Source: an uncultured delta proteobacterium (lineage in GTDB: Bacteria > Desulfobacterota > Desulfovibrionia > Desulfovibrionales > Desulfovibrionaceae). Taken from it: a stretch of DNA of 64,000 bases. The notes below the pieces were generated by a model, which saw nothing but the letters and a program-made list of their open reading frames with translations, was not told the DNA's origin and searched no databases. Location of the stretch: positions 1,324,970 through 1,388,969 of the forward strand of contig LT599018.1 of the NCBI GenBank assembly GCA_900079685.1. Direction: 5' to 3'. The position numbers and the translations under genes are program-made. Of this stretch, positions 1 through 64,000 are shown one piece after another; position 1 is the stretch's first letter, and the number at the start of each line of letters is the position of its first letter.

Positions 1-72
1 CTCACCCTGCCCCGCCTTTTCTGCGTGGGGCTGATCGTGGCGGGCCTTGTCGGGTTGAAGGTCGTTTCCTAG
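1..72 (+). CDS. C-terminal end of an SMR-family small multidrug transporter (partial)
   Basis: The window opens inside a forward reading frame that ends at TAG (70-72). The visible 23 residues, ending in GLIVAGLVGLKVVS, look like the last transmembrane helix of SugE/EmrE-type small multidrug resistance proteins, whose C-termini typically read LIxAGIVGLKL. A strong terminator follows 40 bases downstream, which supports a real gene end. The rest of the gene lies outside the window, so the substrate (for example quaternary ammonium or guanidinium) cannot be judged. Confidence 0.55.
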   Translation, partial: LTLPRLFCVGLIVAGLVGLKVVS

Positions 73-110
73 ACAAAGACCGCACGCGACGTAAACCCTG
101 CCTCAAAAAT

Positions 111-152
111 GAAGCGCCTGCGGATGGAATCAGCAGGCGCTTCGTGCTTTTT
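111..152 (+). terminator. Rho-independent terminator after the SMR gene
   Basis: An 11-bp perfect stem (GAAGCGCCTGC at 111-121 with GCAGGCGCTTC at 133-143) is followed by a T-rich tail. It closes the gene ending at 72. Confidence 0.8.
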
Positions 153-159
153 CGCCCCA

Positions 160-225
160 CCCTATCACGGATAAGGAGGGATGGGGGTCTGGGGGAAGGG
201 AACCTCAAGGGGCGTGCCCTTTGTG
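160..225 (+). repeat. Dispersed intergenic repeat, copy A
   Basis: This sequence is nearly the same as the reverse complement of 53869-53939 over about 65 bases, with the identical core GGTCTGGGGGAAGGGAACC at 186-204. A third, shorter copy is at 50408-50446. Each copy ends in a small GC hairpin (here around AAGGGGCGTGCCCTT). It lies between the SMR and serine dehydratase genes and may act as a bidirectional transcription end or RNA stabiliser, although no T-tract is present. Confidence 0.65.
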
Positions 226-243
226 TTCCCCTTCCCCCGCTTC

Positions 244-1620
244 CTAGCATTCCGGCAAACTCACGGCCAGGCCGCCGAGGCTGGTTTCCTTATACTTGGC
301 GTTCATGTCGCGGCCGGTTTCGGCCATGGCCCGCAAGGTCACGTCCAGGGTTACCCGGTGGCGCTCCACGTCTTCCATGGATGCCACGAGAAAGGCGTTG
401 TAGGCTTTGAGCGCGCCCATGGCATTGCGCTCGATGCAGGGAATCTGCACATACCCGCCCACCGGGTCGCAGGTCAGGCCGAGATGGTGCTCCAGCGCGA
501 TCTCCGCCGCGTTCAGGATGATGCGCGGGGAGAACCCCTTGGCCTGGGCCAGCATGGCGGCGGCCATGGCGGACGCGACCCCGACTTCTCCCTGGCAGCC
601 CACTTCCGCCCCGGCAATGCCCGCGTTGTGCTTGGCAAGGAACCCCACGGCCGCGGCTGCCAGCATGCCGCTATGCACGGCCTCCGGCCCGAGGCCGAAA
701 TACCCTTCGAGCATGGTCAGGACAGCCGGTAAAACCCCGGCGGCGCCGCAGGTCGGGGCGGTCACGATGATGCCGCCGGCGGCGTTTTCCTCAGCCACGG
801 CAAAGGCGTAGGCGTTGAGCAGCCCCAGAAAGCGGTTCAAGGGATCGTCCTGCATGTCCGCCCTGCCCGCGAGATGCGCGGCTTTGCGGTACACGCCCAG
901 GCTCCCGGGCAGCATGCCGGTGACGGAACTCCCGCGCGAGACGGACCGGCGCATGATATCCACAATGCCGTCCAACCGCCCGTAAATATCCGCCGGTTTC
1001 GCTCCGGTGAGAGCCATTTCGTTCCGGAGCACCAGATGGGGAATGCTGATGCCGTTCTCGTTCGCGAGGCGCTGCAACTCGACGCCGGAGGCGTAGGGAT
1101 ACGGCACGGCGCCCCGCTCCGGGGGCGTCCAGCCTTCCCACTGAAGGAAGCCGCCGCCCACGGAATAGTAGGTTTTGGCGTGCAGCACCGCGCCGTCCGC
1201 GCCGCGCAATTCGCACACCAGGGTGTTGCTGTAGGGGTAAAGGTGCTCGATACTGTCGTTGATGACGGATTCCGGCCCCGGCGTGAACCGGAAGGGACCC
1301 GCGCTGATGGTCCGTTCTTCTTCCGGAAGGTCGAAGACGCCGGATGGGAGCGTTCCGGGGCAGGCGGCCGGTTCAAAACCCAGAAGGCCGGTGATTACGG
1401 CCTTGTGGGTCCCGTGGCCGAAGCCCGTCGCGCTGAGCGAACCGAACAGCCGCACGGCCAGACTCTTCGCCTCGCGCAAAACGCCGTCCGGCAGGGACGA
1501 GAGCTCTTTGCGGAAATCCAACCCCGCTGCCATGGGCGCGATGGTATGCGAGCTTGATGGGCCGGGACCGGCCTTGAACAATTCAAAAATCGAAGTGGTT
1601 ATGGAAGAAACCGCCGTCAT
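244..1620 (-). CDS. sdaA: L-serine ammonia-lyase (iron-sulfur L-serine dehydratase)
   Basis: A cytosolic single-chain L-serine dehydratase of 458 residues that converts serine to pyruvate and ammonia using an oxygen-labile [4Fe-4S] cluster. The N-terminal domain carries the substrate-loop motif [11 protein letters not shown] (about residues 19-29). The C-terminal catalytic domain has [23 protein letters not shown] and [12 protein letters not shown], which contain the conserved cysteines expected to hold the cluster. The length equals the usual fused alpha/beta form (about 455). It is a monocistronic gene pointing left, with a possible sigma-70 promoter at 1672-1699. The start at 1620 is the only Met before SSHT; no clear ribosome binding site is visible. 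Confidence 0.95.
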
Positions 1621-1671
1621 GCCGGGTGCACCGCCTGGGGATTATTTGCCGTGGGAACGGCAGGTTGTCAG

Positions 1672-1699
1672 TGCATAGCATAGTACCGGCAACGGTCAA
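1672..1699 (-). promoter_or_regulatory. Candidate sigma-70 promoter for serine dehydratase
   Basis: On the minus strand TTGACC (1699-1694) and TATGCA (1677-1672) are separated by 16 bases. The -35 is good and the -10 is weak. It would start transcription about 45 bases upstream of the start codon. Confidence 0.35.
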
Positions 1700-1871
1700 G
1701 GGGGAAAAGGCGACGGCCCATTGTAGCGTGATACCGCGTGAGGCGCTCCGGACGCGAGACAATAATGCCTTGCCTCTGGTATTACCCCGGCCTTTTTGAT
1801 ACGGTACGCGATACATTTCCATCATCCCGCAGACAACGGCGCGGACGCGCTGTTTTCAAGGAGCGAACCAC

Positions 1872-3248
1872 ATGGCGAAAAAAACAAAACCCGGGGCCGC
1901 ATCCGCTGCCGTTTCCCCCGCCGCGTCCTCGGACGGATTCGTGGTGGATACCGCCATCCCCACCCTCGGTCCCGCGAAAATACCCTCGCCCCTTTCCTAT
2001 ACCACCTTCACGGAAGGGCTGACGCCCTTCTTCCTCGACGGGGAATACATCGACGAGCTCAGCGGCAAGGACCCGGTGGCGACCTGGTTCGAGCCCGCCG
2101 GGCCCAGAAAGAATCTGTACTTTGACTCCTCAAAGACGAAATGCGCCATCGTGACCTGCGGCGGCCTCTGCCCGGGCATCAACGACGTCATCCGGGCCAT
2201 CGTCATGGAGGCGTTCCACAACTACAAGGTCCCGGCAGTGCTCGGCATCCGGTACGGGCTGGAAGGGTTCATTCCCAAATACGGGCATGAGGTCGTGCCG
2301 CTCACCCCGAGCACTGTCGCGGATATCCACCAGTTCGGCGGCACCATGCTCGGGTCCTCGCGCGGGCCGCAGTCCCCGGAAGAAATCGTGGACGCCCTGG
2401 AGAGGATGAACGTCAACATCCTGTTCGTGATCGGCGGCGACGGCAGCATGAAGGCCATGAACTCCATCACCCGCGAGATCAGCGCGCGGAACCTGCGCAT
2501 CGCGGTGATCGGCATCCCGAAGACCATTGACAACGACATCAATTTCATCAGCCAGTCCTTCGGGTTTGAAACCGCCGTGTTCAAGGCGACGGAAGCCATC
2601 CAGTGCGCCCACGTCGAGGCCCTCGGTGCACGCAACGGCATCGGCCTGGTGCGGCTCATGGGCCGGGAATCCGGCTTTATCGCGGCCCAGGCGACCATGG
2701 CGCTCAAGGAAGTCAACTTCGTGCTCATTCCCGAGGTTCCCTTCACCCTGCTCGGCAAGGAAGGGCTCCTCCCGGCGCTGGAACTCAGGCTCAAGCAGCG
2801 CCGCCACGCGGTCATCGTCGTGGCGGAAGGGGCCGGGCAGGATCTGCTCCACGTTTCCGGCCAGCAGGACGCTTCGGGCAACCCGGTTCTCGGGGACATC
2901 GGCGAATTTTTACGCAAGGAAATCAAGGCCTACCTGACCCAGCGGGGCATGGAGCATTCCATCAAATTCATCGACCCGAGCTACATCATCCGCTCGGTCC
3001 CGGCCAACGCCAACGACAGGGTGTATTGCGGCTTCCTGGGCCAGAACGCCGTGCATGCGGCCATGGCCGGAAAGACCGGCATGGTGGTGGCGAAACTCAT
3101 GGACCGCTACGTCCACCTGCCGATCGACCTGGTCATCAGAAAACGCCAGAAGGTCAACCCGAATTCGGCGTTCTGGCGGTCCGTGCTTGAATCCACGGGC
3201 CAGATGGACTTTGTCGGCATGGGCCAGAACGAAAGTTACGGGAGCTAA
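1872..3248 (+). CDS. pfkA: 6-phosphofructokinase (group with Gly104/Lys124, probably ATP-dependent)
   Basis: A 458-residue phosphofructokinase that phosphorylates fructose 6-phosphate in glycolysis. Visible family motifs are CGGLCPGIND (nucleotide loop), FVIGGDGSMKAMN, and GIPKTIDNDI with the catalytic Asp. GGDGS rather than GGDD argues for ATP as donor, while Lys in PKTIDND is the residue found in the long clade-X/trypanosomal-type ATP enzymes. Later come GRESGFIA and a C-terminal RKRQKVNP segment. A roughly 60-residue N-terminal extension rich in Ala/Pro precedes the fold, as in other long PFKs. The start is supported by AAGGAG 8 bases upstream. It is transcribed alone and ends at a strong terminator. 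Whether it uses ATP or pyrophosphate is inferred, not proven. Confidence 0.9.
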   Translation: MAKKTKPGAASAAVSPAASSDGFVVDTAIPTLGPAKIPSPLSYTTFTEGLTPFFLDGEYIDELSGKDPVATWFEPAGPRKNLYFDSSKTKCAIVTCGGLCPGINDVIRAIVMEAFHNYKVPAVLGIRYGLEGFIPKYGHEVVPLTPSTVADIHQFGGTMLGSSRGPQSPEEIVDALERMNVNILFVIGGDGSMKAMNSITREISARNLRIAVIGIPKTIDNDINFISQSFGFETAVFKATEAIQCAHVEALGARNGIGLVRLMGRESGFIAAQATMALKEVNFVLIPEVPFTLLGKEGLLPALELRLKQRRHAVIVVAEGAGQDLLHVSGQQDASGNPVLGDIGEFLRKEIKAYLTQRGMEHSIKFIDPSYIIRSVPANANDRVYCGFLGQNAVHAAMAGKTGMVVAKLMDRYVHLPIDLVIRKRQKVNPNSAFWRSVLESTGQMDFVGMGQNESYGS

Positions 3249-3284
3249 AAAAACTCTTCCACATACCGAGCCTTCTTTATTGAT

Positions 3285-3337
3285 GAAAGCGGGAACGCGT
3301 CTACTACAAAGACGCATTCCCGCTTTTATATATTTTT
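3285..3337 (+). terminator. Rho-independent terminator after phosphofructokinase
   Basis: A long stem (AAAGCGGGAACGCGTC near 3286-3301 with GACGCATTCCCGCTTT at 3311-3326, with one mismatch) is followed by a T-rich tract ending near 3337. Confidence 0.85.
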
Positions 3338-3468
3338 AACAATAATTTTATAATACCAGTTCATGATAAAGTAGACGATATTTCGGCGAGATTCCATACA
3401 GCCGCTCTTGCACGGCAGAACGGCAAAGAATTACTTTTTTCATATTTCTCCGGAGTTTGCGTTTCCAT

Positions 3469-4581
3469 ATGGACGTACCGCGCCAACCGTCGCCCTCCCG
3501 AGTGTTTCAGACCTCTACCCTTCCTTGCGCCGAGAGCTGCATGATAAAAAAAACCGCGCACGAGAACACATACCGGGACGAGGCAGCCATTTCTCCGCTG
3601 CCCTATTGCGGCGACCCCTTTTCTCTGGCCATGCATCTCTTGCGCAAGGGACTATTTCACGGCCAATACGAAACCACCCTCCACAGGGCGCCGGAGTTCT
3701 CGCAAGTGGAGGAACTCCTGCGGTATCTGGAACAGGTGCAACACCATCTTGCGGGCCTTGCGCGCGGCAATATCAGTTCCCCCGTTCCGCTGGACGGCTA
3801 TACCGGCGCCTTGCTCAGGGAAATGCAGGAAAATTTGCACCATGTCACCTGGCAGGCCCGGCAGCTGACCGTCGGCGATTTTTCCTGCGATGCGGGCTGC
3901 ATGGGCGAATTGTCCGAAGCGTTTACTGTCATGGGGAAAACGCTTCAAGCCGCCATGGCGCGCCTGGAACAGCAGAAGCAGGATTTGACGGCGCTGTCCG
4001 AAAACCTGCGGCGGGAGGTGGAAGCCAGGGCCGCCATGGAGAAGGACCTGCGGCGCGAGCAGGCCCGGCTGCAAAAACTCGCCTCTACCGACCCGCTGAC
4101 CGGCATTGCCAACCGCCGCTATTTTTTCCAGGCGGCCGTCCGGGAACTGGAACGCATCCGCCGGACAAAAGCGCCCGCCTGCCTCGCCATGCTCGACATC
4201 GACCATTTCAAGGCGCTCAACGATTCCCTCGGGCACAACGCGGGCGACAAGGCGCTCCGGCAGATCACGAAAATCATAACCAGCGTCGTCAGGCCGTATG
4301 ACGTCGTCGGCCGGTACGGCGGCGATGAGTTCATTTTCCTGTTTCCGGAAATTTCGCGGGACCAGGCCCACGCCCTTCTGGAACGGCTCCGCGGCGCGGT
4401 TGAAAAGGCGGTGATTTCCGCCGGGAAAGGCAACCCCGATATTACCGTCAGCATCGGGCTGATTGAACTGGAAGCGGAAAAAAAGATTTCCGGCAACACG
4501 CTCGACGCCATCATAAAACGCGCGGACGAGGCGTTGTACACCGCCAAAAAGCAGTGCCGCAACCATATCTGCATCCTGTAG
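3469..4581 (+). CDS. GGDEF-domain diguanylate cyclase
   Basis: A 370-residue cytoplasmic protein predicted to make cyclic di-GMP. Its N-terminal half has no recognised sensor but contains helical, HAMP-like stretches (LARGNIS..., LTVGDFSCDAG) and a coiled coil (about residues 165-210) leading into the GGDEF domain (about 210-365). The active site reads GRYGGDEFIF, and the DPLTGIANRR and FKALNDSLGHNAGD motifs are intact. RPYD five residues before GGDEF fits the RxxD inhibitory I-site, so product inhibition is likely. The start is uncertain: ATG at 3469 is used here, TTG at 3457 directly follows CGGAG, and ATG at 3541 is also possible. No EAL domain is present. Confidence 0.88.
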   Translation: MDVPRQPSPSRVFQTSTLPCAESCMIKKTAHENTYRDEAAISPLPYCGDPFSLAMHLLRKGLFHGQYETTLHRAPEFSQVEELLRYLEQVQHHLAGLARGNISSPVPLDGYTGALLREMQENLHHVTWQARQLTVGDFSCDAGCMGELSEAFTVMGKTLQAAMARLEQQKQDLTALSENLRREVEARAAMEKDLRREQARLQKLASTDPLTGIANRRYFFQAAVRELERIRRTKAPACLAMLDIDHFKALNDSLGHNAGDKALRQITKIITSVVRPYDVVGRYGGDEFIFLFPEISRDQAHALLERLRGAVEKAVISAGKGNPDITVSIGLIELEAEKKISGNTLDAIIKRADEALYTAKKQCRNHICIL

Positions 4582-4675
4582 CGGGTGCCCGCGTAAGGTT
4601 CCGGCGAAAGCCCCCACGTTCCGGGCAGCTACGCGCGTTGCCTTTTGCGCCTCTCTGCGCTACCGTGCCCCGGCC

Positions 4676-5818
4676 ATGAGAATACTATCCTTTTTTTGCC
4701 GCATCCTGACGGTTCTGGCCCTCACCGCCCTGCCCGCGAACGCGGCGGCGAAACAGCCGGCCGGAGCGCTCCCCCAATCCCTTCCGCTGGAAGCCATGGT
4801 CGGCCAGATGATTATGGTGGGATTCCGCGGCGACGGCGCCTCTCCCAACGTTCCGGAAATGCGGACCGTGCTTGAGGATATCCGCGCCGGCCGCGTCGGC
4901 GGCGTCATTTTCTTCGACCGCGACTGGCAGACGAAAAAACGCGGCAGGAACGTCACCTCGGTCGCGCAGGTAACGAAGCTCTGCGCTCTGTTGCAAGCCG
5001 AGGCGCCCATACCGCTCTTCATCGCCGTGGACCAGGAAGGCGGCCGCGTGCAGCGGCTGCGCCCGGACCACGGGTTTGCCGCGACCCCTACGGCCTGGGA
5101 GCTCGGGAAACAGACGCCCGCTGAAACGGAGAAAGCAGCCGTCACCATGGGCAGCGCCCTGCGCCGTATCGGCATCAACGTCAATTTCGCCCCGGTGGCG
5201 GATATCGCCATCCACCCGGAAAGCCCCGCCATAGGCGCGCTGGGCCGCGCCTTTTCCTCGGAGCCCGCCGTTGCCGCCGAGCATGCCGCCGCCTTTATGG
5301 CAGGCCTGACAAAAACTAAAATAATAGGGAGCTACAAGCATTTCCCCGGACACGGCAGCGCCGTTGCCGACTCCCACCACAAACTGACGGACATCACCGC
5401 GACCTGGCGCGAAGACGAACTGACCCTGTACAAAACGCTGCCGCCCAACGGGCCGTTCATGGTCATGACCGGGCATCTGATGCATACGGGGTTTGATGCC
5501 CGGTACCCGGCCTCCCTTTCGGAAAAAATCACAACGGGCCTTTTGCGGAACAAACTCGGCTGGCGGGGCGTCGTCGTGACCGACGATCTGGAGATGGAGG
5601 CCATCAACCTCTTCTATCCCATGGAAGAACGCATCCGTCTGGCCATTAACGCCGGTGTGGACATCATCCTGTTCGGCAACAATTTGCAGTACCACCCGGA
5701 ACAGGGCCGCCGCGTGCATGCCGCCATCATGCGCCTTGTGGCGAGCGGCGCGGTAAGCCCCGCCCGCATTGCCGAATCATGGGGCAGGATCCGGGCGCTC
5801 AAGGCAAACCTTCAATAA
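4676..5818 (+). CDS. nagZ: Beta-N-acetylhexosaminidase, glycoside hydrolase family 3 (NagZ-like, exported)
   Basis: A 380-residue GH3 enzyme expected to remove GlcNAc from muropeptides. A Sec signal peptide is visible (hydrophobic residues 5-20, ALPANAAA cleavage region), so unlike E. coli NagZ it should act in the periplasm. Motifs are VDQEGGRVQRLRP (substrate loop), KHFPGHGSAVADSH (the His-containing loop that supplies the NagZ acid/base) and VVVTDDLEMEAI, where the first Asp is the expected nucleophile. It ends in a terminator and is followed by flgE. Exported family members of this length are common in delta-proteobacteria. Whether its role is recycling or remodelling is not determined. 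Confidence 0.88.
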   Translation: MRILSFFCRILTVLALTALPANAAAKQPAGALPQSLPLEAMVGQMIMVGFRGDGASPNVPEMRTVLEDIRAGRVGGVIFFDRDWQTKKRGRNVTSVAQVTKLCALLQAEAPIPLFIAVDQEGGRVQRLRPDHGFAATPTAWELGKQTPAETEKAAVTMGSALRRIGINVNFAPVADIAIHPESPAIGALGRAFSSEPAVAAEHAAAFMAGLTKTKIIGSYKHFPGHGSAVADSHHKLTDITATWREDELTLYKTLPPNGPFMVMTGHLMHTGFDARYPASLSEKITTGLLRNKLGWRGVVVTDDLEMEAINLFYPMEERIRLAINAGVDIILFGNNLQYHPEQGRRVHAAIMRLVASGAVSPARIAESWGRIRALKANLQ

Positions 5819-5847
5819 TTCCCGCCTACGCGAACGCGTTTCTCCAC

Positions 5848-5882
5848 GCCGGATTCCAGCTTTGGAATCCGGCATTTTTTTC
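5848..5882 (+). terminator. Rho-independent terminator after the nagZ-like gene
   Basis: The stem GCCGGATTCCA (5848-5858) pairs with TGGAATCCGGC (5863-5873) and is followed by a run of T ending at about 5882. Confidence 0.85.
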
Positions 5883-5885
5883 TCT

Positions 5886-5901
5886 TGGTACGATTCCTGC
5901 T
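5886..5901 (+). promoter_or_regulatory. Sigma-54 promoter upstream of flgE
   Basis: TGGTAC-GATTC-CTGCT matches the sigma-54 (RpoN) consensus TGGCAC-N5-TTGCW in arrangement, with the invariant GG and GC spaced correctly. It would start transcription near 5913 and give a leader of about 120 nt. Sigma-54 control of hook genes is well known in flagellated proteobacteria. Confidence 0.65.
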
Positions 5902-5931
5902 GATAGGGAACCGAGAGGAACTATTTTCCCT

Positions 5932-6006
5932 CCCCGCAGGATGCGGGGCGTGCGACAGGATGTTGCGCAAAGGCTTTCACCCCAGGCCGCAGGATGCGGC
6001 TTGGGG
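5932..6006 (+). promoter_or_regulatory. Three tandem AGGAU-loop hairpins in the flgE leader (CsrA-type sites)
   Basis: Three consecutive hairpins each present the pentaloop AGGAT: CCCCGC-AGGAT-GCGGGG (5932-5948), GCGAC-AGGAT-GTTGC (5952-5966, one G-U pair) and an 11-bp stem at 5980-6006. The centre hairpin contains ACAGGATGT, nearly the full CsrA SELEX consensus (RUACARGGAUGU). They lie between the sigma-54 promoter and the flgE ribosome binding site. Regulation by CsrA/RsmA is inferred from structure and loop sequence; no csrA gene lies in the window. Confidence 0.75.
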
Positions 6007-6033
6007 TGTGAATCCGCAGCAGAGGTCACCCTT

Positions 6034-7542
6034 ATGATGACGGCATTATATACCGGCACGACCGGCATGAAGAGCTTCGGGGTCGGCATGAGTTCGCTTT
6101 CGAACAACATTGCCAACCTCAATACCCTGGCCTTTAAAAAAGCCATGACGATATACAGCGACAATATCAGCCAGACGGTGAATTCCTCGCACTCCAACGG
6201 TGTTACGGAACACTCGCAGCTCGGTATGGGCGTCAGCGTCAGCGTGAACCGGACCATGCACCAGCAGGGCTCCTTCATGCAGGGTTCTTCCCCGACGGAC
6301 CTTGCCATTGACGGCAAGGGCTTTTTCGGCGTGCAGAAAAACGGCGTTACCCAATACACCAGGGCCGGGAACTTCCGCTTCACCAGCGAAGGCTCGCTGA
6401 TCGACCCCAACGGCTATTCCCTGCTCGGCTACAAAATGGAAAACGGCGTCGCCTCCACGACGTTGAGCCCCATTTCCATGGACTTCGGCACATCCGGCCA
6501 GGGATATATGGCGCCCAAGGCCACCACGGCGGTGTCGCTCATCCAGAACCTGGGGCAGCGCGACAGCGCGAACAGCGACCCGGCGAATCCCTTTTTCGGC
6601 ATGGCGGTCAAATGGAACGGCACGCAAAACCCGCCCCTGGCCGCGAGCCAATACGGCGGCGTAACCCCGACCGTGGTTTACGACAGCAACGGCGTCGCGC
6701 AGACCATCAACGTCTATACCGACTATGTGGGCCAGTTCAACGGCAAACACGTCTATCAGTACGTCATGGGCACGGACCCGGCAAAGGACGGCTCCGCCCA
6801 GGCGGGCACCGCCGCCGCCGGAATTCTGGCCGCCGGGACGTTCACTTTCTCCTCCAACGGCCAGATCCAGGACATGACCATGTTCACGCCGCCCGGCAGC
6901 GGCACCACCAGCGACATGTCGGCCTGGCTCCCGGCCTCTTTCGACGCGTCGGGCAACCCGGCGGTGCCGGTCACCTTCAAGGGGGCGGGCGCGCAGAGCA
7001 TCGGCTTCAATTTCGGCATGGAGATGAGCGGCGCCTGGACCGCGGGATACGCCAGCGCGGCCGACGTCAACGCCGACCCCTCCGGACTTTACAGCGGGCA
7101 GGGGCGGCCGCTGTACCCGACCAGCAGCACAAGCTACCAGGGCAGCACCGGCACCCTTTCCACCTCGCAGGACGGGTACGCGGCAGGGTATCTCAAGGAC
7201 ATGACCATCGGAACGGACGGGATCATGACCGGCAGATACAGCAACGGTGAAACCATGGATCTGTTCCAGATACCGATCTACCGGTTCATGAACGAGGAAG
7301 GCCTGCGGCACGAGGGCGGCAACCGGTACACCGCCACCAAGGAATCCGGCGCCGCCGAGGAAGGCCTGCCCGGCACGGAAAACTACGGCAACCTCCATGA
7401 GGCGAGCCTGGAACAATCCAACGTGGACCTTGCTTCCGAGTTCACCACCATGATCCTGACCCAGCGCGGCTTCCAGATAAACAGCAAGGTGGTGACCACC
7501 TCGGACCAGATGCTGCAAAAAGCGCTTGAACTGAAGCGGTAA
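6034..7542 (+). CDS. flgE: Flagellar hook protein FlgE
   Basis: A 502-residue secreted structural protein of the flagellar hook. The N-terminus (LYTGTTGMKSFG..., SNNIANLNTLAFKK) is the conserved rod/hook D0 helix with the SxNIAN motif. Following it are the QGSFMQGSSPTDLAIDGKGFF and TRAGNFRF signatures of FlgE/FlgF/FlgG. The C-terminus has the matching D0 helix (SNVDLASEFTTMILTQRGFQ, with NSKVVTTSDQML). The middle is the variable D1/D2 region. The ATG at 6034 is chosen because it gives the exact family N-terminus and lies behind AGAGGT; the frame is open further upstream but has no homology there. Expression is probably set by the sigma-54 promoter at 5886 and by the hairpin leader. Confidence 0.95.
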   Translation: MMTALYTGTTGMKSFGVGMSSLSNNIANLNTLAFKKAMTIYSDNISQTVNSSHSNGVTEHSQLGMGVSVSVNRTMHQQGSFMQGSSPTDLAIDGKGFFGVQKNGVTQYTRAGNFRFTSEGSLIDPNGYSLLGYKMENGVASTTLSPISMDFGTSGQGYMAPKATTAVSLIQNLGQRDSANSDPANPFFGMAVKWNGTQNPPLAASQYGGVTPTVVYDSNGVAQTINVYTDYVGQFNGKHVYQYVMGTDPAKDGSAQAGTAAAGILAAGTFTFSSNGQIQDMTMFTPPGSGTTSDMSAWLPASFDASGNPAVPVTFKGAGAQSIGFNFGMEMSGAWTAGYASAADVNADPSGLYSGQGRPLYPTSSTSYQGSTGTLSTSQDGYAAGYLKDMTIGTDGIMTGRYSNGETMDLFQIPIYRFMNEEGLRHEGGNRYTATKESGAAEEGLPGTENYGNLHEASLEQSNVDLASEFTTMILTQRGFQINSKVVTTSDQMLQKALELKR

Positions 7543-7563
7543 CGCGCGGCAACGCGATCAGGA

Positions 7564-7597
7564 ACGGCGCGGCAATTTTTGCCGCGCCGTTTTTTTA
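7564..7597 (+). terminator. Rho-independent terminator after flgE
   Basis: A 12-bp stem of ACGGCGCGGCAA and TTGCCGCGCCGT with a 3-base loop, followed by seven T. Confidence 0.9.
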
Positions 7598-7747
7598 TGT
7601 CCCCACCGCCGTAGTAACGCCGCATGCGCGCAGTTTTTTATAAAGAAAACGATCCCGTATTTCCTCCCGCCCGAAAATGCGATATACATTGTGCGATAAA
7701 AACCGAAACCGGGCGGAATGCCGGTATCCCTCACCACAGGAGCATGT

Positions 7748-9496
7748 ATGAAACGAAGAACACGGATAGCGCTTATCATAGCGGCGGCTGTTGTGGTGAT
7801 TTTCGTCGTCGGTATCGGCCTTGCCGTCACCTTCATAAACCCCAACGCCTTCAAACCGGAAATTGAAGCCGCCGCCCTGCAGGCCACCGGCAAGGAGCTG
7901 TCGTTGCAGGGCGACCTGTCCTTGTCTTTTTTCCCCGGCCTGCGCCTGGAAGCCGGCCCGGCGGAACTCAAGGACAGTCCGTCTTTCGGCTCGGAATCCT
8001 TTGCCCGCGTGGAAAAAATAAGCGCGTCCGTCGATCTGCTGCCGCTTTTCAGCGGCAGGGCGGAGGTCCGGGCCATCACCATCTCCGGGCTGCGCCTCAA
8101 ACTCGCGGTCAACGATAAGGGCGCCGTGAACTGGGCCATGCCGCAGAAGCCGAAGGCCGCAACCGATCCCGCTCCCAAACCGGCCCCCGAACCGTCGCCG
8201 AAACCGGGCGGAGGAAAATCCGCCCAAGCCGCTCTCTCGGCCATCGCCCTGGATTCCCTCGTCATCGAGGATACGCTCGTCGTGTATACCGACATGCGTT
8301 CCAAGGACAGCATGCGGGTGGCCGTCCCGTCCTTTACACTCAACTCCCTCAAAGTAGGGCAGAAAACCACCATGAAGGCCGAGGTTGCGTATACCGGCCC
8401 CCTGGCGCGGCCGGTCACGCTCGCCCTGGACGCGGATTTCGTTTTGCCGGCCTCCTTTGTCGAGGGCCTCACCTTCAACGCCAAGGGCAAACTTGACGAC
8501 ACCCCCTTCTCCTGCTCCGGTACGGCCGCGCTCCCGGAAACCGCGGATGGGCAGTTGTTCTCGCTGAAAAGCGACATAACCGTCGGCGCCCTTGATCTCG
8601 ACAAGTACACGGCCGCCATGGGCAGCGCCAAACAGGCCCCTCCCGCCGCGCAAAAGGATGCGACGCGGGAAAAAACCGGCGGCAAAGCGCCCTCGGGAGA
8701 CGAAGGCCTCCGGACGCTCTTGCGCACGATATTCCTTGACCTGCGCATCGCCATGGAATCCCTGACCGTCGCCAAGGTGCCGGTAAAGAACATCAAGGCA
8801 TCCATCAAGTCGGACCAGGGCCTGCTTGTCGCAAAACCCGTAACCATGACCGTCGCGGAAGGGCCGGTGACCCTTGAGGCCTCCGTGGACGCCAGGGGCA
8901 AGGATATCCGCAGCCGCGTCACCGGGGACTGGAAAGCCGCCAAAGTCGGCAGTCTGTTGCAGGCCGCCACGGGTAAAACTTCCCTGACGGGCGATCTCGA
9001 CGCCTCCTGGGGGCTCAATCTCACCGGCACGGCCTGGCCCGAAGCCGCCAAAACCCTGGAGGGCAAAGCGTCCGCCAACTTCACCAACGGGGCCATGCAG
9101 GGCTTCAAGCTCATTCCCTCCGGTATTCCCGGCCTGCCGGCCCACACCATGAACCTGACCAACCTGCGGGGCTCCGGAACCTGGAACATCGCGAAAGGCG
9201 TCGCGCACAACAACGACCTCATTGCCAAGGCCGTGGGGCTTGACGCCGTGGGTACCGGCAAAATAGACATTCCGGACCAGTCTCTGTTCTACAACGTTAC
9301 CGTGGAACTCCCCACCCTGCCGGAACTGCCCAACCTGACCGTGCTGCCCGTGGTGATCTCCGGCAAGTTCGATTCCGTCTCCTACGGCATAGACCAGCCC
9401 GCGCTGCTGCGCGACACGGCGAAAAGCATTCTTGACCCGACCACCAAAGCCGGGCAGGGAATACAGCGCGGGATCGGGAAGATCTTCGGCCGCTGA
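7748..9496 (+). CDS. AsmA family protein
   Basis: A 582-residue inner-membrane-anchored periplasmic protein. One N-terminal membrane helix (about residues 8-30) is followed by the AsmA signature FINPNAFKPEIEAAA and LQGDLSLSFFPGLRLEAGP. A Pro/Ala/Lys-rich linker sits near residues 135-158, and a C-terminal AsmA_2-like region (about 395-560) contains TGDLDASWGLNLTG. Family members (AsmA, TamB, YhdP) form long beta-grooves and affect outer-membrane lipid transport. The role here is inferred from family only. The start at 7748 is preceded by AGGAG at a good distance; an earlier in-frame ATG at 7718 lacks one. The gene stands alone, followed by repeats. Confidence 0.88.
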   Translation: MKRRTRIALIIAAAVVVIFVVGIGLAVTFINPNAFKPEIEAAALQATGKELSLQGDLSLSFFPGLRLEAGPAELKDSPSFGSESFARVEKISASVDLLPLFSGRAEVRAITISGLRLKLAVNDKGAVNWAMPQKPKAATDPAPKPAPEPSPKPGGGKSAQAALSAIALDSLVIEDTLVVYTDMRSKDSMRVAVPSFTLNSLKVGQKTTMKAEVAYTGPLARPVTLALDADFVLPASFVEGLTFNAKGKLDDTPFSCSGTAALPETADGQLFSLKSDITVGALDLDKYTAAMGSAKQAPPAAQKDATREKTGGKAPSGDEGLRTLLRTIFLDLRIAMESLTVAKVPVKNIKASIKSDQGLLVAKPVTMTVAEGPVTLEASVDARGKDIRSRVTGDWKAAKVGSLLQAATGKTSLTGDLDASWGLNLTGTAWPEAAKTLEGKASANFTNGAMQGFKLIPSGIPGLPAHTMNLTNLRGSGTWNIAKGVAHNNDLIAKAVGLDAVGTGKIDIPDQSLFYNVTVELPTLPELPNLTVLPVVISGKFDSVSYGIDQPALLRDTAKSILDPTTKAGQGIQRGIGKIFGR

Positions 9497-9506
9497 CCAG
9501 GCCGGG

Positions 9507-9620
9507 AAAGGCACTGGATTCCCGCCTTCGCGGGAATGACAAGTACTAATCCGGAGATTGCGGCACAAGCCCTTGCGCTCCCGGACGTCATCCCCGCGCA
9601 GGCGGGGATCCAGTGCCTTT
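9507..9620. repeat. Pair of inverted REP-like repeats
   Basis: Bases 9507-9540 and the reverse complement of 9587-9620 agree at most of 34 positions (AAAGGCACTGGAT, CCCGCC, CGCGGG, ATGAC). Each unit is itself a hairpin built on CCCGCC-TTCG-CGGG or a near variant. The pair forms a BIME-like structure downstream of the AsmA gene. This CTGGATTCCCGCC-type motif is widespread in proteobacterial intergenic regions. Confidence 0.75.
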
Positions 9621-9641
9621 GGGCTTTATCAAGGGACTAAC

Positions 9642-9668
9642 AAAAACCGCCCTTTCGGGCAGTTTTTG
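9642..9668. terminator. Bidirectional terminator between asmA-like and amidohydrolase genes
   Basis: AAAAACCGCCC-TTTC-GGGCAGTTTTT forms a hairpin with A/T tracts on both sides. It can serve both convergent genes. Confidence 0.75.
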
Positions 9669-9695
9669 TTGGGTGGTCTCACAATCGGCCGGAGG

Positions 9696-11003
9696 CTACT
9701 TCGCCAGATAGGCGTCAACCACCCGCACGAGGATTTCCGCCATGGGCAACAGGTCGTCCTCTTCAAAATCGAAGCGGTCGTTATGGTGCCCGGCGGTCTT
9801 GTTGGTACCCACCTGGATGTAGGTCCCAAGCCCGCCGCGCTGTTGCACCACGGTCATCATGTGGGAATAATCCTCGCTCGCGCCGAAGTCCTTCTCATCC
9901 ATAATATTGGTAAAAGCGGGCATGGTTTGAGCCAGGGCCATGACTTTGGCGATCATTTCCGGGCTGCTCGCGCCGCTTTTCGTCCCGCCCATCACTTCTA
10001 TCTCGTGCGTGCAGTGCCACATTTCCACGGCGGCCTTGATGATCCGGGCGGCTTCCGTGGTCATGTAATCGTCAAGGTCGCTGGTCATGCCGCGCGTTTC
10101 CAGCGCCATGAACGCGTTGGGCGGGATGACGTTGCGCCCCTGGCCGCCTTCAAGGCGCCCCACGGTGATGCGGGTCGTGCCGTCCCCGTGCCGGGCAATA
10201 GCGTGCAAATTGGTCGTGGCGGCGCAGGCCGCGAGCAGCGCGTTTCGCCCTTCCTGGGGGGCCGCGCCCGCGTGGGCGGATTTACCGGTAATGCGCACGT
10301 CCCACTTGGTCGTGGCCAAAAAGCCCCGCGCGCCGCAGACAATGTCGCCCTTTTTGGCCGCCTGGAACCCGATGTGCGCGCCCACGATCAAATCCACATC
10401 CTTGCAGCACCCGGCCTCCACCATGGGACCGGCGCCGCGCACGCCTTCCTCGGCGGGCTGAAAAATGAGCCGGATGGACCCTTTCAAACGGTCCTTCATC
10501 CCAACGAGAATTTCCGCCACAGCCAGCCCCACGGCGACGTGGCCGTCGTGGCCGCAGGCGTGCATGGCCCCCTTGTTGACGGAAGCAAATCCCTCTCTGG
10601 CGGGCTTGTGTTCCGGCAGCTCGCATTCCACCGCGTCGTTGGAATCCAGGTCGAACCGGAGCGCGAATTTGGGGCCGGGGCCGCCGCCGCATTGCAAATC
10701 CGCCCACATGCCGGTCAGCCCGCCGTCCATGCGCGCGACGAACTTCGGGTCCGCTCCCTGCTCGATGGCCCGTTCCTGATGTTTTTTCAGAACATCGGGC
10801 GAGGGCACGCCCATCATGGCCTCCTTGCTGATCGCGTCCTTGCCCATGGTCAGGGTGTAGCCAAGCTCGGTCAGCCGCTTGGCCACGATGGAGGCCGTGC
10901 GAAATTCCGTCCAGGCGGCTTCGGGATGTTTGTGCAGGTCGCGCCGCATAAGCGAAATAAACGGGGCGAGTTCCTCTACTTTTTTATGAATAGCGTCGTT
11001 CAT
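9696..11003 (-). CDS. M20-family amidohydrolase (AbgA-like)
   Basis: A 435-residue cytosolic metallohydrolase of the M20D/amidohydrolase type, close in length and layout to AbgA of the p-aminobenzoyl-glutamate hydrolase. Motifs in order are MRRDLHKHPE (N-terminal metal-domain signature), MHACGHDGHVAVGL (metal-binding Cys/His/Asp), FQPAEEGVRGAGPM (catalytic Glu pair), ITGKSAHAGAAPQEGRNAL (dimerisation domain) and ASEDYSHMM near the C-terminus. The start at 11003 has GGAGG four bases upstream. It lies 70 bases downstream of a DcuC-type transporter on the same strand, which suggests uptake followed by hydrolysis of an N-acyl amino acid or similar conjugate. The substrate is not known. Confidence 0.87.
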   Translation of the reverse strand: MNDAIHKKVEELAPFISLMRRDLHKHPEAAWTEFRTASIVAKRLTELGYTLTMGKDAISKEAMMGVPSPDVLKKHQERAIEQGADPKFVARMDGGLTGMWADLQCGGGPGPKFALRFDLDSNDAVECELPEHKPAREGFASVNKGAMHACGHDGHVAVGLAVAEILVGMKDRLKGSIRLIFQPAEEGVRGAGPMVEAGCCKDVDLIVGAHIGFQAAKKGDIVCGARGFLATTKWDVRITGKSAHAGAAPQEGRNALLAACAATTNLHAIARHGDGTTRITVGRLEGGQGRNVIPPNAFMALETRGMTSDLDDYMTTEAARIIKAAVEMWHCTHEIEVMGGTKSGASSPEMIAKVMALAQTMPAFTNIMDEKDFGASEDYSHMMTVVQQRGGLGTYIQVGTNKTAGHHNDRFDFEEDDLLPMAEILVRVVDAYLAK

Positions 11004-11028
11004 GCATCCTCCGGGTTGGACTGGGCAT

Positions 11029-11058
11029 GTTCCGGCGCGGCATCCGCCGCGCCGGAAC
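11029..11058 (-). other. Strong intergenic hairpin inside the transporter-hydrolase operon
   Basis: A perfect 13-bp stem (GTTCCGGCGCGGC with GCCGCGCCGGAAC, 4-base loop) lies between the two genes. Neither side has a T-tract, so it is more likely a processing or mRNA-stabilising element that sets unequal expression than a full terminator. Confidence 0.6.
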
Positions 11059-11074
11059 GGAAGGGGTATGCCGG

Positions 11075-12430
11075 TTATCCCAGCATCAGCATGCAGACGG
11101 TTACCGCGATGAGCATGCCCGGCGCGTTGCGCTTGGCGATTTCCAGGGGGTTCACCCCGGCGAGGCCGGCGCACACGATGGCCGCGCCCGCCAGAGGCGA
11201 CATGGTCCTGCCGAGGCAGCCGCCGAGGGTTGCGAGGGAGCCCATCTGGGCGATGGTCATGCCGAACTGCTCGGCGTGGGGCGTTACGGCGCCGTTAAAC
11301 GCCAGCGTCGCGGCGTCCCCGGAACCGGTGATGATGGCCAGGAAAAACGGCCCGTAAGCGGCCGCGTACTTGGCCATGGACGTGGACTCCTTGAGGGCCG
11401 CGATGAGCGAATCCACCAGGCCCACGGCCTGCATCCCCGCGACGAAGACCCCGGCCGCGATGATGATGCCCATAACCGAAGCGTAGGAATCGCCCATGCC
11501 CTTGAAAAACTCCTTGGTGCCGGAGGTCGGGTTGGTCCGGGTGACCAGAAGGCCGAGGAACGCGCCGATCAGCATGGCCGTCGGGACGGAAAGGTTCTTG
11601 AACCACGGCATGGCCGTGATGAAGCTTTTGGCCCACGCCGCGTCGGATTTGCTCACAAACGCGGATATGGCCAGCAGCACCACCGGGATGACCGGGATAA
11701 GACCATACAGCACGTTGGGCTTTTCAATCTGGGCCACTTCGTGGGCGGCATCGGGCTTGTAGCCCGACGTTTCCTTGCACAGAATCGCGACCACCATCAG
11801 GCTGACGGCGCCGATGACCATGGCTATCACGGAAACGTGCCAGTGCACCGCGATGACGTTCATGACCGGCACGCCCTTGAGCAGATCGTTGGCGATGAAG
11901 GCGTTATGGGAAAGGCCGGGGGAAAGCATGCTGCCGAACGTTCCGGCCATGACCGCCGAAGCCGCCATGGCCGGGCTTACGCCCAGGCTCATCATGAGCG
12001 GGATCATGATCGCGCCGACGGCCGCGGAAACGCCCGCCGCGCTGGAAAGGGAAATGTTGATGAAGGCCGTCACCAATGCCACGGCAGGGACGATAATGAC
12101 CCGGACGTTGGAAAGAGCGCCGACCATCATGTTCACCAGGTGGGCGTCGCATTTGGTGAGTTTCATAACGTAGGCGAAGCCCATCACGGACAGGATGGTC
12201 TTAATCAGCCCCGCGTTGGTCATGGCCTTTTCAAAGGCCGCGAAGGCCTCCATGGGCTTGACGGAAAGAAAACACAGCAAAAAGCCCGCGGCGATCAGGA
12301 CAAGGCGGGTTTCCTTCTGTTTAATCAAGGCAAAAACGACGCCGAGGATGACAAGCACCCCCACCCAGATCATGACCGTGGCGGTAATCGCGGGATTAAC
12401 CCCCAGAACACCCAGTAACCAGTGCAGCAT
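11075..12430 (-). CDS. dcuC: DcuC-family anaerobic C4-dicarboxylate-type transporter
   Basis: A 451-residue inner-membrane protein with about 12 hydrophobic segments. It resembles DcuC/YfcC-type carriers, with paired re-entrant signatures such as MAGTFGSMLSPGLSHNAF, ITGSGDAATLAFNGAVTPHA and GGCLGRTMSPLAGAA. DcuC exchanges or exports C4-dicarboxylates during anaerobic growth. Coupling here to an M20 hydrolase suggests the real substrate may instead be an acylated amino acid or peptide-like compound. The start at 12430 is preceded by AAGGAGAG. The gene is divergent from the large sensor-like gene at 12726. A palindrome at 12501-12519 lies in the shared 295-base region and is a candidate operator. 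Confidence 0.82.
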   Translation of the reverse strand: MLHWLLGVLGVNPAITATVMIWVGVLVILGVVFALIKQKETRLVLIAAGFLLCFLSVKPMEAFAAFEKAMTNAGLIKTILSVMGFAYVMKLTKCDAHLVNMMVGALSNVRVIIVPAVALVTAFINISLSSAAGVSAAVGAIMIPLMMSLGVSPAMAASAVMAGTFGSMLSPGLSHNAFIANDLLKGVPVMNVIAVHWHVSVIAMVIGAVSLMVVAILCKETSGYKPDAAHEVAQIEKPNVLYGLIPVIPVVLLAISAFVSKSDAAWAKSFITAMPWFKNLSVPTAMLIGAFLGLLVTRTNPTSGTKEFFKGMGDSYASVMGIIIAAGVFVAGMQAVGLVDSLIAALKESTSMAKYAAAYGPFFLAIITGSGDAATLAFNGAVTPHAEQFGMTIAQMGSLATLGGCLGRTMSPLAGAAIVCAGLAGVNPLEIAKRNAPGMLIAVTVCMLMLG

Positions 12431-12500
12431 AAGACTCTCCTTGCCGTGATGAGAATGGGGCGCGCATCACCTGTTGATTGTGTGGATTGCAAAACTTCGT

Positions 12501-12519
12501 CAAATATACAATATATTTG
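12501..12519. promoter_or_regulatory. Perfect AT-rich palindrome, candidate operator
   Basis: CAAATATA-CAA-TATATTTG is an exact 8+3+8 inverted repeat in an otherwise GC-rich region, about 70 bases upstream of the dcuC-type start. GTATATAC follows at 12523-12530. The rest of the 295-base divergent intergenic region holds no gene I can support. The bound regulator is unknown. Confidence 0.45.
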
Positions 12520-12704
12520 AACGTATATACATTATTTTTAGTATTCCGGTCAATTGCGCATGGCGAATGGCGTCGCCGGTTGCATTTGGCGGAACCGGCT
12601 CCCGGACGCTCTACCCATTGCCCTCGCCAGGTGAAACATGTATTGTAATAAAGGTGGATGGATCATCGGAAACGCCACACAGCTGGCGCACATAGTAAAA
12701 TAAT

Positions 12705-12721
12705 GATAACGGAGCGTTATC
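12705..12721 (+). promoter_or_regulatory. Hairpin presenting the ribosome binding site of the 12726 gene
   Basis: GATAACG-GAG-CGTTATC is a 7-bp inverted repeat ending five bases before the start codon. The GGAG Shine-Dalgarno sits at its apex. Such a structure can limit translation and also fits a GGA-in-loop CsrA site. Confidence 0.5.
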
Positions 12722-12725
12722 ACAG

Positions 12726-15700
12726 ATGCTACAGACCGTAACCGGCGCGAGCCGTGTTTTCCGTTTATTGGGAATTGACCGCCTTCATCCTGCTTCGGTG
12801 AAGGCGCTACGCCATATGTGCGGTTTTCTCGCCGTTATGGCCTTCCTTCTCGCCATGCCGCTCCAGGCCGCGGCGCAACGGGGCGTCGCCATCAGCTATC
12901 TGGCGGACGAAACCGCCTCCCTCGGCATAGAAGCCGTTGTCGCGGCGGAAAAAGCCGGGGCGTTCAGGGGGTATGTGCCCTCGTTCATGGCGTTTTCCCG
13001 GCTGCCGGATACTTTTAACGGCGCCGTGTGGCTGAAAATTACGTTCGATGCAACGTTCGAAAGGCCCGTGACCGCGCTGCACGCCGATTTCGGAACGGCC
13101 CTGCCGGGCGTTACGCGCCTTTTCATCCCGCAGCCGAACGGTTCCTTCGCCGTTATGGAATGCCCGCCGCCTCACGGCCAGTTCACCCTGCCGGAAAACA
13201 CCCCCTTCTCGAACACGCTATACGCCCGCATCGACGGAACGCCCGGCCTGTGGTTCAGGCCGTTTCTGAGCTCCGCGGAAGACGGCCCGCACGCGCTGCC
13301 GCTGCACTTCATCCTGGGGGGTCTGTTCGGCGCGGCCATGCTCCTGTTGCTCATCCAGTATGTGCGCAAAGCGGAGGAATGGCGCCTTTGGGCCGCCATT
13401 ACCGCGGGCTGCGGCATCGTGGCGGCCATATTGCCGCCGACGCCCGTTGCCGGGGCGGCATACACGCCGCTCATGGCGGCGGCCATGCTCATGCCCGGCC
13501 TTATCCTGACCTTTTTCGCGCACACGACCCGCCACCTGTTCGACTCGCCCCGCACCATGCCGGGCTATGACAAGCTTCTTGTCTTCCTGTATCTGGCAGG
13601 CGCCGCAATAGCGCTGCTGCCGCTGGTGCCGGGATTTTTATGGGTCAGCCGGTATCTGCCGTTCGCCAATACCGCGCTGCTGCCGCTGCTGTCAGTGTGC
13701 ATGGTCGCCATGGCCCGGTCCCTCAGGGGCTGCTCCGTCTATTTCTGCGCCTGCCTGCTGCCCGTGCTCGGCGTTGCGGCCTCGGCCTGGGAATTGACCG
13801 CGACGGACACGCCCGCGATCGCGGGAACCGGCGGCCTGTGGGGCCTCGCTCTCGCCATGCTGGCCATGGCCTTTATCGCCCCGGCGAGAAAAGACGAGGC
13901 CAAGGCCGAAGACGACGTTTTTGACTCCCTGAATCGCTCCCCCCGCCTCTCCCTGCGCGAAGAGACACTGCCCGAAGACCTTCCCCCTGCCGCCGGACCG
14001 AGCATGGTGGAAGAAACGGCGCCCGCCGCCTGGGAGCCTGCCGCCAGGGAAGAAGACGCCGCCGCCGGACCGGACCGAGCGGAAACGACACCTGCCGCCT
14101 CCTGGGCGGACGAAGCGCCCGCCGCGCCCCGCCCCGTATTGCCAGAGTGGGAACCCGTTACGGAAGCGGCGCCTGAAGACCAATACCCCTCCCTCTCTCT
14201 TTTCGGGAACCCCCTGGAATCCGTGGAACCGCCCGCGCCTTCCCCGGCCGCGCAAACGGACGCGGGCCTTCCCATCCCGGATTCCGCGCTTGAGCCGCGT
14301 TCACGGGCGTTTGCCGCCGAAGCGCCCGCCGCTGTGGAAAAGGCCCCGGCCGCTCCGGAAAAGACGCCGTTCCCCGCCCCCGCTATTGAGCCGCGGGAGC
14401 CGGAAGCCGCCGCGCAGCCCGCCGTGGACATTTTCCCCGCCGCGACCGCTGTGAAAGAAGAAGCCGCGATCGCGGAAACACCCGCCGTGGAAGCGCCCGC
14501 CGTCCATGTCGTCACCATCGCCGAGGAAGAGCCGGAGGACCAGGTCCCGCTGCCTTCCCCCGCCCCGCTCTGGGACGAACGGGAACAGGCGGCGGAAGCC
14601 GATGATGATACGGCCGCGCAGCAGCAGTCGCCCGCCATGGAACGCCGCCGGAACCGCCGGATGCTGTTCAACCTGCCGTTGCTTATCAAAAACGCCTATG
14701 ACGCCGTCACGCCCCTGGCCGAGAGCAAAAATTGCAGCATGACCTGGTTCATCGCGCCGCAGACAGGGCGCCTCTTCGAAGGGGAAGCGGAGCTGCTTGA
14801 ATCCGCCCTGCAGCTCATCCTGAGCGACATGGCCGAAGCCGTGGAGCAGGGTAACGTCAGGCTGAACGTCCGGCGCCTGCCGGACAGCGCCGAACCCGGC
14901 CATCTCGTATTCACCATCGTGGGCTGGGACGCCAGGCAGAAAACAGCGCACGAGCGCAACATCGCCGGCCATGCCGAAGCCTGGGCCCTGGCGGAACGGA
15001 CCGGCGGCATTTTCAGCATGGAACATTCCCCCAGCGGCACCACGGTTATTTTCTCCGCCGTGTTCACCGCCATGGACGAACCGGCGGAAGACAGCGCGGC
15101 GCCCCGCGCCCCCGCCGCGCCTTCGGTTCCGGAAACCGGCGCGGACGCCCCCGCCCATGCGGAACCGCAGGGCGTTTCCGTCTTCACCGACCATCCTGAT
15201 ATTGCCATGCCCGCCGAGGCCGTGGAAAAAGCCGCGGCAATGCCGCACACGCCGGTTTCCGACGTTCCCCCGGGAGTGGACGCGGACAGCCTGGCCGACA
15301 ACCGCGAAACAAAACGCTCGCCGTACAGGGTCATCGTCGCGGACAGCGCCGCCTCCAGCCGGGCGAGGACGGCCAAGGTCTTCACCGGAACGGCATACTC
15401 CGTCCTCGAATGCACGTCCCCGCAGGACGCCTGCGCCCTGTACACCCGGCACCCGGCCGCCGTGGTCATCATGAACGCGGATATGCCCGAAGTGGACATT
15501 ACCGCCGCCATAAAAGATATCCATGCCGATGACGCGGACCGCGGGCGTACCCCGGCCTTTACCGTGGCCCTTGTGGGCTATTCCGCACAAGCGGCCCGCA
15601 TGATGCAGGCCGGATGCTCGCGGACCGTGCTGAAAAGCCTGATCGACGCCGAGCTGCTGCGCACGGTGGAAGAGCTTGCCCCGCCGCCCGGCGCGATTCC

Positions 15701-16643
15701 CGCGCCCGCCCTACCGGAACAAACGGCTCCCGCCCGGCCGGAACCGGCGACGCCGGAAATCCGCCTTGATGCGGCCCTGTCCGACATCCCGCCCGTTCGC
15801 GAGCCCGCCGGGCCCTCCACTGTGGGCACCGCCCCGGCAACGGCGGAAACCCCGGCCGCGCCGGAACGCGGCATTTTCGCCTCCGTGCTGCCGCCTTCCC
15901 CGCCCGCGGCGGCCCAACCGGCGGCCCCGGCGGTAACGCCGCGCCCCACGGAAAAGGTTGCGGCAACGCCCGCCGCCGCAAAATCCGAAGGGCCGGAACT
16001 GGCGCTGCTTGACATGATTATTACTGATGACGATGAAGAGCCCGCCGCCGCGCCCCAACCGGCCAAGCCCGCGAAGAGCGTCAAGGTGACCGTTAAGGCG
16101 GCGGCAAAACCCGTCGTGAAGCAAAGCACGGAGGAAACCGCCGCGCCCGCCGCACCGGCCCCGTCTCCCGCCCCGGTTGCCGCGTCAACCACGGCCGCGA
16201 TAGCGGCGGTAACGGCGGCGGTGGCGGAACAGCCGCGAAAAGCCGCCGCGCCCGAGGCCGTCCCGGCCGAGCCGGGCGTGGGGACGTTCTCTCCCGCCCC
16301 GGCCCCCATCAGCATTCCCCTGCCCGGAGAAGAAGACAGTGTTTTCAAAGATATGCTGCCGCTGGTTCCCGGCCTGGTGATTGAACTGAACGATGCCATG
16401 GCGGATGCCGAAAGAGGCAAAGCCCAGAAAAGCCCCATGCTGGTGCAGGCAGCCGCCGCGCGCGTGGCCGGCGAGGCCGAGAGCTTCGGCCTGACCCGTC
16501 TGGAGCGCATGGCCCGCTGCGTTGAGCGCGCCGCCGCCGCGGACGACATAGAACCCATGGAATGCGTCCTCGCGGACCTGGAAGCCTGGATAGAACGGTA
16601 TACGGAAGCCTTGCGAAAACTGCACCGCGAAGCCCAATGGTAA
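12726..16643 (+). CDS. Hybrid-kinase-like membrane protein with 7TM-DISM sensor and degenerate kinase, receiver and HPt modules
   Basis: A 1305-residue protein. An N-terminal signal/anchor is followed by a periplasmic 7TMR-DISM-type domain (about 50-190) and a seven-helix membrane block (about 195-385). Next comes a long Ala/Pro/Glu-rich linker (about 390-640), then a HATPase-like module (about 640-785), a receiver-like module (about 865-985), a second Ala/Pro linker, and a C-terminal HPt-like bundle (about 1200-1300). No phosphoacceptor H-box is visible before the ATPase, and its N-box is poor (LILSDMAEAV). The receiver has VIVADS instead of an acidic pair, and Asn917 (IMNADMPEVD) stands where the phospho-Asp should be. 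The HPt has Ala1245 (AARVAGEAESFG) in place of His. So the phosphorelay chemistry appears lost while the folds persist, suggesting a scaffold or allosteric role. This is inferred by motif reading. Confidence 0.8.
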   Translation: MLQTVTGASRVFRLLGIDRLHPASVKALRHMCGFLAVMAFLLAMPLQAAAQRGVAISYLADETASLGIEAVVAAEKAGAFRGYVPSFMAFSRLPDTFNGAVWLKITFDATFERPVTALHADFGTALPGVTRLFIPQPNGSFAVMECPPPHGQFTLPENTPFSNTLYARIDGTPGLWFRPFLSSAEDGPHALPLHFILGGLFGAAMLLLLIQYVRKAEEWRLWAAITAGCGIVAAILPPTPVAGAAYTPLMAAAMLMPGLILTFFAHTTRHLFDSPRTMPGYDKLLVFLYLAGAAIALLPLVPGFLWVSRYLPFANTALLPLLSVCMVAMARSLRGCSVYFCACLLPVLGVAASAWELTATDTPAIAGTGGLWGLALAMLAMAFIAPARKDEAKAEDDVFDSLNRSPRLSLREETLPEDLPPAAGPSMVEETAPAAWEPAAREEDAAAGPDRAETTPAASWADEAPAAPRPVLPEWEPVTEAAPEDQYPSLSLFGNPLESVEPPAPSPAAQTDAGLPIPDSALEPRSRAFAAEAPAAVEKAPAAPEKTPFPAPAIEPREPEAAAQPAVDIFPAATAVKEEAAIAETPAVEAPAVHVVTIAEEEPEDQVPLPSPAPLWDEREQAAEADDDTAAQQQSPAMERRRNRRMLFNLPLLIKNAYDAVTPLAESKNCSMTWFIAPQTGRLFEGEAELLESALQLILSDMAEAVEQGNVRLNVRRLPDSAEPGHLVFTIVGWDARQKTAHERNIAGHAEAWALAERTGGIFSMEHSPSGTTVIFSAVFTAMDEPAEDSAAPRAPAAPSVPETGADAPAHAEPQGVSVFTDHPDIAMPAEAVEKAAAMPHTPVSDVPPGVDADSLADNRETKRSPYRVIVADSAASSRARTAKVFTGTAYSVLECTSPQDACALYTRHPAAVVIMNADMPEVDITAAIKDIHADDADRGRTPAFTVALVGYSAQAARMMQAGCSRTVLKSLIDAELLRTVEELAPPPGAIPAPALPEQTAPARPEPATPEIRLDAALSDIPPVREPAGPSTVGTAPATAETPAAPERGIFASVLPPSPPAAAQPAAPAVTPRPTEKVAATPAAAKSEGPELALLDMIITDDDEEPAAAPQPAKPAKSVKVTVKAAAKPVVKQSTEETAAPAAPAPSPAPVAASTTAAIAAVTAAVAEQPRKAAAPEAVPAEPGVGTFSPAPAPISIPLPGEEDSVFKDMLPLVPGLVIELNDAMADAERGKAQKSPMLVQAAAARVAGEAESFGLTRLERMARCVERAAAADDIEPMECVLADLEAWIERYTEALRKLHREAQW

Positions 16644-16721
16644 TGCGGGCGGCGGCAGGCTTCGGATCCTGCCGCCGCCAAGCGGCTCTATGACGGTTAA
16701 TCGCTCCAGAGGTTCAAGACT

Positions 16722-17615
16722 ATGCCCTTTTCCCTGACGCCGGCCCGTGTCGGCGTGCTTATGGCGCTGGGCGCCATTTCCGGATGGTCCTTCAACTTCT
16801 TTTTTTCCCGCGCGCTGGCCGGGGTCTTGCCTCCCTTTACCTTCACCCTCCTGCGGACGGTCGTGGCGCTTATCGCGTTCGCGCCGTTCGCGCTCGGGGC
16901 GTTCATCCGCTGCTGGCCGTATCTCTGCAAGCGGCCTGTTTTTTACATCTTCCTGTCCCTGACCGGCATCGGGTACTACAACGCCCTGATTTACACGGCG
17001 GGGCAAACCACGCCGGTCATCAACATGGCTCTTCTGGCCCTGTCCTCGCCGGTGTTTACCCTGGCTCTCGCCCGGATCCTCTATAACGAACCGCTGCCGT
17101 ACCGCCGTTTGTTCGGCCTTGCAACCGCGCTGTGCGGGGTGACGCTGCTGGTCGCGCGCGGGGACCTCGGCCTGCTCAAAACGCTCAGTTTCCACACAGG
17201 CGACTTTCTCATGCTGACGGGCGCGTTCATCTTCGCCAGTTACTCCGTCAGCCTGCGCCGCATCGACCCGGAAGTCTCCAGTTACGGGTTCATCTACACC
17301 ATGTTCGTGGTCAGTTTCGTCTTTCTGCTGCCTTTCGCGGGCTGGGAACTGGCCCGGGGCATGACGGTCGACTTCACGCCCATGGCCGTCGCGGGCATCC
17401 TGTACCTGGGCATCGTCGCGTCCATCTTCTGCTATATCTGCTGGAACGGCGCCATCGCGCGCATCGGGTCGGGGAACGTCGCCCTGATTTACTACACCAT
17501 GCCGTTTTTCAGCGGCATGGAAGCCGTGTTGCTCCTCGGCGAGCCGCTCAGATGGTTCCATTTCGCCAGCGGCGCGCTCATCATCGCGGGCGTGCTGGTG
17601 GCAACGAGGCGGTAG
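16722..17615 (+). CDS. EamA/DMT-superfamily transporter
   Basis: A 297-residue inner-membrane protein with about ten hydrophobic helices arranged as two EamA repeats (about 8-140 and 155-290). Typical features are WSFNFFFSRALAG in helix 1, a conserved Pro/Thr-rich segment GQTTPVINMALLALSSPVF in helix 4, and GSGNVALIYYTMPFFSGMEAVLLLGEPL, the classic EamA helix 9. Substrates in the family are usually metabolites or amino acids for export; none can be assigned. It follows the large sensor-like gene by about 80 bases with no terminator, so co-transcription is possible. A MITE-like element begins 14 bases after its stop. Confidence 0.88.
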   Translation: MPFSLTPARVGVLMALGAISGWSFNFFFSRALAGVLPPFTFTLLRTVVALIAFAPFALGAFIRCWPYLCKRPVFYIFLSLTGIGYYNALIYTAGQTTPVINMALLALSSPVFTLALARILYNEPLPYRRLFGLATALCGVTLLVARGDLGLLKTLSFHTGDFLMLTGAFIFASYSVSLRRIDPEVSSYGFIYTMFVVSFVFLLPFAGWELARGMTVDFTPMAVAGILYLGIVASIFCYICWNGAIARIGSGNVALIYYTMPFFSGMEAVLLLGEPLRWFHFASGALIIAGVLVATRR

Positions 17616-17628
17616 GTACGCAACAACC

Positions 17629-17778
17629 AGGGGCTGTCTCCAAATGACGAATTTTGCGCCGAGAGCAAGGAAAGCGGCCCTTTTTGCGAAGGGAGCGTAT
17701 TGAGACATACGTGACCGGAGCAAAAAGGGCCGCTTGACGCAGCTATCGGACAAAAGGCGTTATTTGGAGACAGCCCCT
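17629..17778. mobile_element. MITE-like element, 150 bp, with about 20-bp terminal inverted repeats
   Basis: The left end AGGGGCTGTCTCCAAATGACG matches the reverse complement of the right end (AGGGGCTGTCTCCAAATAACG) with one difference in the first 21 bases. A second, inner inverted repeat (AAAGCGGCCCTTTTTGC and GCAAAAAGGGCCGCTT) lets the whole element fold back. GGGCTGTCTC-type tips occur on several IS families (IS1182- and IS5-like). No transposase is present and no clear target duplication is visible. It lies between convergent genes and its right tip overlaps the HD gene's stop codon. Confidence 0.75.
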
Positions 17779-19024
17779 AATCAAAATCCGCGAAAATCGC
17801 GCCTATGTGCAACGGACCGAGCTCCTTGTCGCGATGCGCGGCCCGCAGGCGCCAGAGCGCCTGATGAATCTGGTCGGAGGCGACCCCGTGCCGGATGGCG
17901 ACGTACGCTTCCAGAAACGCCGCGAGATAATCGCAGACCTTAATCAGCTCCCCGTCCTTGGGATCGTATGTATCGTCATTATACAGCCGGTGCATTTCGT
18001 TGAAGGGGATCTCCACGGACAACCCGTTGCGCATGATGGTGTTGCCGAACTCGGAAGCCCCGCTCATCCCCAGATAATAGTGCAGCCGGTTGACGATGGA
18101 ATCCAGCCCGTCCTTGCGCAGGGGGTCCAGGATGCGCCGGTTGATGGCTTCACCCTCGTAGTCGCGGATGATGGCATCCAGCCCCTCGATGGATTTTTTC
18201 ACCGGGGAGATGATGTCGCGGGTCAACACTTCCGGCAGGTCGTGCAGCATGCCGGTGAAAAAGTTGTTCACCAGCCGCGCCCGGCAGGCGCCCAGGCTGA
18301 GGCTGAACAGATACGCATAGCAGGCCACAATGAACATGTGCCCCATGACCGAGGTTTCCGGCAGGCGCGGCGTCTGGGACCAGCGCTTCTGGAACCGGAG
18401 TTGCCCGCAGAGGTTGGCGAGCTTGTGGATGGCGGCGTCCGGCTTTTCACCCAGAAGCTCCGGAACCCCGGCCAGATCCCTGTTGCGCCGCAAATGCTCG
18501 ATGAAACTTTTGTCGATATCCGGCATCTCATCGTCAAAACTGTTGAACGGCCGGATGGCCCTGAACTCCCAGTAACTCGCGTAATGGTGCGCGGCGTCCA
18601 GGATGCGCGTCGCCAGCTCGTCGGGCCGCTCCCCCTGCACGTAGGCGCTAAGCTCCCGCCAGAACCCGTCGCCCAGGGGCTTGACCTGGGGCGCGAGTTC
18701 CTTCAGCGCCCACTCCGCCAATTTGGCGAAATGCGAAGGGTTGGCTTTGATGCGGTAGAAAACCGGCGGCTTGATGTCCGTGATGACCAGGCGGAAAAAA
18801 TAATCGAAGATCCCGCCCTTGATAACGTTGTGCTCCAGGCGGAGTTGTTCTTCCCTGCTGCCGAGTTTATCGGCGTTCATCTTGCAAAGAAGCCAGGCCA
18901 CGATCATCTTGTGGCCCTGTTTGTCCACTTCGTGCAGGTCCGACGGGCGGAGTTTGTCGTTCCACCGCTTCATGTATGATCCGGAAAAAATAAACTGCAA
19001 CAAACTCTTATGAATAACTGCCAT
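17777..19024 (-). CDS. HD-domain hydrolase (YfbR-like nucleotidase signature)
   Basis: A 415-residue soluble protein. The first half (about 1-190) is an uncharacterised helical region. The second half holds an HD domain: His in ETSVMGHMF, then LHDLPEVLTRDIISPVK, which is the HDxxEVLTxD...PVK signature of YfbR-type 5'-deoxynucleotidases. A duplicated HD-like arrangement in the N-terminal half (WNDKLRPSDLHEVDKQGHKM) is weak. The start at 19024 has GGGAG five bases upstream. Its TAG stop coincides with the tip of the MITE-like element, so the C-terminus may have been shortened. Substrate is unproven. Confidence 0.8.
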   Translation of the reverse strand: MAVIHKSLLQFIFSGSYMKRWNDKLRPSDLHEVDKQGHKMIVAWLLCKMNADKLGSREEQLRLEHNVIKGGIFDYFFRLVITDIKPPVFYRIKANPSHFAKLAEWALKELAPQVKPLGDGFWRELSAYVQGERPDELATRILDAAHHYASYWEFRAIRPFNSFDDEMPDIDKSFIEHLRRNRDLAGVPELLGEKPDAAIHKLANLCGQLRFQKRWSQTPRLPETSVMGHMFIVACYAYLFSLSLGACRARLVNNFFTGMLHDLPEVLTRDIISPVKKSIEGLDAIIRDYEGEAINRRILDPLRKDGLDSIVNRLHYYLGMSGASEFGNTIMRNGLSVEIPFNEMHRLYNDDTYDPKDGELIKVCDYLAAFLEAYVAIRHGVASDQIHQALWRLRAAHRDKELGPLHIGAIFADFD

Positions 19025-19171
19025 GAAATCTCCCGGAAAAAGCGAACGTACCGGCGCGGCAAAAGGCAGTGTAATTTTCCTTTGCAATCCCGGCCAGGCG
19101 TGCTATACGCGCAGCCGGATATATACCGCGTTCGGTTTTTTTCCGGAAGTCAGAAATTTCCGGATTTTCCA

Positions 19172-19200
19172 TTGACATTCACGCGCGGACCTAATACAAG
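19172..19200 (+). promoter_or_regulatory. Sigma-70 promoter for rplM-rpsI
   Basis: TTGACA (19172-19177, exact -35) and TACAAG (19195-19200, weak -10) are 17 bases apart. This gives a leader of about 35 nt before rplM. Confidence 0.55.
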
Positions 19201-19239
19201 AACTCCTCTTTCGAGCAGTGCTGTAAGGAGATTTTACGA

Positions 19240-19668
19240 ATGAAGACGTTCAGCCCCAAGTCTGAAGATATCAACCGCCAGTGGGTCATTGTGGACGCTG
19301 ACGGCCAGGTTCTTGGCCGCCTCGCAACGCAGCTGGCGCACCGCCTGCGCGGCAAACACAAGCCCGAGTTCGCGCCGCATGTGGATAACGGCGATTTCAT
19401 CGTGGTCATCAACTGCGATAAAATCAAAGTTACCGGCAACAAGCTGGCGAAGAAAAAATATTACCAGTACTCCGGCTACGTTGGCGGCCTCAAGGAAACC
19501 ACCCTTGAGAACATGCTTGCCAACAAGCCCGCGCAAGTTCTGATGAAGGCCGTCAAAGGCATGCTTCCCCGCAACCGCCTTGGCCGGGCCATGCTGACGA
19601 AGCTGAAAGTCTACGCCGGCACCGAGCATCCGCACGCCGCGCAAAACCCGACGGCGCTTTCCCTCTAA
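19240..19668 (+). CDS. rplM: 50S ribosomal protein L13
   Basis: A 142-residue large-subunit ribosomal protein. Family signatures are [16 protein letters not shown] near the N-terminus, [18 protein letters not shown], and [22 protein letters not shown] near the C-terminus; full normal length. The start follows TAAGGAG at a standard distance. It forms the usual rplM-rpsI operon with the next gene 12 bases away. Confidence 0.98.
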
Positions 19669-19680
19669 GGAGCTATGACA

Positions 19681-20073
19681 ATGGCAGCTGATTTCAATTA
19701 CGGCACCGGCCGTCGCAAAAACGCGACCGCCCGCACCCGTTTGTACACCGGCACCGGCACCATCGAAGTGAACGGCCGTCCCTTTGAAAACTATTTTCCC
19801 CGCAAGTCCTTGCAGATGGTCATCCGTCAGCCGCTCGTTCTCAGCAAGCTGATCGACAAGATCGACGTCAAGGTGACGGTTGCCGGCGGCGGCGTTACCG
19901 GGCAGGCCGAAGCGGTCCGCCACGGCATTTCCCGCGCGCTGCTCACCGTTGATCCCGCGCTTCGCGGCGTGCTGAAAAAAGCCGGTCTCCTTACCCGCGA
20001 CGCCCGTAAGAAAGAACGGAAAAAGTACGGTCTGCGTTCCGCGCGCGCCCGGTTCCAGTACTCCAAGCGTTAA
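19681..20073 (+). CDS. rpsI: 30S ribosomal protein S9
   Basis: A 130-residue small-subunit ribosomal protein. It has the conserved [16 protein letters not shown] start, [19 protein letters not shown], and the basic C-terminal tail [17 protein letters not shown] that reaches the P-site tRNA. ATG at 19681 is preferred over ATG at 19675 because the AAGGAG then lies at a proper distance and the N-terminus matches the family. It ends at a strong terminator. Confidence 0.97.
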
Positions 20074-20091
20074 TTCTCGGCTTTGCCGATC

Positions 20092-20121
20092 AAGGGCCCG
20101 GTTTTTCCGGGCCCTTTTTTT
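20092..20121 (+). terminator. Rho-independent terminator after rpsI
   Basis: AAGGGCCCGG-TTTTT-CCGGGCCC followed by seven T. Confidence 0.92.
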
Positions 20122-20182
20122 ATGCCTTGCGGAATTGACAACAGCCGTGCCGCCCAGTAGATTCCCCGCTTACGGAGTATTC

Positions 20183-20752
20183 ATGAACGACTCTTCCGAC
20201 GCCCTCCCCCCCATGGTTCCGCACCAGGACAAGGTGCCGCCTCGCGGCTGCATCGTGCTTATCGGCATGGCCGCCTCCGGCAAGACGACCGTCGGCCGCG
20301 AGCTGGCCTCTCTCATCGGCTGGGCGCACATGGATACCGACCACCTCATCGAGGCGTTTTACGGCTGCCGGCTGCAACAGATAACCGACAGCATGACCAA
20401 GGAAGAGTTTCTCGACCTGGAAGCCACCATCATCCAGAGCCTCACGGTGGGGAGCGTGGTCATTTCCACGGGCGGCAGCGTGGTGTACCGCCAGGAAACC
20501 ATGGATTTTCTCGCCGGATTGGGGCCGCTTATCCATATCGACGTCCCGCTGCCCATCATCCTGGCCCGCATCGCGCGCAAACCCGACCGGGGCCTTGCCA
20601 TCAATCCCGGCCAGACGGTTGAGGATTTGTACAACGAGCGCCAGGAACTCTACCGTAAAGCCGCCGCCGCCCGCTTCGAGGGGAGTGAAGCCCCCGCCGC
20701 CGGGCTGGCCCGCGCCATTGCCGAATGGGTCGCCACCCCCGGCGCCGTGTAA
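20183..20752 (+). CDS. aroK: Shikimate kinase homologue
   Basis: A 189-residue P-loop kinase. GMAASGKTTVGRELA is the Walker A loop, DTDHLIE is the substrate-binding Asp motif, and an RxxLY-like motif (ERQELYRKAA) lies near the C-terminus. The canonical GGG loop reads STGGSVVY, with Ser for the third Gly, so substrate preference could differ from true shikimate kinase. Residues 1-20 form a short Asp/Pro-rich extension. The start at 20183 has CGGAG five bases before it. The pathway role would be phosphorylation of shikimate for aromatic amino acids. The next gene starts 37 bases later and may be co-transcribed. Confidence 0.8.
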   Translation: MNDSSDALPPMVPHQDKVPPRGCIVLIGMAASGKTTVGRELASLIGWAHMDTDHLIEAFYGCRLQQITDSMTKEEFLDLEATIIQSLTVGSVVISTGGSVVYRQETMDFLAGLGPLIHIDVPLPIILARIARKPDRGLAINPGQTVEDLYNERQELYRKAAAARFEGSEAPAAGLARAIAEWVATPGAV

Positions 20753-20789
20753 ACCGGTTTCACGCAATATACCATCCACGGGTGCTGGT

Positions 20790-21590
20790 ATGAAACGCTC
20801 CCTCGTTCTCCTGCTGCTGGCCTTTCTCTTGACGGCCGCCGTGCCGCCCGTTTGCGTGGGGGCTGTCCGCGCGGGGGCCGCGCATACCGTGCACGTCGTT
20901 GTGGCGCTGTGCGACAATGTGCATCAGGGTATCGTGCCCGTGCCCCCCAGGCTGGGCAACGGCGACGACCCCGCCCAAAACCTCTATTGGGGCGCGGCCT
21001 ACGGCGTCAAAACCTTCATGGGGCGGCAGCCCGGCTGGAAGCTGGTTCGCGTGGACAAAAACCCCGCGCCCCACGTGCTGGAGCGCGCTGTTTTCCAGAA
21101 CAAGGGCCTCGGCGTGACCATGGTCGCGGATGCCTACCAGGGCAAAGCCATCAAGGAAGCTACCGTCGATTTTCTGGCTTACGCTTCGGGCAAGAACGGG
21201 TTGGATGTGGCGCTCGGCGAGAACACCGTCAGGGCGGGCGGGGCTTCGAATCTGATCGTCTACGTCGGCCACAACGGCCTTATGGACTTTCCCTTGGAAC
21301 ACCTGCCCCCGGTGCGGAGCGCTGAAAGGCGCTCCCCGGCGGACGCGGCCATTTTCGCCTGCCAGAGCAAGGCTTTTTTCGCGGATGTTTTGAAGAACAG
21401 CGGGAGTTATCCCCTGATCTGGACCCGGGGTAACATGGCCCCGGAGGCTTACAGCCTGCACGCGCTGGTAACCGCCTGGGCGCATGGGGAAAAGCCCGCC
21501 GCCGTCCGGGAGGCTGTAGCCCAAGCGTACGACAAGTACCAGAAATGCGGCATCAGGGGTGCTCGGAACCTTTTTGCCACGGGCTGGTAA
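20790..21590 (+). CDS. Conserved secreted protein of unknown function
   Basis: A 266-residue protein with a clear Sec signal peptide (KRSLVLLLLAFLLTAAVPPVCVGA). I do not recognise a named family. The mature part begins with VHVVVALCDNVHQGIVPVPP and GDDPAQNLYWGAAYGVKTF, which look strongly conserved-type. A hydrophobic strand then ends in VGHNGLMDF and another in AIFACQSKAFF. A His after one strand and a Cys after the next is an arrangement reminiscent of clan CD cysteine peptidases, but this is only a suggestion. It follows the shikimate kinase homologue closely. Confidence 0.72.
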   Translation: MKRSLVLLLLAFLLTAAVPPVCVGAVRAGAAHTVHVVVALCDNVHQGIVPVPPRLGNGDDPAQNLYWGAAYGVKTFMGRQPGWKLVRVDKNPAPHVLERAVFQNKGLGVTMVADAYQGKAIKEATVDFLAYASGKNGLDVALGENTVRAGGASNLIVYVGHNGLMDFPLEHLPPVRSAERRSPADAAIFACQSKAFFADVLKNSGSYPLIWTRGNMAPEAYSLHALVTAWAHGEKPAAVREAVAQAYDKYQKCGIRGARNLFATGW

Positions 21591-21629
21591 AACCGGAACC
21601 GCGTTCGACCCCGCGATCCCGTGCCGCCG

Positions 21630-22838
21630 TCATTGCTCCGGCGCGTATTCTATTTCCCTGTCCACGACGGCCAGCCCGTCCGGCGCGAACCGCTGCACCC
21701 GGCGGACCCAGTTGCCGCGCCCGTCATACCGGTAGCGCCATTCCCGCACCGGCGCATCGCCGGAAAATTCCTGGACCCGGACGCAGTTGCCCCGCGCGTC
21801 ATAGAAGAACACTTCCCGCGTCAGGGAGTTTTTCTCTTCGCTTTTCCCTTGCGGGGAGGGACGCGGCACGGCCTTTTCGGCACCGCCGTGCTCCCGGTAA
21901 AACGCGGCGTCGGCATCGGCGTCGTGGTGGTATCCGTACCGGGTCACCCGTTCCGCCAGCCTGCCCGCCGCGTCATAGCGGTAGGTGGTAACGACGTCGA
22001 AATCGCCCCGCCTGTGGGCGCCCGGCGTGACCAGCGTCATCCCGTGATGCGGATCGCCCTGGTACACACCCCGCTCGAGCGTGAGATCAAGATCGGCCTG
22101 GGCCGTCAGGCGGCCCGCGTCATAGCTGAACTTTTGCAGCATCACGAGTTCGCCGTCGTTGCGGACCAGCCGCTCCAGGACGTTGCCCGCCGCGTCGAAC
22201 CGGTACCCCTCATAGCGGGTAACGGATTTCACCGTCTTTTCGGTAGCGTGGCCAGCAGCGTTGCCGTTGCCGTGCACATGGGTTGTCTCGCGGGCCAGCA
22301 GTTCGTCATGCTGGCCGTAAGTGTAGACCGTCCGGCTCGAAGACGGCGGAAAGGCCGGAGTCTTCCCGGCCACGGCGGTCTCCACGCGGGCGACGAGCCC
22401 GTCCACCGTGTACACATAGCGCGATTCATGCACGAGGGCGTCGCTGCCCGTGGACACGTTCCGGATGTAATCCGGCAGATTTCCCGGCCCGTATTCGTTG
22501 TTGGCGGTCCAGTCAAGGCGCAAGCCTTGCGTGACGTCCGGCGCCGGCGGCGGCAGGGCCTGCCCCGCGCCGTCAACCGGCAGGTACCGCGCGATGGCCG
22601 CCGGGGACGTATCCGCGTTGACCCAGCTGGTTTCCGTGATGCGGACCACGGTTCCTTTCAGTTCCAGCCCCGGCACCGCGTAGATGGCCGTCCCGCTGCT
22701 CTTGACGGGAAAAAGGCTTTGCACGGCGACGGTCTTGCCGCCGCAGCCGCACAGCCCCAAACAAATAAGCAGAACCAGCCTGGCGAGGGGCAGCCTGCAA
22801 ATAACGAACTTTGCGCCGGGAGCACGGTATGCGCTCAT
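21630..22838 (-). CDS. YD-repeat lipoprotein
   Basis: A 402-residue predicted lipoprotein. The N-terminus has a hydrophobic stretch LVLLICLGLCGC with a lipobox-like Cys at about residue 32. The mature part contains several RHS/YD-type repeats: YRFDAAGNVLERLV, FSYDAGRLTAQADL, YRYDAAGRLAERVTRYGY, FYDARGNCVRVQEF and YRYDGRGNWVRRVQRF. It is a short, single YD-repeat protein without toxin core or C-terminal toxin domain. The start has GGGAG upstream, and the stop of the Fe-S subunit gene lies only 15 bases before it, so it is the last gene of the lactate-oxidase operon. The first codons overlap a 28-base stretch also found in the MITE-like element. Function unknown; outer-membrane attachment is inferred. 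Confidence 0.78.
   Translation of the reverse strand: MSAYRAPGAKFVICRLPLARLVLLICLGLCGCGGKTVAVQSLFPVKSSGTAIYAVPGLELKGTVVRITETSWVNADTSPAAIARYLPVDGAGQALPPPAPDVTQGLRLDWTANNEYGPGNLPDYIRNVSTGSDALVHESRYVYTVDGLVARVETAVAGKTPAFPPSSSRTVYTYGQHDELLARETTHVHGNGNAAGHATEKTVKSVTRYEGYRFDAAGNVLERLVRNDGELVMLQKFSYDAGRLTAQADLDLTLERGVYQGDPHHGMTLVTPGAHRRGDFDVVTTYRYDAAGRLAERVTRYGYHHDADADAAFYREHGGAEKAVPRPSPQGKSEEKNSLTREVFFYDARGNCVRVQEFSGDAPVREWRYRYDGRGNWVRRVQRFAPDGLAVVDREIEYAPEQ
22800..22827. repeat. 28-base sequence shared with the MITE-like element
   Basis: Bases 22800-22827 match 17643-17670 at 24 of 28 positions, including TTTGCGCCG. Here the sequence encodes the n-region of the lipoprotein signal peptide. Confidence 0.6.
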
Positions 22839-22853
22839 AGTATCATCTCCCTG

Positions 22854-23987
22854 TTACCCGCCGCAGGCTACCACATCGAGCCAGTGAAAAACGTCCGTGC
22901 CTTGCGGGGCGAAGGCCGCGAGCTGCATGGCGCAGCCCGAGCAACCCGTCAGGATAGGGCCCGCGTCCACCGGCATGGTATCGAGACAGGTCCGGGCCAT
23001 GGCGGCGGAAAGGTCCGGGTCGGTCATCTTGAGGATGCCGCCCATGCCGCAGCAGATGCCCGCGCCCTTGGCAAGGCCGGGCAGAATGGCGGCCAGGAAG
23101 GGCATGTCCGCGTCCTTGTCCCAGTGGCAGGGCTGGTGATACCCGTAGCGCTCCGGTTTTGCCGCGAGAGTCTCGGCCCGCAGTCCGCCCAGGAGCGCGG
23201 CAAGCGGCGTCAGGCTCTTTTTCCATGCCGCGGCCTCGTCACCCTCAAGGAATCCGTCCGCATACTCGGCCAGGCCGTGATAACAGGACGCGCAAAACGC
23301 CGCGATGCGCGGTCTGCCCATGGCGTTCCAGGCGTCCACGTTGGCGCGCCGCATGGTTTCCATGGCCGAAAACTGCCCGGCGTGGTGCATGGTGCCACCG
23401 CAGCAGGTGAAGGCCGCGGCATCCAGAACGGTATACCCGCACGTTTCGAGGAGGAGTTCGGCCTTTTCCGTCCATTGCGGCCGCACGTTCCGGGCGGTGC
23501 AGCCGGAGAACAGCACGACCGGACGCTCTTCCGCCGGGCCGTCGCCTCCCCGGAGCCGGACCCAGGGCCGGATGTCCTTTTTGGCGACCAGCGCTTTGGC
23601 CGTGGCCAAGGAGGTTTCCAGCATCTTCGGGGTCAGGCCCTGCGGGGCGAGGGTCGCCAGAAACCCGACGGTGGGCCAGAGCGGTCCCATGCGTTTGATC
23701 CACAACTCCCACAAATGCTGGGTCCAGTGCGGATGCTTGGCCCTGACCTCCGCCAGGAGGTCCGCCGTGGAAAGTTTGCGGGCGCAGGCCTGCTTGCACC
23801 GCCCGCACCCGGCGCACAACCGGGCCAGGGTGAAGACGTCGTCCCAGGAAAAGCCCCCGGTCTCTATCCCGGCGTTGACCGGTTCCAGCAGCAGGCGCTT
23901 GCCCTTGGGGGAAAATTCCTCGCGCCGGTGCTGCCGGAAAACCGGGCACACGTTCAGGCATTCGCCGCATTGCGTACACCCGCGCAC
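22854..23987 (-). CDS. Fe-S subunit of a D-lactate/glycolate-type oxidase (GlcF-like)
   Basis: A 377-residue (Fe-S)-binding protein. Two [4Fe-4S] motifs open it: CTQCGECLNVCPVF and CAGCGRCKQACARK. The C-terminal half has two CCG/cysteine-rich heterodisulfide-reductase-like modules (SGCTARN with TCCGGTMHHAG, and CHWDKD with CCGMGG, then CSGCAMQ), a layout like GlcF and LutA-type partners. The start is GTG at 23987, one base past the TGA of the upstream FAD subunit, implying translational coupling. It should pass electrons from the flavoprotein to the quinone pool during lactate or glycolate oxidation. Confidence 0.87.
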   Translation of the reverse strand: MRGCTQCGECLNVCPVFRQHRREEFSPKGKRLLLEPVNAGIETGGFSWDDVFTLARLCAGCGRCKQACARKLSTADLLAEVRAKHPHWTQHLWELWIKRMGPLWPTVGFLATLAPQGLTPKMLETSLATAKALVAKKDIRPWVRLRGGDGPAEERPVVLFSGCTARNVRPQWTEKAELLLETCGYTVLDAAAFTCCGGTMHHAGQFSAMETMRRANVDAWNAMGRPRIAAFCASCYHGLAEYADGFLEGDEAAAWKKSLTPLAALLGGLRAETLAAKPERYGYHQPCHWDKDADMPFLAAILPGLAKGAGICCGMGGILKMTDPDLSAAMARTCLDTMPVDAGPILTGCSGCAMQLAAFAPQGTDVFHWLDVVACGG

Positions 23988-23988
23988 G

Positions 23989-25362
23989 TCAGTAGCCCTT
24001 GTTCGGGTTCAGGATGCCGTTGGGATCAAAAACCTTGCGCACGGCGCGCATGAGCGCCTGCTCGTCCGCGCCGAGTTGCAGCCCCACGTTCTTGAGGCAC
24101 CCGCCGCCGTGCTCGCCGGAAATGCTGCCGCCGAATTCCAGAACGGCCTCGTCCATGGCGTAGTGGGTTTTCATGGTCCGTTCCGTATCGTCCGGGTCGG
24201 ACGCGTCATAATGCAGATTGGCGTGGATATTCCCGTCGCCCGCGTGGCCGAAGGCGATAAGGCGCTTGCCGTTCTCGCGGGCGATGGCCTCGAACCGCCG
24301 CACGGCAGGCAGCAGTTGCCCGCGTGGCACGGCCATGTCCCCGCCGATGCGGTCCGGCCCCATGACGTACGAGGCGGCGGAAACGCGGCGCCGGTGCGCC
24401 CAGAGAGCGTCTTCCTCCTCCGGGGTGACGCCCGCCGCCTGCCAGAGCGTGTCGTCAAGCTGCCGTCCCAGTCTGGCGATTTCCAGCGGAACGGTGTCTT
24501 TACTGCCGTCCAGCTGGAACAGCAGCAGGGAATTGACCGTATCGGGCCAGGGCGTCTCGCCGGTCTGGCGCAAAATATCCAGCACGGCCTCGCCCATGAA
24601 TTCCAGGGCCGAGGGCAGAATGCCCGCCGCGAAAACCTTGCCCATGGAAAGCAACGCCGCGTCCAGGGAAGGGTACCCGGCCAGGACCGAAGCCGACGCC
24701 TCGGGCTTGGGCAGGAGTTTCAGATAGAGTTTGGTGATGATGCCGAGCGTGCCCTCGGAGCCGACCATGATCCGGGCAAGGTCCAGCCCCACCACGTTTT
24801 TGTGGGTCCGGCCGCCGAAGGTAAGCAGCTTGCCGCCGGGCAGCACCACGTCGCAGCCGATGACGTAATCGCGGGTCACGCCGTACTTGACCGCCCGAAG
24901 CCCGCCCGCGCAGGTGGAAACGTTGCCGCCGACGGAAGTGGCTTTGCCGCTGGCCGGGTCCGGGGGGTACATGAGGCCCTGTTGTTCGCACGCGGCCTGC
25001 AGCGTGGCGGTACAGACGCCCGGCTCCACCTCGGCCACGAAATCGGTGGCGGAAATATCCAGGATGCGGTCCAGCCCCATGGTGGAAAGGACGATGCCCG
25101 GCACCGTGGGGGCGCATCCCCCGGCAAGGCTGGTCCCGCGCCCGCGCGGGTGCACGACGATCCGCTCCGCATCCGCCCAGCGCATGAACGATTGAACCTG
25201 CTCCACGGTATCCGGGCGGACCATGGCGAAAACCTCGCCCGGGACGAGCCCTGCGTCCGACGAGTACACCCGCAGAATTGTTTTATCAAAGCTCACGCCG
25301 TCCCCGAACAGGTCCCGCAAAAACGCGCGGTGCGCGTCCGTCAGCGCTGTGGCGTATTCCAT
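23989..25362 (-). CDS. FAD-linked oxidase (D-lactate dehydrogenase / GlcD-like)
   Basis: A 457-residue flavoprotein of the vanillyl-alcohol oxidase fold. The FAD-binding half shows VVHPRGRGTSLAGG, PDPASGKATSVGGNVSTCAGG and RIMVGSEGTLGI. The C-terminal substrate half ends in FGHAGDGNIHANLHYD, SGEHGGG and DPNGILNPNKGY, all hallmarks of GlcD/Dld-II. The start follows AGGGAG at five bases. With the overlapping Fe-S gene it forms a two-subunit D-2-hydroxyacid oxidase, consistent with lactate use by sulfate reducers. Choice between D-lactate and glycolate cannot be made from sequence. Confidence 0.9.
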   Translation of the reverse strand: MEYATALTDAHRAFLRDLFGDGVSFDKTILRVYSSDAGLVPGEVFAMVRPDTVEQVQSFMRWADAERIVVHPRGRGTSLAGGCAPTVPGIVLSTMGLDRILDISATDFVAEVEPGVCTATLQAACEQQGLMYPPDPASGKATSVGGNVSTCAGGLRAVKYGVTRDYVIGCDVVLPGGKLLTFGGRTHKNVVGLDLARIMVGSEGTLGIITKLYLKLLPKPEASASVLAGYPSLDAALLSMGKVFAAGILPSALEFMGEAVLDILRQTGETPWPDTVNSLLLFQLDGSKDTVPLEIARLGRQLDDTLWQAAGVTPEEEDALWAHRRRVSAASYVMGPDRIGGDMAVPRGQLLPAVRRFEAIARENGKRLIAFGHAGDGNIHANLHYDASDPDDTERTMKTHYAMDEAVLEFGGSISGEHGGGCLKNVGLQLGADEQALMRAVRKVFDPNGILNPNKGY

Positions 25363-25720
25363 AAGAACTCCCTGCCGGACGGCATGAGCGCCCGGTAACT
25401 GTCACCCGTATGCATACTCTTGTCCGCCGGAGGGCGCAAGCCGCCTGTTTCCCGTCAAGGAAGCCGCGTCCCGTACGGGGCGAAGACCGACCCGAAGGGC
25501 TTGTGCCCGTTCGCGACGAAGGAGCGTTACGGGCATCGAGAGCAACGCTGTATCAGGATATACATGAGCATCGCGCGGGGCGCGGCTGACGCAGCATCAC
25601 GGCAAACCGGGCCGTTACCTTTCAATTGACGAAACCATCGCCCGCGCTATAGGCTGTCTCTTTTGCGGCACGCGCGGCGGGGACCCCACCCGTCCGCGAA
25701 TTCCGCCGACCGGGACGCGC
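25363..25720. other. Intergenic region between lactate oxidase and chemoreceptor genes
   Basis: This 358-base divergent spacer holds no credible gene. The only signal I can support is the sigma-70-like promoter at 25626-25653. A weak hairpin (GCCCGT...ACGGGC, 25503-25534) is also present. Confidence 0.5.
25626..25653 (+). promoter_or_regulatory. Candidate sigma-70 promoter for the chemoreceptor-like gene
   Basis: TTGACG (25626-25631) and TATAGG (25648-25653) with a 16-base spacer, about 70 bases before the start codon. Confidence 0.5.
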
Positions 25721-27817
25721 ATGAGCATACGCACGAAATGCATCATCATACTTCTTTTCAGCCTCGCGGCCATGGCGGCGGGCATCTCTTTCGCCGCCCA
25801 CTACCGGGCCGTCCGGGAAGCGGACGCTGCGTTCGCCCGTGAAGCCGCCGCCCAGCTCGACCGGGTTGACGACATCCTCCACATCTACTTCAAGGGCGCG
25901 GAAAAAGCCGCCAAAAATCTGGCCTCCCTGCCCGAGGCCAGAAACGCCGCCCTTGCCCGCACCGCCGGGGCGGAAAACGGGCATGCCCCGGCGGAGGCGC
26001 AGGCCCCCCTCCTTCGCCGCCTGACGGCCCTGCCCGCACTCGTGCCCGGCGTGGAAGCCGCCTTTTGCGGGTATAAAAACGGGTCGTTTCATTCCAGTTC
26101 CGCCGCCGCCGGGCCGGAGGGGTATGACGCCCGCACCCAGTCCTGGTACTCGGACACGGCCTGGGGCCCGGCGGAAGCCGTTGTCGCCTCCGTCGCCATC
26201 TCATCGGAAAGCAAAAGCCTTGTGGCGACGGTTGCCGCAAAAATAAAGGATGACGGCGGCCAGACCCTCGGGGTCGCGGCCCTTGTCATGGCGCTCGGCG
26301 ACCTGACGGATACCCTGCGCGACGTGCGCCTGGGGCGCAGCGGGTACGTGGTGCTTTTCGACGCGGAGGGCCGCGTGCTGTTTGACCCCAAGGCCCAGGA
26401 AAACTTGCTGCGGCCAGCCGGGGAAGCGGACCCCGCCCTCCTCTCCCTGGCGCAGTTGCCCGCCGGAAGCCACGAACTTTCCCGCAACAACACGGCGCTC
26501 CTGGCCCTTTCCCGCGTATTTCCGGACACCCGCTGGAAAGCCGCCATCCTGATCGACAAAGCCGAACAGGGCGTGCCGTCCGCGCAAGCCTTCCATGGCA
26601 TCCTTATCGCCGCCCTTCTCTCCTGCCTCGCCCTCGCGGGCATCGGCGCCCTGTTCTTCCACGGCGCCACCAGGCCGCTGTATGCGCTGATCCGCCAGTC
26701 CAAAGCCCTGGCCGAAGGCAATGACGAAGCCCTCGGGGCCATCGCGGGGCGCGGGCCGGATATCGCCGCGCTCCAGAGCAATATCGGGCAGCTCACCGGC
26801 CGGGTCATGCTGCTGGCCCAGGCGGAAAAGGAACACGCCAGCGCCATGGATACCTACGCCCGCGAAGTTGTCGCCGCCGGGCGGAGCGAGGCGGACAAGA
26901 CCGCGCGGGCCGCCTACAGGACGGCAAGCCGCAACGCGGCCCAAGCCTTGGCCCCGGTTGCCGCCGAGGCCGGCAGGGAAGCGGCGGCCTTCACCGAGTG
27001 GACCGGGAAGCTCCACGGCCTTGCCCGCGCGCAGGCTCTTGCCGCCGAAAACGTCCGCACCGCCACCGTAACCATGCTTGATGACGCCGCCACCATGGCG
27101 CGGCAGGCCGCCGAGACGGAAAAAAACGCGGAAGCCGCCTTTGCGCTCGCCCGCAAAACCGATAAACTGATGCGGGACACGGCTCGCACTCTCGAAAGCA
27201 TGGAAGAGGCCGCAAAGGCCCTCACTCCCGGCCTGGAAGCCTTCAAGACGGAAACGGGCGAAATGGCCGCCATGACGGCCTTGGTCCGCGACGTTGCCGA
27301 AGAAATAAACGTGCTGGGCCTCAAACTGTCCATAGAAGTTTCCAGCGCCGGGGAAACCGGGAAAAAGTTCGCCCCCATGGCGGAGGAAATGCGCTCCCTG
27401 GCCGAGAAAGCCATGGCCGCCGCCGGTTCCATGGATACCGCCATCGCCGTTTTTGACCAGACCCATACCGCCCATTCCCTGGCGGTAAACAAAAACGCCA
27501 CGGCGGCCAAGCGCGCCGCGGCGAGCGCCGCCAAAACCGGGGATGAACTCGCCGGAGCCACGGCGGCCGTGGGCACGACGGTCGAGCAGATCCGCGTGCT
27601 GGCAACCGCCATGGAAGGCATGGCCCAGGCGGATGCCCTGGATACGGAAAGCGCGGACGCCATCCTGCGCGCAACCCGCGAGACGGACGACGCGCTGCAC
27701 GCCCTTGACCAAGCCGCCGCCTCCCTGGCCGCTTTCGGCACACGCCTTGCCGCCCTGGCGGACGGCCTTGAAGCCGCTCCGGAAGATGGCGCAAACCAGG
27801 GTAACGGCTTACTGTAG
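25721..27817 (+). CDS. Methyl-accepting chemotaxis protein-like transducer with degenerate signalling tip
   Basis: A 698-residue membrane protein. TM1 spans about 7-27, followed by a periplasmic Cache-type domain (about 30-285, with the SWYSDTA and GYVVLFDAEGRVLFDP features), TM2 at about 290-312 (LIAALLSCLALAGIGALFF), and a long helical cytoplasmic part rich in Ala. The expected hairpin tip is replaced: INVLGLKLSIEVSSAGE stands where chemoreceptors have TNLLALNAAIEAARAGE, followed by a recognisable GKKFAPMAEEMRSLAEKA. Key tip residues contacting CheA/CheW are therefore changed. It may be a diverged receptor that does not couple normally. There is no CheR/CheB tether pentapeptide. No strong ribosome binding site is seen for the ATG. 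Confidence 0.82.
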   Translation: MSIRTKCIIILLFSLAAMAAGISFAAHYRAVREADAAFAREAAAQLDRVDDILHIYFKGAEKAAKNLASLPEARNAALARTAGAENGHAPAEAQAPLLRRLTALPALVPGVEAAFCGYKNGSFHSSSAAAGPEGYDARTQSWYSDTAWGPAEAVVASVAISSESKSLVATVAAKIKDDGGQTLGVAALVMALGDLTDTLRDVRLGRSGYVVLFDAEGRVLFDPKAQENLLRPAGEADPALLSLAQLPAGSHELSRNNTALLALSRVFPDTRWKAAILIDKAEQGVPSAQAFHGILIAALLSCLALAGIGALFFHGATRPLYALIRQSKALAEGNDEALGAIAGRGPDIAALQSNIGQLTGRVMLLAQAEKEHASAMDTYAREVVAAGRSEADKTARAAYRTASRNAAQALAPVAAEAGREAAAFTEWTGKLHGLARAQALAAENVRTATVTMLDDAATMARQAAETEKNAEAAFALARKTDKLMRDTARTLESMEEAAKALTPGLEAFKTETGEMAAMTALVRDVAEEINVLGLKLSIEVSSAGETGKKFAPMAEEMRSLAEKAMAAAGSMDTAIAVFDQTHTAHSLAVNKNATAAKRAAASAAKTGDELAGATAAVGTTVEQIRVLATAMEGMAQADALDTESADAILRATRETDDALHALDQAAASLAAFGTRLAALADGLEAAPEDGANQGNGLL

Positions 27818-28021
27818 GTTCAGGCAGGCGCATGGCGGCACGACCCCGCCAGAAAGCGCTTGACTAATCCGGCGACCTGGACCATCATTCCGGCCTGCTT
27901 TGCGGCGAGTACCGCCCAAAGGCCAAGGAGAGCCTATTTGCACGGTTCCATGTACCGGCGGCAGCCGGGCATATATATCCGGGTTTCAGAAGTTCGCGGT
28001 AACCGCCTTCCAGAAATTTTC

Positions 28022-28064
28022 AAGGATGCTTCCATTGCCGGACAATGGGAGCATCCTTCTTTTT
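28022..28064 (+). terminator. Terminator directly in front of the NIF3 gene
   Basis: A 16-bp stem (AAGGATGCTTCCATTG with CAATGGGAGCATCCTT, one U-G pair, 5-base loop) is followed by CTTTTT. It ends 14 bases before the next start codon, so it either ends the chemoreceptor transcript or acts as an attenuator in the leader of the NIF3 gene. Confidence 0.75.
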
Positions 28065-28077
28065 ATGGGGCTTATTC

Positions 28078-28869
28078 ATGAAAATATCTGAAATAATTAA
28101 TAATATTGAAAAAATAGCGCCTCTTGCCAATGCCGCGCCCTGGGATACATCCGGCATGCAGGTTGCCGCCGTGCGCGATGCGGCCTCCCATCTGGTCCTG
28201 CTGCTCGACCCCACCCCGGCCGGTATTGCAACGGCCCTTAAAATGGGGGCGGACATGATCGTGTCCCACCACCCGCTTGCCATGACGCCGCGCCTGCCGA
28301 ACGTTCTGGACGATTACCACACCGTGCTGCGGCTGCTGTTCGAGCGCGACGTGCCCCTGTACAGCGCGCACACCTCTCTTGACGCCAGTTTGCACGGCCC
28401 GGCCTCGTGGCTGGCCGACGCCTTCGGCGTAACGAACAGGCATGCGCTGGAATATATCGCGGAGCATCCGGAGGGCGACCCGCACTACGGGTTCGGCATC
28501 GTCGGGGATCTTCCCGAGCCGCTTCCCTACGGCGCGTTCACGGACAAGCTCGCGGCGGCCTTAGGCAAGTCCGGCTGGCGGGCCAGCGGGCCCAAGCCGG
28601 AAACCGTCTCCCGCATGGCCTATTGCCCCGGTTCCGGGGCGTCCATGATCGATGCCGCCGCCGCGTTTCACGCGGATATCTATATCACCGGCGACATGAA
28701 GTACCATGCCGCGCTTGAAACACCCATCCGGGCGCTGGACGTGGGGCATTTCATATTGGAAGAAATCATGATGCGCACGTTTGCGGATCAATTGCGCGCG
28801 GTGTGCGCGCCGGTCACTGTTTCCCATCTTGAGGCCGCCGATCCTTTCGTTTTCGAAGGCACGGCCTGA
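28078..28869 (+). CDS. NIF3-like dinuclear metal-centre protein
   Basis: A 263-residue NIF3/YbgI-family protein (DUF34, also listed as GTP cyclohydrolase I type 2 homologue). Conserved features include the N-terminal helix ISEIINNIEKIAPLANA, PWDTSGMQV, MIVSHHPLAMTP with the metal-binding His pair, YSAHTSLDA, and C-terminal DIYITGDMKYH and ALDVGHFILEE. The family forms toroidal hexamers with two metals per subunit; the cellular substrate is unsettled. The start at 28078 is where homology begins. It is followed closely by a zinc-ribbon protein gene, a neighbour pairing that recurs in many bacteria. Confidence 0.92.
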   Translation: MKISEIINNIEKIAPLANAAPWDTSGMQVAAVRDAASHLVLLLDPTPAGIATALKMGADMIVSHHPLAMTPRLPNVLDDYHTVLRLLFERDVPLYSAHTSLDASLHGPASWLADAFGVTNRHALEYIAEHPEGDPHYGFGIVGDLPEPLPYGAFTDKLAAALGKSGWRASGPKPETVSRMAYCPGSGASMIDAAAAFHADIYITGDMKYHAALETPIRALDVGHFILEEIMMRTFADQLRAVCAPVTVSHLEAADPFVFEGTA

Positions 28870-28903
28870 AAACACATATTCGCTCTAGAACAGGAGGAGT
28901 CCC

Positions 28904-29629
28904 TTGAGCTTGTATCTTAATCAAATTGCACAACTGGTTGCCCTGCAAAGGGTTGATGATGAAATCTTCACCATTGACCAGGAAATGGAAAAGGCCCCGC
29001 GCGAAGTGGAAGCGCTCCGCGAGGAATTCGCGGTGCTCCAGGCCGAAAAAGCCCATCTTGACGACAAGATGACCCATCTGCGCGAACAGGCCAAACGGAT
29101 CGATTTCGATATCGACACGGACCTGGACAAGATGAGCAAAGGCAAGGACAAGCTGATGCAGGTCGGCAACGCCAAGGAATACCACGCCATGATGCGCGAA
29201 ATGGATTCCCTGGAAAAAACCACCCGCACCCGCGAAGAGGAAAAAATCACCCTGGCCGAAGAGCTTGAGCGCCAGAAAGCCGCCATGGCCGACATGGACG
29301 AGCGCTTTGCCGCCATGGATGCCGACCTCAAGGCCAAGGAAGAATCCCTCGACGCCCGCCTGACCGAAGCGACCAAAAAACGCAAGGCCCTGGACAAGGA
29401 ACGCGCCGACGCCGGGAAAGATATCCCCGCCCCGGTTCTCGCCCGGTATGAGTTCATCCGCATGCGCCTCTCCCACCCCGTCATCGTGCCGGTGGATTCA
29501 GGCATCTGCAGCGGCTGCAACATCTCCATCCCGCCCCAGGGATATATCGAACTGCAACGGGGTTCGCAGATCCTCTCCTGCCCCAACTGCCAGCGCCTCA
29601 TCTACTGGAACCAGCATTTTTCGGAATAG
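28904..29629 (+). CDS. C4-type zinc-ribbon / coiled-coil protein
   Basis: A 241-residue protein. Residues 5-170 form a long antiparallel coiled coil rich in Glu/Lys. The C-terminus is a zinc ribbon with Cys pairs in SGICSGCNISIPPQ and ILSCPNCQRLIYW. This matches the zf-RING_7/COG1579 family, often encoded beside NIF3 as here. Translation starts at TTG (28904) behind a perfect AGGAGGAG. The function is unknown; nucleic-acid binding has been proposed for homologues. Confidence 0.88.
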   Translation: MSLYLNQIAQLVALQRVDDEIFTIDQEMEKAPREVEALREEFAVLQAEKAHLDDKMTHLREQAKRIDFDIDTDLDKMSKGKDKLMQVGNAKEYHAMMREMDSLEKTTRTREEEKITLAEELERQKAAMADMDERFAAMDADLKAKEESLDARLTEATKKRKALDKERADAGKDIPAPVLARYEFIRMRLSHPVIVPVDSGICSGCNISIPPQGYIELQRGSQILSCPNCQRLIYWNQHFSE

Positions 29630-29637
29630 CGGAAGCG

Positions 29638-29705
29638 CCGGGGGAGGAAGGAAACTTTTTTGTAAAAAAGGGGCGCGGCCCCTGCGAGTTTCCTTCCTCC
29701 CCCGG
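29638..29705. repeat. Long GC-rich inverted repeat
   Basis: 19-base perfect arms (29638-29656 with 29687-29705) enclose TTTTTTGTAAAAAA and GGGGCGCGGCCCC. The structure follows the zinc-ribbon gene by nine bases and is continued by GGACCCCC. It could work as a terminator through its internal T-tract. Similar CCGGGGGAGGAAAC hairpins are common between genes in this group. Confidence 0.7.
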
Positions 29706-29729
29706 ACCCCCTCCATCCTTCAAAAAACT

Positions 29730-29757
29730 TTGCCGGGGTGGAGAAATGGGGTAAAAT
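29730..29757 (+). promoter_or_regulatory. Candidate sigma-70 promoter for rnpB
   Basis: TTGCCG (29730-29735) and TAAAAT (29752-29757) with a 16-base spacer, about 50 bases before the 5' end of the RNase P RNA. Confidence 0.45.
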
Positions 29758-29811
29758 AGATTTGAAATGAAAAGAATGCGGATGCGTTGCAACACCTGTT
29801 GCAGCCCATCC

Positions 29812-30166
29812 CGGGAGTCGGACGGGTCATCGCCGCGATAGCGATATCGGGGAGGAAAGTCCGGGCTCCATAGGGCGGAACGCTGGGTAACGCCCAGAGG
29901 GGGCGACCCCTGGACAGTGCCACAGAAAGCAAACCGCCGGCTTTTGCCGGTAAGGGTGAAACGGTGGGGTAAGAGCCCACCAGGTTGCGCGGCAACGCGC
30001 AATGCTCGGTAAACCCCGTTCGGAGCAAGACCAAATAGGGGGGCGTTATGAGCCGGCCCGGCCAAGCCCCCGGGTAGGTTGCTTGAGGCGGCGGGTGACC
30101 GCCGTCCTAGAGGAATGATGACCGCTCCGCAAGGAGAACAGAACCCGGCTTACAGTCCGGCTCCCG
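29812..30166 (+). ncRNA. rnpB: RNase P RNA (bacterial type A)
   Basis: The catalytic RNA of RNase P, about 355 nt. The 5' strand CGGGAGTCGGA pairs with TCCGGCTCCCG at the 3' end to form P1. Universally conserved blocks are present: GAGGAAAGTCCGGGCTCC, ACAGTGCCACAGAAA, GGTAAGGGTGAAACGGTG and AGAACCCGGCTTACAG. Exact ends are set by P1 pairing and may differ by a few bases. It lies between the zinc-ribbon gene and ispDF. Confidence 0.97.
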
Positions 30167-30199
30167 ATTTCTTTTCATATCCCCCGCAAAGGACAGCGC

Positions 30200-31396
30200 A
30201 TGCATTGTTGGGCTATCATCGCGGCGGCCGGCAGCGGCTCCCGGCTGCGGGAAGCGGGCATAGACCGCCCCAAGCAGTTTCTTGAGCTGGACGGCGTCCC
30301 GCTCTATTGGCACAGCGCCCGCACCTTTGCCCGCGTGGCCGGGATATCCGGCATCGTGTTCGTCTTCCCGCCGCAGGCAAAAGACCTGGCAGGGGAAGAA
30401 ACGGCCCTCCTGGCCGAAGCTGAAGACTTTCCCCTCCCCTGCCGCTTCGCGGCCGGGGGCGACACGCGCCAGGATTCCGTCCGCAACGCTCTGGCCGCGC
30501 TTCCCCCGGAATGCACCCACGTGCTCGTGCACGACGCGGCGCGCCCGTTCATGACGGCCCGCCTCGCCGCCGCCGTTCTGGACGGCCTGCGCGCGCACCA
30601 TGCGGCCGTTATCCCTGGCGTTCCGCTGGTGGACACCATCAAGCGGGTGGACGGTTCCGGGCTGGTTCACGGCACCATCGACCGAAACAGCCTGCGGGCC
30701 GTGCAGACGCCGCAGGGGTTCTCCCGCGCGCATCTCACCGAGGCCCACGCAAAAGCCCTGGCGGACAACCTGGCCGTCACGGACGACGCGGCGCTCCTCG
30801 AGCTTCTCGGCATCCCGGTTTTCGTGACCATGGGCGACGCCGCCAACAAAAAAATCACCACGCCTGCCGATCTCGCCCTTCTGGAAAAACACGGTGGAGA
30901 CGATACCATGACCATGCCCCGCACGGGTTTCGGCTACGACGTGCACGCTTACGGCGGCAACCGCCCGCTCATCCTCGGCGGCGTGCCCATCCCTTCGGAT
31001 TACACTGTCGCCGCCCATTCCGACGGCGACGTGCTCCTGCACGCCCTTATCGACGCCATCCTGGGCTGTCTCGGGCGCGGGGATATCGGCACCTTGTTCC
31101 CGGATTCGGACCGGCAATACGCCGGGATAGAAAGCGGCATTCTGCTCTCGGAAGTCCTGCGGCTGGCCTTTCAGGACAATTTCGCCATCGCGCACGCCGA
31201 CATGACTATCGTGGCCCAGGCTCCCAAAATCGCCCCCTACCGGGAACAGATCGCCGCCAACGTGGCGCGGCTTCTCGCGCTTCCCGTCTCCTGCGTGAAC
31301 GTGAAAGCCACGACAGAGGAAAAGCTCGGGTTCACCGGTGAGAAAAAAGGCCTCAAAGCCTACGCCGTGGTGACCGGGGTTGTGCGGCAGCGATAG
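30200..31396 (+). CDS. ispDF: Bifunctional IspD/IspF of the MEP isoprenoid pathway
   Basis: A 398-residue fusion. Residues 1-230 are IspD, 2-C-methyl-D-erythritol 4-phosphate cytidylyltransferase, with IIAAAGSGSRLREAG and RPKQF at the CTP site and VLVHDAARPF. Residues 235-398 are IspF, the cyclodiphosphate synthase, with GFGYDVHAYG (zinc His/Asp), AHSDGDVLLHALIDAILG and FPDSD. Such fusions are usual in delta/epsilon-proteobacteria. The start lies 34 bases after rnpB. The stop codon abuts the stop of the convergent ABC ATPase gene with no spacer. Confidence 0.96.
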   Translation: MHCWAIIAAAGSGSRLREAGIDRPKQFLELDGVPLYWHSARTFARVAGISGIVFVFPPQAKDLAGEETALLAEAEDFPLPCRFAAGGDTRQDSVRNALAALPPECTHVLVHDAARPFMTARLAAAVLDGLRAHHAAVIPGVPLVDTIKRVDGSGLVHGTIDRNSLRAVQTPQGFSRAHLTEAHAKALADNLAVTDDAALLELLGIPVFVTMGDAANKKITTPADLALLEKHGGDDTMTMPRTGFGYDVHAYGGNRPLILGGVPIPSDYTVAAHSDGDVLLHALIDAILGCLGRGDIGTLFPDSDRQYAGIESGILLSEVLRLAFQDNFAIAHADMTIVAQAPKIAPYREQIAANVARLLALPVSCVNVKATTEEKLGFTGEKKGLKAYAVVTGVVRQR

Positions 31397-32467
31397 TTAC
31401 GCCTCATCCCCTGCCGGGTACCAGAACGGGCGCAGCAACTTGAGATGGCAATTCCCGCCGACATCCGGACCTTGAGATCGCCTGCCTTTTTGCACGCGCA
31501 TGGCCTGGCTGCCCACCTGAATCTGGTAATCCACGATTTCGCCGAGGAACGACTTGCGGACGACCGTGCCGGGTATGCCGCCATGGTCCGCGAAGTCGAT
31601 TTCGGAAGGACGGCTGGCAAGGGAAAGAGTAACGTCGCGCGGGCCGGAGAGATCCGGGGGCGGCGTCAGGCCGGTTGGGAGCGCGGCCCCGCCGGAGACG
31701 GCAAAGGTATCGCCCTGGCCCTGCACGTCGAGGAAGTTGGACAACCCGATGAAACTGAACACAAACTTGTTGGCCGGGTTGTTGTAGACGTTGAGCGGGG
31801 AGTCTATCTGCTGCACCACGCCGAACTTCATGACCAGGATGCGGTCGGAAAGCGCCATGGCCTCGGCCTGGTCGTGGGTGACGTAGATGATGGAAAACCC
31901 GTATTGGCGCTGCAAATCTTTGATTTCGAACCGCATTTCCTCGCGCAGGTGCGGGTCGAGGCTGGAGAGCGGCTCGTCCAGGAGCATCACGTCCGGGTTG
32001 ATGGCAAGGGCTCTGGCGAGCGCCACCCGCTGCTTGCCGCCGCCGGAAAGATCCTCCGGGCTTTTGTTTGCCACGTCCAGGAGGTTGGTGGAAGCGAGAG
32101 CGTCTTTTGTGCGGCGGTCAAGCTCCGCCGCCGGGATCTTTTTGATGCGCAGGGGGAAAGCCACGTTCTCGTAAACCGTCAGGTGCGGCCATACGGCGAA
32201 CGCCTGGAACACCATGCCGAAATCGCGCTTTTCCGGGGGCAGGTAATACCCCTTCGCTTTGGAGGAAAGGAGCCGCTCGCCGACGTGGATTTCCCCTTCG
32301 TCCAGGTCTTCGAAACCCGCCACCATCCGCAAGGTGGTGGTTTTGCCGCACCCCGAAGGGCCGAGCATGGAGAAACACTCCCCTTTTTCGATGGTCAGGT
32401 TCAGCCGGTCCACCGCCGTGACCTGGCCGAACCGCTTTGTGACGTCGATAAGTCTCACGTACGACAT
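31397..32467 (-). CDS. ABC importer ATPase (ferric/spermidine-type, PotA/FbpC family)
   Basis: A 356-residue ATPase. Walker A is GPSGCGKTTTL (about residue 36), the Q-loop lies in GMVFQAFAVWPHLTV, Walker B is VMLLDEPLSSLD and the switch His is in YVTHDQAEAM. The signature reads LSGGGKQR, with Gly instead of the usual Gln of LSGGQ. A TOBE-like C-terminal domain (about 240-350) is present. It is the last gene of a leftward four-gene importer operon and lies four bases from the permease stop, so translation is likely coupled. Expected to energise iron or a phosphorylated organic solute. Confidence 0.88.
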   Translation of the reverse strand: MSYVRLIDVTKRFGQVTAVDRLNLTIEKGECFSMLGPSGCGKTTTLRMVAGFEDLDEGEIHVGERLLSSKAKGYYLPPEKRDFGMVFQAFAVWPHLTVYENVAFPLRIKKIPAAELDRRTKDALASTNLLDVANKSPEDLSGGGKQRVALARALAINPDVMLLDEPLSSLDPHLREEMRFEIKDLQRQYGFSIIYVTHDQAEAMALSDRILVMKFGVVQQIDSPLNVYNNPANKFVFSFIGLSNFLDVQGQGDTFAVSGGAALPTGLTPPPDLSGPRDVTLSLASRPSEIDFADHGGIPGTVVRKSFLGEIVDYQIQVGSQAMRVQKGRRSQGPDVGGNCHLKLLRPFWYPAGDEA

Positions 32468-32470
32468 GCC

Positions 32471-34210
32471 TTACCCCTTGGTGTGCTTGGCGGTGAAGCG
32501 GTTGATGAGCGTCTGGCCCGTGATGATGAGGATAAGGGCAATGCCCGCGAGCGCCGCCGAGACCACGGTTTCGCCGTCCTCGTTCAGGGTGTAGATGGCG
32601 ACGCCGATGGTCCTGGTCGTGGGCGCGTAGAGCATGATGGAAACGGTCAGCTCGCGTAAGGACGGCAGGAAAATGAGGAAAAACGCCGCCAGCATGCCGG
32701 GCCGGACGAGCGGCAGCACGATATCCTTCAAGGCCTGCCACATGGTGGCCCCGCAGGCCCTGGCCGCTTCCACCAGTGAATCGTGCACCTGTTCGAGCGC
32801 GGCGGAATTGGCCTTTAGAGAGAAGGCCATGTACCGCGCGATATAGGCCACCAAAATGATCCAGACCGTGTTGTAGAGATTGATGCCGAACTTGCCGCTC
32901 CAGGCCAGGATCACGCCCAGCGCGATAACCGAGCCCGGCACCGAGAACGGCAGCATGCCGAGGAACTCCAGAACGCCCTTGCCCCGCACCTTCATCTTCA
33001 CGATCACGTAAGAGATCATGACGCCCGCGAACATGGTGATGAGCGCGGCGGAAAGACCCAACGTGACACTATTGAAGATGGCGTCCCGGGTCAGCTTGTG
33101 CTCGAACAGAATGAAGCGGTAGTTCTCAAGCGACAGGTTCTCCCAGGTGAAGGGCAGCCCGTAGGTCGGCAGCGCGCCCACGAGGAAAATGACCGCCGTG
33201 GGCAGCACGATGGTAAACCCGATATAGGCCACGCAGAAAACCATGAGCGGCACGCGCAGGCCGCGCAACTTCAACTCCATGGGCCGGAAGCTCTTGCCCG
33301 CGATGATCTGGTAACGGCCCTTGCCCAGGATTCTATTCTGCATCCAGATGATGAAGGCCGCCGTCACGACCAGGATGGAGGCGAGGACAGTGCCCGTGCG
33401 GATGGATTCAAAACTGCCCGCGCTCTGGTGGATGCGCTCGTAAATCAGCGTCGGGATGTTGAATATTCCATTTTCGATGCCGAGCACGGCCACGGTGCCG
33501 AAATGGGCCATGGAATACAGCATGATGAGCAGCGCGCCGGACAGGATGCTGGGCATGACCAGGGGGATGGTTATCTTGCGCGTGATGGTGCCGAGCCCGG
33601 CCCCGGAAATGCGGGCGGATTCCTCGAGCGTCGGGTCCATGCGCTCCAGCGCGCCGCAGACCTGGATGAACACGAAGGGGAAGAGATACATGATCTCCAC
33701 CAGAATAATGCCCGCGTAGGAGTAAATATTGAAGATCGGCCCGTCGAAGCCGAAGGTGTCCATGAAAAACCGGTTGATGTACCCGGCCCTGGGGGAGAGC
33801 AGCATCTTCCAGGCCAGAGCGCCGATGAAGGACGGCAGCATGAAGGGCACCAGGAACATGCCTTTCATGAACCGCTTGTACGGCAGGTCCGTGCGGGTCA
33901 CCAGCCATGCGAAAAAGGTGCCCACGGCCGTGCTGCCGAACGTCGTGCCGATGGCGATGATGATGGAGTTGAGCAGCGCCTGGTAGGTATCCGGCTCTTT
34001 CAGCACCTTGACCACGTCAACGATGTTGAAGTTGCCCTCGTTGTCCCAGAAAGCGTTAAGGAAAATCAGAATGACCGGGAACGCGACAAACACCACCAGC
34101 ACGCCGATGGACAGGGCCAGGATGATCTGGGCGGTCCCGAAACCGCCGCCTTGCTTGCCGCCGGGCCGCCCGCCGGATTTGGCGTCGGGCCTAATGGGTA
34201 AGGTGCTCAT
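32471..34210 (-). CDS. ABC importer permease, fused double domain (FbpB-like)
   Basis: A 579-residue inner-membrane protein with about 12 helices in two homologous halves. Each half carries an EAA loop for the ATPase: ALERMDPTLEESARISGAG in the first and LVEAARACGATMWQALKDIVLPLVRP in the second. This is the layout of FbpB/ferric-type permeases. It sits between two ATPase genes of the same operon. A 30-base N-terminal lead rich in Gly/Lys precedes the first helix. The transported solute is uncertain. Confidence 0.88.
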   Translation of the reverse strand: MSTLPIRPDAKSGGRPGGKQGGGFGTAQIILALSIGVLVVFVAFPVILIFLNAFWDNEGNFNIVDVVKVLKEPDTYQALLNSIIIAIGTTFGSTAVGTFFAWLVTRTDLPYKRFMKGMFLVPFMLPSFIGALAWKMLLSPRAGYINRFFMDTFGFDGPIFNIYSYAGIILVEIMYLFPFVFIQVCGALERMDPTLEESARISGAGLGTITRKITIPLVMPSILSGALLIMLYSMAHFGTVAVLGIENGIFNIPTLIYERIHQSAGSFESIRTGTVLASILVVTAAFIIWMQNRILGKGRYQIIAGKSFRPMELKLRGLRVPLMVFCVAYIGFTIVLPTAVIFLVGALPTYGLPFTWENLSLENYRFILFEHKLTRDAIFNSVTLGLSAALITMFAGVMISYVIVKMKVRGKGVLEFLGMLPFSVPGSVIALGVILAWSGKFGINLYNTVWIILVAYIARYMAFSLKANSAALEQVHDSLVEAARACGATMWQALKDIVLPLVRPGMLAAFFLIFLPSLRELTVSIMLYAPTTRTIGVAIYTLNEDGETVVSAALAGIALILIITGQTLINRFTAKHTKG

Positions 34211-34322
34211 GCCGTCACCTCCGACATATGGCGCGCGTCTTTTCGCAATATCGCGGCAGGAGGCAGAGCCTCCTTTGCTCCGCTGCGCGGGCGGCTAGCG
34301 CCGCCTTGTCCAGCCATAATAC
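34211..34322 (-). repeat. Partial duplication of the ATPase gene end plus a dispersed hairpin repeat
   Basis: The sequence encoding ARHMxEVTA and its stop at 34323 is repeated at 34204-34240 (reading ARHMSEVTA-stop). Between the two copies, 34246-34315 resembles 44937-45004 (shared CTTTGCTCCGCTGCGCGGG or close). It appears that the repeat was inserted together with duplication of roughly 35 bases, or that recombination copied the gene end. Confidence 0.6.
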
Positions 34323-35426
34323 TCATGCCGTCACCTCCGCCATGTGCCGCGCGTCGAACCAGTGCAGGTTGTGGAAGGAAATGGCGCATTCCTCGCCGTC
34401 CTTGAACACGAGGTTCTCGGCGATGGCCGTGTGGGTGGGCAGTTCCGTGCGCAAATGCGCGCCGTCGATTTCCACGAGATAATCCATCATGGCTCCCAGG
34501 AAGCTGGCCCGTTTGATGACGCCGCGCAGGGTGTTGCCCCCGCCCGCGCCGGGCCGGGCGATGATGACGTCCGAGGGCCTGCACCCGGCCACCCATTCCG
34601 CGACGGTTTCGTCATCCGGGGGCGCTTGCCAGGGCACGGGTTGCGCGCCCTTCCCGGCGCACAAAACATCCCCGCGCCTGTTCACCTGGATGCAATTGGC
34701 GACGCCCATGAAGTTGAACACGAACAGGTCCGCCGGCTTTTCGTAAATTTCCGCCGGCGTGCCGATCTGCCGGATGTTCCCTCTCAGGTCCATAATGGCC
34801 ATGCGGTCGGATATGGCGAGCGCGATCTCCTGATCGTGGGTCACGTAAAAAACCGTTATGTCGAGCTTGTGCTGCAATTCCTTGATTTCGAAGCGCATCT
34901 CCTCGCGCAGGTTGGCGTCGAGGTTGGAGAGCGGCTCGTCCAGGAGCATGATGGAAGGCCGGGCGACCAGCGCTCTCGCCAGCGCCACGCGCTGCTGCTG
35001 CCCGCCGGAAAGTTCCGAGGGCAGGCGCTTCTCAAGACCGGCCATGTTCACCAGGGATATGGCGTGCAGGGTCTTTTCCGTCAGTTCCGCCTGGGATGCT
35101 TTAGCCAGCTTCAGGGGGTAGGACACGTTCTGAAACACCGTCATGTGGGGCCAGACGGCATACTCCTGGAACACCACGCCAAGGTCCCGCCGGTCAGGGG
35201 GCACGCTCTCGCCGGAAGCGTCCGCCACAAGGGCGCCCCCGATGCGGATGGCCCCGGCGTTCGGGGTTTCAAACCCGGCGATAAGGCGCAACAGCACGGT
35301 TTTGCCGCAGCCCGACGGCCCCAGCAGGGTAAAACATTCGCCGTGATCCACGGTCAGGGACAGGCCGGAAAACACCGTGTTGTCGCCGTAGGCCTTGCTG
35401 ACGCCGTCCAGATGAATAGTGGCCAT
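34323..35426 (-). CDS. ABC importer ATPase (second copy, FbpC/PotA family)
   Basis: A 367-residue ATPase with GPSGCGKTVLLRL (Walker A), GVVFQEYAVWPHMTV (Q-loop), ELSGGQQQRVALARAL (canonical signature), IMLLDEPLSNLD (Walker B) and YVTHDQEIAL (switch His). A TOBE-type C-terminal domain follows. The start at 35426 has AGAGAG five bases upstream. It is the second gene of the operon after the binding protein. Having two distinct ATPases with one double permease suggests they form a heterodimer; its signature is intact while that of the partner is altered. Confidence 0.88.
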   Translation of the reverse strand: MATIHLDGVSKAYGDNTVFSGLSLTVDHGECFTLLGPSGCGKTVLLRLIAGFETPNAGAIRIGGALVADASGESVPPDRRDLGVVFQEYAVWPHMTVFQNVSYPLKLAKASQAELTEKTLHAISLVNMAGLEKRLPSELSGGQQQRVALARALVARPSIMLLDEPLSNLDANLREEMRFEIKELQHKLDITVFYVTHDQEIALAISDRMAIMDLRGNIRQIGTPAEIYEKPADLFVFNFMGVANCIQVNRRGDVLCAGKGAQPVPWQAPPDDETVAEWVAGCRPSDVIIARPGAGGGNTLRGVIKRASFLGAMMDYLVEIDGAHLRTELPTHTAIAENLVFKDGEECAISFHNLHWFDARHMAEVTA

Positions 35427-35504
35427 ACACGCTCTCTTTGGCGATACAATATCCATGCGGGACGGGCCTTCGCCCGTCCCGCAAAAAGAAGACCGAACGG
35501 AAAA

Positions 35505-36500
35505 CTACTTCTTGCCCTGCATGATGTCCGTGAATTTCTTCACGGTGGCCTGCTTTTCGGCCATCATGGCGAGGTAGTCTATCTTGATGGACCGCTTGAC
35601 CGCTTCCGCGGGGGATGCGATGGGCAGGCCGGGGTTGAGGGCGACGTCGTTCCGCACGGGCAGCGTGCCTTCGGCCGCGATGATTTCCTGGGCTTCCTTG
35701 GAGAGCAGGAAATCCACGAATTTCTTGGCGGCCGAGAGGTTCGGGGTGCCCTTGATGATGGCCACGGGGCTCGGCACCACCAGAATTTCCGGCGGGAAGG
35801 CGTAGCCGAGAGTCGCGCCCTTCTTGATCTTGTCCAGGGTTATGTAGTCGACGGCAATGCAGCCCACCAGCTCGCCGGAGGCGGTATCGTCAACGACCTG
35901 GCCCGCGCCCTTGCCGATTTTGGACTTGTTAGCCGCCATCTTTTCGATGAATTCCCAGCCGAACTGCTTGACCAGGAGCGATATGGACATGTAGGCCGTG
36001 CCGGACAGGGCCGGGTTGGCTATCCCGAACGCGCCGTTGAAGTCCTTGCCGAAGATGTCGTCCCACTTGGCCGGAGCCTGTTTGATGAACTTGGTGTTGT
36101 ACACGATTCCCAGCGTGCCGAGCCGCGCGGCGGTGAAGCTGCCGTCGTGGTCGTCAAAGGGGTTGATCAGTTCCTTGAAGTTAGTAGGCACGTACGTTTC
36201 GAGCATGCCCTCGCTCTTCAGGTTGTAAAAGTCGGGCACTTCGCTCGTCCAGAGCACGTCGGCCAGCACTTTCCCGGCCTGGCGCTCGGCGGCGATTTTC
36301 GCCATCAGCTTGCCCGCGCCGGCGGACTGGTAGTCAATGGTCGTGTCCGGATGTTTTTTCTTGAAGGCATCGTAGATCGCGCCGATGAGCGATTCCTTCA
36401 TGGACGTGTACAGGATCATCTTTTCCGCGGCGTTTGCCTGCGCGGCAAAGCCGAGAGCAAGACAAAGCGCCACGGCCATGGCAATCATTTTTTGACGCAT
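35505..36500 (-). CDS. ABC importer periplasmic binding protein (ferric-type, FutA/FbpA-like)
   Basis: A 331-residue exported protein with a clean Sec signal peptide (AMAVALCLALGFAAQANAA). The mature part is a type-1/ferric-type bacterial solute-binding protein: ILYTSMKESLIGAIYDAFKKK, VLADVLWTSEV, LGIVYNTKF, SGTAYMSI and a C-terminal KKFVDFLLSKEAQEII. Members bind Fe3+, 2-aminoethylphosphonate, phosphoglycerate or similar. No clear Tyr pair diagnostic of iron can be assigned by eye. It is the first gene of the leftward importer operon and is divergent from a two-component system. Confidence 0.87.
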   Translation of the reverse strand: MRQKMIAMAVALCLALGFAAQANAAEKMILYTSMKESLIGAIYDAFKKKHPDTTIDYQSAGAGKLMAKIAAERQAGKVLADVLWTSEVPDFYNLKSEGMLETYVPTNFKELINPFDDHDGSFTAARLGTLGIVYNTKFIKQAPAKWDDIFGKDFNGAFGIANPALSGTAYMSISLLVKQFGWEFIEKMAANKSKIGKGAGQVVDDTASGELVGCIAVDYITLDKIKKGATLGYAFPPEILVVPSPVAIIKGTPNLSAAKKFVDFLLSKEAQEIIAAEGTLPVRNDVALNPGLPIASPAEAVKRSIKIDYLAMMAEKQATVKKFTDIMQGKK

Positions 36501-36963
36501 GAGAAATCCTCCGGGTATTGAGTTTCTGTCCGGGGAGTCCGGACCAGGAAAACCATGTCCGCAAAAGGGTGCCGGTCAAGGGCCGCGCACGCCGTAACGC
36601 ATCCGAATGACGCATTTGACGATATCAAGCACGCTTTTTTTGTGCAACGGGTTTTGCCGCGGCGGCGCGCCGCGCCACGCTCGCGGCACGGGTTTCCCCA
36701 CTCCCGCAAAAAGTAAATTTATCTAACGCGGGCGGAAACCGCCGCTCCCGCCGGGAGAAAGCGTACAATGCCCGTTGCCCGCGCCGGAGTGCCGCCCGGC
36801 ATGGGCGGCGTTGCCGGAAACAGGTCAACCTGGAAAAAAGAACGCTGTTACGCTGTAACGAAATGTAACCCGCCCGCGTTTTCAGTTTGATACGCATTGT
36901 GCTTGGAGTATGGTGCCGGTGAGTGACGCTCATGAAACGGCGGGCAGGCCGCACGGACAGCAT
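36501..36963. other. Divergent control region between importer and two-component system
   Basis: This 463-base region contains no supportable gene. It holds the GTAAC box described at 36847-36869. The part next to the binding-protein gene (36590-36640) has short complementary stretches (ATGACGCATTTGACG) without a convincing promoter. Confidence 0.5.
36847..36869. promoter_or_regulatory. GTAAC-N5-GTAAC box, probable response-regulator site
   Basis: GTTAC-GCT-GTAAC-GAAAT-GTAAC. The two direct GTAAC copies at 36855 and 36865 are spaced exactly like the CpxR box GTAAA-N5-GTAAA and other OmpR-family sites. A third copy is inverted. It sits about 95 bases before the response-regulator start, suggesting autoregulation. 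A related cluster lies at 39516-39541. Confidence 0.55.
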
Positions 36964-37668
36964 ATGCAAAAAATCCTGATAATTGATGACGACAACGAGC
37001 TTTTCGGCCTTCTGGTCGACTATCTGCAAGACGAAGGCTTTTCATGCGCCCATGCGCCGGACGCCGAGACCGGGTTAAAAAAGTCCGCTGAAAGCCGCTT
37101 CGATATCATCGTGCTGGATGTCATGCTTCCCGGCGTGAACGGCTTTGAGGTCTTGCGCCGTCTGCGGTCGAGCAGCCATGCAAACGCCGTCCCGGTGCTC
37201 ATGCTTACGGCCAGGGGGGAGGAAATCGACCGCATCGTCGGGCTGGAAATGGGCGCTGACGATTATCTCGGCAAACCGTTCAACCCCAGAGAACTGGTCG
37301 CGCGGCTGCGGGCCGTCTTGCGCCGCGCCGGCGCGGGCAAGCCGGAAACGCAGGCCGTGCAGCAGGTGGAAGATATCAGCATCAACCACGCGGCGCACAG
37401 CGTTACGGCTAACGGCAAACAGCATGATCTGACCGGAGCCGAAATACGCCTGTTGCGGCACCTTGTTGAGAACATCGGGAACATCGTCAGCCGGGATTTT
37501 CTCTACAAGTCCATTTTCGGGCATCCGGCATACCCGACGGATCGCAGCCTTGATATGCTGGTAAGCCGCCTGCGGAAAAAGTTGGGGGGCCGCCCCGACG
37601 GGGGGGAAAGAATCAAAGCCGTGCGTGGCGAAGGCTATGTGTACTTGCTCTCCGGGGAACAGTCATGA
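36964..37668 (+). CDS. OmpR/CpxR-family response regulator
   Basis: A 234-residue DNA-binding response regulator. The receiver (about 1-118) shows ILIIDDDNEL (acidic pocket), IIVLDVMLPGVNGFEVL (phospho-Asp 51 region), LMLTARGEEIDRI (switch Thr) and GADDYLGKPFNPRELVARL (Lys). The winged-helix domain (about 130-230) ends in DRSLDMLVSRLRKKLG and RGEGYVYLL. Start at 36964 is where homology begins; GTG/ATG codons from 36910 are possible. Its stop overlaps the kinase start (ATGA), so the pair is translationally coupled. It probably controls the adjacent envelope-modification genes. Confidence 0.93.
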   Translation: MQKILIIDDDNELFGLLVDYLQDEGFSCAHAPDAETGLKKSAESRFDIIVLDVMLPGVNGFEVLRRLRSSSHANAVPVLMLTARGEEIDRIVGLEMGADDYLGKPFNPRELVARLRAVLRRAGAGKPETQAVQQVEDISINHAAHSVTANGKQHDLTGAEIRLLRHLVENIGNIVSRDFLYKSIFGHPAYPTDRSLDMLVSRLRKKLGGRPDGGERIKAVRGEGYVYLLSGEQS

Positions 37669-38750
37669 GCCGGGAACGTTCCGCAATAAAAAACCGGTTG
37701 AACGGGTTGCCGCTTTTCTGGAAAGTATACGGCTTCATCGTCGGTCTGCTTATTTTTGTCGTGGCCCTGGCGGAGTTCATCCTTGAGCCCATCGCCGAAA
37801 AGATGCTGGCGGGTCTGTACGGCGGGTTTCAGCCCTGGCATGAAGTCGTCATCTGGGCCGTCAGCATCCTTATCCCCTCACTCGCCTGCGGGTATGTTCT
37901 CTCCAAAATTTTATCCCTGAAGCTCGGGAAAATGGCGAAAGCCGCCAAAGCCCTGGCGCGGGGCAATCTTGAGATCCGTTTGCCCGTCACGAATAATGAA
38001 GCGGATGCGTTTGACGTGCTGGCTCAAACGTTTAATGAAATGGCCCTCGCCATCAAAACGCAGCGGCAATACGGGCGCAGGCTTTTGGCGGACATTTCGC
38101 ATGAACTGCGCTCGCCGCTCACCCGCATGTCCGTGGCGGCGGGGCTGTTGTCCCGCAGGCACGAACCGGAGGAACGGGAAGCGCTTCTGCGCCGCCTGGA
38201 AAAAGAATTGGAGCGCATGAATGAGTTGGTGAGCACGCTGCTGTTGCAAGGAAGCGACAAGGGCGAGGCGTCCCGCGCCATGGAACCGATCGGCATCAAC
38301 GACTTGCTGCTTGAGCTGGCCGACGATTTCGCCTTTCAGGGAAAAACCCTTCAGAAAGACGTTTTGCTTGATGCCGCAGGCGGCCTGACCATCTACGGCA
38401 ATGCCGCGTTGCTGCAACGTATGTTGAGCAATCTGCTGGCGAACGCCGTGTTCTACACGCCCGAGCACAGCACGGTGGACGTCACCGCCCGGATTGATAA
38501 GGAAAACGTGGTTATCGCCATACGCGATTACGGCCCCGGCGTGCCGGAAGAACAATTGGAAGAAATTTTCAGGGCTTTTTACCGCGTGGACTCTTCACGG
38601 GCGCGCGCCAGCGGCGGCGTGGGATTGGGGCTGGCCCTGGCGCGGGAAGCCGCCATTCACCACGGCGGCAACATTGTGGCCCGGAACGCCGGGCCGGGGC
38701 TTCTGGTCACGGTAACCCTGCCGCTCCACGCCGATGCCAAAGACGAATAG
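37665..38750 (+). CDS. Sensor histidine kinase with HAMP (CpxA-like)
   Basis: A 361-residue membrane kinase. Two membrane helices lie near residues 19-42 and 66-90. The loop between them is very short (about 22 residues), so sensing is likely within the membrane or through a partner. HAMP spans about 85-140. The H-box is LLADISHELRSPLTRM, followed by an N-box (LQRMLSNLLANAVFYTPE), DYGPGVPEE (G1), FYRVDSSRARASGGVGLGLALAR (F/G2). All catalytic elements are intact. It partners the overlapping response regulator. Confidence 0.93.
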   Translation: MSRERSAIKNRLNGLPLFWKVYGFIVGLLIFVVALAEFILEPIAEKMLAGLYGGFQPWHEVVIWAVSILIPSLACGYVLSKILSLKLGKMAKAAKALARGNLEIRLPVTNNEADAFDVLAQTFNEMALAIKTQRQYGRRLLADISHELRSPLTRMSVAAGLLSRRHEPEEREALLRRLEKELERMNELVSTLLLQGSDKGEASRAMEPIGINDLLLELADDFAFQGKTLQKDVLLDAAGGLTIYGNAALLQRMLSNLLANAVFYTPEHSTVDVTARIDKENVVIAIRDYGPGVPEEQLEEIFRAFYRVDSSRARASGGVGLGLALAREAAIHHGGNIVARNAGPGLLVTVTLPLHADAKDE

Positions 38751-38767
38751 CGGCCTCACCCGTTGCA

Positions 38768-39457
38768 ATGGTTTCTCTTCGCACCCCGCCCCCCTTTCCC
38801 GTATACGCGCTGTTTTCACTTGCCGCGCTGTTGTGCGTGATAGGGGAAAGCGTTCCCGCCCTTGACCGTTGCGTGCAGGACTATTTTTTCCGCAACGGCG
38901 AATGGCTTCTGACGGAACGATTCCATGCCGCCCATAAAACGCTTCTCTACACCGCGCCCAAAGTGCTTGTCGGTCTCATCGGCGGCGCATTCCTGCTCCT
39001 TTTTTTCATTGCCCTGACCCGTTCCGCAACGGTGAAACACCTGGACGCCTGGAAAAAGCCCGCGCTGCTTGTGGGTTTGAGCATCGCCCTGGTGCCGTTG
39101 ACGGTTGCGGGCATCAAGGCCGCCACCGGCGTTTACGGCCCGGTCGATCTTCTTCCCTACGGCGGCAAGCATCCGCATATCGGTCTGCTGCAACAACTTT
39201 GGCACTACGGCCATACAGCCGGCGGGCGCAGTTTTCCGGCCGGACACGCCAGCGGGGGGTTCGCGCTGATTTCTTTATATTATTTACCGGTATCCCGCCT
39301 CGTCAAAAGGGCCCTGCTCACCCTGGGATTGTGCGCGGGCTGGCTTATGGGCTTGTATCAGACAGCGAGGGGGGAACACTTCATATCGCATACCCTGGCC
39401 ACCATGTGCATCACGCTGGCGGTAGTCACCTTCCTCGCCCGGAAGTTACGGTTATAA
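38768..39457 (+). CDS. PAP2-family membrane phosphatase (LpxE-like)
   Basis: A 229-residue protein with about five to six membrane helices. The PAP2 triad is visible as KAATGVYGP (motif 1, diverged), FPAGHASGGFALI (motif 2, His) and TARGEHFISHTLAT (motif 3, Arg and His). This pattern resembles lipid A phosphatases such as LpxE. It lies 17 bases after the kinase gene and should be co-transcribed. With the transferase and second PAP2 gene downstream it suggests remodelling of lipid A or another envelope phosphate group. The exact substrate is inferred. Confidence 0.85.
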   Translation: MVSLRTPPPFPVYALFSLAALLCVIGESVPALDRCVQDYFFRNGEWLLTERFHAAHKTLLYTAPKVLVGLIGGAFLLLFFIALTRSATVKHLDAWKKPALLVGLSIALVPLTVAGIKAATGVYGPVDLLPYGGKHPHIGLLQQLWHYGHTAGGRSFPAGHASGGFALISLYYLPVSRLVKRALLTLGLCAGWLMGLYQTARGEHFISHTLATMCITLAVVTFLARKLRL

Positions 39458-39515
39458 ATAAAGAATAAACGACAACAGCCGAATATCGATTGTCTTATAA
39501 CTGCAGACATACTTT

Positions 39516-39541
39516 GTTACGTTCGTAAAACCTCTTGTTAC
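39516..39541. promoter_or_regulatory. GTTAC repeat cluster upstream of the envelope transferase gene
   Basis: GTTAC occurs at 39516-39520 and 39537-39541, 21 bases apart (two helical turns), with GTAAA between. On the opposite strand this reads as GTAAC half-sites in the same phase as the box at 36847. It lies about 75-95 bases before the start at 39614 in an AT-rich stretch. Confidence 0.45.
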
Positions 39542-39613
39542 TCTTATAAGCATATCCATCCGGAGAGAGCGCGGCATCATGCGTCCGGCGCGCGAACATC
39601 CACGGAGCAGGAT

Positions 39614-41713
39614 ATGAAAAAATTCTTCCTTGAAAGCCTCGGCCCGTTCAGGGTCCATTACCTGACGGCGTTAGGCGTTTTGTTCCTCGGCATCAATATC
39701 GTCGTCCGCCTCGTTCTGCAGGCGGCCTTTCCCGCCGTGCTGCCGTTTTCGGCCGTTACCTTCGCCGGGTTGGTGATGGGCCTGCTTAACGACGCCGCGA
39801 CCCTGGCTTTCGTTCTGCTTCTTCCGGCAACGTGTATTCTGATTCCCACGAACGCATTCCTGCAACGCCCCGCCGGAAGGATTTACGCGCAGACCATCCT
39901 TTTTTTGTATTCCTTCATCTGCGTCTTTACGGCCTTTGCCGAATATTTCTTCTGGGATGAGTTCAACTCGCGCTTCAACTTCATTGCCGTGGATTATCTT
40001 ATCTACACGACGGAGGTTATGGGCAATATAGTGGAATCGTACCCGATACTTCCGCTTATCACAGGCTCTTTCCTCCTTTCTCTCGGCATTACCGCCGCCG
40101 CCTGGAAGTGGATACAACGGAGCAACCGGCCCGGCGCGGAATATCCGCGTGATCTGGTCTGCGGAAGCGGCTATGGGGGACGGCGCATACTCGCAATGAT
40201 CGGAATATACGCTTCCGCCGCCCTGGTATTCATGCTTTTCACGCCGTTCGGCGGCAATAAGGACCGGTACTGGAATGAATACGCCAAAAACGGCGTTTAT
40301 GAGTTGTTTTCCGCATACCGGAATAACCAGCTTGATTACCGGGCTTTTTATAAAACAATGAACAAGCGGGATGCGTTCGCGTTGCTGCAAAGCGGCATTA
40401 CCGACGCCAAGCCCTCGTTCGCTCCTCCGAGGGGTGACAGTCTCGTCCGTATCGCCGAGGCGAGAACGGCTGCGATACGCCCCAACGTCATTGTCGTGAT
40501 GATGGAGAGCATGGGCAGCAAATGGCTCGGGGAGTATACCCCGAACCTGAACGCACTGGCCGCGAACGGCCTTTCCTTTTCCAACATGATGGCGACGGGA
40601 ACGCGCACGGTGCGGGGCATTGAAGCCGTCATGCTCAGCATTCCCCCCACCCCCGGCAATTCCATAGTCCGCAGGCCGGACAACGACCGGCTTTTCAACC
40701 TGGGGACGGAATTTCACCGTAACGGATACGACCTCACATTCATTTATGGCGGCATAGGGTTTTTCGACAATATGAATTCTTTTTTCGCGGGCAACGGGTA
40801 CACTGTTGTGGACAAACTCGGTTTTTCCCGGGAAAACAAAACGTTTGCAACCGCCTGGGGGCAATGCGACGAAGACCTGTACGCGGAAAGCCTTACACGG
40901 GCTGACGCCAGCCACGCCGCCGGAAAACCCTTCCAGCAGTTTTTGCTGACGACTTCCAACCACCGCCCGTACACCTACCCCGATGGCAAGGTCTCCATTG
41001 CGCCCGGCACAAGCCGCAAAGGCGCCGTCAGCTATTCGGATTACGCAATCGGCGCCTTCATGCGGGAAGCCGGAACAAAACCTTGGTTTGACAACACGAT
41101 TTTTATCTTTGTCGGGGACCACCCTGCCTCCATTGCGGGAAAAACGGCGCTGCCCGGCGACGCGTACGGCATCGTCTGCATCATGTACGGCCCTCGCTTT
41201 TTCCAACCGGAACAGGTTACTGCATTGTGCAGCCAGATAGACGTGGCGCCCACCCTGCTCGCGGCGCTCGGCTGGGAATACCACTCTCAGTTTTTCGGCA
41301 CGAACGCCCGCGAGATACCGGAAAACGAGGGGCGGGCCTGGATATCCACCTATCAGCTTCTTGGCCTGCGGACGGATGACCATCTCGTGGTGCTTTCACC
41401 AGACGGGCAGGCAAAGGTCGAGGCATTGAACGGAAATGCGGCCACGGAGAAACAGAAGGCGCAACTCGTGGCCAGGGCGGTGGCTTCCTATCAGTGCGCA
41501 TACGACCTGTACGCCGAAAAAAAACTGAGCGAAAATATTGTGACGGCATATATGCCCACGTTCCGCCGTCCGGCAGGGACGGAACAAAAAGCCGGCACAC
41601 CCAAACAGCATGAAGGAGGCCGGCGGAACGGGATTGATGCGGCGGATGCGAAGGCCGAAAAAGCGGCGGCCTTCACGCTGTTGTCCGCCATCGCGCATGG
41701 AAAAGGGCAGTGA
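39614..41713 (+). CDS. LtaS/OpgB-type sulfatase-fold transferase (phosphoglycerol or phosphoethanolamine transferase)
   Basis: A 699-residue inner-membrane enzyme. Five N-terminal helices (about 17-220) anchor a large periplasmic alkaline-phosphatase-superfamily domain (about 290-600). Motifs are NVIVVMMESMGSKW (metal Glu), MATGTRTVRGIEAVML with candidate nucleophile Thr332, and FIFVGDHPASIAG (metal Asp/His). The family moves phosphoglycerol or phosphoethanolamine from membrane lipids onto glycans, teichoic acids or lipid A. A Gly/Arg/Lys-rich tail (about 650-699) is low complexity. The start follows CGGAG. It is flanked by two PAP2 phosphatases in the same direction, which may recycle the lipid product. 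Precise acceptor unknown. Confidence 0.87.
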   Translation: MKKFFLESLGPFRVHYLTALGVLFLGINIVVRLVLQAAFPAVLPFSAVTFAGLVMGLLNDAATLAFVLLLPATCILIPTNAFLQRPAGRIYAQTILFLYSFICVFTAFAEYFFWDEFNSRFNFIAVDYLIYTTEVMGNIVESYPILPLITGSFLLSLGITAAAWKWIQRSNRPGAEYPRDLVCGSGYGGRRILAMIGIYASAALVFMLFTPFGGNKDRYWNEYAKNGVYELFSAYRNNQLDYRAFYKTMNKRDAFALLQSGITDAKPSFAPPRGDSLVRIAEARTAAIRPNVIVVMMESMGSKWLGEYTPNLNALAANGLSFSNMMATGTRTVRGIEAVMLSIPPTPGNSIVRRPDNDRLFNLGTEFHRNGYDLTFIYGGIGFFDNMNSFFAGNGYTVVDKLGFSRENKTFATAWGQCDEDLYAESLTRADASHAAGKPFQQFLLTTSNHRPYTYPDGKVSIAPGTSRKGAVSYSDYAIGAFMREAGTKPWFDNTIFIFVGDHPASIAGKTALPGDAYGIVCIMYGPRFFQPEQVTALCSQIDVAPTLLAALGWEYHSQFFGTNAREIPENEGRAWISTYQLLGLRTDDHLVVLSPDGQAKVEALNGNAATEKQKAQLVARAVASYQCAYDLYAEKKLSENIVTAYMPTFRRPAGTEQKAGTPKQHEGGRRNGIDAADAKAEKAAAFTLLSAIAHGKGQ

Positions 41714-41716
41714 GCC

Positions 41717-42451
41717 ATGGCGTGCAAACATTCTCCCGCAAGCGCCTGCACGATCAGCGATACATCCGGCAAAACACATGGTGCGGCACGACTGGCCGCG
41801 TTGTTCACCGTCCACGCCGCATACCCTTGGAGCACGCACTTCCTGCTGCTGATGCCCCTGACGGTGGTTGTGCTGCTTTCCGGCGCGGCTCACGGGTTTT
41901 GGGGGGAAGGGCCGAGGCTTTGGTATGAGGGTCTGCGCCAGACGCACCATCTGGAAACGCTGTTCTTCAAGGCGATATCCGATTATGCCGCAATCGCGCT
42001 TTACGGGTTGTATGCGGCCATTTTTGCCCGCTCCCTGCGGGACAATGATACGGACGGCACAACGTTTGTTGTGCGTTTTGCGTGCGCCGCAATTCTTTTT
42101 TCACTGCTGCTGACCCAATGTTTGAAAATGGGGCTTGGCATGCCGAGGCCGGGGGAACCGCTCCCTCCGATGCCGTTCAGCTTCAAACACGCGTACTCTT
42201 CTTTTCCTTCAGGACATACGGTTGCAATTATTGCCGCGGCATTGCCGTTGGCCATCCGGGTCAAAAAAGTACGCTGGCAGATAGTGCTCGTTGTGCTTAT
42301 TACGGCGTTGGGGTATTCCCGGTTATGGCTCGGCGCTCACCATCCCGTTGATATTCTCGGCGGCGTTGTTGTCGGCAGCATTGCCGCCCGGTATGTGTAT
42401 CTTCCTCCACGTCCTGTTTCGCCGGAAAACCTTGAGCGCGCCGTTACATGA
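41717..42451 (+). CDS. PAP2-family membrane phosphatase (second)
   Basis: A 244-residue protein with about six helices and a complete PAP2 signature: KMGLGMPRP, then SFPSGHTVAI, then SRLWLGAHHPVDILGG. This fits undecaprenyl-pyrophosphate, phosphatidylglycerol-phosphate or lipid A phosphatases. It starts four bases after the transferase stop and ends at a strong terminator, so it closes the cassette that begins with the response regulator. The first 35 residues are hydrophilic and might not all be translated. Confidence 0.9.
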   Translation: MACKHSPASACTISDTSGKTHGAARLAALFTVHAAYPWSTHFLLLMPLTVVVLLSGAAHGFWGEGPRLWYEGLRQTHHLETLFFKAISDYAAIALYGLYAAIFARSLRDNDTDGTTFVVRFACAAILFSLLLTQCLKMGLGMPRPGEPLPPMPFSFKHAYSSFPSGHTVAIIAAALPLAIRVKKVRWQIVLVVLITALGYSRLWLGAHHPVDILGGVVVGSIAARYVYLPPRPVSPENLERAVT

Positions 42452-42495
42452 CAAAAAATCAACACCGCCCCTCCAAGGACGGTGTTGATTTTTGT
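42452..42495 (+). terminator. Rho-independent terminator closing the envelope cassette
   Basis: AAAAATCAACACCG pairs with CGGTGTTGATTTTT (12-base loop). It is symmetric enough to work in both directions. Confidence 0.88.
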
Positions 42496-42645
42496 CGCTT
42501 ATTATTGGTGGGTTCGAACAGCGTGCCGCTCATTCTTTACCAGGTCCACCGGCCGGCCGGAGGGCATCGGCCAGGGCCTTATCACGCTCGGCGTGCAGTG
42601 CCTTTACTGTCCGGTCACTACATCCGCCAACCAGGGAAGCTCCGG

Positions 42646-43140
42646 TCATTTGGTATTTTTGACCGCGTTAAGGGAATCCAGCAATTCGCGGTTCTTCTCA
42701 ACGACATTCGCTGTGACAGGTATTGTATAACAAGAATACAGGTCGAAACGATGGTCTTTATCCTCAATCGCAATATAGTCCCCAGGCCCCCAGGCGCTGG
42801 AAATATGATCAATATTGGCCATGTCGGTAAGCGGCAGTTTTCTTAAGACGTCAAAGGCGTTGGCATTCCGATTCCAAAAAAGGAAATACAAGGTGTTATC
42901 CGTGACCACTATCGTTCCGAAGACCCCCCAGGTTTGCGCGGGTCCCGGTTTAGCGGTATTCGCCAGCATGTATGCCTTGTCCATGAATGTGATTGTTTCC
43001 TTGCTGTCCAATACCGCCTGAACAGACTGAACGTACTGCGCATCAGCAATATTATCGGACGGACCGTAAGCGATATGAACACAGGCGGATATGGCGAATG
43101 CAGAAAAGGCAAGGACAAAAGCAAGGACAACTTTTTTCAT
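42646..43140 (-). CDS. Small lipoprotein of unknown function
   Basis: A 164-residue predicted lipoprotein with signal KKVVLAFVLAFSAFAISAC; Cys 20 is in a good lipobox (ISAC). The mature part has no family I recognise. It contains short beta-type stretches such as FGTIVVTDNTLYFLFWN, like small lipid-bilayer or PH-like folds. Start at 43140 has GGAGGG seven bases upstream. The base composition is lower in GC than its neighbours, suggesting recent acquisition or relaxed selection. It stands alone between a terminator and a tRNA gene. Confidence 0.72.
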   Translation of the reverse strand: MKKVVLAFVLAFSAFAISACVHIAYGPSDNIADAQYVQSVQAVLDSKETITFMDKAYMLANTAKPGPAQTWGVFGTIVVTDNTLYFLFWNRNANAFDVLRKLPLTDMANIDHISSAWGPGDYIAIEDKDHRFDLYSCYTIPVTANVVEKNRELLDSLNAVKNTK

Positions 43141-43421
43141 AAAAGGACCCTCCAGAAAAATATCAGGAAATGCCTGTCGATCCTGTGAGCCTGATCGGAT
43201 CCGGCAGGTGTCGGTTGTCCGGCGCCTGCCTGCTGAGCGCAACACGCTTTGCCATGTCTGTATAACGGTCCCTTAGAAATTTGCCAAGCTGCAGCGAAAG
43301 CGTAGGGCTATACGCTGGAGATCTAATGAAAATCGCATGCAATGCCGATAGGAATCGTTGCATGGCGTGGGATCGGTTTTCAGTAAACAGGATGGAAATG
43401 CGGTTGGAAATTTTTGAGCGC
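43141..43421. other. Low-GC intergenic stretch upstream of the small lipoprotein
   Basis: Together with the tRNA terminator region, about 325 bases without a credible protein gene. I see no repeat or promoter strong enough to report. Confidence 0.4.
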
Positions 43422-43457
43422 AAAAAAGGGAGTTACGATTTTTCATCATAACTCCCC
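43422..43457 (-). terminator. Terminator of the tRNA-Arg gene
   Basis: On the minus strand GGGAGTTATGATG pairs imperfectly with CGTAACTCCC around AAAAAT, and is followed by six T. Confidence 0.8.
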
Positions 43458-43465
43458 AGAAATAT

Positions 43466-43542
43466 TGGCGCGCTGGCAGGGATTCGAACCCCGGACCTAC
43501 AGGTTCGTAGCCTGTTGCTCTATCCAGCTGAGCTACCAGCGC
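43466..43542 (-). tRNA. tRNA-Arg (anticodon ACG)
   Basis: A 77-nt tRNA including an encoded CCA. The acceptor GCGCTGG pairs with CCAGCGC and the discriminator is G. The D-arm is GCTCAGCTGGATAGAGC and the anticodon stem ACAGG/CCTGT encloses CTACGAA, giving anticodon ACG (read as ICG). The T-arm holds TTCGAAT. A promoter and terminator frame it as a single-gene unit. No integrase or att-like duplication is seen beside it. Confidence 0.97.
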
Positions 43543-43557
43543 GCGTCGAGGAATTGG

Positions 43558-43586
43558 GTTATAGATAGACGGCTTCTTTCCGTCAA
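43558..43586 (-). promoter_or_regulatory. Sigma-70 promoter of tRNA-Arg
   Basis: On the minus strand TTGACG (43586-43581) and TATAAC (43563-43558) are 17 bases apart. Transcription would begin a few bases before the tRNA. Confidence 0.8.
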
Positions 43587-43734
43587 GTGTTTTCCGTAAA
43601 TTAGTGCTTTTTTTTTGGCACAGACATTGCTAAATATAACGCGTTAGGGATACCATGTCATTTTGCTGACGTCCGCTTACCGGCGCCCGTTAGTCCATTT
43701 TCTAAGTTTTATAAGGAAAAGGTCCGGAACCTCC

Positions 43735-44910
43735 ATGGGTAAACCCGCATGCAACGCTCCAGCACGCCCGGCAAAATACGCCGCCTCGCCGCGTTTTCGC
43801 CGCCTCGCCGCTGTTGTGGCGCTTTGCTGCGTTGTCATGCCCGCCACGGGGTTCTGGGTGAGCGCCAACGACGAAGGGCGCGGCATCTGCGCCATCCGTA
43901 TGCGCATCGATTATTCCGCCACCCTCCGGGACGCGCCCTCTCCCGCCCTTGGCGGCGGCTCCGCGCGGGCCGGGCAGGACAGGCTCCCCCTTTCCCTGGA
44001 CCGGGCGCGCTACCGCGCGACCTTACGCGACCTGCCCAAAAATACGCAGGACGCCGTCCCCGCCGCCGGAAACACGGCCAAAAGCATGATAGCCCTGTAC
44101 GGGGACCAGGTCGCGCTTGCCCTTGGCGACGCAACCTACCTGCCGCTCCGCCGCATCAGCGCAATACGGCCGAGCCAGCGCTACCAGTACTGGATGGAAC
44201 GCGGCACCTTTTTACCGGCGGACGGGCTGCACAGAACCGCCGACCCCACGAACACCCGCTGGCTGACCGATTCCACTTACAAACTGGGCGGCGAATGCGT
44301 GGCCACGGCGGAAACCAGCCTGGCGGCGGATATGCAGCGGCTGCTCTTCCGGATCACGACGCCGGTCGCGCTGTATTCGCCGCACCCCAAATCCGCGCAG
44401 TACATGGAGCATATCGAGCACGCGGCCAAGCGCTTCGGCCTTTCCGCGCGGCTCATCTACGCCATCATGCGCACGGAAAGCGCGTTCAACCCCTTTGCCG
44501 TCAGCAACGCGGGCGCGCTCGGCCTCATGCAGGTGGTGCCGGATTCCGCCGGCGGCGAGGTCCAGGCCTACCTGACGGGCAAGGTCGGCAAACCGACCAT
44601 CAGCATGCTTTTTGATCCCAAAAACAACATCGAGTACGGCAGCGCGTATCTGCATCTTCTGGCGACGCGGTATTTCGCGGGCGTCACCAACGCCACCTCC
44701 CGCGAGCTCTGCATGATAGCCGGGTACAACGCCGGTCCCAGGGCCGTGTTCCGCGCCTTCGGCACCAACGATGCGGACGCCGCCGTCAACGCGATCAACG
44801 CGCTTTCCCCGGATGAATTGTTCACAAAACTTTCCCGCCAGATGCCCGCCGAGGAAACCCGCCAGTACGTGGGCAAGGTTATCGCGGCGCTCAATTCCTA
44901 CCCCGGTTGA
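43735..44910 (+). CDS. Membrane-associated lytic transglycosylase (MltC-like)
   Basis: A 391-residue exported enzyme that cleaves peptidoglycan to 1,6-anhydromuropeptides. An N-terminal hydrophobic segment (about 22-42) acts as signal or anchor. Residues 45-210 are a low-identity MltC N-terminal (DUF3393-like) region, and residues 225-390 are the SLT domain: RLIYAIMRTESAFNPFAVSNAGALGLMQVVP with the catalytic Glu, and CMIAGYNAGPRAVFRAFG. The ATG at 43735 is used; an in-frame codon at 43663 would add 24 residues. A dispersed hairpin repeat begins 26 bases after the stop. Confidence 0.88.
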   Translation: MGKPACNAPARPAKYAASPRFRRLAAVVALCCVVMPATGFWVSANDEGRGICAIRMRIDYSATLRDAPSPALGGGSARAGQDRLPLSLDRARYRATLRDLPKNTQDAVPAAGNTAKSMIALYGDQVALALGDATYLPLRRISAIRPSQRYQYWMERGTFLPADGLHRTADPTNTRWLTDSTYKLGGECVATAETSLAADMQRLLFRITTPVALYSPHPKSAQYMEHIEHAAKRFGLSARLIYAIMRTESAFNPFAVSNAGALGLMQVVPDSAGGEVQAYLTGKVGKPTISMLFDPKNNIEYGSAYLHLLATRYFAGVTNATSRELCMIAGYNAGPRAVFRAFGTNDADAAVNAINALSPDELFTKLSRQMPAEETRQYVGKVIAALNSYPG

Positions 44911-44936
44911 GTCATTAACAAATCGCGCCACGTCCA

Positions 44937-45004
44937 AATCGCCGCGCGAGGCAAAGCCTCGCTTGCTCCGCTGCGCGGGGCGCTATCGCGCCTTGAACAA
45001 ATCG
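44937..45004. repeat. Dispersed hairpin repeat related to 34246-34315
   Basis: Shares GAGGCAAAGCCTC (self-complementary) and TTGCTCCGCTGCGCGGG with the copy inside the ABC operon, with few differences. The start AAATCGCCGCG recurs at 44998, giving short flanking direct repeats. Confidence 0.6.
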
Positions 45005-45078
45005 CCGCGGCAGGCAATGCAGTGCCCAACCGGCAGGGCTCCTCTCCGCAGGCGGCTCAGTTTGTGTATTATCACTCC

Positions 45079-45107
45079 TTGTTTCTTCGAGGCAAAACGT
45101 TTATATA
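45079..45107 (+). promoter_or_regulatory. Candidate sigma-70 promoter for the Skp-like lipoprotein
   Basis: TTGTTT (45079-45084) and TATATA (45102-45107) with a 17-base spacer, 60 bases before the start codon. Confidence 0.5.
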
Positions 45108-45167
45108 TTCTGTTCACGTCTCGTGAGCCACTTCCTTGCGGGATAAAATCTTTTTACGGAGCACCAC

Positions 45168-45671
45168 ATGAAACGCTTTTCCCTTCGTCTCGCACTCCTC
45201 GTGGCCCTGGCCTTGCTCGCATTCGGCTGCAACGGCAAACGCGTGGCCATTGTAAATACCGACATGGTGTATAAAGAAAGTACCGCCAGCGAAAAAGGCA
45301 CCGAATACCTGAGAGGCCTCAGCACCGAAATGCAGAAAGCCTACGAGGAAGCCGCCGCCAAGGTGGAAAACGCCAAGGGCAAAAAAGAAAAGCAGGCCGC
45401 CCAGGAAGAAATGCAGGTCGCCCTGGTGGAAATGCAGCAGCGCCTCAACGCCGAACAGCAGCAGGTGGTCACGGCCCTGACCGACGCGTACAAGAAAGCC
45501 ATGGAAAACTGCCGCACCAAGGGCAAGTTCGATCTGATCATCCCGTCCGAAGCGGCCCTCGCGTACGACCCGCAGATCGACGTCACCCAAAAGGTGCTGG
45601 ACGAAATGAACGCCATGCCCATTGAATTCAAGCCGATCAAGCCCGAAAGCCCGGCCCAACCGGCCCAATAA
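45168..45671 (+). CDS. OmpH/Skp-family lipoprotein
   Basis: A 167-residue predicted periplasmic lipoprotein. Signal [15 protein letters not shown] has a lipobox Cys at about residue 21. The mature part follows the Skp pattern: a short strand [13 protein letters not shown], a long charged coiled coil (about 45-115), then [29 protein letters not shown] ProAlaGln tail ends it. Skp chaperones unfolded outer-membrane proteins; lipid attachment is unusual compared with soluble Skp. The start has CGGAG upstream. It precedes the dCMP deaminase-riboflavin genes. Confidence 0.85.
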
Positions 45672-45680
45672 CGAACGGTA

Positions 45681-45707
45681 AAACAGGGGGGCGCTGCCCC
45701 CCTGTTT
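45681..45707 (+). terminator. Hairpin after the Skp-like gene
   Basis: AAACAGGGGGG pairs with CCCCCCTGTTT around a short loop. The T-tract is only three long, so termination may be partial and allow read-through into the next gene. Confidence 0.6.
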
Positions 45708-45730
45708 CGCCAAGAACATCGAGTAGTTTT

Positions 45731-46216
45731 ATGTCCCGCATGTCCTGGCCCTCCTATTTCATGCAGATCACCCGCCTGGTGGCGCAACGGTCAACCTGCC
45801 TCCGCCGGAAGGTCGGCGCCATTGCCGTCAAGGACAAGCGCATCCTCGCGACCGGCTACAACGGCGCCCCGGCCAAGGTCACGGACTGCCTTGTCAAGGG
45901 CTGCCTGCGCCAGGAGCTGGGCATCCCCTCGGGCCAGCGCCATGAAATATGCAGCGGCCTGCATGCCGAGCAGAACACGATCATCCAGGCGGCCATCCAC
46001 GGCATATCCCTCAAGGGCGCGGAAATTTACTGCACGCACCAGCCCTGCTTCATCTGCACCAAGATGATTATCAACTGCGGCATAGCCGCCGTGCATTTCG
46101 CGGAGCCGTACCCCGACCCCATGGGCGAAGCCATGCTGCAAGAAGCGGGCATACCCTACGGCTTCATTCCCTTTGATGACGAAAGCCCCTTGCCCGCCGA
46201 CGTGGAGTTACCCTGA
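45731..46216 (+). CDS. dCMP deaminase family protein (ComEB-like)
   Basis: A 161-residue zinc deaminase. [11 protein letters not shown] holds the His/Glu and [17 protein letters not shown] holds the PCxxC zinc ligands. [13 protein letters not shown] and a second Cys/His set ([17 protein letters not shown]) fit the extra zinc site of dCMP deaminases. It makes dUMP for thymidylate synthesis. Its TGA overlaps the ATG of ribD by one base, so it is the first gene of the riboflavin operon. Confidence 0.9.
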
Positions 46217-47409
46217 TGCCGGACGCCGTTTTTTTTGAACCGGCCATGCGCGAAGCCATCGCGCTGGCGCTCACCGGGCGTTTTTACACCGCGCCCAACC
46301 CTTGCGTCGGGGCCGTTCTGGTCCGGGACGACGGCACGATCGCGGCCAGGGGGTATCACGAGCGCCATGGCGGCCCCCACGCGGAAGTGAACGCGCTGCG
46401 CGATGCCGAGGCGAACGGCGTCAACGCGGCGGAGTGCACGCTCGTTATCACCCTGGAGCCCTGCAACCACCACGGCAAGACGCCGCCCTGCGCGGACGCC
46501 GTCATCGCGTCCGGGGTGCGCCGCGTGGTCATCGGGAGCATGGACCCTACCCCGGAAGCCTCCGGAGGCGCGCAAAAGTTGCGGGACAACGGCATTGAGG
46601 TCATCACCGGCGTCCTGCAGTGCGAATGCGACGATCTGATCTCCGAATTCATCACCTGGCAGACCACGGACCTTCCCTACACCATCCTGAAGCTCGCTTC
46701 CACCCTGGACGGCCGCATCGCGACGCGCACGGGGCACTCCCAGTGGATCAGCTGCCCGGAGTCGCTCCGCCTCGTCCATGACCTCCGGCGCCACGCCGGG
46801 GCCGTTCTGGTGGGCGGCAACACGTTTTATCACGATGACCCGCTCCTCACCTGCCGCCCGGCTCCGGATGAGCCCCCGGCGGAACGGCAGCCCCTGGCCG
46901 TGGTCGTCACGTCCCGCCTGCCCGACCCGACGGCGCACAGCCGCCTGTTGCAGGAGAGGCCCGCGGAAACGATTTTTTGGACCACCATTGCCGCCGCCGC
47001 CAGCCCCAGGGCCGAAGCCCTGCGGAAAAAGGGCGTGGAAGTGGTGGGCCTCCCCCCCCTTTCCCGCACGGACAACACCTCCCCGGGCTACATGCGCGCC
47101 GAGCTCGATCTGCGTGAAGGGCTCGCGTCCTTACGCAAAACCCACGGCTGCCTGTATGTCCTGTGCGAAGGCGGGGGGCGCCTGGGTTTGTCGCTCCTGG
47201 AAAAAAACCTCACCGGAGAACTGCGGTTGCATCTTTCCCCGCGCATTCTGGCGGACAACGAGGCCACCCCGCTCTTCAACGGGCTCTCCCCCTTGCAGAT
47301 CGACGAGGGAGTCTCGTTGCGCATCCTGGATTCCCGCATTTGCGGCAAGGACCTTATCGTGACGCTCCGGCCCGACGATTTCCCCGGTTGCCGGCCGGCG
47401 GCGCTCTGA
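46216..47409 (+). CDS. ribD: Bifunctional riboflavin biosynthesis protein RibD
   Basis: A 397-residue two-domain enzyme. The deaminase domain (about 1-145) has GGPHAEVNAL and TLEPCNHHGKTPPCADAVI. The reductase domain (about 155-395) starts PYTILKLASTLDGRIATRTGHSQWI and has AVLVGGNTFYHDDPLL plus YVLCEGGGRLGLSLL. It carries out deamination and then side-chain reduction after the GTP cyclohydrolase II step. Residues 215-290 contain a somewhat longer insertion than in E. coli. Coupled to the upstream dCMP deaminase gene and followed by ribE after 10 bases. Confidence 0.95.
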   Translation: MPDAVFFEPAMREAIALALTGRFYTAPNPCVGAVLVRDDGTIAARGYHERHGGPHAEVNALRDAEANGVNAAECTLVITLEPCNHHGKTPPCADAVIASGVRRVVIGSMDPTPEASGGAQKLRDNGIEVITGVLQCECDDLISEFITWQTTDLPYTILKLASTLDGRIATRTGHSQWISCPESLRLVHDLRRHAGAVLVGGNTFYHDDPLLTCRPAPDEPPAERQPLAVVVTSRLPDPTAHSRLLQERPAETIFWTTIAAAASPRAEALRKKGVEVVGLPPLSRTDNTSPGYMRAELDLREGLASLRKTHGCLYVLCEGGGRLGLSLLEKNLTGELRLHLSPRILADNEATPLFNGLSPLQIDEGVSLRILDSRICGKDLIVTLRPDDFPGCRPAAL

Positions 47410-47419
47410 CGGAAAAGAC

Positions 47420-48085
47420 ATGTTTACCGGTATCATCCAATGCCTCGGCGACGTTGTCGCGCGCAAGGGCTCCAGCCGGGAGACGCGGTTCACCATCATG
47501 CCGCGCGCGCCGTTTCCCGACCCGGAAATCGGGGAAAGCATCGCCGTGAACGGCACCTGCCTCACGGCTGAACGATTCGACGGGGCGAGCTTCACGGCCT
47601 ACGCCTCCGGGGAAACCCTTTCCGCGACCACCCTCACCTCCCTGCAACCGGGCGGCGTGGTCAATCTGGAGCGGGCCGTCTCCCTTTCCACGCGGCTCGG
47701 CGGGCATCTCGTCAGCGGGCACGTGGATTGCGTAGCCACTGTCGCGGCCATCGAGAAGCGGGGAGATTCCACTGTTTTCCGGCTTGCTTTTCCGCGCGCG
47801 ATGGGGCATCTCGTTGTGCCGAAAGGGTCCGTCACGCTCGACGGGGTGAGCCTGACCATCAACGAATGCGGTCCGGACTTTTTCACCGTGAACATCATTC
47901 CGGAGACCATCACCGCGACAATGTTGCATTCCTGGAAGGCCGGAACCCTTGTAAATATGGAAACCGACCTTATAGGAAAGTACGTGGCGCGGATGGTTGC
48001 CACCGGCTACGTGAACAATGCCGGGACCTCCCTGGAGGAGTCTTCCGGCCTGACCATGGATTTTTTACGCAAACACGGGTTCTGA
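47420..48085 (+). CDS. ribE: Riboflavin synthase alpha chain
   Basis: A 221-residue enzyme of two tandem lumazine-binding barrels, joining two lumazines to riboflavin plus a pyrimidine. MFTGIIQCLGDVV is the classic N-terminus. Barrel 1 ends in SRLGGHLVSGHVD-type sequence (seen as LSTRLGGHLVSGHVD) and barrel 2 contains KGSVTLDGVSLTIN and NIIPETITATML. Normal family length. Confidence 0.96.
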   Translation: MFTGIIQCLGDVVARKGSSRETRFTIMPRAPFPDPEIGESIAVNGTCLTAERFDGASFTAYASGETLSATTLTSLQPGGVVNLERAVSLSTRLGGHLVSGHVDCVATVAAIEKRGDSTVFRLAFPRAMGHLVVPKGSVTLDGVSLTINECGPDFFTVNIIPETITATMLHSWKAGTLVNMETDLIGKYVARMVATGYVNNAGTSLEESSGLTMDFLRKHGF

Positions 48086-48137
48086 CCCGTATTACCGGCA
48101 CCCGCGCGGCGGGAACGCCGTTTACCGGAATAGCGCC

Positions 48138-49352
48138 ATGCCCCTTTGTACGACGGAAGAAGCCATTGCCGCGATACGCAACGGCGAAATGATCATTCTC
48201 GTGGACGACGAGGACCGCGAAAACGAAGGCGATATCACCATCGCCGCCGAATTTGTGACCCCCGAGGTCGTCAACTTCATGGCCACCCACGCCAGGGGGC
48301 TCATCTGCCTGCCCATGGCCCCGGAAATGGTGGACAAGCTCCAACTCCCCCTGATGGCCCAGAAAAACGAATCCGGCTTCGGGACCAACTTCACGGTCTC
48401 CATTGAAGCCCGCCACGGCGTGACCACCGGCATTTCCGCCGCGGACCGCGCCACCACCATCCTCACGGCGTCCAAGGAAGACGCCTGCCCCGAGGATATC
48501 GTGACGCCGGGCCATATTTTCCCGCTCCGCGCCAAAAAAGGCGGCGTTCTCGTCCGCGCCGGGCAGACCGAGGGCAGCGTGGACCTTGCCGAACTCGCGG
48601 GCCTGCGCCCCGCCGCCGTTATCTGCGAAATCCTGAAAGACGACGGCACCATGGCCCGCATGCCGGACCTCATCCCCTTTGCCGAAAGGCACGGCCTGAA
48701 GATCGCCACGATCAAGGACCTCATCAAGTACCGGTTGCAGCGCGGCCTGATCGCCGTCAAGGAATCCGCCAGGGCCAAAATGCCCACCCGCTTCGGCGAG
48801 TTTGAAATCGTCTCCTTTGACAGCGAACACACCGAAGCGCCGCACATCGCGCTGGTCAAGGGCGACATAACCACCGACGAGCCGGTGCTGGTGCGCGTGC
48901 ACAGCGAGTGCTTCACCGGCGACATTCTCGGTTCGCTCCGCTGCGACTGCGGCCCCCAGCTGCATGCCGCCATGAGCAGGGTGGAAAAGGAAGGGCGCGG
49001 CGTCGTTCTCTACATGCGCCAGGAAGGGCGCGGCATCGGCCTGACCTGCAAGCTCCAGGCCTACGCCTTGCAGGACAAGGGCTTCGATACCGTTGAGGCC
49101 AACCAGAAGCTCGGCTTCCAGGCGGACCTGCGCGATTACGGCACCGGCGCGCAGATTCTTGTGTACCTGGGGGTGCGGAAAATGCGCCTGATGACCAACA
49201 ACCCCAAAAAGATCGTCGGGTTGAACGGCTACGGGCTCGAAATCGTGGAACGGGTTCCCCTGGAACTGGGCCTCAGCAAGTACAACGAAAAATATATGCA
49301 TACCAAAAAGGACAAAATGGGGCATATCCTGCATTTTGACGGCGAAGATTAG
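48138..49352 (+). CDS. ribBA: Bifunctional DHBP synthase / GTP cyclohydrolase II
   Basis: A 404-residue fusion. Residues 1-200 (RibB) show ILVDDEDRENEGDI, THARGLICLPMA, and TPGHIFPLRAKKGGVLVRAGQTE, converting ribulose 5-phosphate to DHBP. Residues 205-400 (RibA) have VRVHSECFTGDILGSLRCDCG with the zinc cysteines, YMRQEGRGIGL and DLRDYGTGAQIL. Both active sites look complete. It supplies the two first precursors of riboflavin. No FMN riboswitch was seen in its 52-base leader. Confidence 0.96.
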   Translation: MPLCTTEEAIAAIRNGEMIILVDDEDRENEGDITIAAEFVTPEVVNFMATHARGLICLPMAPEMVDKLQLPLMAQKNESGFGTNFTVSIEARHGVTTGISAADRATTILTASKEDACPEDIVTPGHIFPLRAKKGGVLVRAGQTEGSVDLAELAGLRPAAVICEILKDDGTMARMPDLIPFAERHGLKIATIKDLIKYRLQRGLIAVKESARAKMPTRFGEFEIVSFDSEHTEAPHIALVKGDITTDEPVLVRVHSECFTGDILGSLRCDCGPQLHAAMSRVEKEGRGVVLYMRQEGRGIGLTCKLQAYALQDKGFDTVEANQKLGFQADLRDYGTGAQILVYLGVRKMRLMTNNPKKIVGLNGYGLEIVERVPLELGLSKYNEKYMHTKKDKMGHILHFDGED

Positions 49353-49464
49353 AATTATCTAGGGGCAGTTGCCGTTAGAAATTTTTCTGCAATCCGTTCG
49401 CTTGTATTAGATATTTGTTAGATTTTTTCGCGATATCCGGGCACGGCCCGAACAGGAGAAGTAT

Positions 49465-49935
49465 ATGAGCACCTTACGCACAATTGAAGGCCAGATGAAC
49501 GCTCAGGGCCTGAAGTTCGCCATCGTGGCCACCCGGTTCAACGATTTCATCGTGGACCGCCTGATCGGCGGGGCCGTGGATTACCTTACCCGCCACGGCG
49601 GCGCCACCGATGACATCACCCTCATCCGCGTGCCCGGCGCGTTTGAAATGCCCGTCGTCTGCCAGAAGATCGCCAAAAGCGGCAAGTACGACGCCATTAT
49701 CGCCCTCGGCGCGGTTATTCGCGGGGCCACCCCGCATTTTGAGTACGTGTCCAGCGAAGCGACCAAGGGCATTGCCCATGTCAGCCTGGAAACCGGCGTG
49801 CCCATCGGGTTCGGGCTTCTGACCACGGACAATCTGGAGCAGGCCGTGGAACGCGCGGGCAGCAAGGCCGGCAACAAGGGTGTGGAAGCCGCTTCCGCCG
49901 TTCTTGAAACCGTCCGCGTGCTGCAGGGCCTCTAG
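49465..49935 (+). CDS. ribH: Lumazine synthase
   Basis: A 156-residue protein condensing DHBP with the pyrimidine to give lumazine; forms icosahedral or pentameric shells. Key segments are [44 protein letters not shown] and [23 protein letters not shown]. It is preceded by a 112-base AT-rich spacer and AGGAG, and nusB follows after 12 bases, a very common pairing. Confidence 0.97.
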
Positions 49936-49947
49936 GATACGCGCCGC

Positions 49948-50406
49948 ATGGCTGTTAAAAAAGCCCCCCGCCGCGCCGAGCGGTCTCTTGCCTTTCAGGT
50001 GCTCTATTCACTGACCTTCACGCCCGCCACCAACGTGCAGGACGTGGCCAAAGCGTTCCGCAAAGCCCCGGAACAAGGCGAACCCGTTGAAAAGACGGGC
50101 GCGCTTGAAGGGTTCGCCTGGGAGCTTGTCGAAGGCGTCTGGACGAACATGGACACAATCGACGCGCACCTTGCCGCCTTTTCCCAGAACTGGCGCATCG
50201 AGCGCATGGGCAAGGTGGAAATCACCCTGCTGCGCCTGGCCCTTTACGAAATACTCTACCGCCACGACGTGCCGCCGAAGGTCGCCATCAACGAGGCCAT
50301 TGAGCTGTCCAAGCAGTTCGGCGACGACGGCTCGCGCGGGTTCGTCAACGGCATCCTCGACGCCGCCGCCAAAGCCGTCGAATCCGGAAAATTACAGCGG
50401 CAGTGA
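49948..50406 (+). CDS. nusB: Transcription antitermination protein NusB
   Basis: A 152-residue helical protein for rRNA antitermination with NusE. The N-terminal RRAERSLAFQVLYSL and C-terminal LRLALYEILYRHDVPPKVAINEAIELSKQFG plus FVNGILDAAAK are the family hallmarks. The linker region (about 30-60) is longer and charged. It is the last gene before the phage-derived island. Confidence 0.95.
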   Translation: MAVKKAPRRAERSLAFQVLYSLTFTPATNVQDVAKAFRKAPEQGEPVEKTGALEGFAWELVEGVWTNMDTIDAHLAAFSQNWRIERMGKVEITLLRLALYEILYRHDVPPKVAINEAIELSKQFGDDGSRGFVNGILDAAAKAVESGKLQRQ

Positions 50407-50407
50407 G

Positions 50408-50446
50408 TGCTGGGGGAAGGGAACCAACAGGGGTGATACAACCCCC
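50408..50446 (+). repeat. Dispersed intergenic repeat, copy C
   Basis: GCTGGGGGAAGGGAACC and AGGGG hairpin, matching copies A (160-225) and B (53869-53939). It lies two bases after the nusB stop and is in inverted orientation to copy B, so the pair brackets the phage remnant. Confidence 0.6.
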
Positions 50447-50475
50447 GATATCTCTAGTTAAGGGTGTTTGATAAA

Positions 50476-50510
50476 CCGGGATATACGGGGAACATCCGGG
50501 AAATATCGGG
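50476..50510. repeat. Two 15-base direct repeats, possible phage end sites
   Basis: CCGGGATATACGGGG (50476-50490) and CCGGGAAATATCGGG (50496-50510) are spaced 20 bases start to start. A related inverted element CCCCCGATAT is at 50442. Mu-like phages carry repeated transposase sites at their ends, so this may be the left end of the eroded prophage. No matching set was found on the right side. Confidence 0.4.
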
Positions 50511-50540
50511 ACACCTTCGTACAACACCTTTGCACATAAT

Positions 50541-50576
50541 GAAACGGGGAGGACTTTGCAAGCCCTCCCTGTTTTT
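50541..50576 (+). terminator. Rho-independent terminator at the island's left side
   Basis: ACGGGGAGG pairs with CCTCCCTGT (one G-U pair) and is followed by TTTTT. It may serve nusB or belong to the phage remnant. Confidence 0.7.
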
Positions 50577-50594
50577 GCACCAGCCGCCCGGCCG

Positions 50595-50760
50595 TCATTC
50601 ATAGGTTGCCCTGGCCGGTACGCAGTCTTCGACGCCGGGCAACGATAACTGTTTGACCCGCCGCCGCTCGCGCTCGGCCGCTATCACCTGATAAAGGTAC
50701 GGTTCGCTCAGGCGGTACTTGACGCGCAGATCGTTGATGTTGTCGCCGGTGACCGGCGAC
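50595..50760 (-). pseudogene. C-terminal fragment of a Mor-type phage transcription activator
   Basis: The minus-strand frame ending at 50595 encodes TGDNINDLRVKYRLSEPYLY, then QVIAAERERRR, which is like the C-terminal helix-turn-helix of the Mor/C family of Mu-like phages (GxNxxELAxKYxLSxxxVYxII). The rest of the protein is missing: beyond about 50755 the frame runs antisense through the baseplate gene with no homology. Inverted orientation relative to the tail genes points to a rearrangement. About 55 of roughly 120-130 residues remain. Confidence 0.55.
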
Positions 50761-51543
50761 CCCGGCCGCGCGGTACCGGCCGGAATGGCATACACCCGCA
50801 AGGACGGGCTTGAATACACGGCAGATTTAGGCGCGACCATAGGGGATGACGGCACCGCGCAACTGAGCCTGACATGCACGGAACCCGGCAAAAACGGCAA
50901 CGCGGACGGACCGTGCAAGCTTCAACTGTCCGAACCCCTGACGGGCGTTCAATCGGAAGCGATAGTGATTGACGGCTTCAGCGGCGGCACGGACGGCGAA
51001 AGCGAAGGCACGTACCGCAGCCGGGTACTTTCCCGCAAACGCAAGCCGGGCCGGGGCGGCAACGACGACGATTACGAATTCTGGACCCTTGAATGCGCCG
51101 GGTTCACGCGGGCATGGCCGCGCCGTGACCTTATGGGCGCGGGAACCGTCGTTGTCTACGCCATGATGGACGGCACTTACGAAGACGGCATTCCCAGGGA
51201 AGGCGACATAGCCCGCCTTCAGGCCCACCTGAACAAGCGGCGGCCCGTACCGGCCGAGGTGTACGCCTTCGCCCCCACCCCGAAACGGTTGGATACCCGG
51301 CTAGCCGTAACCCCGGATACCCCGGCCGTACGGGCCGCCGTGACGGCAAGCATAGCCGCCGCTGTTCGGCGGGACGCGGAACCCGGCACGGCCATTATGC
51401 TTTCCCGCCTTAACGAGGCGATCTCAATAGCCGCCGGGGAAGAGGATCACGTTCTTTTCAGCCCCACGGCGAACGTTCTTCACGCAACCGGCGAGATAGC
51501 CGTACCCGGCACGGTGACATTCGGGGAGGCGAACAATGGATAA
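50719..51543 (+). CDS. Baseplate J-like protein (Mu gp47 type), N-terminally truncated
   Basis: A tail-baseplate protein remnant of about 270 residues; full family members are about 350. The region from about 50755 reads like the middle of baseplate J: PGRAVPAGMAYTRKDGLEYT, then GNADGPCKLQLSEPLTGVQ, IDGFSGGTDGESEGTYRSR, DDDYEFWTLECAGFTRAWPR, and a C-terminal RPVPAEVYAFAPTPKRLD. The N-terminal domain is absent and the present start (TTG 50719 or ATG 50737) has no ribosome binding site, so it may not be translated. The next gene overlaps its end by eight bases. Codons such as ATA, CTA, GTA and TAG-adjacent GCG runs differ from host usage. Confidence 0.8.
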   Translation: MTRRSLMLSPVTGDPGRAVPAGMAYTRKDGLEYTADLGATIGDDGTAQLSLTCTEPGKNGNADGPCKLQLSEPLTGVQSEAIVIDGFSGGTDGESEGTYRSRVLSRKRKPGRGGNDDDYEFWTLECAGFTRAWPRRDLMGAGTVVVYAMMDGTYEDGIPREGDIARLQAHLNKRRPVPAEVYAFAPTPKRLDTRLAVTPDTPAVRAAVTASIAAAVRRDAEPGTAIMLSRLNEAISIAAGEEDHVLFSPTANVLHATGEIAVPGTVTFGEANNG

Positions 51544-52168
51544 GCCGGAAATGGACAAGCTAGAGCAAGAATACTTTGAAGAGCTTGTAGAGCTTCAGCC
51601 CCCCGGCGCGGCCTTGCCCCGCGACCTTGACGCGGTATGGCCCCGGCTTCTCATGGGCGTAGCGGACGGCCACGCGGCGGTAGAGCGCCGGGGAAACGAT
51701 TTGCTACGCGAGGCCGACCCCCGTTCAACCTTTGAGCTTCTTCCCGATTTTGAACGCGAATACGGCTTACCCGACGCATGCAGCCCGGCGGCCGTAACCC
51801 TTCAGGAACGCCGGGACGCCGTTGTAGCCAAAATGCGGGACGAAGGCCGCCACGACCTTGCCTATTGGTACGAACTAGCCGCCGCCCTAGGCTACGAGAT
51901 CGAAATAGACGAGCCCCGGCCCTTCATAGCGGGCGTATCCTGTTGCGGCGATTGCCTGAACGGCGGGCATGAAGTCCGCTTTGAATGGGACGTAACCGTG
52001 AAAGGCCCCCGCGTTACCCTGTTTCGATGCGGCGAATCAACCCCGCCCGACAGCCTAGGCGACATAGCCTACGCCGAAGACCTTGAATGCCGCATACGGG
52101 CGGCCGCGCATTCCCATACGAGAATATTCTTCGACTACGAAGACGACAACGAAGGAGTCAGTTTATGA
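51536..52168 (+). CDS. Phage tail protein of the YmfQ/DUF2313 family (Mu gp48 type)
   Basis: A 210-residue intact phage tail protein. Family landmarks are LQPPGAALPRD, RGNDLLREADPRSTFELLPDFEREYGLPDAC, ERRDAVVAKM, YWYELAAALGYEIEIDEPRPF, and a C-terminal LFRCGESTPPDSLGDI with LECRIRAAAHSHTRIFFDY. It normally follows baseplate J in Mu-like tail modules, as here. Start overlaps J; its TGA overlaps the ATG of the next gene, so all three are arranged for coupled translation. Confidence 0.88.
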   Translation: MDKPEMDKLEQEYFEELVELQPPGAALPRDLDAVWPRLLMGVADGHAAVERRGNDLLREADPRSTFELLPDFEREYGLPDACSPAAVTLQERRDAVVAKMRDEGRHDLAYWYELAAALGYEIEIDEPRPFIAGVSCCGDCLNGGHEVRFEWDVTVKGPRVTLFRCGESTPPDSLGDIAYAEDLECRIRAAAHSHTRIFFDYEDDNEGVSL

Positions 52169-53739
52169 AATACGTACCGCCTTTAGGCAGCACCGACCAG
52201 GACGCCGGTTACGTCAACCGCGTAGGCGCTATGAAAGGCAGCCCGGTACCGGCGGCCGCCATCGAACACCCCATGAGGGAAATTCACAACACAATCAGGG
52301 CGGCGGGCCTGACGCCAAGCGGGGACGTTCTGAACCAGCTTGCCCTTGCCATACAGGCGCTAATCCTGAAAGCCGCGCAAACGCCTTACGAAATCGGCCA
52401 GTACTACCCGTTTGAAGACGAGATGCCTCGGGAAAGCTTTGTCCCCCTGCTAGGCGGCGTTGTCTCAAACATCAGCCGCTACCCCAAGATGATTGAATAC
52501 CTTGAATCCTCTTACGGGCAAGCGCGGCTTGTGACCCAGGCGCAATACGACGCGTTGCACATAGCCTCATCCCTGTTCAACGTTGACACCGGCAACACCT
52601 TCACCCTTGAAGCCGATCTTCCCATAGAGGCCGAGGGATGGAACATCGGCCTGATAGCCGGGCCGAGCGGCAGCGGCAAGAGTTCCCTAGGCGCGGCCCT
52701 TCTGAAGCACGGCTACGCCCTAGCGGACGGCGGCCAGTGGCCCCGGAACGCGCCGATCATAGACGCCATCAACCCGGCCGGAAATTGGCAGAAGATCACC
52801 GCCGCGCTAGCCGCCGTAGGGCTAGGAACCGTCCCGGCATGGCTGAGGCCCTACAACATCCTGTCAACCGGCGAAAAGTTCCGGGCGGAATTGGCCAGGC
52901 TGATTTCCGAAGCCCCGGAAAAGGTAGTGATTGACGAATTCACAAGCGTAGTAGACCGGCAAATAGCCCGCGTAGGCGCGGCCAGCTTTGCCAGGGCATG
53001 GAGAAAAACCGGCGGCAAGGCCGTATGCCTCTCATGCCATTTCGACATAATGGAATGGCTAGAGCCGGATTGGATTTTCAACACCCAAACCGGCACCCTT
53101 GAATGGACGCGGGGGCGGCTTCGACGGCCCGGAATCCCCCTTGAAATACGGGAGACAAACGCCGCGTATTGGCCCCATTTTGCGCCGCACCACTATCTGA
53201 AGGCCCCGCTACCGGTAGCCGCCACCTACTACGTAGGCTTCGTAGGCGCGGAACCGGTAGCGCACATAGCCATAAGCCCGCGCCCCGGCCTGAAGGAAGC
53301 GCGGGCATGCCGGATAGTGGTAATGCCGGAATGGCAGGGCATAGGCGTAGGCATGGCCTTCCTTCATGAGGTATGCGACCTGTGGAGGCGCGGAGAAAAC
53401 CGTTTCAGGATACCCATGCGAACGCTAGTGAACACTTCCCACCCCGGCCTTGCCTCAGCCCTACGCCGCCACCCGCAATGGACGCAGATAACGGCGGACC
53501 TACACGGCGCGGACAAGACGCGGAGCAAGGCGGCGCTTACCCGCACGGCCACCCGGCAAGGATGGTACAACAAGACCCCAACCGGCTACGGCGGCCATTT
53601 CAGGGCCGTACAGTGCTTCAGGTACCTAGGCGAGGAAGCGCCCGCCCTGAAAGAGGCGAGAAAGGCCGAAAACGCCCCAGGATCGACGCAAAGCCCCCCG
53701 GCCGGGCCAAAGGCCGTAACAGACGAAAAAACCCCTTGA
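52165..53739 (+). CDS. Fusion of phage tail-fibre N-terminus with ABC ATPase and GNAT acetyltransferase (COG2401-like)
   Basis: A 524-residue protein in three parts. Residues 1 to about 130 match the start of phage tail fibres (VPPLGSTDQDAGYVNRVGAM, then LLGGVVSNISRYPKMIEYL, ARLVTQAQYDALH). From about 132 it becomes an ABC ATPase: Walker A GPSGSGKSS (166-174), signature-like ILSTGEKFRAELARL (233 on), Walker B KVVIDEFTSVVD (253 on), and SCHFDIMEWLEPDWIF. Residues 340-510 are a GNAT domain with RIVVMPEWQGIGVGMAF (383 on) as acetyl-CoA loop and later NTSHPGLASALRRHPQW. COG2401 is the known ABC-ATPase/acetyltransferase family, met in archaea and phages. The tail-fibre fusion looks like an in-frame deletion joint. 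The start has GAAGGAG. The reading frame is fully open. Confidence 0.82.
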   Translation: MKYVPPLGSTDQDAGYVNRVGAMKGSPVPAAAIEHPMREIHNTIRAAGLTPSGDVLNQLALAIQALILKAAQTPYEIGQYYPFEDEMPRESFVPLLGGVVSNISRYPKMIEYLESSYGQARLVTQAQYDALHIASSLFNVDTGNTFTLEADLPIEAEGWNIGLIAGPSGSGKSSLGAALLKHGYALADGGQWPRNAPIIDAINPAGNWQKITAALAAVGLGTVPAWLRPYNILSTGEKFRAELARLISEAPEKVVIDEFTSVVDRQIARVGAASFARAWRKTGGKAVCLSCHFDIMEWLEPDWIFNTQTGTLEWTRGRLRRPGIPLEIRETNAAYWPHFAPHHYLKAPLPVAATYYVGFVGAEPVAHIAISPRPGLKEARACRIVVMPEWQGIGVGMAFLHEVCDLWRRGENRFRIPMRTLVNTSHPGLASALRRHPQWTQITADLHGADKTRSKAALTRTATRQGWYNKTPTGYGGHFRAVQCFRYLGEEAPALKEARKAENAPGSTQSPPAGPKAVTDEKTP

Positions 53740-53753
53740 ACGGGGCATGACAA

Positions 53754-53782
53754 GGGGGGCCTTCACGGCCCCCCAAAGTTTT
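53754..53782 (+). terminator. Terminator after the fusion gene
   Basis: GGGGGGCC-TTCAC-GGCCCCCC followed by AAAGTTTTG. Strong stem, moderate T-tract. Confidence 0.75.
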
Positions 53783-53868
53783 GTTATCTGTAATTCCCTT
53801 TCACGATAAGAAACGCGGGAGAGGGGGAACTTATCAAGCGCCGGGGCCGCAATTTTTCGCGCGCGGCA

Positions 53869-53939
53869 TCACAGGGGCTGAGCCCCTGATGGTTCCCTTC
53901 CCCCAGACCCCCTTCCCTCCTTTACCCGCGATAGGGTTG
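53869..53939 (-). repeat. Dispersed intergenic repeat, copy B
   Basis: Reverse complement of copy A (160-225) over about 65 bases, including AACCCTATC, GGAGGGA, GGGGGTCTGGGGGAAGGGAACC and an AGGGGCT-AGCCCCT hairpin. With copy C it brackets the phage-derived genes as an inverted pair. Confidence 0.7.
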
Positions 53940-53943
53940 CATT

Positions 53944-53990
53944 AAACGTTGCGCGCCCGCTGGTTTGTACCAGCGGACGCGCAACGTTTT
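53944..53990. terminator. Long bidirectional hairpin right of the island
   Basis: AAACGTTGCGCG and CCGCTGGT pair with ACCAGCGG and CGCGCAACGTTT (one C-A mismatch, 4-base loop), flanked by A/T tracts. It can end transcription from both sides. Confidence 0.75.
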
Positions 53991-54161
53991 AAAAAAGTAC
54001 GTGCTGAATGCGTTAGAGTAATTTCTCTTTGAAATTGCTCGGCAGACGCGGAGCGGATGCCCGCGAAGCGTGTCGTTTATGCTTGTAATCTCTCATGGTT
54101 CTGTGCGGATACTGGCATAGTTGCCGGAACTGTTCCTATACAATTTGAAAGGTAATCTGCT

Positions 54162-54701
54162 CTAGTTGTCCGGGTTTCCCTTCACGTACAGCGGCAGGCC
54201 GCTGACCATGAAGACCATGGTATCCGCGACCAGGGCGGCTCTCTGGTTCACCAGGCCGGCCATGTCACGGAATTGACGTCCCAGGGCGTTCTCCGGCACC
54301 AGGCCCATGCCCACTTCGTTGGTCACCAGAACGACGGGTTTGCCGCACTCGCGGAGCGATGTGAGCAGCCGGGTTGTCAGCGCAAGGGTTCCGGCCTCGT
54401 CATAGCCTTTCTCCAGGCACAGCGAGGTCCAGAGCGTCAGGCAGTCGAACAGCAGCACATCCCCCATGGCCGAAGCCGACGCGGCCAACCGCTCGGGCGT
54501 TTCCCACGGGCCGGAAGCGACCTCGTACGTGGCCCAGCCCTCCCCGCGAGAGGCCTGGTGCCGCGCGATCCGGCGGTGCATTTCCTCATCGCCGCCGTCG
54601 TAGGCTGTGGCCATGTATACCCGTAAGGCGGCGCGGGATTCCGCCCATTGCCGCGCGAACTCGCTCTTGCCGCTCCGGCAGCCGCCGGTACATACCAACA
54701 T
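54162..54701 (-). CDS. cobU: Adenosylcobinamide kinase / guanylyltransferase
   Basis: A 179-residue bifunctional enzyme of late cobalamin assembly. P-loop GGCRSGKSEFARQWAE, RIARHQASRGEGW with the guanylylated His, LLFDCLTLWTSLCL, and VTNEVGMGLVPENALGRQFRDMAGLVNQRAA are all family hallmarks. The start at 54701 follows GAGGT; an upstream extension (to 54782) has no homology. No cobalamin riboswitch is visible nearby, and no other cob genes lie in the window. Confidence 0.95.
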   Translation of the reverse strand: MLVCTGGCRSGKSEFARQWAESRAALRVYMATAYDGGDEEMHRRIARHQASRGEGWATYEVASGPWETPERLAASASAMGDVLLFDCLTLWTSLCLEKGYDEAGTLALTTRLLTSLRECGKPVVLVTNEVGMGLVPENALGRQFRDMAGLVNQRAALVADTMVFMVSGLPLYVKGNPDN

Positions 54702-54742
54702 GGAATACCTCGTAAGAATGCCGTCGCTAACGGGCCTGAAAT

Positions 54743-54778
54743 AAAAAAGGGCTCGGCGGCTTGCGGCCGCCAAGCCCT
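54743..54778 (-). terminator. Terminator of the leftward gene at 54805
   Basis: On the minus strand AGGGCTTGGCGGC pairs with GCCGCCGAGCCCT (one mismatch) and is followed by a run of T. Confidence 0.8.
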
Positions 54779-54804
54779 GCAATCATTGTGGTCCTGACGC
54801 GTTG

Positions 54805-56109
54805 CTACATCTGGCGCGACGCGGCGGCGAGCTTGGCGCTCATATCGCCAAGGGCCTTGGCGCAGGCGCGCAAAGCCTGGGCGCTGTCATTGCCGCGGCG
54901 GGAAGCCCAGAAGGCGGCATAGACCAGCGTGTCCGAGCCGCCCTGGCCGCTCCCCCCCTTGCTCATGGCGCCGACAAGGGCGTTTTTCGCGGTCTCGCGC
55001 TCGCGGATGCGCTTCTGGTAGGTGGCGGCTTCCTTGTCCATGCGGAGCTGCGCGGCCGTTATCCGGCCCTTGTCTTTGCTCTCGACGGCCTCTTCATGGG
55101 CGAGCATGCTCTCCAGGTAAACCCGGTTGGCGTCCTGCACCGCCTGCTCCGCCTGGGCGTAGACTTTCACTTTGGCGGGCATGGACGGGTCCGCCGCGTA
55201 ATTTTCCAGCGCGCCGGCGATACGCGCGGCGAATCCGGAATAAATCATGAACATTTCCTTCTTCTCGTCAGAAGACAGGGAACGCTTGCCGCTCCCTTCC
55301 CCGACGACGCGTTTGTCGGCCTCCTGCCTGAGGGCGGCCACAAAACCGTCGCTGTACAAGCCGTAAATGCGCCCGACAACCGCCGGGTTGAGAACATACC
55401 CCAAAATGGCGCGGCGCGCCCCGCCGGGATCGCCCTGCCGTCCATCCAGCCCTTTCAGTTCCGCGCCGTAGCGCAAATTGGCCCATTGCAGGCTGGCCGT
55501 GGTGATGCCGCCGCGCCGGGCCGAAGGATGGGTATTTTGCGGCCAGTAGTTCTGCGCGAGAAAGGCCGCGATATCGTCAACAAAGGCCGGGCGGACGACG
55601 GCGTCTTCACGCGCCGCCGGAGGGGGCGTTTCAATAGCGCCCGGCACGAGCAGCAGATTGGGCGCGGGGTCGGCGGGCAGCCCGCCGCGCGCGTCGGGAT
55701 CGCCGGTGGTTGCGGGAGAAGGGGAAACAAGAGGCGCATCGGCCATCTGTCCGGGAATTCCGGCAATCTGGCCGCGAACCGTATCCGTTCCTTCGGGTGC
55801 TTGGGGCGGGGGTTGGCTGGGAGGAACGACAAATTGACCCTGGGGAACCGCGCTCGGGGAAGCCGTGGAACCGGAACCGCCGGGCTGCAGCACCACGGGC
55901 GGGCCGAGGTCTTCCCCGGTCCGGGACGGCCCTGTCCGGGATGCCCCGGCCTGGGATGATCCGGCCTGTCCCGTCGCGGCGACGGGCGCATCCTCCGCGG
56001 TGAGGATTTTATGGATAAAAAAGGCCGAGGCTCCGGCTACACCCAGGAGCAACAGGAGCACCAGCAAAATCGTGCCCCCCCCTCTACTTTTCGATCCCGA
56101 TGCAGGCAT
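54805..56109 (-). CDS. Membrane-anchored hypothetical protein
   Basis: A 434-residue protein I do not recognise. One N-terminal helix (TILLVLLLLLGVAGASAFFI, about 12-32) is followed by a Pro/Gly/Ser/Ala-rich low-complexity region (about 40-165) and a helical C-terminal domain (about 170-430) with coiled-coil potential (KVKVYAQAEQAVQDANRVYL, RMDKEAATYQKRIRERE). This looks like a periplasm-facing or cytoplasm-facing anchor-linker-domain layout; topology cannot be settled. The start at 56109 has a perfect AGGAGGT. It ends at a terminator. Confidence 0.75.
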   Translation of the reverse strand: MPASGSKSRGGGTILLVLLLLLGVAGASAFFIHKILTAEDAPVAATGQAGSSQAGASRTGPSRTGEDLGPPVVLQPGGSGSTASPSAVPQGQFVVPPSQPPPQAPEGTDTVRGQIAGIPGQMADAPLVSPSPATTGDPDARGGLPADPAPNLLLVPGAIETPPPAAREDAVVRPAFVDDIAAFLAQNYWPQNTHPSARRGGITTASLQWANLRYGAELKGLDGRQGDPGGARRAILGYVLNPAVVGRIYGLYSDGFVAALRQEADKRVVGEGSGKRSLSSDEKKEMFMIYSGFAARIAGALENYAADPSMPAKVKVYAQAEQAVQDANRVYLESMLAHEEAVESKDKGRITAAQLRMDKEAATYQKRIRERETAKNALVGAMSKGGSGQGGSDTLVYAAFWASRRGNDSAQALRACAKALGDMSAKLAAASRQM

Positions 56110-56240
56110 TCCGACCTCCTGAATATTCGCGTAATAGTATACCGTGTCGTATGCCGCCGCAAGTGGTACGTCGTCGGTGCCGCAAAAGCACGGCGCGCCC
56201 GCTTCCCGGGCCGGAGCCGGGAAGCGGGCAGCGGGGAAAA

Positions 56241-56909
56241 TCAGAACCCCGTATCTTCGTTTATCAGCAGCACATGGATACGCTCGGCGGGGTTGCATCG
56301 TTCGATCACCGACCACGCATTGCAAATACGGCTGGGCGATTTGCAATCCATACAGCGGCCGGCCTTCACGCAGGGGTTGGGGTGGCCGAGGCGTATGTTG
56401 TTCATCGGCGCGGCGATGTTATGCACCCGGTCGAGGGCCACGTCCATGGTTTCGCACAACTTGTTGCGGCCCACGAACAAGGCCACCTTTTCCGGGCCGT
56501 AGATCATGGAAGCCACGCGGTTGCCCAGGCCGTCCACGTTGACGAGCTGGCCGGCCATGGTGACCGCGTTGCTGGAGCAGAGATACAGCTCGCAGATGAA
56601 ATGCTCCCGGCGCAGGCGGAGCATTTCGGCCCGGTCCATTTTCGGGTCCCAGTTGGGCAGGACATTGGCCCCGGGGAGCTTTTGCAGCATGGGGATGACG
56701 CCGGATTGCAGCACGGAGGCGGAACCGCCGAAGTTGACCGTGCCCTTCCAGCCTTTGGGCAAAACTTTTTTGACAAGATGTTCCGCCGCGTCCTTGCCGG
56801 TCGCATGGACGGAAACGCCGAAACGGTTCGCTTCCAGCGCTTTCGCGGCTTTTTCAAGGCGTAGGGTCCAATACTGTTCCTCGGGGGTCATCGTCTTTTT
56901 GGTCGCCAT
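56241..56909 (-). CDS. LUD-domain protein (LutC/YkgG-like lactate-utilisation family)
   Basis: A 222-residue protein of the LUD (DUF162) family. GTVNFGGSASVLQSGVIPML, ICELYLCSSNAVTMAGQLVNVDGLGNRVASMIYGP (in parts) and VGRNKLCETMDVALDRVHNIAAPMNN are characteristic. The C-terminus has four cysteines (PCVKAGRCMDCKSPSRIC) that could bind metal. LutC is a subunit of the L-lactate oxidase; solitary members such as this are frequent in Desulfovibrionaceae, and their role is not settled. Start at 56909 has GGAGG five bases upstream; the 56921 ATG is less likely. Confidence 0.85.
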   Translation of the reverse strand: MATKKTMTPEEQYWTLRLEKAAKALEANRFGVSVHATGKDAAEHLVKKVLPKGWKGTVNFGGSASVLQSGVIPMLQKLPGANVLPNWDPKMDRAEMLRLRREHFICELYLCSSNAVTMAGQLVNVDGLGNRVASMIYGPEKVALFVGRNKLCETMDVALDRVHNIAAPMNNIRLGHPNPCVKAGRCMDCKSPSRICNAWSVIERCNPAERIHVLLINEDTGF

Positions 56910-56988
56910 CGTTTCCTCCACGTAGGTGTTGTTCCGGCAGCGTCCTCGCTGCCGTTATACGCATCGGGCGCGCGGCGGGCTGACGCCG

Positions 56989-57636
56989 TTATGTTCCGTC
57001 TCCCGCCATGAGCCGTTTTTCCACAGCCTCTTTCGCGCTTGCAAAGACCGTATCCATATCCCGGCCCGCGTCGATAACCGCGAACCGCGCCGGGTTTTTC
57101 GCCGCCCAGTCCAGGAAGCCCGCCCGGACGCGCTCGTGGAAGGCAAGGCCTTCCGCTTCAAACCGCCCTTCGCTGACGACCTTGCCTTCCGCCTCGTTCC
57201 GGGCGGTGGCCCTGGCAAGCCCGGTCGCGGAATCCAGATCGAAAAGCAGGGTCAAGTCGGGCCAGACGCCGTCCACGGCTATGGCGTTCAAATGTTCAAG
57301 CGCCGGAACGTCCAGCCCTCTGCCATACCCCTGGTACACGATGGTGGAATCCGCGAAACGGTCGGAGAGCACCACCGCGCCGCGCTCCAGGGCGGGGCGG
57401 ACCACGCTCGCCGCATGCTGCGCCCGGTCCGCGAGATAGAGAAAAAGTTCCGCCGTGGGCACGATATCGCTGTTGCGCGCGTCGAGCAGAATGCCCCTGA
57501 GCAGCCCGCCGAGGGCGCTGCCGCCGGGTTCCCTGGTATAGACGACGTCCCGGCCGGATGATTCCAGCCATTTCCCGATGCGGGCCATGGCCGTGCTCTT
57601 GCCGGACCCCTCCATACCTTCAAACGTTATGAACAT
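56989..57636 (-). CDS. tmk: Thymidylate kinase
   Basis: A 215-residue kinase making dTDP from d[22 protein letters not shown] (P-loop), [17 protein letters not shown] (DRX-type region), [20 protein letters not shown], and [15 protein letters not shown] with a LID-like segment ([14 protein letters not shown]) are present. The start at 57636 matches the family's start. It lies 51 bases after the YhaM-like gene on the same strand. Confidence 0.95.
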
Positions 57637-57687
57637 GTGCGCGCCGTTGGGTAAAATGGTATGGGAAAGCACCCGTGAAGGATGCGC

Positions 57688-58764
57688 TCATTCGCCGCCG
57701 AGAAGAGAAAGCTGCCCCGGTATGTGCGTCGCCTCGTCGTTGCCGGGTGCGTTCGCCGGGGAAGCGCCGGTTTTGGCCTTTTTCCCCTTTTCCCCGGCGC
57801 CGGGCGTGGGCAGGGGCTTGAACAGCGTCCGGTCCAGGCCGGGAACAAAAGCGGACCAGCCGCTTTCCCCGTCCGGAATATTCCCGAGCGCCGCCTTTGT
57901 CTGGTTTATCTTGGCGTCCAGGTTGTCCGCGTAGTGCAGTGCGAAAGCCTCGCCCGTCGCGGGAAGGCGCGGGGAGCCGAACTCATACTGCCCGTGGTGG
58001 CTCAAAACCAGGTGTTTCAGGTGCAGGGCCAGGTGGTCTTCCAGACCGGCCTTGCGGATCAGGGGATCGAGAAAATCCATACCCTGCTGGATATGGCCCA
58101 TCAGCCGCCCTTCCCCGGTGTAATCCGTCGCCAGCCCCTGGCTGAGCTCCCAGAGCTTGCCGAGGTCGTGACACAGGGCCCCGGCCAGCAGGGTCTGCCG
58201 GTCGAGGTGGGGATAGAGGTCCGCGAACGTCATGCAGAGTTTGGCGACCCCCAGGGTGTGCTCCAGCAGGCCCCCGGCGTACGCGTGGTGCATGACCTTG
58301 GCCGCCGGGGCCGTGGGCAGATGCTCCGCCACCCAGGGGTCGGCGAGAACGAGCTTGAGCAATTTTTTCCAGGGGCCGTGCGTGAATGCGGCTTTGCAGA
58401 GCCGTTCGAGTTCCGCCAGCAGTTCCGTTGCCGGGCGCTCGCTCGCGGCCATGAAGAGCGAGAGGTCAAGGGCCGCCTTTTCGTCTTCCTCCAGCACCCG
58501 CATGCGGTCCACGGCCACTTCGAGGCGTTCGCGGTACATGCTGACCCGGCCGGCGATTTCCACGATATCCCCGGCGGCGAGATTGGCGTACATCTGGCTC
58601 TGGGGGCTCCATATTTTCGCTTCAAGGCTCCCGGAGGCGTCGCGCAGTTCCAGCTTCCAGAACGGGCCGTTCCGGGCCTGGCCTTGCGTTGCGGCCCCGA
58701 GCAGAAACAGCGTGGCGACGTCATCCCCCACGGAAAAATCGGTGATAAACTGTGTTTTGGGCAT
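57688..58764 (-). CDS. YhaM-like HD-domain nuclease with OB fold
   Basis: A 358-residue protein. An N-terminal OB-fold (about 10-95: FLLGAATQGQARNGPFWKLELRDASG, AGDIVEIAGRV) precedes an HD domain (about 145-300): MHHAYAGGLLEHTLGVAKLC, LLAGALCHDLGKLWEL, LSHHGQYEFGSP and FALHYADNLDAKI. This matches YhaM/CBF1-type 3'-5' exonucleases. The last 50 residues are a Lys/Pro-rich tail. ATG at 58764 is chosen; TTG at 58773 is possible. Divergent from surE. Confidence 0.9.
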   Translation of the reverse strand: MPKTQFITDFSVGDDVATLFLLGAATQGQARNGPFWKLELRDASGSLEAKIWSPQSQMYANLAAGDIVEIAGRVSMYRERLEVAVDRMRVLEEDEKAALDLSLFMAASERPATELLAELERLCKAAFTHGPWKKLLKLVLADPWVAEHLPTAPAAKVMHHAYAGGLLEHTLGVAKLCMTFADLYPHLDRQTLLAGALCHDLGKLWELSQGLATDYTGEGRLMGHIQQGMDFLDPLIRKAGLEDHLALHLKHLVLSHHGQYEFGSPRLPATGEAFALHYADNLDAKINQTKAALGNIPDGESGWSAFVPGLDRTLFKPLPTPGAGEKGKKAKTGASPANAPGNDEATHIPGQLSLLGGE

Positions 58765-58948
58765 ATGATTCAATTATCCGGGCATAGTACTCTTCGGAGA
58801 GAGATAACAAGGTCTTGACTCCATCGCCATGAGATCGCACAATAATGAAATACGTGCAACAGGCGGTTCCGGGTGATGGTGTCCTGTTTGGAATGCATTG
58901 TCAATTTATCCGTAAACGCGCGCGTTTCCACATGCCTGGGAGGCGTAA

Positions 58949-59707
58949 ATGATAGTTGCTCTGACCAATGACGACGGCATCCGGGCCCACGGGCTGCGGA
59001 GCATGTACAAAGCTCTTCTCGACGCGGGCCACACGGTGCGCGTTGTGGCCCCCACATCCGAGCAGTCCGCCGTGGGGCACGCCATAACCGTGCGGGACCC
59101 TTTGCGCGTCAAGCAATGCACCGAAAACGGCTTTACGGGCATCAGCGTTTCCGGCACCCCGGCGGACTGCGTCAAGCTCGGCATCAGCGCGCTCCTGGAC
59201 GAAGAGCCGGATATCGTGGTCTCCGGCATTAACGCCGGGGCCAACGTGGGGCCGGACATCATGTACTCCGGCACCGTGGCGGCGGCCCGCGAGGCGGCGG
59301 CCATGGGCTACCCCGCCATGGCCCTCTCCTTTGACTCCTTCAAGGAAGCGGACCTCACCGAATACGCGCGGTACGCCGTCTCCCTCATGGAAAAAATCGT
59401 CTGGCACGAAATTCCCGAACGCCGGGTCGTGAACGTGAACTTCCCCAACCTGCCTTTCAGCAAGGCCAAGGGCCTGAAAGTCTGCCCGCAGACCAGCGCG
59501 GTCTGGCACGACTGGTACCACGAGTACATGGACCCGCGCGGCACGCCCTGTTGGTGGCTCGACGGCGATATTCCGTCCGACCAGGTCGCCCCCGGCACCG
59601 ACCGGGCCCTTCTGACCGAGGGCTGGATTACGCTGACGCCCCTGCGGTTCGACTTCACGGACCAGGAAACGCTTGCCGCCCTGCGGGACAAGCTCGGAGC
59701 GGACTAA
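58949..59707 (+). CDS. surE: 5'/3'-nucleotidase SurE
   Basis: A 252-residue metal-dependent phosphatase. TNDDGIRAHGLRSM supplies the paired Asp metal ligands, followed by VVAPTSEQSAVGHAIT, VSGTPADCVKLGI and VVSGINAGANVGPDIMYSGTVAAAREA (in parts), all SurE hallmarks; metal-ligand Ser and Asn are kept. The start has GGGAGG upstream. A methyltransferase-like gene begins four bases after its stop. Confidence 0.96.
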   Translation: MIVALTNDDGIRAHGLRSMYKALLDAGHTVRVVAPTSEQSAVGHAITVRDPLRVKQCTENGFTGISVSGTPADCVKLGISALLDEEPDIVVSGINAGANVGPDIMYSGTVAAAREAAAMGYPAMALSFDSFKEADLTEYARYAVSLMEKIVWHEIPERRVVNVNFPNLPFSKAKGLKVCPQTSAVWHDWYHEYMDPRGTPCWWLDGDIPSDQVAPGTDRALLTEGWITLTPLRFDFTDQETLAALRDKLGAD

Positions 59708-59711
59708 CCGC

Positions 59712-60311
59712 ATGCCGCGCGACGGAAGCTTCCTTCCCCGCATGAGCGCAGCGGAATGCGCGCTGTTCACCCGGTATATCCCGCGCAAGTCGCGCGCGCT
59801 GGAGTTCGGCTGCGGCGGCAGCACCGCGCACATGCTGCGGAACGGCGTGTGGGACCTTACGAGTGTGGAATCGGATTTCGCCTGGCTTGAAAAAGTGTTA
59901 CAGGAGCCGGAACCGCGCTATTTCCTTATGAAGAAACGCTGGCACCCCATGCATGCGGATATAGGCCCGACCGGCGCATGGGGGGGCCCTCTGGCGAAGG
60001 AACCCGACCCCCGCTGGCTCAACTACCACCAGCACTGCTGGGATCTGATGCCCAGCACCGCGTATGATGTGATTTTGATCGACGGGCGGTTCAGGGTGGC
60101 CTGCCTTTGCCGGTCCCTGCTGCATTGCGCCAATCCCGGCGTGACCATTGTCATGCATGATTTCTGGAGCAGGCCGGGGTATCATGCCGTCCTTGATTTC
60201 GTTACCGTGCAGGACCGGGTTGACGACATTGCCGTCATGCGGCCTCTGCCCGGCCTGTCCCGGGAAAAAGTGACCGCCACGCTGCAACGGTTTCTTTTTG
60301 AACCCTCGTGA
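59712..60311 (+). CDS. SAM-dependent methyltransferase-like protein
   Basis: A 199-residue protein with a Rossmann-type methyltransferase beginning: SRALEFGCGGSTAHML (glycine-rich SAM loop, about 30-45), LTSVESDFAWLEKVL (acidic strand 2), AYDVILIDGRFRVACL (strand 4) and PGVTIVMHDFW. It resembles the FkbM/class I type but I cannot name the family or substrate. It starts four bases after surE and is followed by menA within 50 bases, so these three may form one transcript. Confidence 0.75.
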   Translation: MPRDGSFLPRMSAAECALFTRYIPRKSRALEFGCGGSTAHMLRNGVWDLTSVESDFAWLEKVLQEPEPRYFLMKKRWHPMHADIGPTGAWGGPLAKEPDPRWLNYHQHCWDLMPSTAYDVILIDGRFRVACLCRSLLHCANPGVTIVMHDFWSRPGYHAVLDFVTVQDRVDDIAVMRPLPGLSREKVTATLQRFLFEPS

Positions 60312-60359
60312 CGCCGTAACGGATTGTTCCAGCCACCAGCCCATCTCAGAGTATCGCAT

Positions 60360-61280
60360 ATGCCACCCGTACCGCACGCGCCTTCCCCCTTTTCCCTCTG
60401 GCTGTGGGCCGCCCGCCCGCGCACCCTGCCGCTGGCCGCCTCCGCCATTATCCTGGGTTTCGGTCTGGCCGTGATGCAAGGAAGCGCGCGATGGGCCGTC
60501 TTTATCATGGCTCTCGTCACGGCCCTCCTGCTGCAAATCCTCTCCAACCTCGCCAACGACTACGGCGACGCCGTGGCCGGGGCGGATACGGCGGACAGGC
60601 TCGGCCCGCTGCGCATGGTCGGGAGCGGCCTCACAACGCCCCAGCGCATGTTCCGGGCCATCATCCTGGCTTCCGCCCTGGCCGTGTGTTCCGGGCTTGT
60701 CCTGGTGCTGCTCGCCAGTTGGGGCGACTGGCCGCGCCTCGTCTTTTTCCTGTGTCTCGGCGCGGCCTGCATTGCCGCGGCCATCCTCTACACCATGGGG
60801 AAACGCCCCTACGGGTATTGGGGGCTGGGGGATTTCATGGCCGGTCTCTTCTTCGGCCCGGTGGCCGTCTGGGGCAGCGCCGCGCTCTGCGGCGCGCCGT
60901 CGTTTCTCCCGCTCTTCCTGCCCGGCATGGCCGCCGGGTTTTGCAGCACCATGGTCCTGAACGTCAACAACATGCGGGATATTGAAACGGACAGCCGCAC
61001 GGGCAAGAAGACCGTGGCCGTCCGGCTGGGCCTGGACACGGCCCGCCGCTACCACATCCTCCTCGCCTCCCTGACGCTCTTGTGCTGGGCCGCGTTCTGG
61101 GCCGCGCACCGCCCCGCGTTTCTGCCGGGCCTTGCCTTCGCCCTGCCGCTGCTCCGCAGCGTGTTCCTGGCCGCGCGCCGCCCCCGCGACGCCGCCAACC
61201 TTAACGCCCAGCTCCGGAACACCGTGATCGGTTCCGCCATATGCAGCACCGGCATGGCCGTGCTGTGCATGGCGGCGTAA
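60360..61280 (+). CDS. menA: 1,4-dihydroxy-2-naphthoate polyprenyltransferase
   Basis: A 306-residue UbiA-superfamily integral membrane enzyme with about eight or nine helices that prenylates DHNA on the way to menaquinone. The two Asp-rich prenyl-diphosphate sites are NLANDYGDAVAGAD (about 61-74) and NVNNMRDIETDSRTGKKTVA (about 200-219). WLWAARPRTLPLAA at the start is typical of MenA. No other men genes are in the window. It ends at a strong terminator. Confidence 0.93.
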   Translation: MPPVPHAPSPFSLWLWAARPRTLPLAASAIILGFGLAVMQGSARWAVFIMALVTALLLQILSNLANDYGDAVAGADTADRLGPLRMVGSGLTTPQRMFRAIILASALAVCSGLVLVLLASWGDWPRLVFFLCLGAACIAAAILYTMGKRPYGYWGLGDFMAGLFFGPVAVWGSAALCGAPSFLPLFLPGMAAGFCSTMVLNVNNMRDIETDSRTGKKTVAVRLGLDTARRYHILLASLTLLCWAAFWAAHRPAFLPGLAFALPLLRSVFLAARRPRDAANLNAQLRNTVIGSAICSTGMAVLCMAA

Positions 61281-61326
61281 AAACGCGAAAAAGCCCGGCG
61301 CCAACCGCGCCGGGCTTTTTCGCGTT
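61281..61326. terminator. Bidirectional terminator between menA and the tandem-receiver gene
   Basis: A 20-bp stem of AAACGCGAAAAAGCCCGGCG and its complement (6-base loop) with A/T tracts in both directions, serving convergent genes. Confidence 0.93.
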
Positions 61327-61337
61327 TGCGCCGGAAC

Positions 61338-62174
61338 TCAGCCGTGCTTGCGCAGCTCGCGCAACTCCTGCATCACGTCCAAAATATTGAGGGTCTGGTT
61401 GACCCGCCAGTAAAATTCCTCGGCCTCAAAGGGCTTGGTCAGAAAATCGTTGGCCCCGTTTTTCAAAAACTGCGCCGTCAGCGGCCCGGACCCGACGGAA
61501 GAGAGGCCGATAACCGCAAGCTGGCTGATCCGGTATTGTTTGCGCACTTCCTGGACAAGGGCTATCCCGTCCATGCGCGGCATGTTGAAATCCGTAATAA
61601 TCAGGCGGATGTCCGGCTCTTTCGCCAGGACTTCCAGGGCAGCCACGCCGTCCGCCGCTTCCAGGCAGCCGATACACTGCACGGCCAGCATCCGTTTGAC
61701 GACGCCCCGCTGCGTGGTTGAATCATCCACCACCAGGGCCTTGACGTCGCGGTTCCGGCGCAGCCGCTCCACGGCGGCGATGAGCGGCTCCAGATCGTCG
61801 ATGCTGCCCTTGAGGAAGTAGTCGGCCACTTTCCGCTCGAGGAAGCGCTTGCGCAGCGTTTCGTCAAAGGACGCGGCAAGCACGATGCTGGGAATGCCCA
61901 TGGAAAGGCAGAGGTCCACGGCTTCCCCGTTCGGCGCGTCAGGCAAATTGAGGTCCACCACGGCGGCGAAAAGGGCATCCCGGTTCGCCTCGGCCAATTG
62001 CTTTGCTTCCGCCAGGCTGTATGCCGGAAGGAGCGTGAGCCGCGTCATTGATTCGAACCGCTGGCAGATGATCCTGGACTGGATGGGGCTGTCTTCGACG
62101 ATCAAAAGGGTATTTCTGTCCACAGGCGTCTCCCCGGGTTGTATTTCAGGCGCGTCCATACTGCCGTCTTGCAT
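61338..62174 (-). CDS. Tandem-receiver response regulator
   Basis: A 278-residue protein made of two receiver domains. Receiver 1 (about 20-140) has LLIVEDSPIQSR and VVDLNLPDAPNGEAV, with the expected phospho-Asp in VVDLN. Receiver 2 (about 150-270) has ALVVDDSTTQRG, LIITDFNMPRMDGIALV, GLSSVG (Ser switch) and GANDFLTKPFEAEEF. There is no output domain. Such proteins act as phosphate sinks or protein-interaction adaptors in chemotaxis or c-di-GMP signalling. Start uncertain: ATG 62174 or 62159. It lies downstream of fumC but is separated by a strong hairpin. Confidence 0.88.
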   Translation of the reverse strand: MQDGSMDAPEIQPGETPVDRNTLLIVEDSPIQSRIICQRFESMTRLTLLPAYSLAEAKQLAEANRDALFAAVVDLNLPDAPNGEAVDLCLSMGIPSIVLAASFDETLRKRFLERKVADYFLKGSIDDLEPLIAAVERLRRNRDVKALVVDDSTTQRGVVKRMLAVQCIGCLEAADGVAALEVLAKEPDIRLIITDFNMPRMDGIALVQEVRKQYRISQLAVIGLSSVGSGPLTAQFLKNGANDFLTKPFEAEEFYWRVNQTLNILDVMQELRELRKHG

Positions 62175-62252
62175 CGGAAGGATGTAAAATACCGGAAGTC
62201 CCATGGAGGCACAAGGACGATATTCTTTGCCGGAAAACAGCAGTGCCGCCGG

Positions 62253-62286
62253 TGCGAAAACCGCCGGGCGACCGGCGGTTTTCGCA
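62253..62286. terminator. Hairpin between fumC and the tandem-receiver gene
   Basis: TGCGAAAACCGCCGG pairs perfectly with CCGGCGGTTTTCGCA around a 4-base loop. It most likely ends the leftward fumC transcript. Confidence 0.85.
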
Positions 62287-62326
62287 TACGGAAAAGCCTT
62301 CAAAGGGCATCGCGCAATGATCGCCC

Positions 62327-63727
62327 CTACGCTGAAGGCCGCGTCATTTCAAGAGGCACCACCCATTTGTCAAAGTCTTCGCTGCTCACAAGGCCGAGCG
62401 CGAGAGCGGCTTCCTTGAGGTTCAACCCTTCGGCGTGCGCTTTTTTGGCGATCTTGGCCGCGTTGTCGTACCCGATGTGGCGGTTGAGCGCGGTCACGAG
62501 CATCAGGTTTTTCGCCAGGTTTTTCGCGATCACGTCCCGGTCGGGCTCAAGCCCGGCGGCGCAATGCTCGGTAAAGGCGAGCATGGCGTCGCTGAGAAGC
62601 CGGATGCTTTCAAGCACGTTATGCACCATCACCGGTTTGAACACGTTGAGCTGGAAGTTGCCCTGGCTGCCGCCGAACGCCACGGAAGCGTCGTTGCCGA
62701 AGACCTGGACGCAGACCATGGTCATGGCTTCGCACTGCGTGGGGTTGACCTTGCCGGGCATGATGGAGGAGCCGGGCTCGTTCTCCGGGATGCGGAGCTC
62801 GCCGATGCCGCACCGGGGGCCGCTGGCGAGCCACCGGACGTCGTTGGCCATTTTCATCAGGCCCCCGGCCATTGTCCGGAGCGCGGCCGAGGTTTGGACA
62901 AGCGCGTCATGGGCGGCAAGCGAGAAAAAAGCGTTTTCCGGCGCGTGGAAAGGATGCCCGCTGATGGCGGCGATATGCGCCGCGCACTTCTCGCCGAACT
63001 GGGGGTGGGTGTTGAGGCCCGTGCCCACGGCCGTGCCGCCGATGGCAAGATCGTACAGCCCGGCAAGGGACGCCGTGACGCACGACGTTGCGAAATCCAG
63101 TTGCGCCACCCAGGCGCTGATTTCCTGGCCCAGCGTGATGGGCGTCGCGTCCTGGAGGTGCGTGCGGCCTGTTTTCACAATGTCCGCGAAGGCCTTTGAC
63201 TTGGCGTCAAGCGTGCCGCGCAGCGCGGCCACGGCGGGGAACAGCCTGCCGTGGAGTTCCTCCGCGACGGCAATGTGCATCGCGGTGGGAAAGGTGTCGT
63301 TGGAAGACTGGCCCCGGTTCACGTCGTCATTGGGGTGAATCGGTTTTTTGCTGCCGATGACGCCGCCCGCGATCTCGATGGCCCGGTTGGCGATGACCTC
63401 GTTGGCGTTCATGTTCGATTGCGTGCCGGAACCGGTCTGGAAAACGACGAGCGGGAAGTTGTCGTCAAGTTTGCCGTGTATGACCTCGTCGGCCGCTTTC
63501 ACGATGAGCTCGCTTTTTTCCCGCGGCAGCTGGCCGAGTTCGGCGTTGGCGAGAGCCGCGGCTTTTTTCAGCACGCCAAGGGCCCGGATGATGGAACGCC
63601 CCCACTGGAACCGGTCCACGCCGATGGGGAAATTCTGGATGGAGCGCTGCGTCTGCGCGCCCCAGTATTTTTCGGCGGGCACTTCAATGGTGCCCATGGA
63701 ATCGCTTTCAACGCGCATGTTCGTCAT
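62327..63727 (-). CDS. fumC: Fumarate hydratase class II
   Basis: A 466-residue iron-independent fumarase that interconverts fumarate and malate. Motifs are [20 protein letters not shown] at the start, [48 protein letters not shown] with the catalytic His region, and the lyase signature [15 protein letters not shown]. Full usual length. The start at 63727 follows AGGAG. In sulfate reducers it works in the reductive/oxidative C4 pathway linked to fumarate and malate. Confidence 0.97.
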
Positions 63728-63793
63728 GGTGCTTCTCCTGTTGCTCTTTCCACAAAGACAAAAAAACCGCCGTTCCAGACTACCATAGCATTA

Positions 63794-63822
63794 TTGACCG
63801 GCTGCCGTAACCCTTTTATAGG
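63794..63822 (+). promoter_or_regulatory. Sigma-70 promoter reading out of the right edge
   Basis: TTGACC (63794-63799) and TATAGG (63817-63822) with a 17-base spacer, divergent from fumC. Confidence 0.55.
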
Positions 63823-63839
63823 GATGGCCGGAAACGCCC

Positions 63840-64000
63840 GTGAAAAATGCGGTCCTTCCGGATCTGAACGCTCTTGCCCCCGGGACGGCTCCGGGCATGA
63901 GCACCGTGGCGGCCCGGGAACCCGGCCCGCTGCGACAAATGTCGCAAAACGCGCCTTTCGCAAGCATAACCGTGCGACTTCCGCAACAGCTTTTTCATAA
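63840..64000 (+). CDS. Possible start of an unidentified gene (partial)
   Basis: An open frame begins at GTG 63840 (or ATG 63897) just after the promoter at 63794 and stays open to the window edge. It encodes about 53 residues, including GPLRQMSQNAPFASITVRLP, with no family I can identify. There is only a weak GGAA before the GTG. The evidence is position and openness only. Confidence 0.3.
   Translation, partial: MKNAVLPDLNALAPGTAPGMSTVAAREPGPLRQMSQNAPFASITVRLPQQLFH

Follow-up and report, generated by a model that had tools for sequence, protein, structure and literature searches.

A fused tail-fibre and ABC-GNAT gene as probable cargo of a natural transposase-less mini-element of a transposable phage

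A single open frame in a bacterial genome joins the N-terminus of a phage tail fibre to an ABC ATPase and a GNAT acetyltransferase domain, which raises the questions of what carries this frame, how it arose and whether its product is in use. We analysed a window of 64,000 nucleotides (positions below refer to it unless a contig is named) together with the host genome of 4.0 Mb in 3 contigs. The frame runs from an ATG at 52165 to a stop codon at 53739 and encodes 524 amino acids without internal stops; an alternative in-frame ATG at 52087 would give 550. Residues 1–71 match phrog_17588, a phage family with no function assigned, and residues 132–492 match the ABC-GNAT family PHROG 11143 (357 positions, E 6e-135). 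The ABC ATPase and GNAT motifs expected of the latter family are all present: Walker A (G166–S174), the signature L233-STGE, Walker B (D257-E258), a D-loop (S261-V-V-D264) and H292 in the ABC part, and Q391-G-x-G-x-G396 in the GNAT part. The frame, its fibre N-terminus and both domains thus correspond to the preliminary description of the locus, which had also placed the Walker A, signature and Walker B motifs correctly.

When the window was compared with the remainder of the genome, 50431–53871 was found again 1.1 Mb away at 99.7% identity. Base-by-base comparison of the copies delimits an element of 3,438 bp at 50434–53871 with the ends TGATAC...GCATCA. The second copy (G000:C1:2475629-2479066, where G000 is the host genome and C1 one of its contigs) has the same internal joints. 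Target duplications of 6 bp flank both copies, CAGGGG in the window and GTTGGT at the second site. The features of the window copy are:

50413–50433, no strand: host hairpin repeat interrupted by the element, left part; the joined flanks form a nearly perfect hairpin
50428–50433, no strand: left copy of the 6-bp target duplication CAGGGG, identical to 53872–53877
50434–50600, plus strand: left end of the element (TGATACAACC..., CGGGA-type repeats), aligning from base 1 with the left end of the G289 prophage
50595–50768, minus strand: 3' fragment of a Mor-family late-activator gene (PF08765 positions 70–100 of 107)
50745–50765, no strand: first deletion joint (Mor fragment/baseplate J), set by the end of the Mor match and the start of the J match
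50719–51543, plus strand: baseplate protein J (Mu gp47-like), 5'-truncated (PF04865 positions 29–255, E 8e-50)
51536–52168, plus strand: gp48-like baseplate gene, apparently complete (PF10076 E 6e-23, phrog_203 E 3e-56)
52165–53739, plus strand: fused gene, tail-fibre N-terminus (residues 1 to about 132), ABC ATPase-GNAT (about 133–492) and an extra tail
52552–52569, plus strand: second deletion joint (fibre/ABC-GNAT), from alignments with the L160 fibre and 104 free-standing ABC-GNATs
53740–53871, plus strand: right end of the element, terminating in TTTTTCGCGCGCGGCATCA; last 17 bases shared with G289, G220 and Komp_PAO1_1
53872–53877, no strand: right copy of the target duplication CAGGGG
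53872–53905, no strand: host hairpin repeat interrupted by the element, right part

No transposase ORF lies within 50434–53871, and head and lysis genes are absent as well. A terminator-like hairpin (53754–53774) is located inside the right end. The Mor fragment scores under the curated cut-off of its family (PF08765, E 2e-4), and its location and strand match those of the late activator in G289. An Rfam search gave no genuine match. A weak match to the left end at C1:2902487 falls in an ABC-transporter coding region and was rejected. Since the two duplications differ and lie at different points of the hairpin, the copies represent two insertions, and from their identical joints we infer that the deletions preceded at least one of these. 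The internally deleted form has thus moved as a unit. The locus had previously been taken for an eroded Mu-like prophage, a view contradicted by the two precise ends and the second copy. The larger finding is the carrier of the fusion, a natural transposase-less mini-transposable-phage that moved.

The window copy lies between two genes, a nusB-like ORF that ends shortly before it, at 50406, and a cobU-like gene on the minus strand that ends at 54162, both so named by inspection. When the flanks are joined minus one duplication, an almost perfect hairpin is restored at both sites. Repeats of this hairpin family (GGGGGAAGGGAACC...GGTTCCCTTCCCCC) are intergenic and occur at about nine places of the genome, e.g. 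G000:C1:1325160 and 2517080. As both insertions sit in such hairpins, the repeat may be a preferred insertion target.

An intact prophage with homologous ends is present in G289, another genome of the family. It comprises 36,774 bp with ends TGATAC...GCATCA and the duplication AGGGGA, and both of its ends align with those of the element to the terminal base. In the orientation of the element, the left end is followed on the minus strand by the late activator, B and A; after A come terS, terL, portal, tape measure, J, gp48, fibre, Dam and the right end. The parts retained in the element show the matching order and orientation, and its truncated J matches that of G289 at 49%. Phages of the B3/BcepMu type, such as the one in G289, are like the element in their TGAT...GCATCA ends and 6-bp duplication, in the minus-strand late activator adjoining the left end and in the order J, gp48, fibre, modification gene, right end. 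The element differs in having 3,438 bp, two copies and no transposase, head or lysis genes. Target duplications of phage B3 have 6 bp, those of Mu 5 (PMC8705779).

Exact matches to the terminal 17 bp of the right end occur in G220, G289, the transposable Pseudomonas phage Komp_PAO1_1, where they lie just past a formyltransferase gene, and 51 IMG/VR contigs. In the host genome this 17-mer occurs twice, both times within the mini-element copies, so a matching full-length prophage is absent. Searches of IMG/VR for the left-end pattern and, by peptide pattern, for gp48 gave no match. We also looked for other mini-elements in the sequence around 124 right ends (51 from IMG/VR, 73 from genomes), defined by a TGAT preceded by the matching 6-mer; none was found, and the three 5-bp matches observed are chance-like.

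A transposase with matching ends was not found in the host genome. We can therefore only infer help in trans, for which a related phage presumably supplied the transposase. A single Mu-transposase match exists in the genome, at C1:929041; it belongs to another Mu-like prophage, which has no DNA in common with the element or with either of its ends and was rejected as helper. This second, unrelated region (G000:C1 ~920000-932000; L116, L117) contains a transposase ORF of 733 amino acids and, past the tail genes, a Dam-like gene.

The usual arrangement of the ABC-GNAT gene can be seen in Komp_PAO1_1, whose genes are ordered J, gp48, fibre, fibre assembly, two small ORFs, ABC-GNAT, formyltransferase and right end. 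Formyltransferase is the usual neighbour of free-standing ABC-GNATs. The set of small ORF, ABC-GNAT and formyltransferase was found in five genomes of the family (G054, G152, G206, G232, G240), and a similar set in G280 and a fecal phage; distant ABC-GNATs from IMG/VR (31–41% identity) lack both neighbours. The second small ORF of Komp_PAO1_1 is phrog_28816. This peptide of about 49 amino acids preceding ABC-GNAT (L119:5792-5941) corresponds to the C-terminal tail of a Gordonia-phage ParB-like protein (L120:1-600) and might mediate the contact with ABC-GNAT. In Gordonia phages the ParB-like gene adjoins ABC-GNAT and the formyltransferase then follows. Gene 3 of the Gordonia phage Sisko (L120:1814-2464) is annotated as a tRNA-methyltransferase and matches Formyl_trans_N of Pfam (E 5e-10) and PHROG 9240. 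In phage Jace (L122:5050-6161) the genes after a distant ABC-GNAT encode an aspartate decarboxylase and a CoA-transferase-like protein, with no formyltransferase, hinting at a different acyl donor. The Komp_PAO1_1 record (L172, PQ287647.1) extends beyond the right end at 24218; it seems rotated to the terS start and may include host DNA after this position, past which a simple search revealed no left end.

Mu keeps mom at the right-end slot. Mom resembles ABC-GNAT in this position, in a GNAT-like domain and in its proposed anti-restriction role, but has no ABC ATPase. In the phages compared here the slot also holds a Dam DNA methylase, namely in 8 of 51 IMG/VR loci and in G289. An origin of the ABC-GNAT gene from the right end of the phage, as suggested before, is supported by its place in Komp_PAO1_1. 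The accompanying idea of a DNA-modification gene fits the frequent occurrence of Dam in the slot and the acyl-modification role predicted for phage ABC-GNATs. In the mini-element the genes for ParB or its tail and for formyltransferase are absent; 132 bp lead from the stop codon to the right end, and the fibre part lies upstream.

We located the point at which the fibre gives way to ABC-GNAT from both sides. Residues 76–132 of the fused protein match at 61% a tail fibre of 553 amino acids encoded in a further genome of the family (L160), which stays an ordinary fibre beyond the point where the fused frame switches. On the other side, ABC-GNAT relatives with a readable start (n = 104) begin 14–57 residues, mostly 14–29 and most often 18–20, before the equivalent of residue 133. 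From the end of the fibre alignment and these start points, the joint is placed by sequence comparison at about residues 130–135; the PHROG 11143 match from residue 132, obtained by the search against phage families that had been proposed, maps it likewise. The ABC-GNAT part is 57–65% identical to the Komp_PAO1_1 and G054 proteins. The relatives closest to it have in common an N-terminal motif like FDSYRAARVKSLFN, and the conserved head of PHROG 11143 (SYRAAxVxSLFN) is absent from the fused frame, its first ~18 residues being replaced by the fibre N-terminus. The protein hence resembles PHROG 11143 members in both domains and all their motifs, but lacks this head as well as the formyltransferase and ParB-tail peptide that accompany them. 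Given the gene order of Komp_PAO1_1, with the fibre ahead of ABC-GNAT and the right end, an in-frame deletion yields the observed joint.

Whether the fused protein still acts is a separate question. Phage GNAT-ABC proteins were predicted to acyl-modify a DNA base (Iyer et al. 2013, as cited in PMC7824862), and a functional product modifying DNA or another target would let the element spread a protective or anti-restriction trait. The frame is open in both copies, the catalytic motifs are intact, and in the ABC-GNAT part, the joint apart, only 5 columns that are otherwise invariant carry a different residue, compared with 0–12 in its relatives, so that no decay is visible. Between the copies the fused frame has 4 silent changes and 1 replacement (P about 0.02 under neutrality). 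This ratio is weak evidence, since it depends on five clustered changes: 8 of the 9 differences between the element copies fall in the last 370 bp (53502–53853; P about 1e-7), a pattern suggesting that sequence was exchanged with a third related copy or that the assembly collapsed the interior of the repeat. Together, the few changes and the 4:1 ratio may reflect either selection or youth. Against function stand the loss of the SYRAAxVxSLFN head, the formyltransferase and the ParB-tail peptide, and the lack of a sigma-70-like promoter in a scan of the element. We thus consider a functional protein rather unlikely. As the conserved N-terminal segment and both partners are gone, sequence comparison suggests that the fused protein is probably a passenger without full DNA-modification activity. 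The earlier proposal that the frame is still open because it is used is accordingly the less likely reading, little decay notwithstanding.

An AlphaFold model of the whole fusion reached a pLDDT of only 54.6 and was set aside. The ABC-GNAT part reached 72.4 with the fold of an ABC ATPase, and its ABC domain matches ABC ATPases at Z ~15; these matches are dominated by the ABC domain and hardly probe the GNAT part. In a Foldseek search of viral structures the model also matched phage GNATs and one Mom protein, weakly, at rank 42. No sequence match of the fused frame to the Mom family was found in Pfam or PHROGs.

Taken as a whole, the frame is very likely cargo, carried by a natural mini-transposable-phage that moved when deletion had already deprived it of its transposase. 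The parent would have been a B3/BcepMu-type phage with left end, late activator and transposition genes reading leftward, head and tail genes, then J, gp48, fibre, modification genes and right end. About 33 kb would have been lost through at least two internal deletions that kept both ends. One of these would have started within the fibre gene and ended, in frame, near codon 20 of ABC-GNAT; the formyltransferase gene would also have gone. The 3,438-bp remainder stayed mobile, presumably through a related phage's transposase acting in trans, and entered two sites, generating a different 6-bp duplication at either.

The element might also be a natural satellite of transposable phages, reduced to 3.4 kb with just its two ends and the fused gene, moved and perhaps packaged by a helper phage and directed to host hairpin repeats, its fused protein serving in anti-restriction or being anchored by the fibre on helper virions; we regard this as improbable. 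Instead of transposition, the dispersed hairpin repeats could have produced the two copies by homologous recombination or gene conversion, in line with the position of both copies within the same repeat family. However, the copies are inserted at different points of the hairpin and are flanked by different duplications, whereas recombination would have carried one duplication to both sites, which contradicts this reading and makes it very improbable. That the fusion is an established phage architecture is scarcely credible. No point in its favour was found; a fibre N-terminus is present in 0 of the 104 relatives with a readable start, phage records match the fused frame from residue 97 onward only, and the genome contigs scanned contained no match to the fusion. 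The deletion joint proposed in the preliminary description is thereby supported: a conserved three-part architecture, which would have opposed it, was looked for among these relatives and not found, and fibre and ABC-GNAT exist as separate genes, e.g. in Komp_PAO1_1, in an order from which the joint follows. Decay of a normal prophage in place by unrelated deletions, which would leave only late genes and ends as seen here, is the least credible, being contradicted by identical internal joints at two loci and hence by deletions that predate at least one insertion.

Mini-Mus are laboratory constructs. In the open literature we found papers on engineered mini-Mu elements only and none on natural ones, which does not prove their absence. 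Like the engineered mini-Mu and mini-D3112 (PMC8705779), the element has kept its ends, lost lethal phage genes and remained mobile, but it is natural and without a transposase of its own. A natural transposase-less derivative that moved would mean that transposable phages spawn small non-autonomous elements. Insertion sequences give rise to MITEs in the same way. Such mini-elements would carry right-end cargo genes about. The little-studied ABC-GNAT/formyltransferase cassette is now placed in the right-end slot of mom and Dam, and its predicted DNA-modification role can therefore be put to a direct test in intact phages, Komp_PAO1_1 among them.
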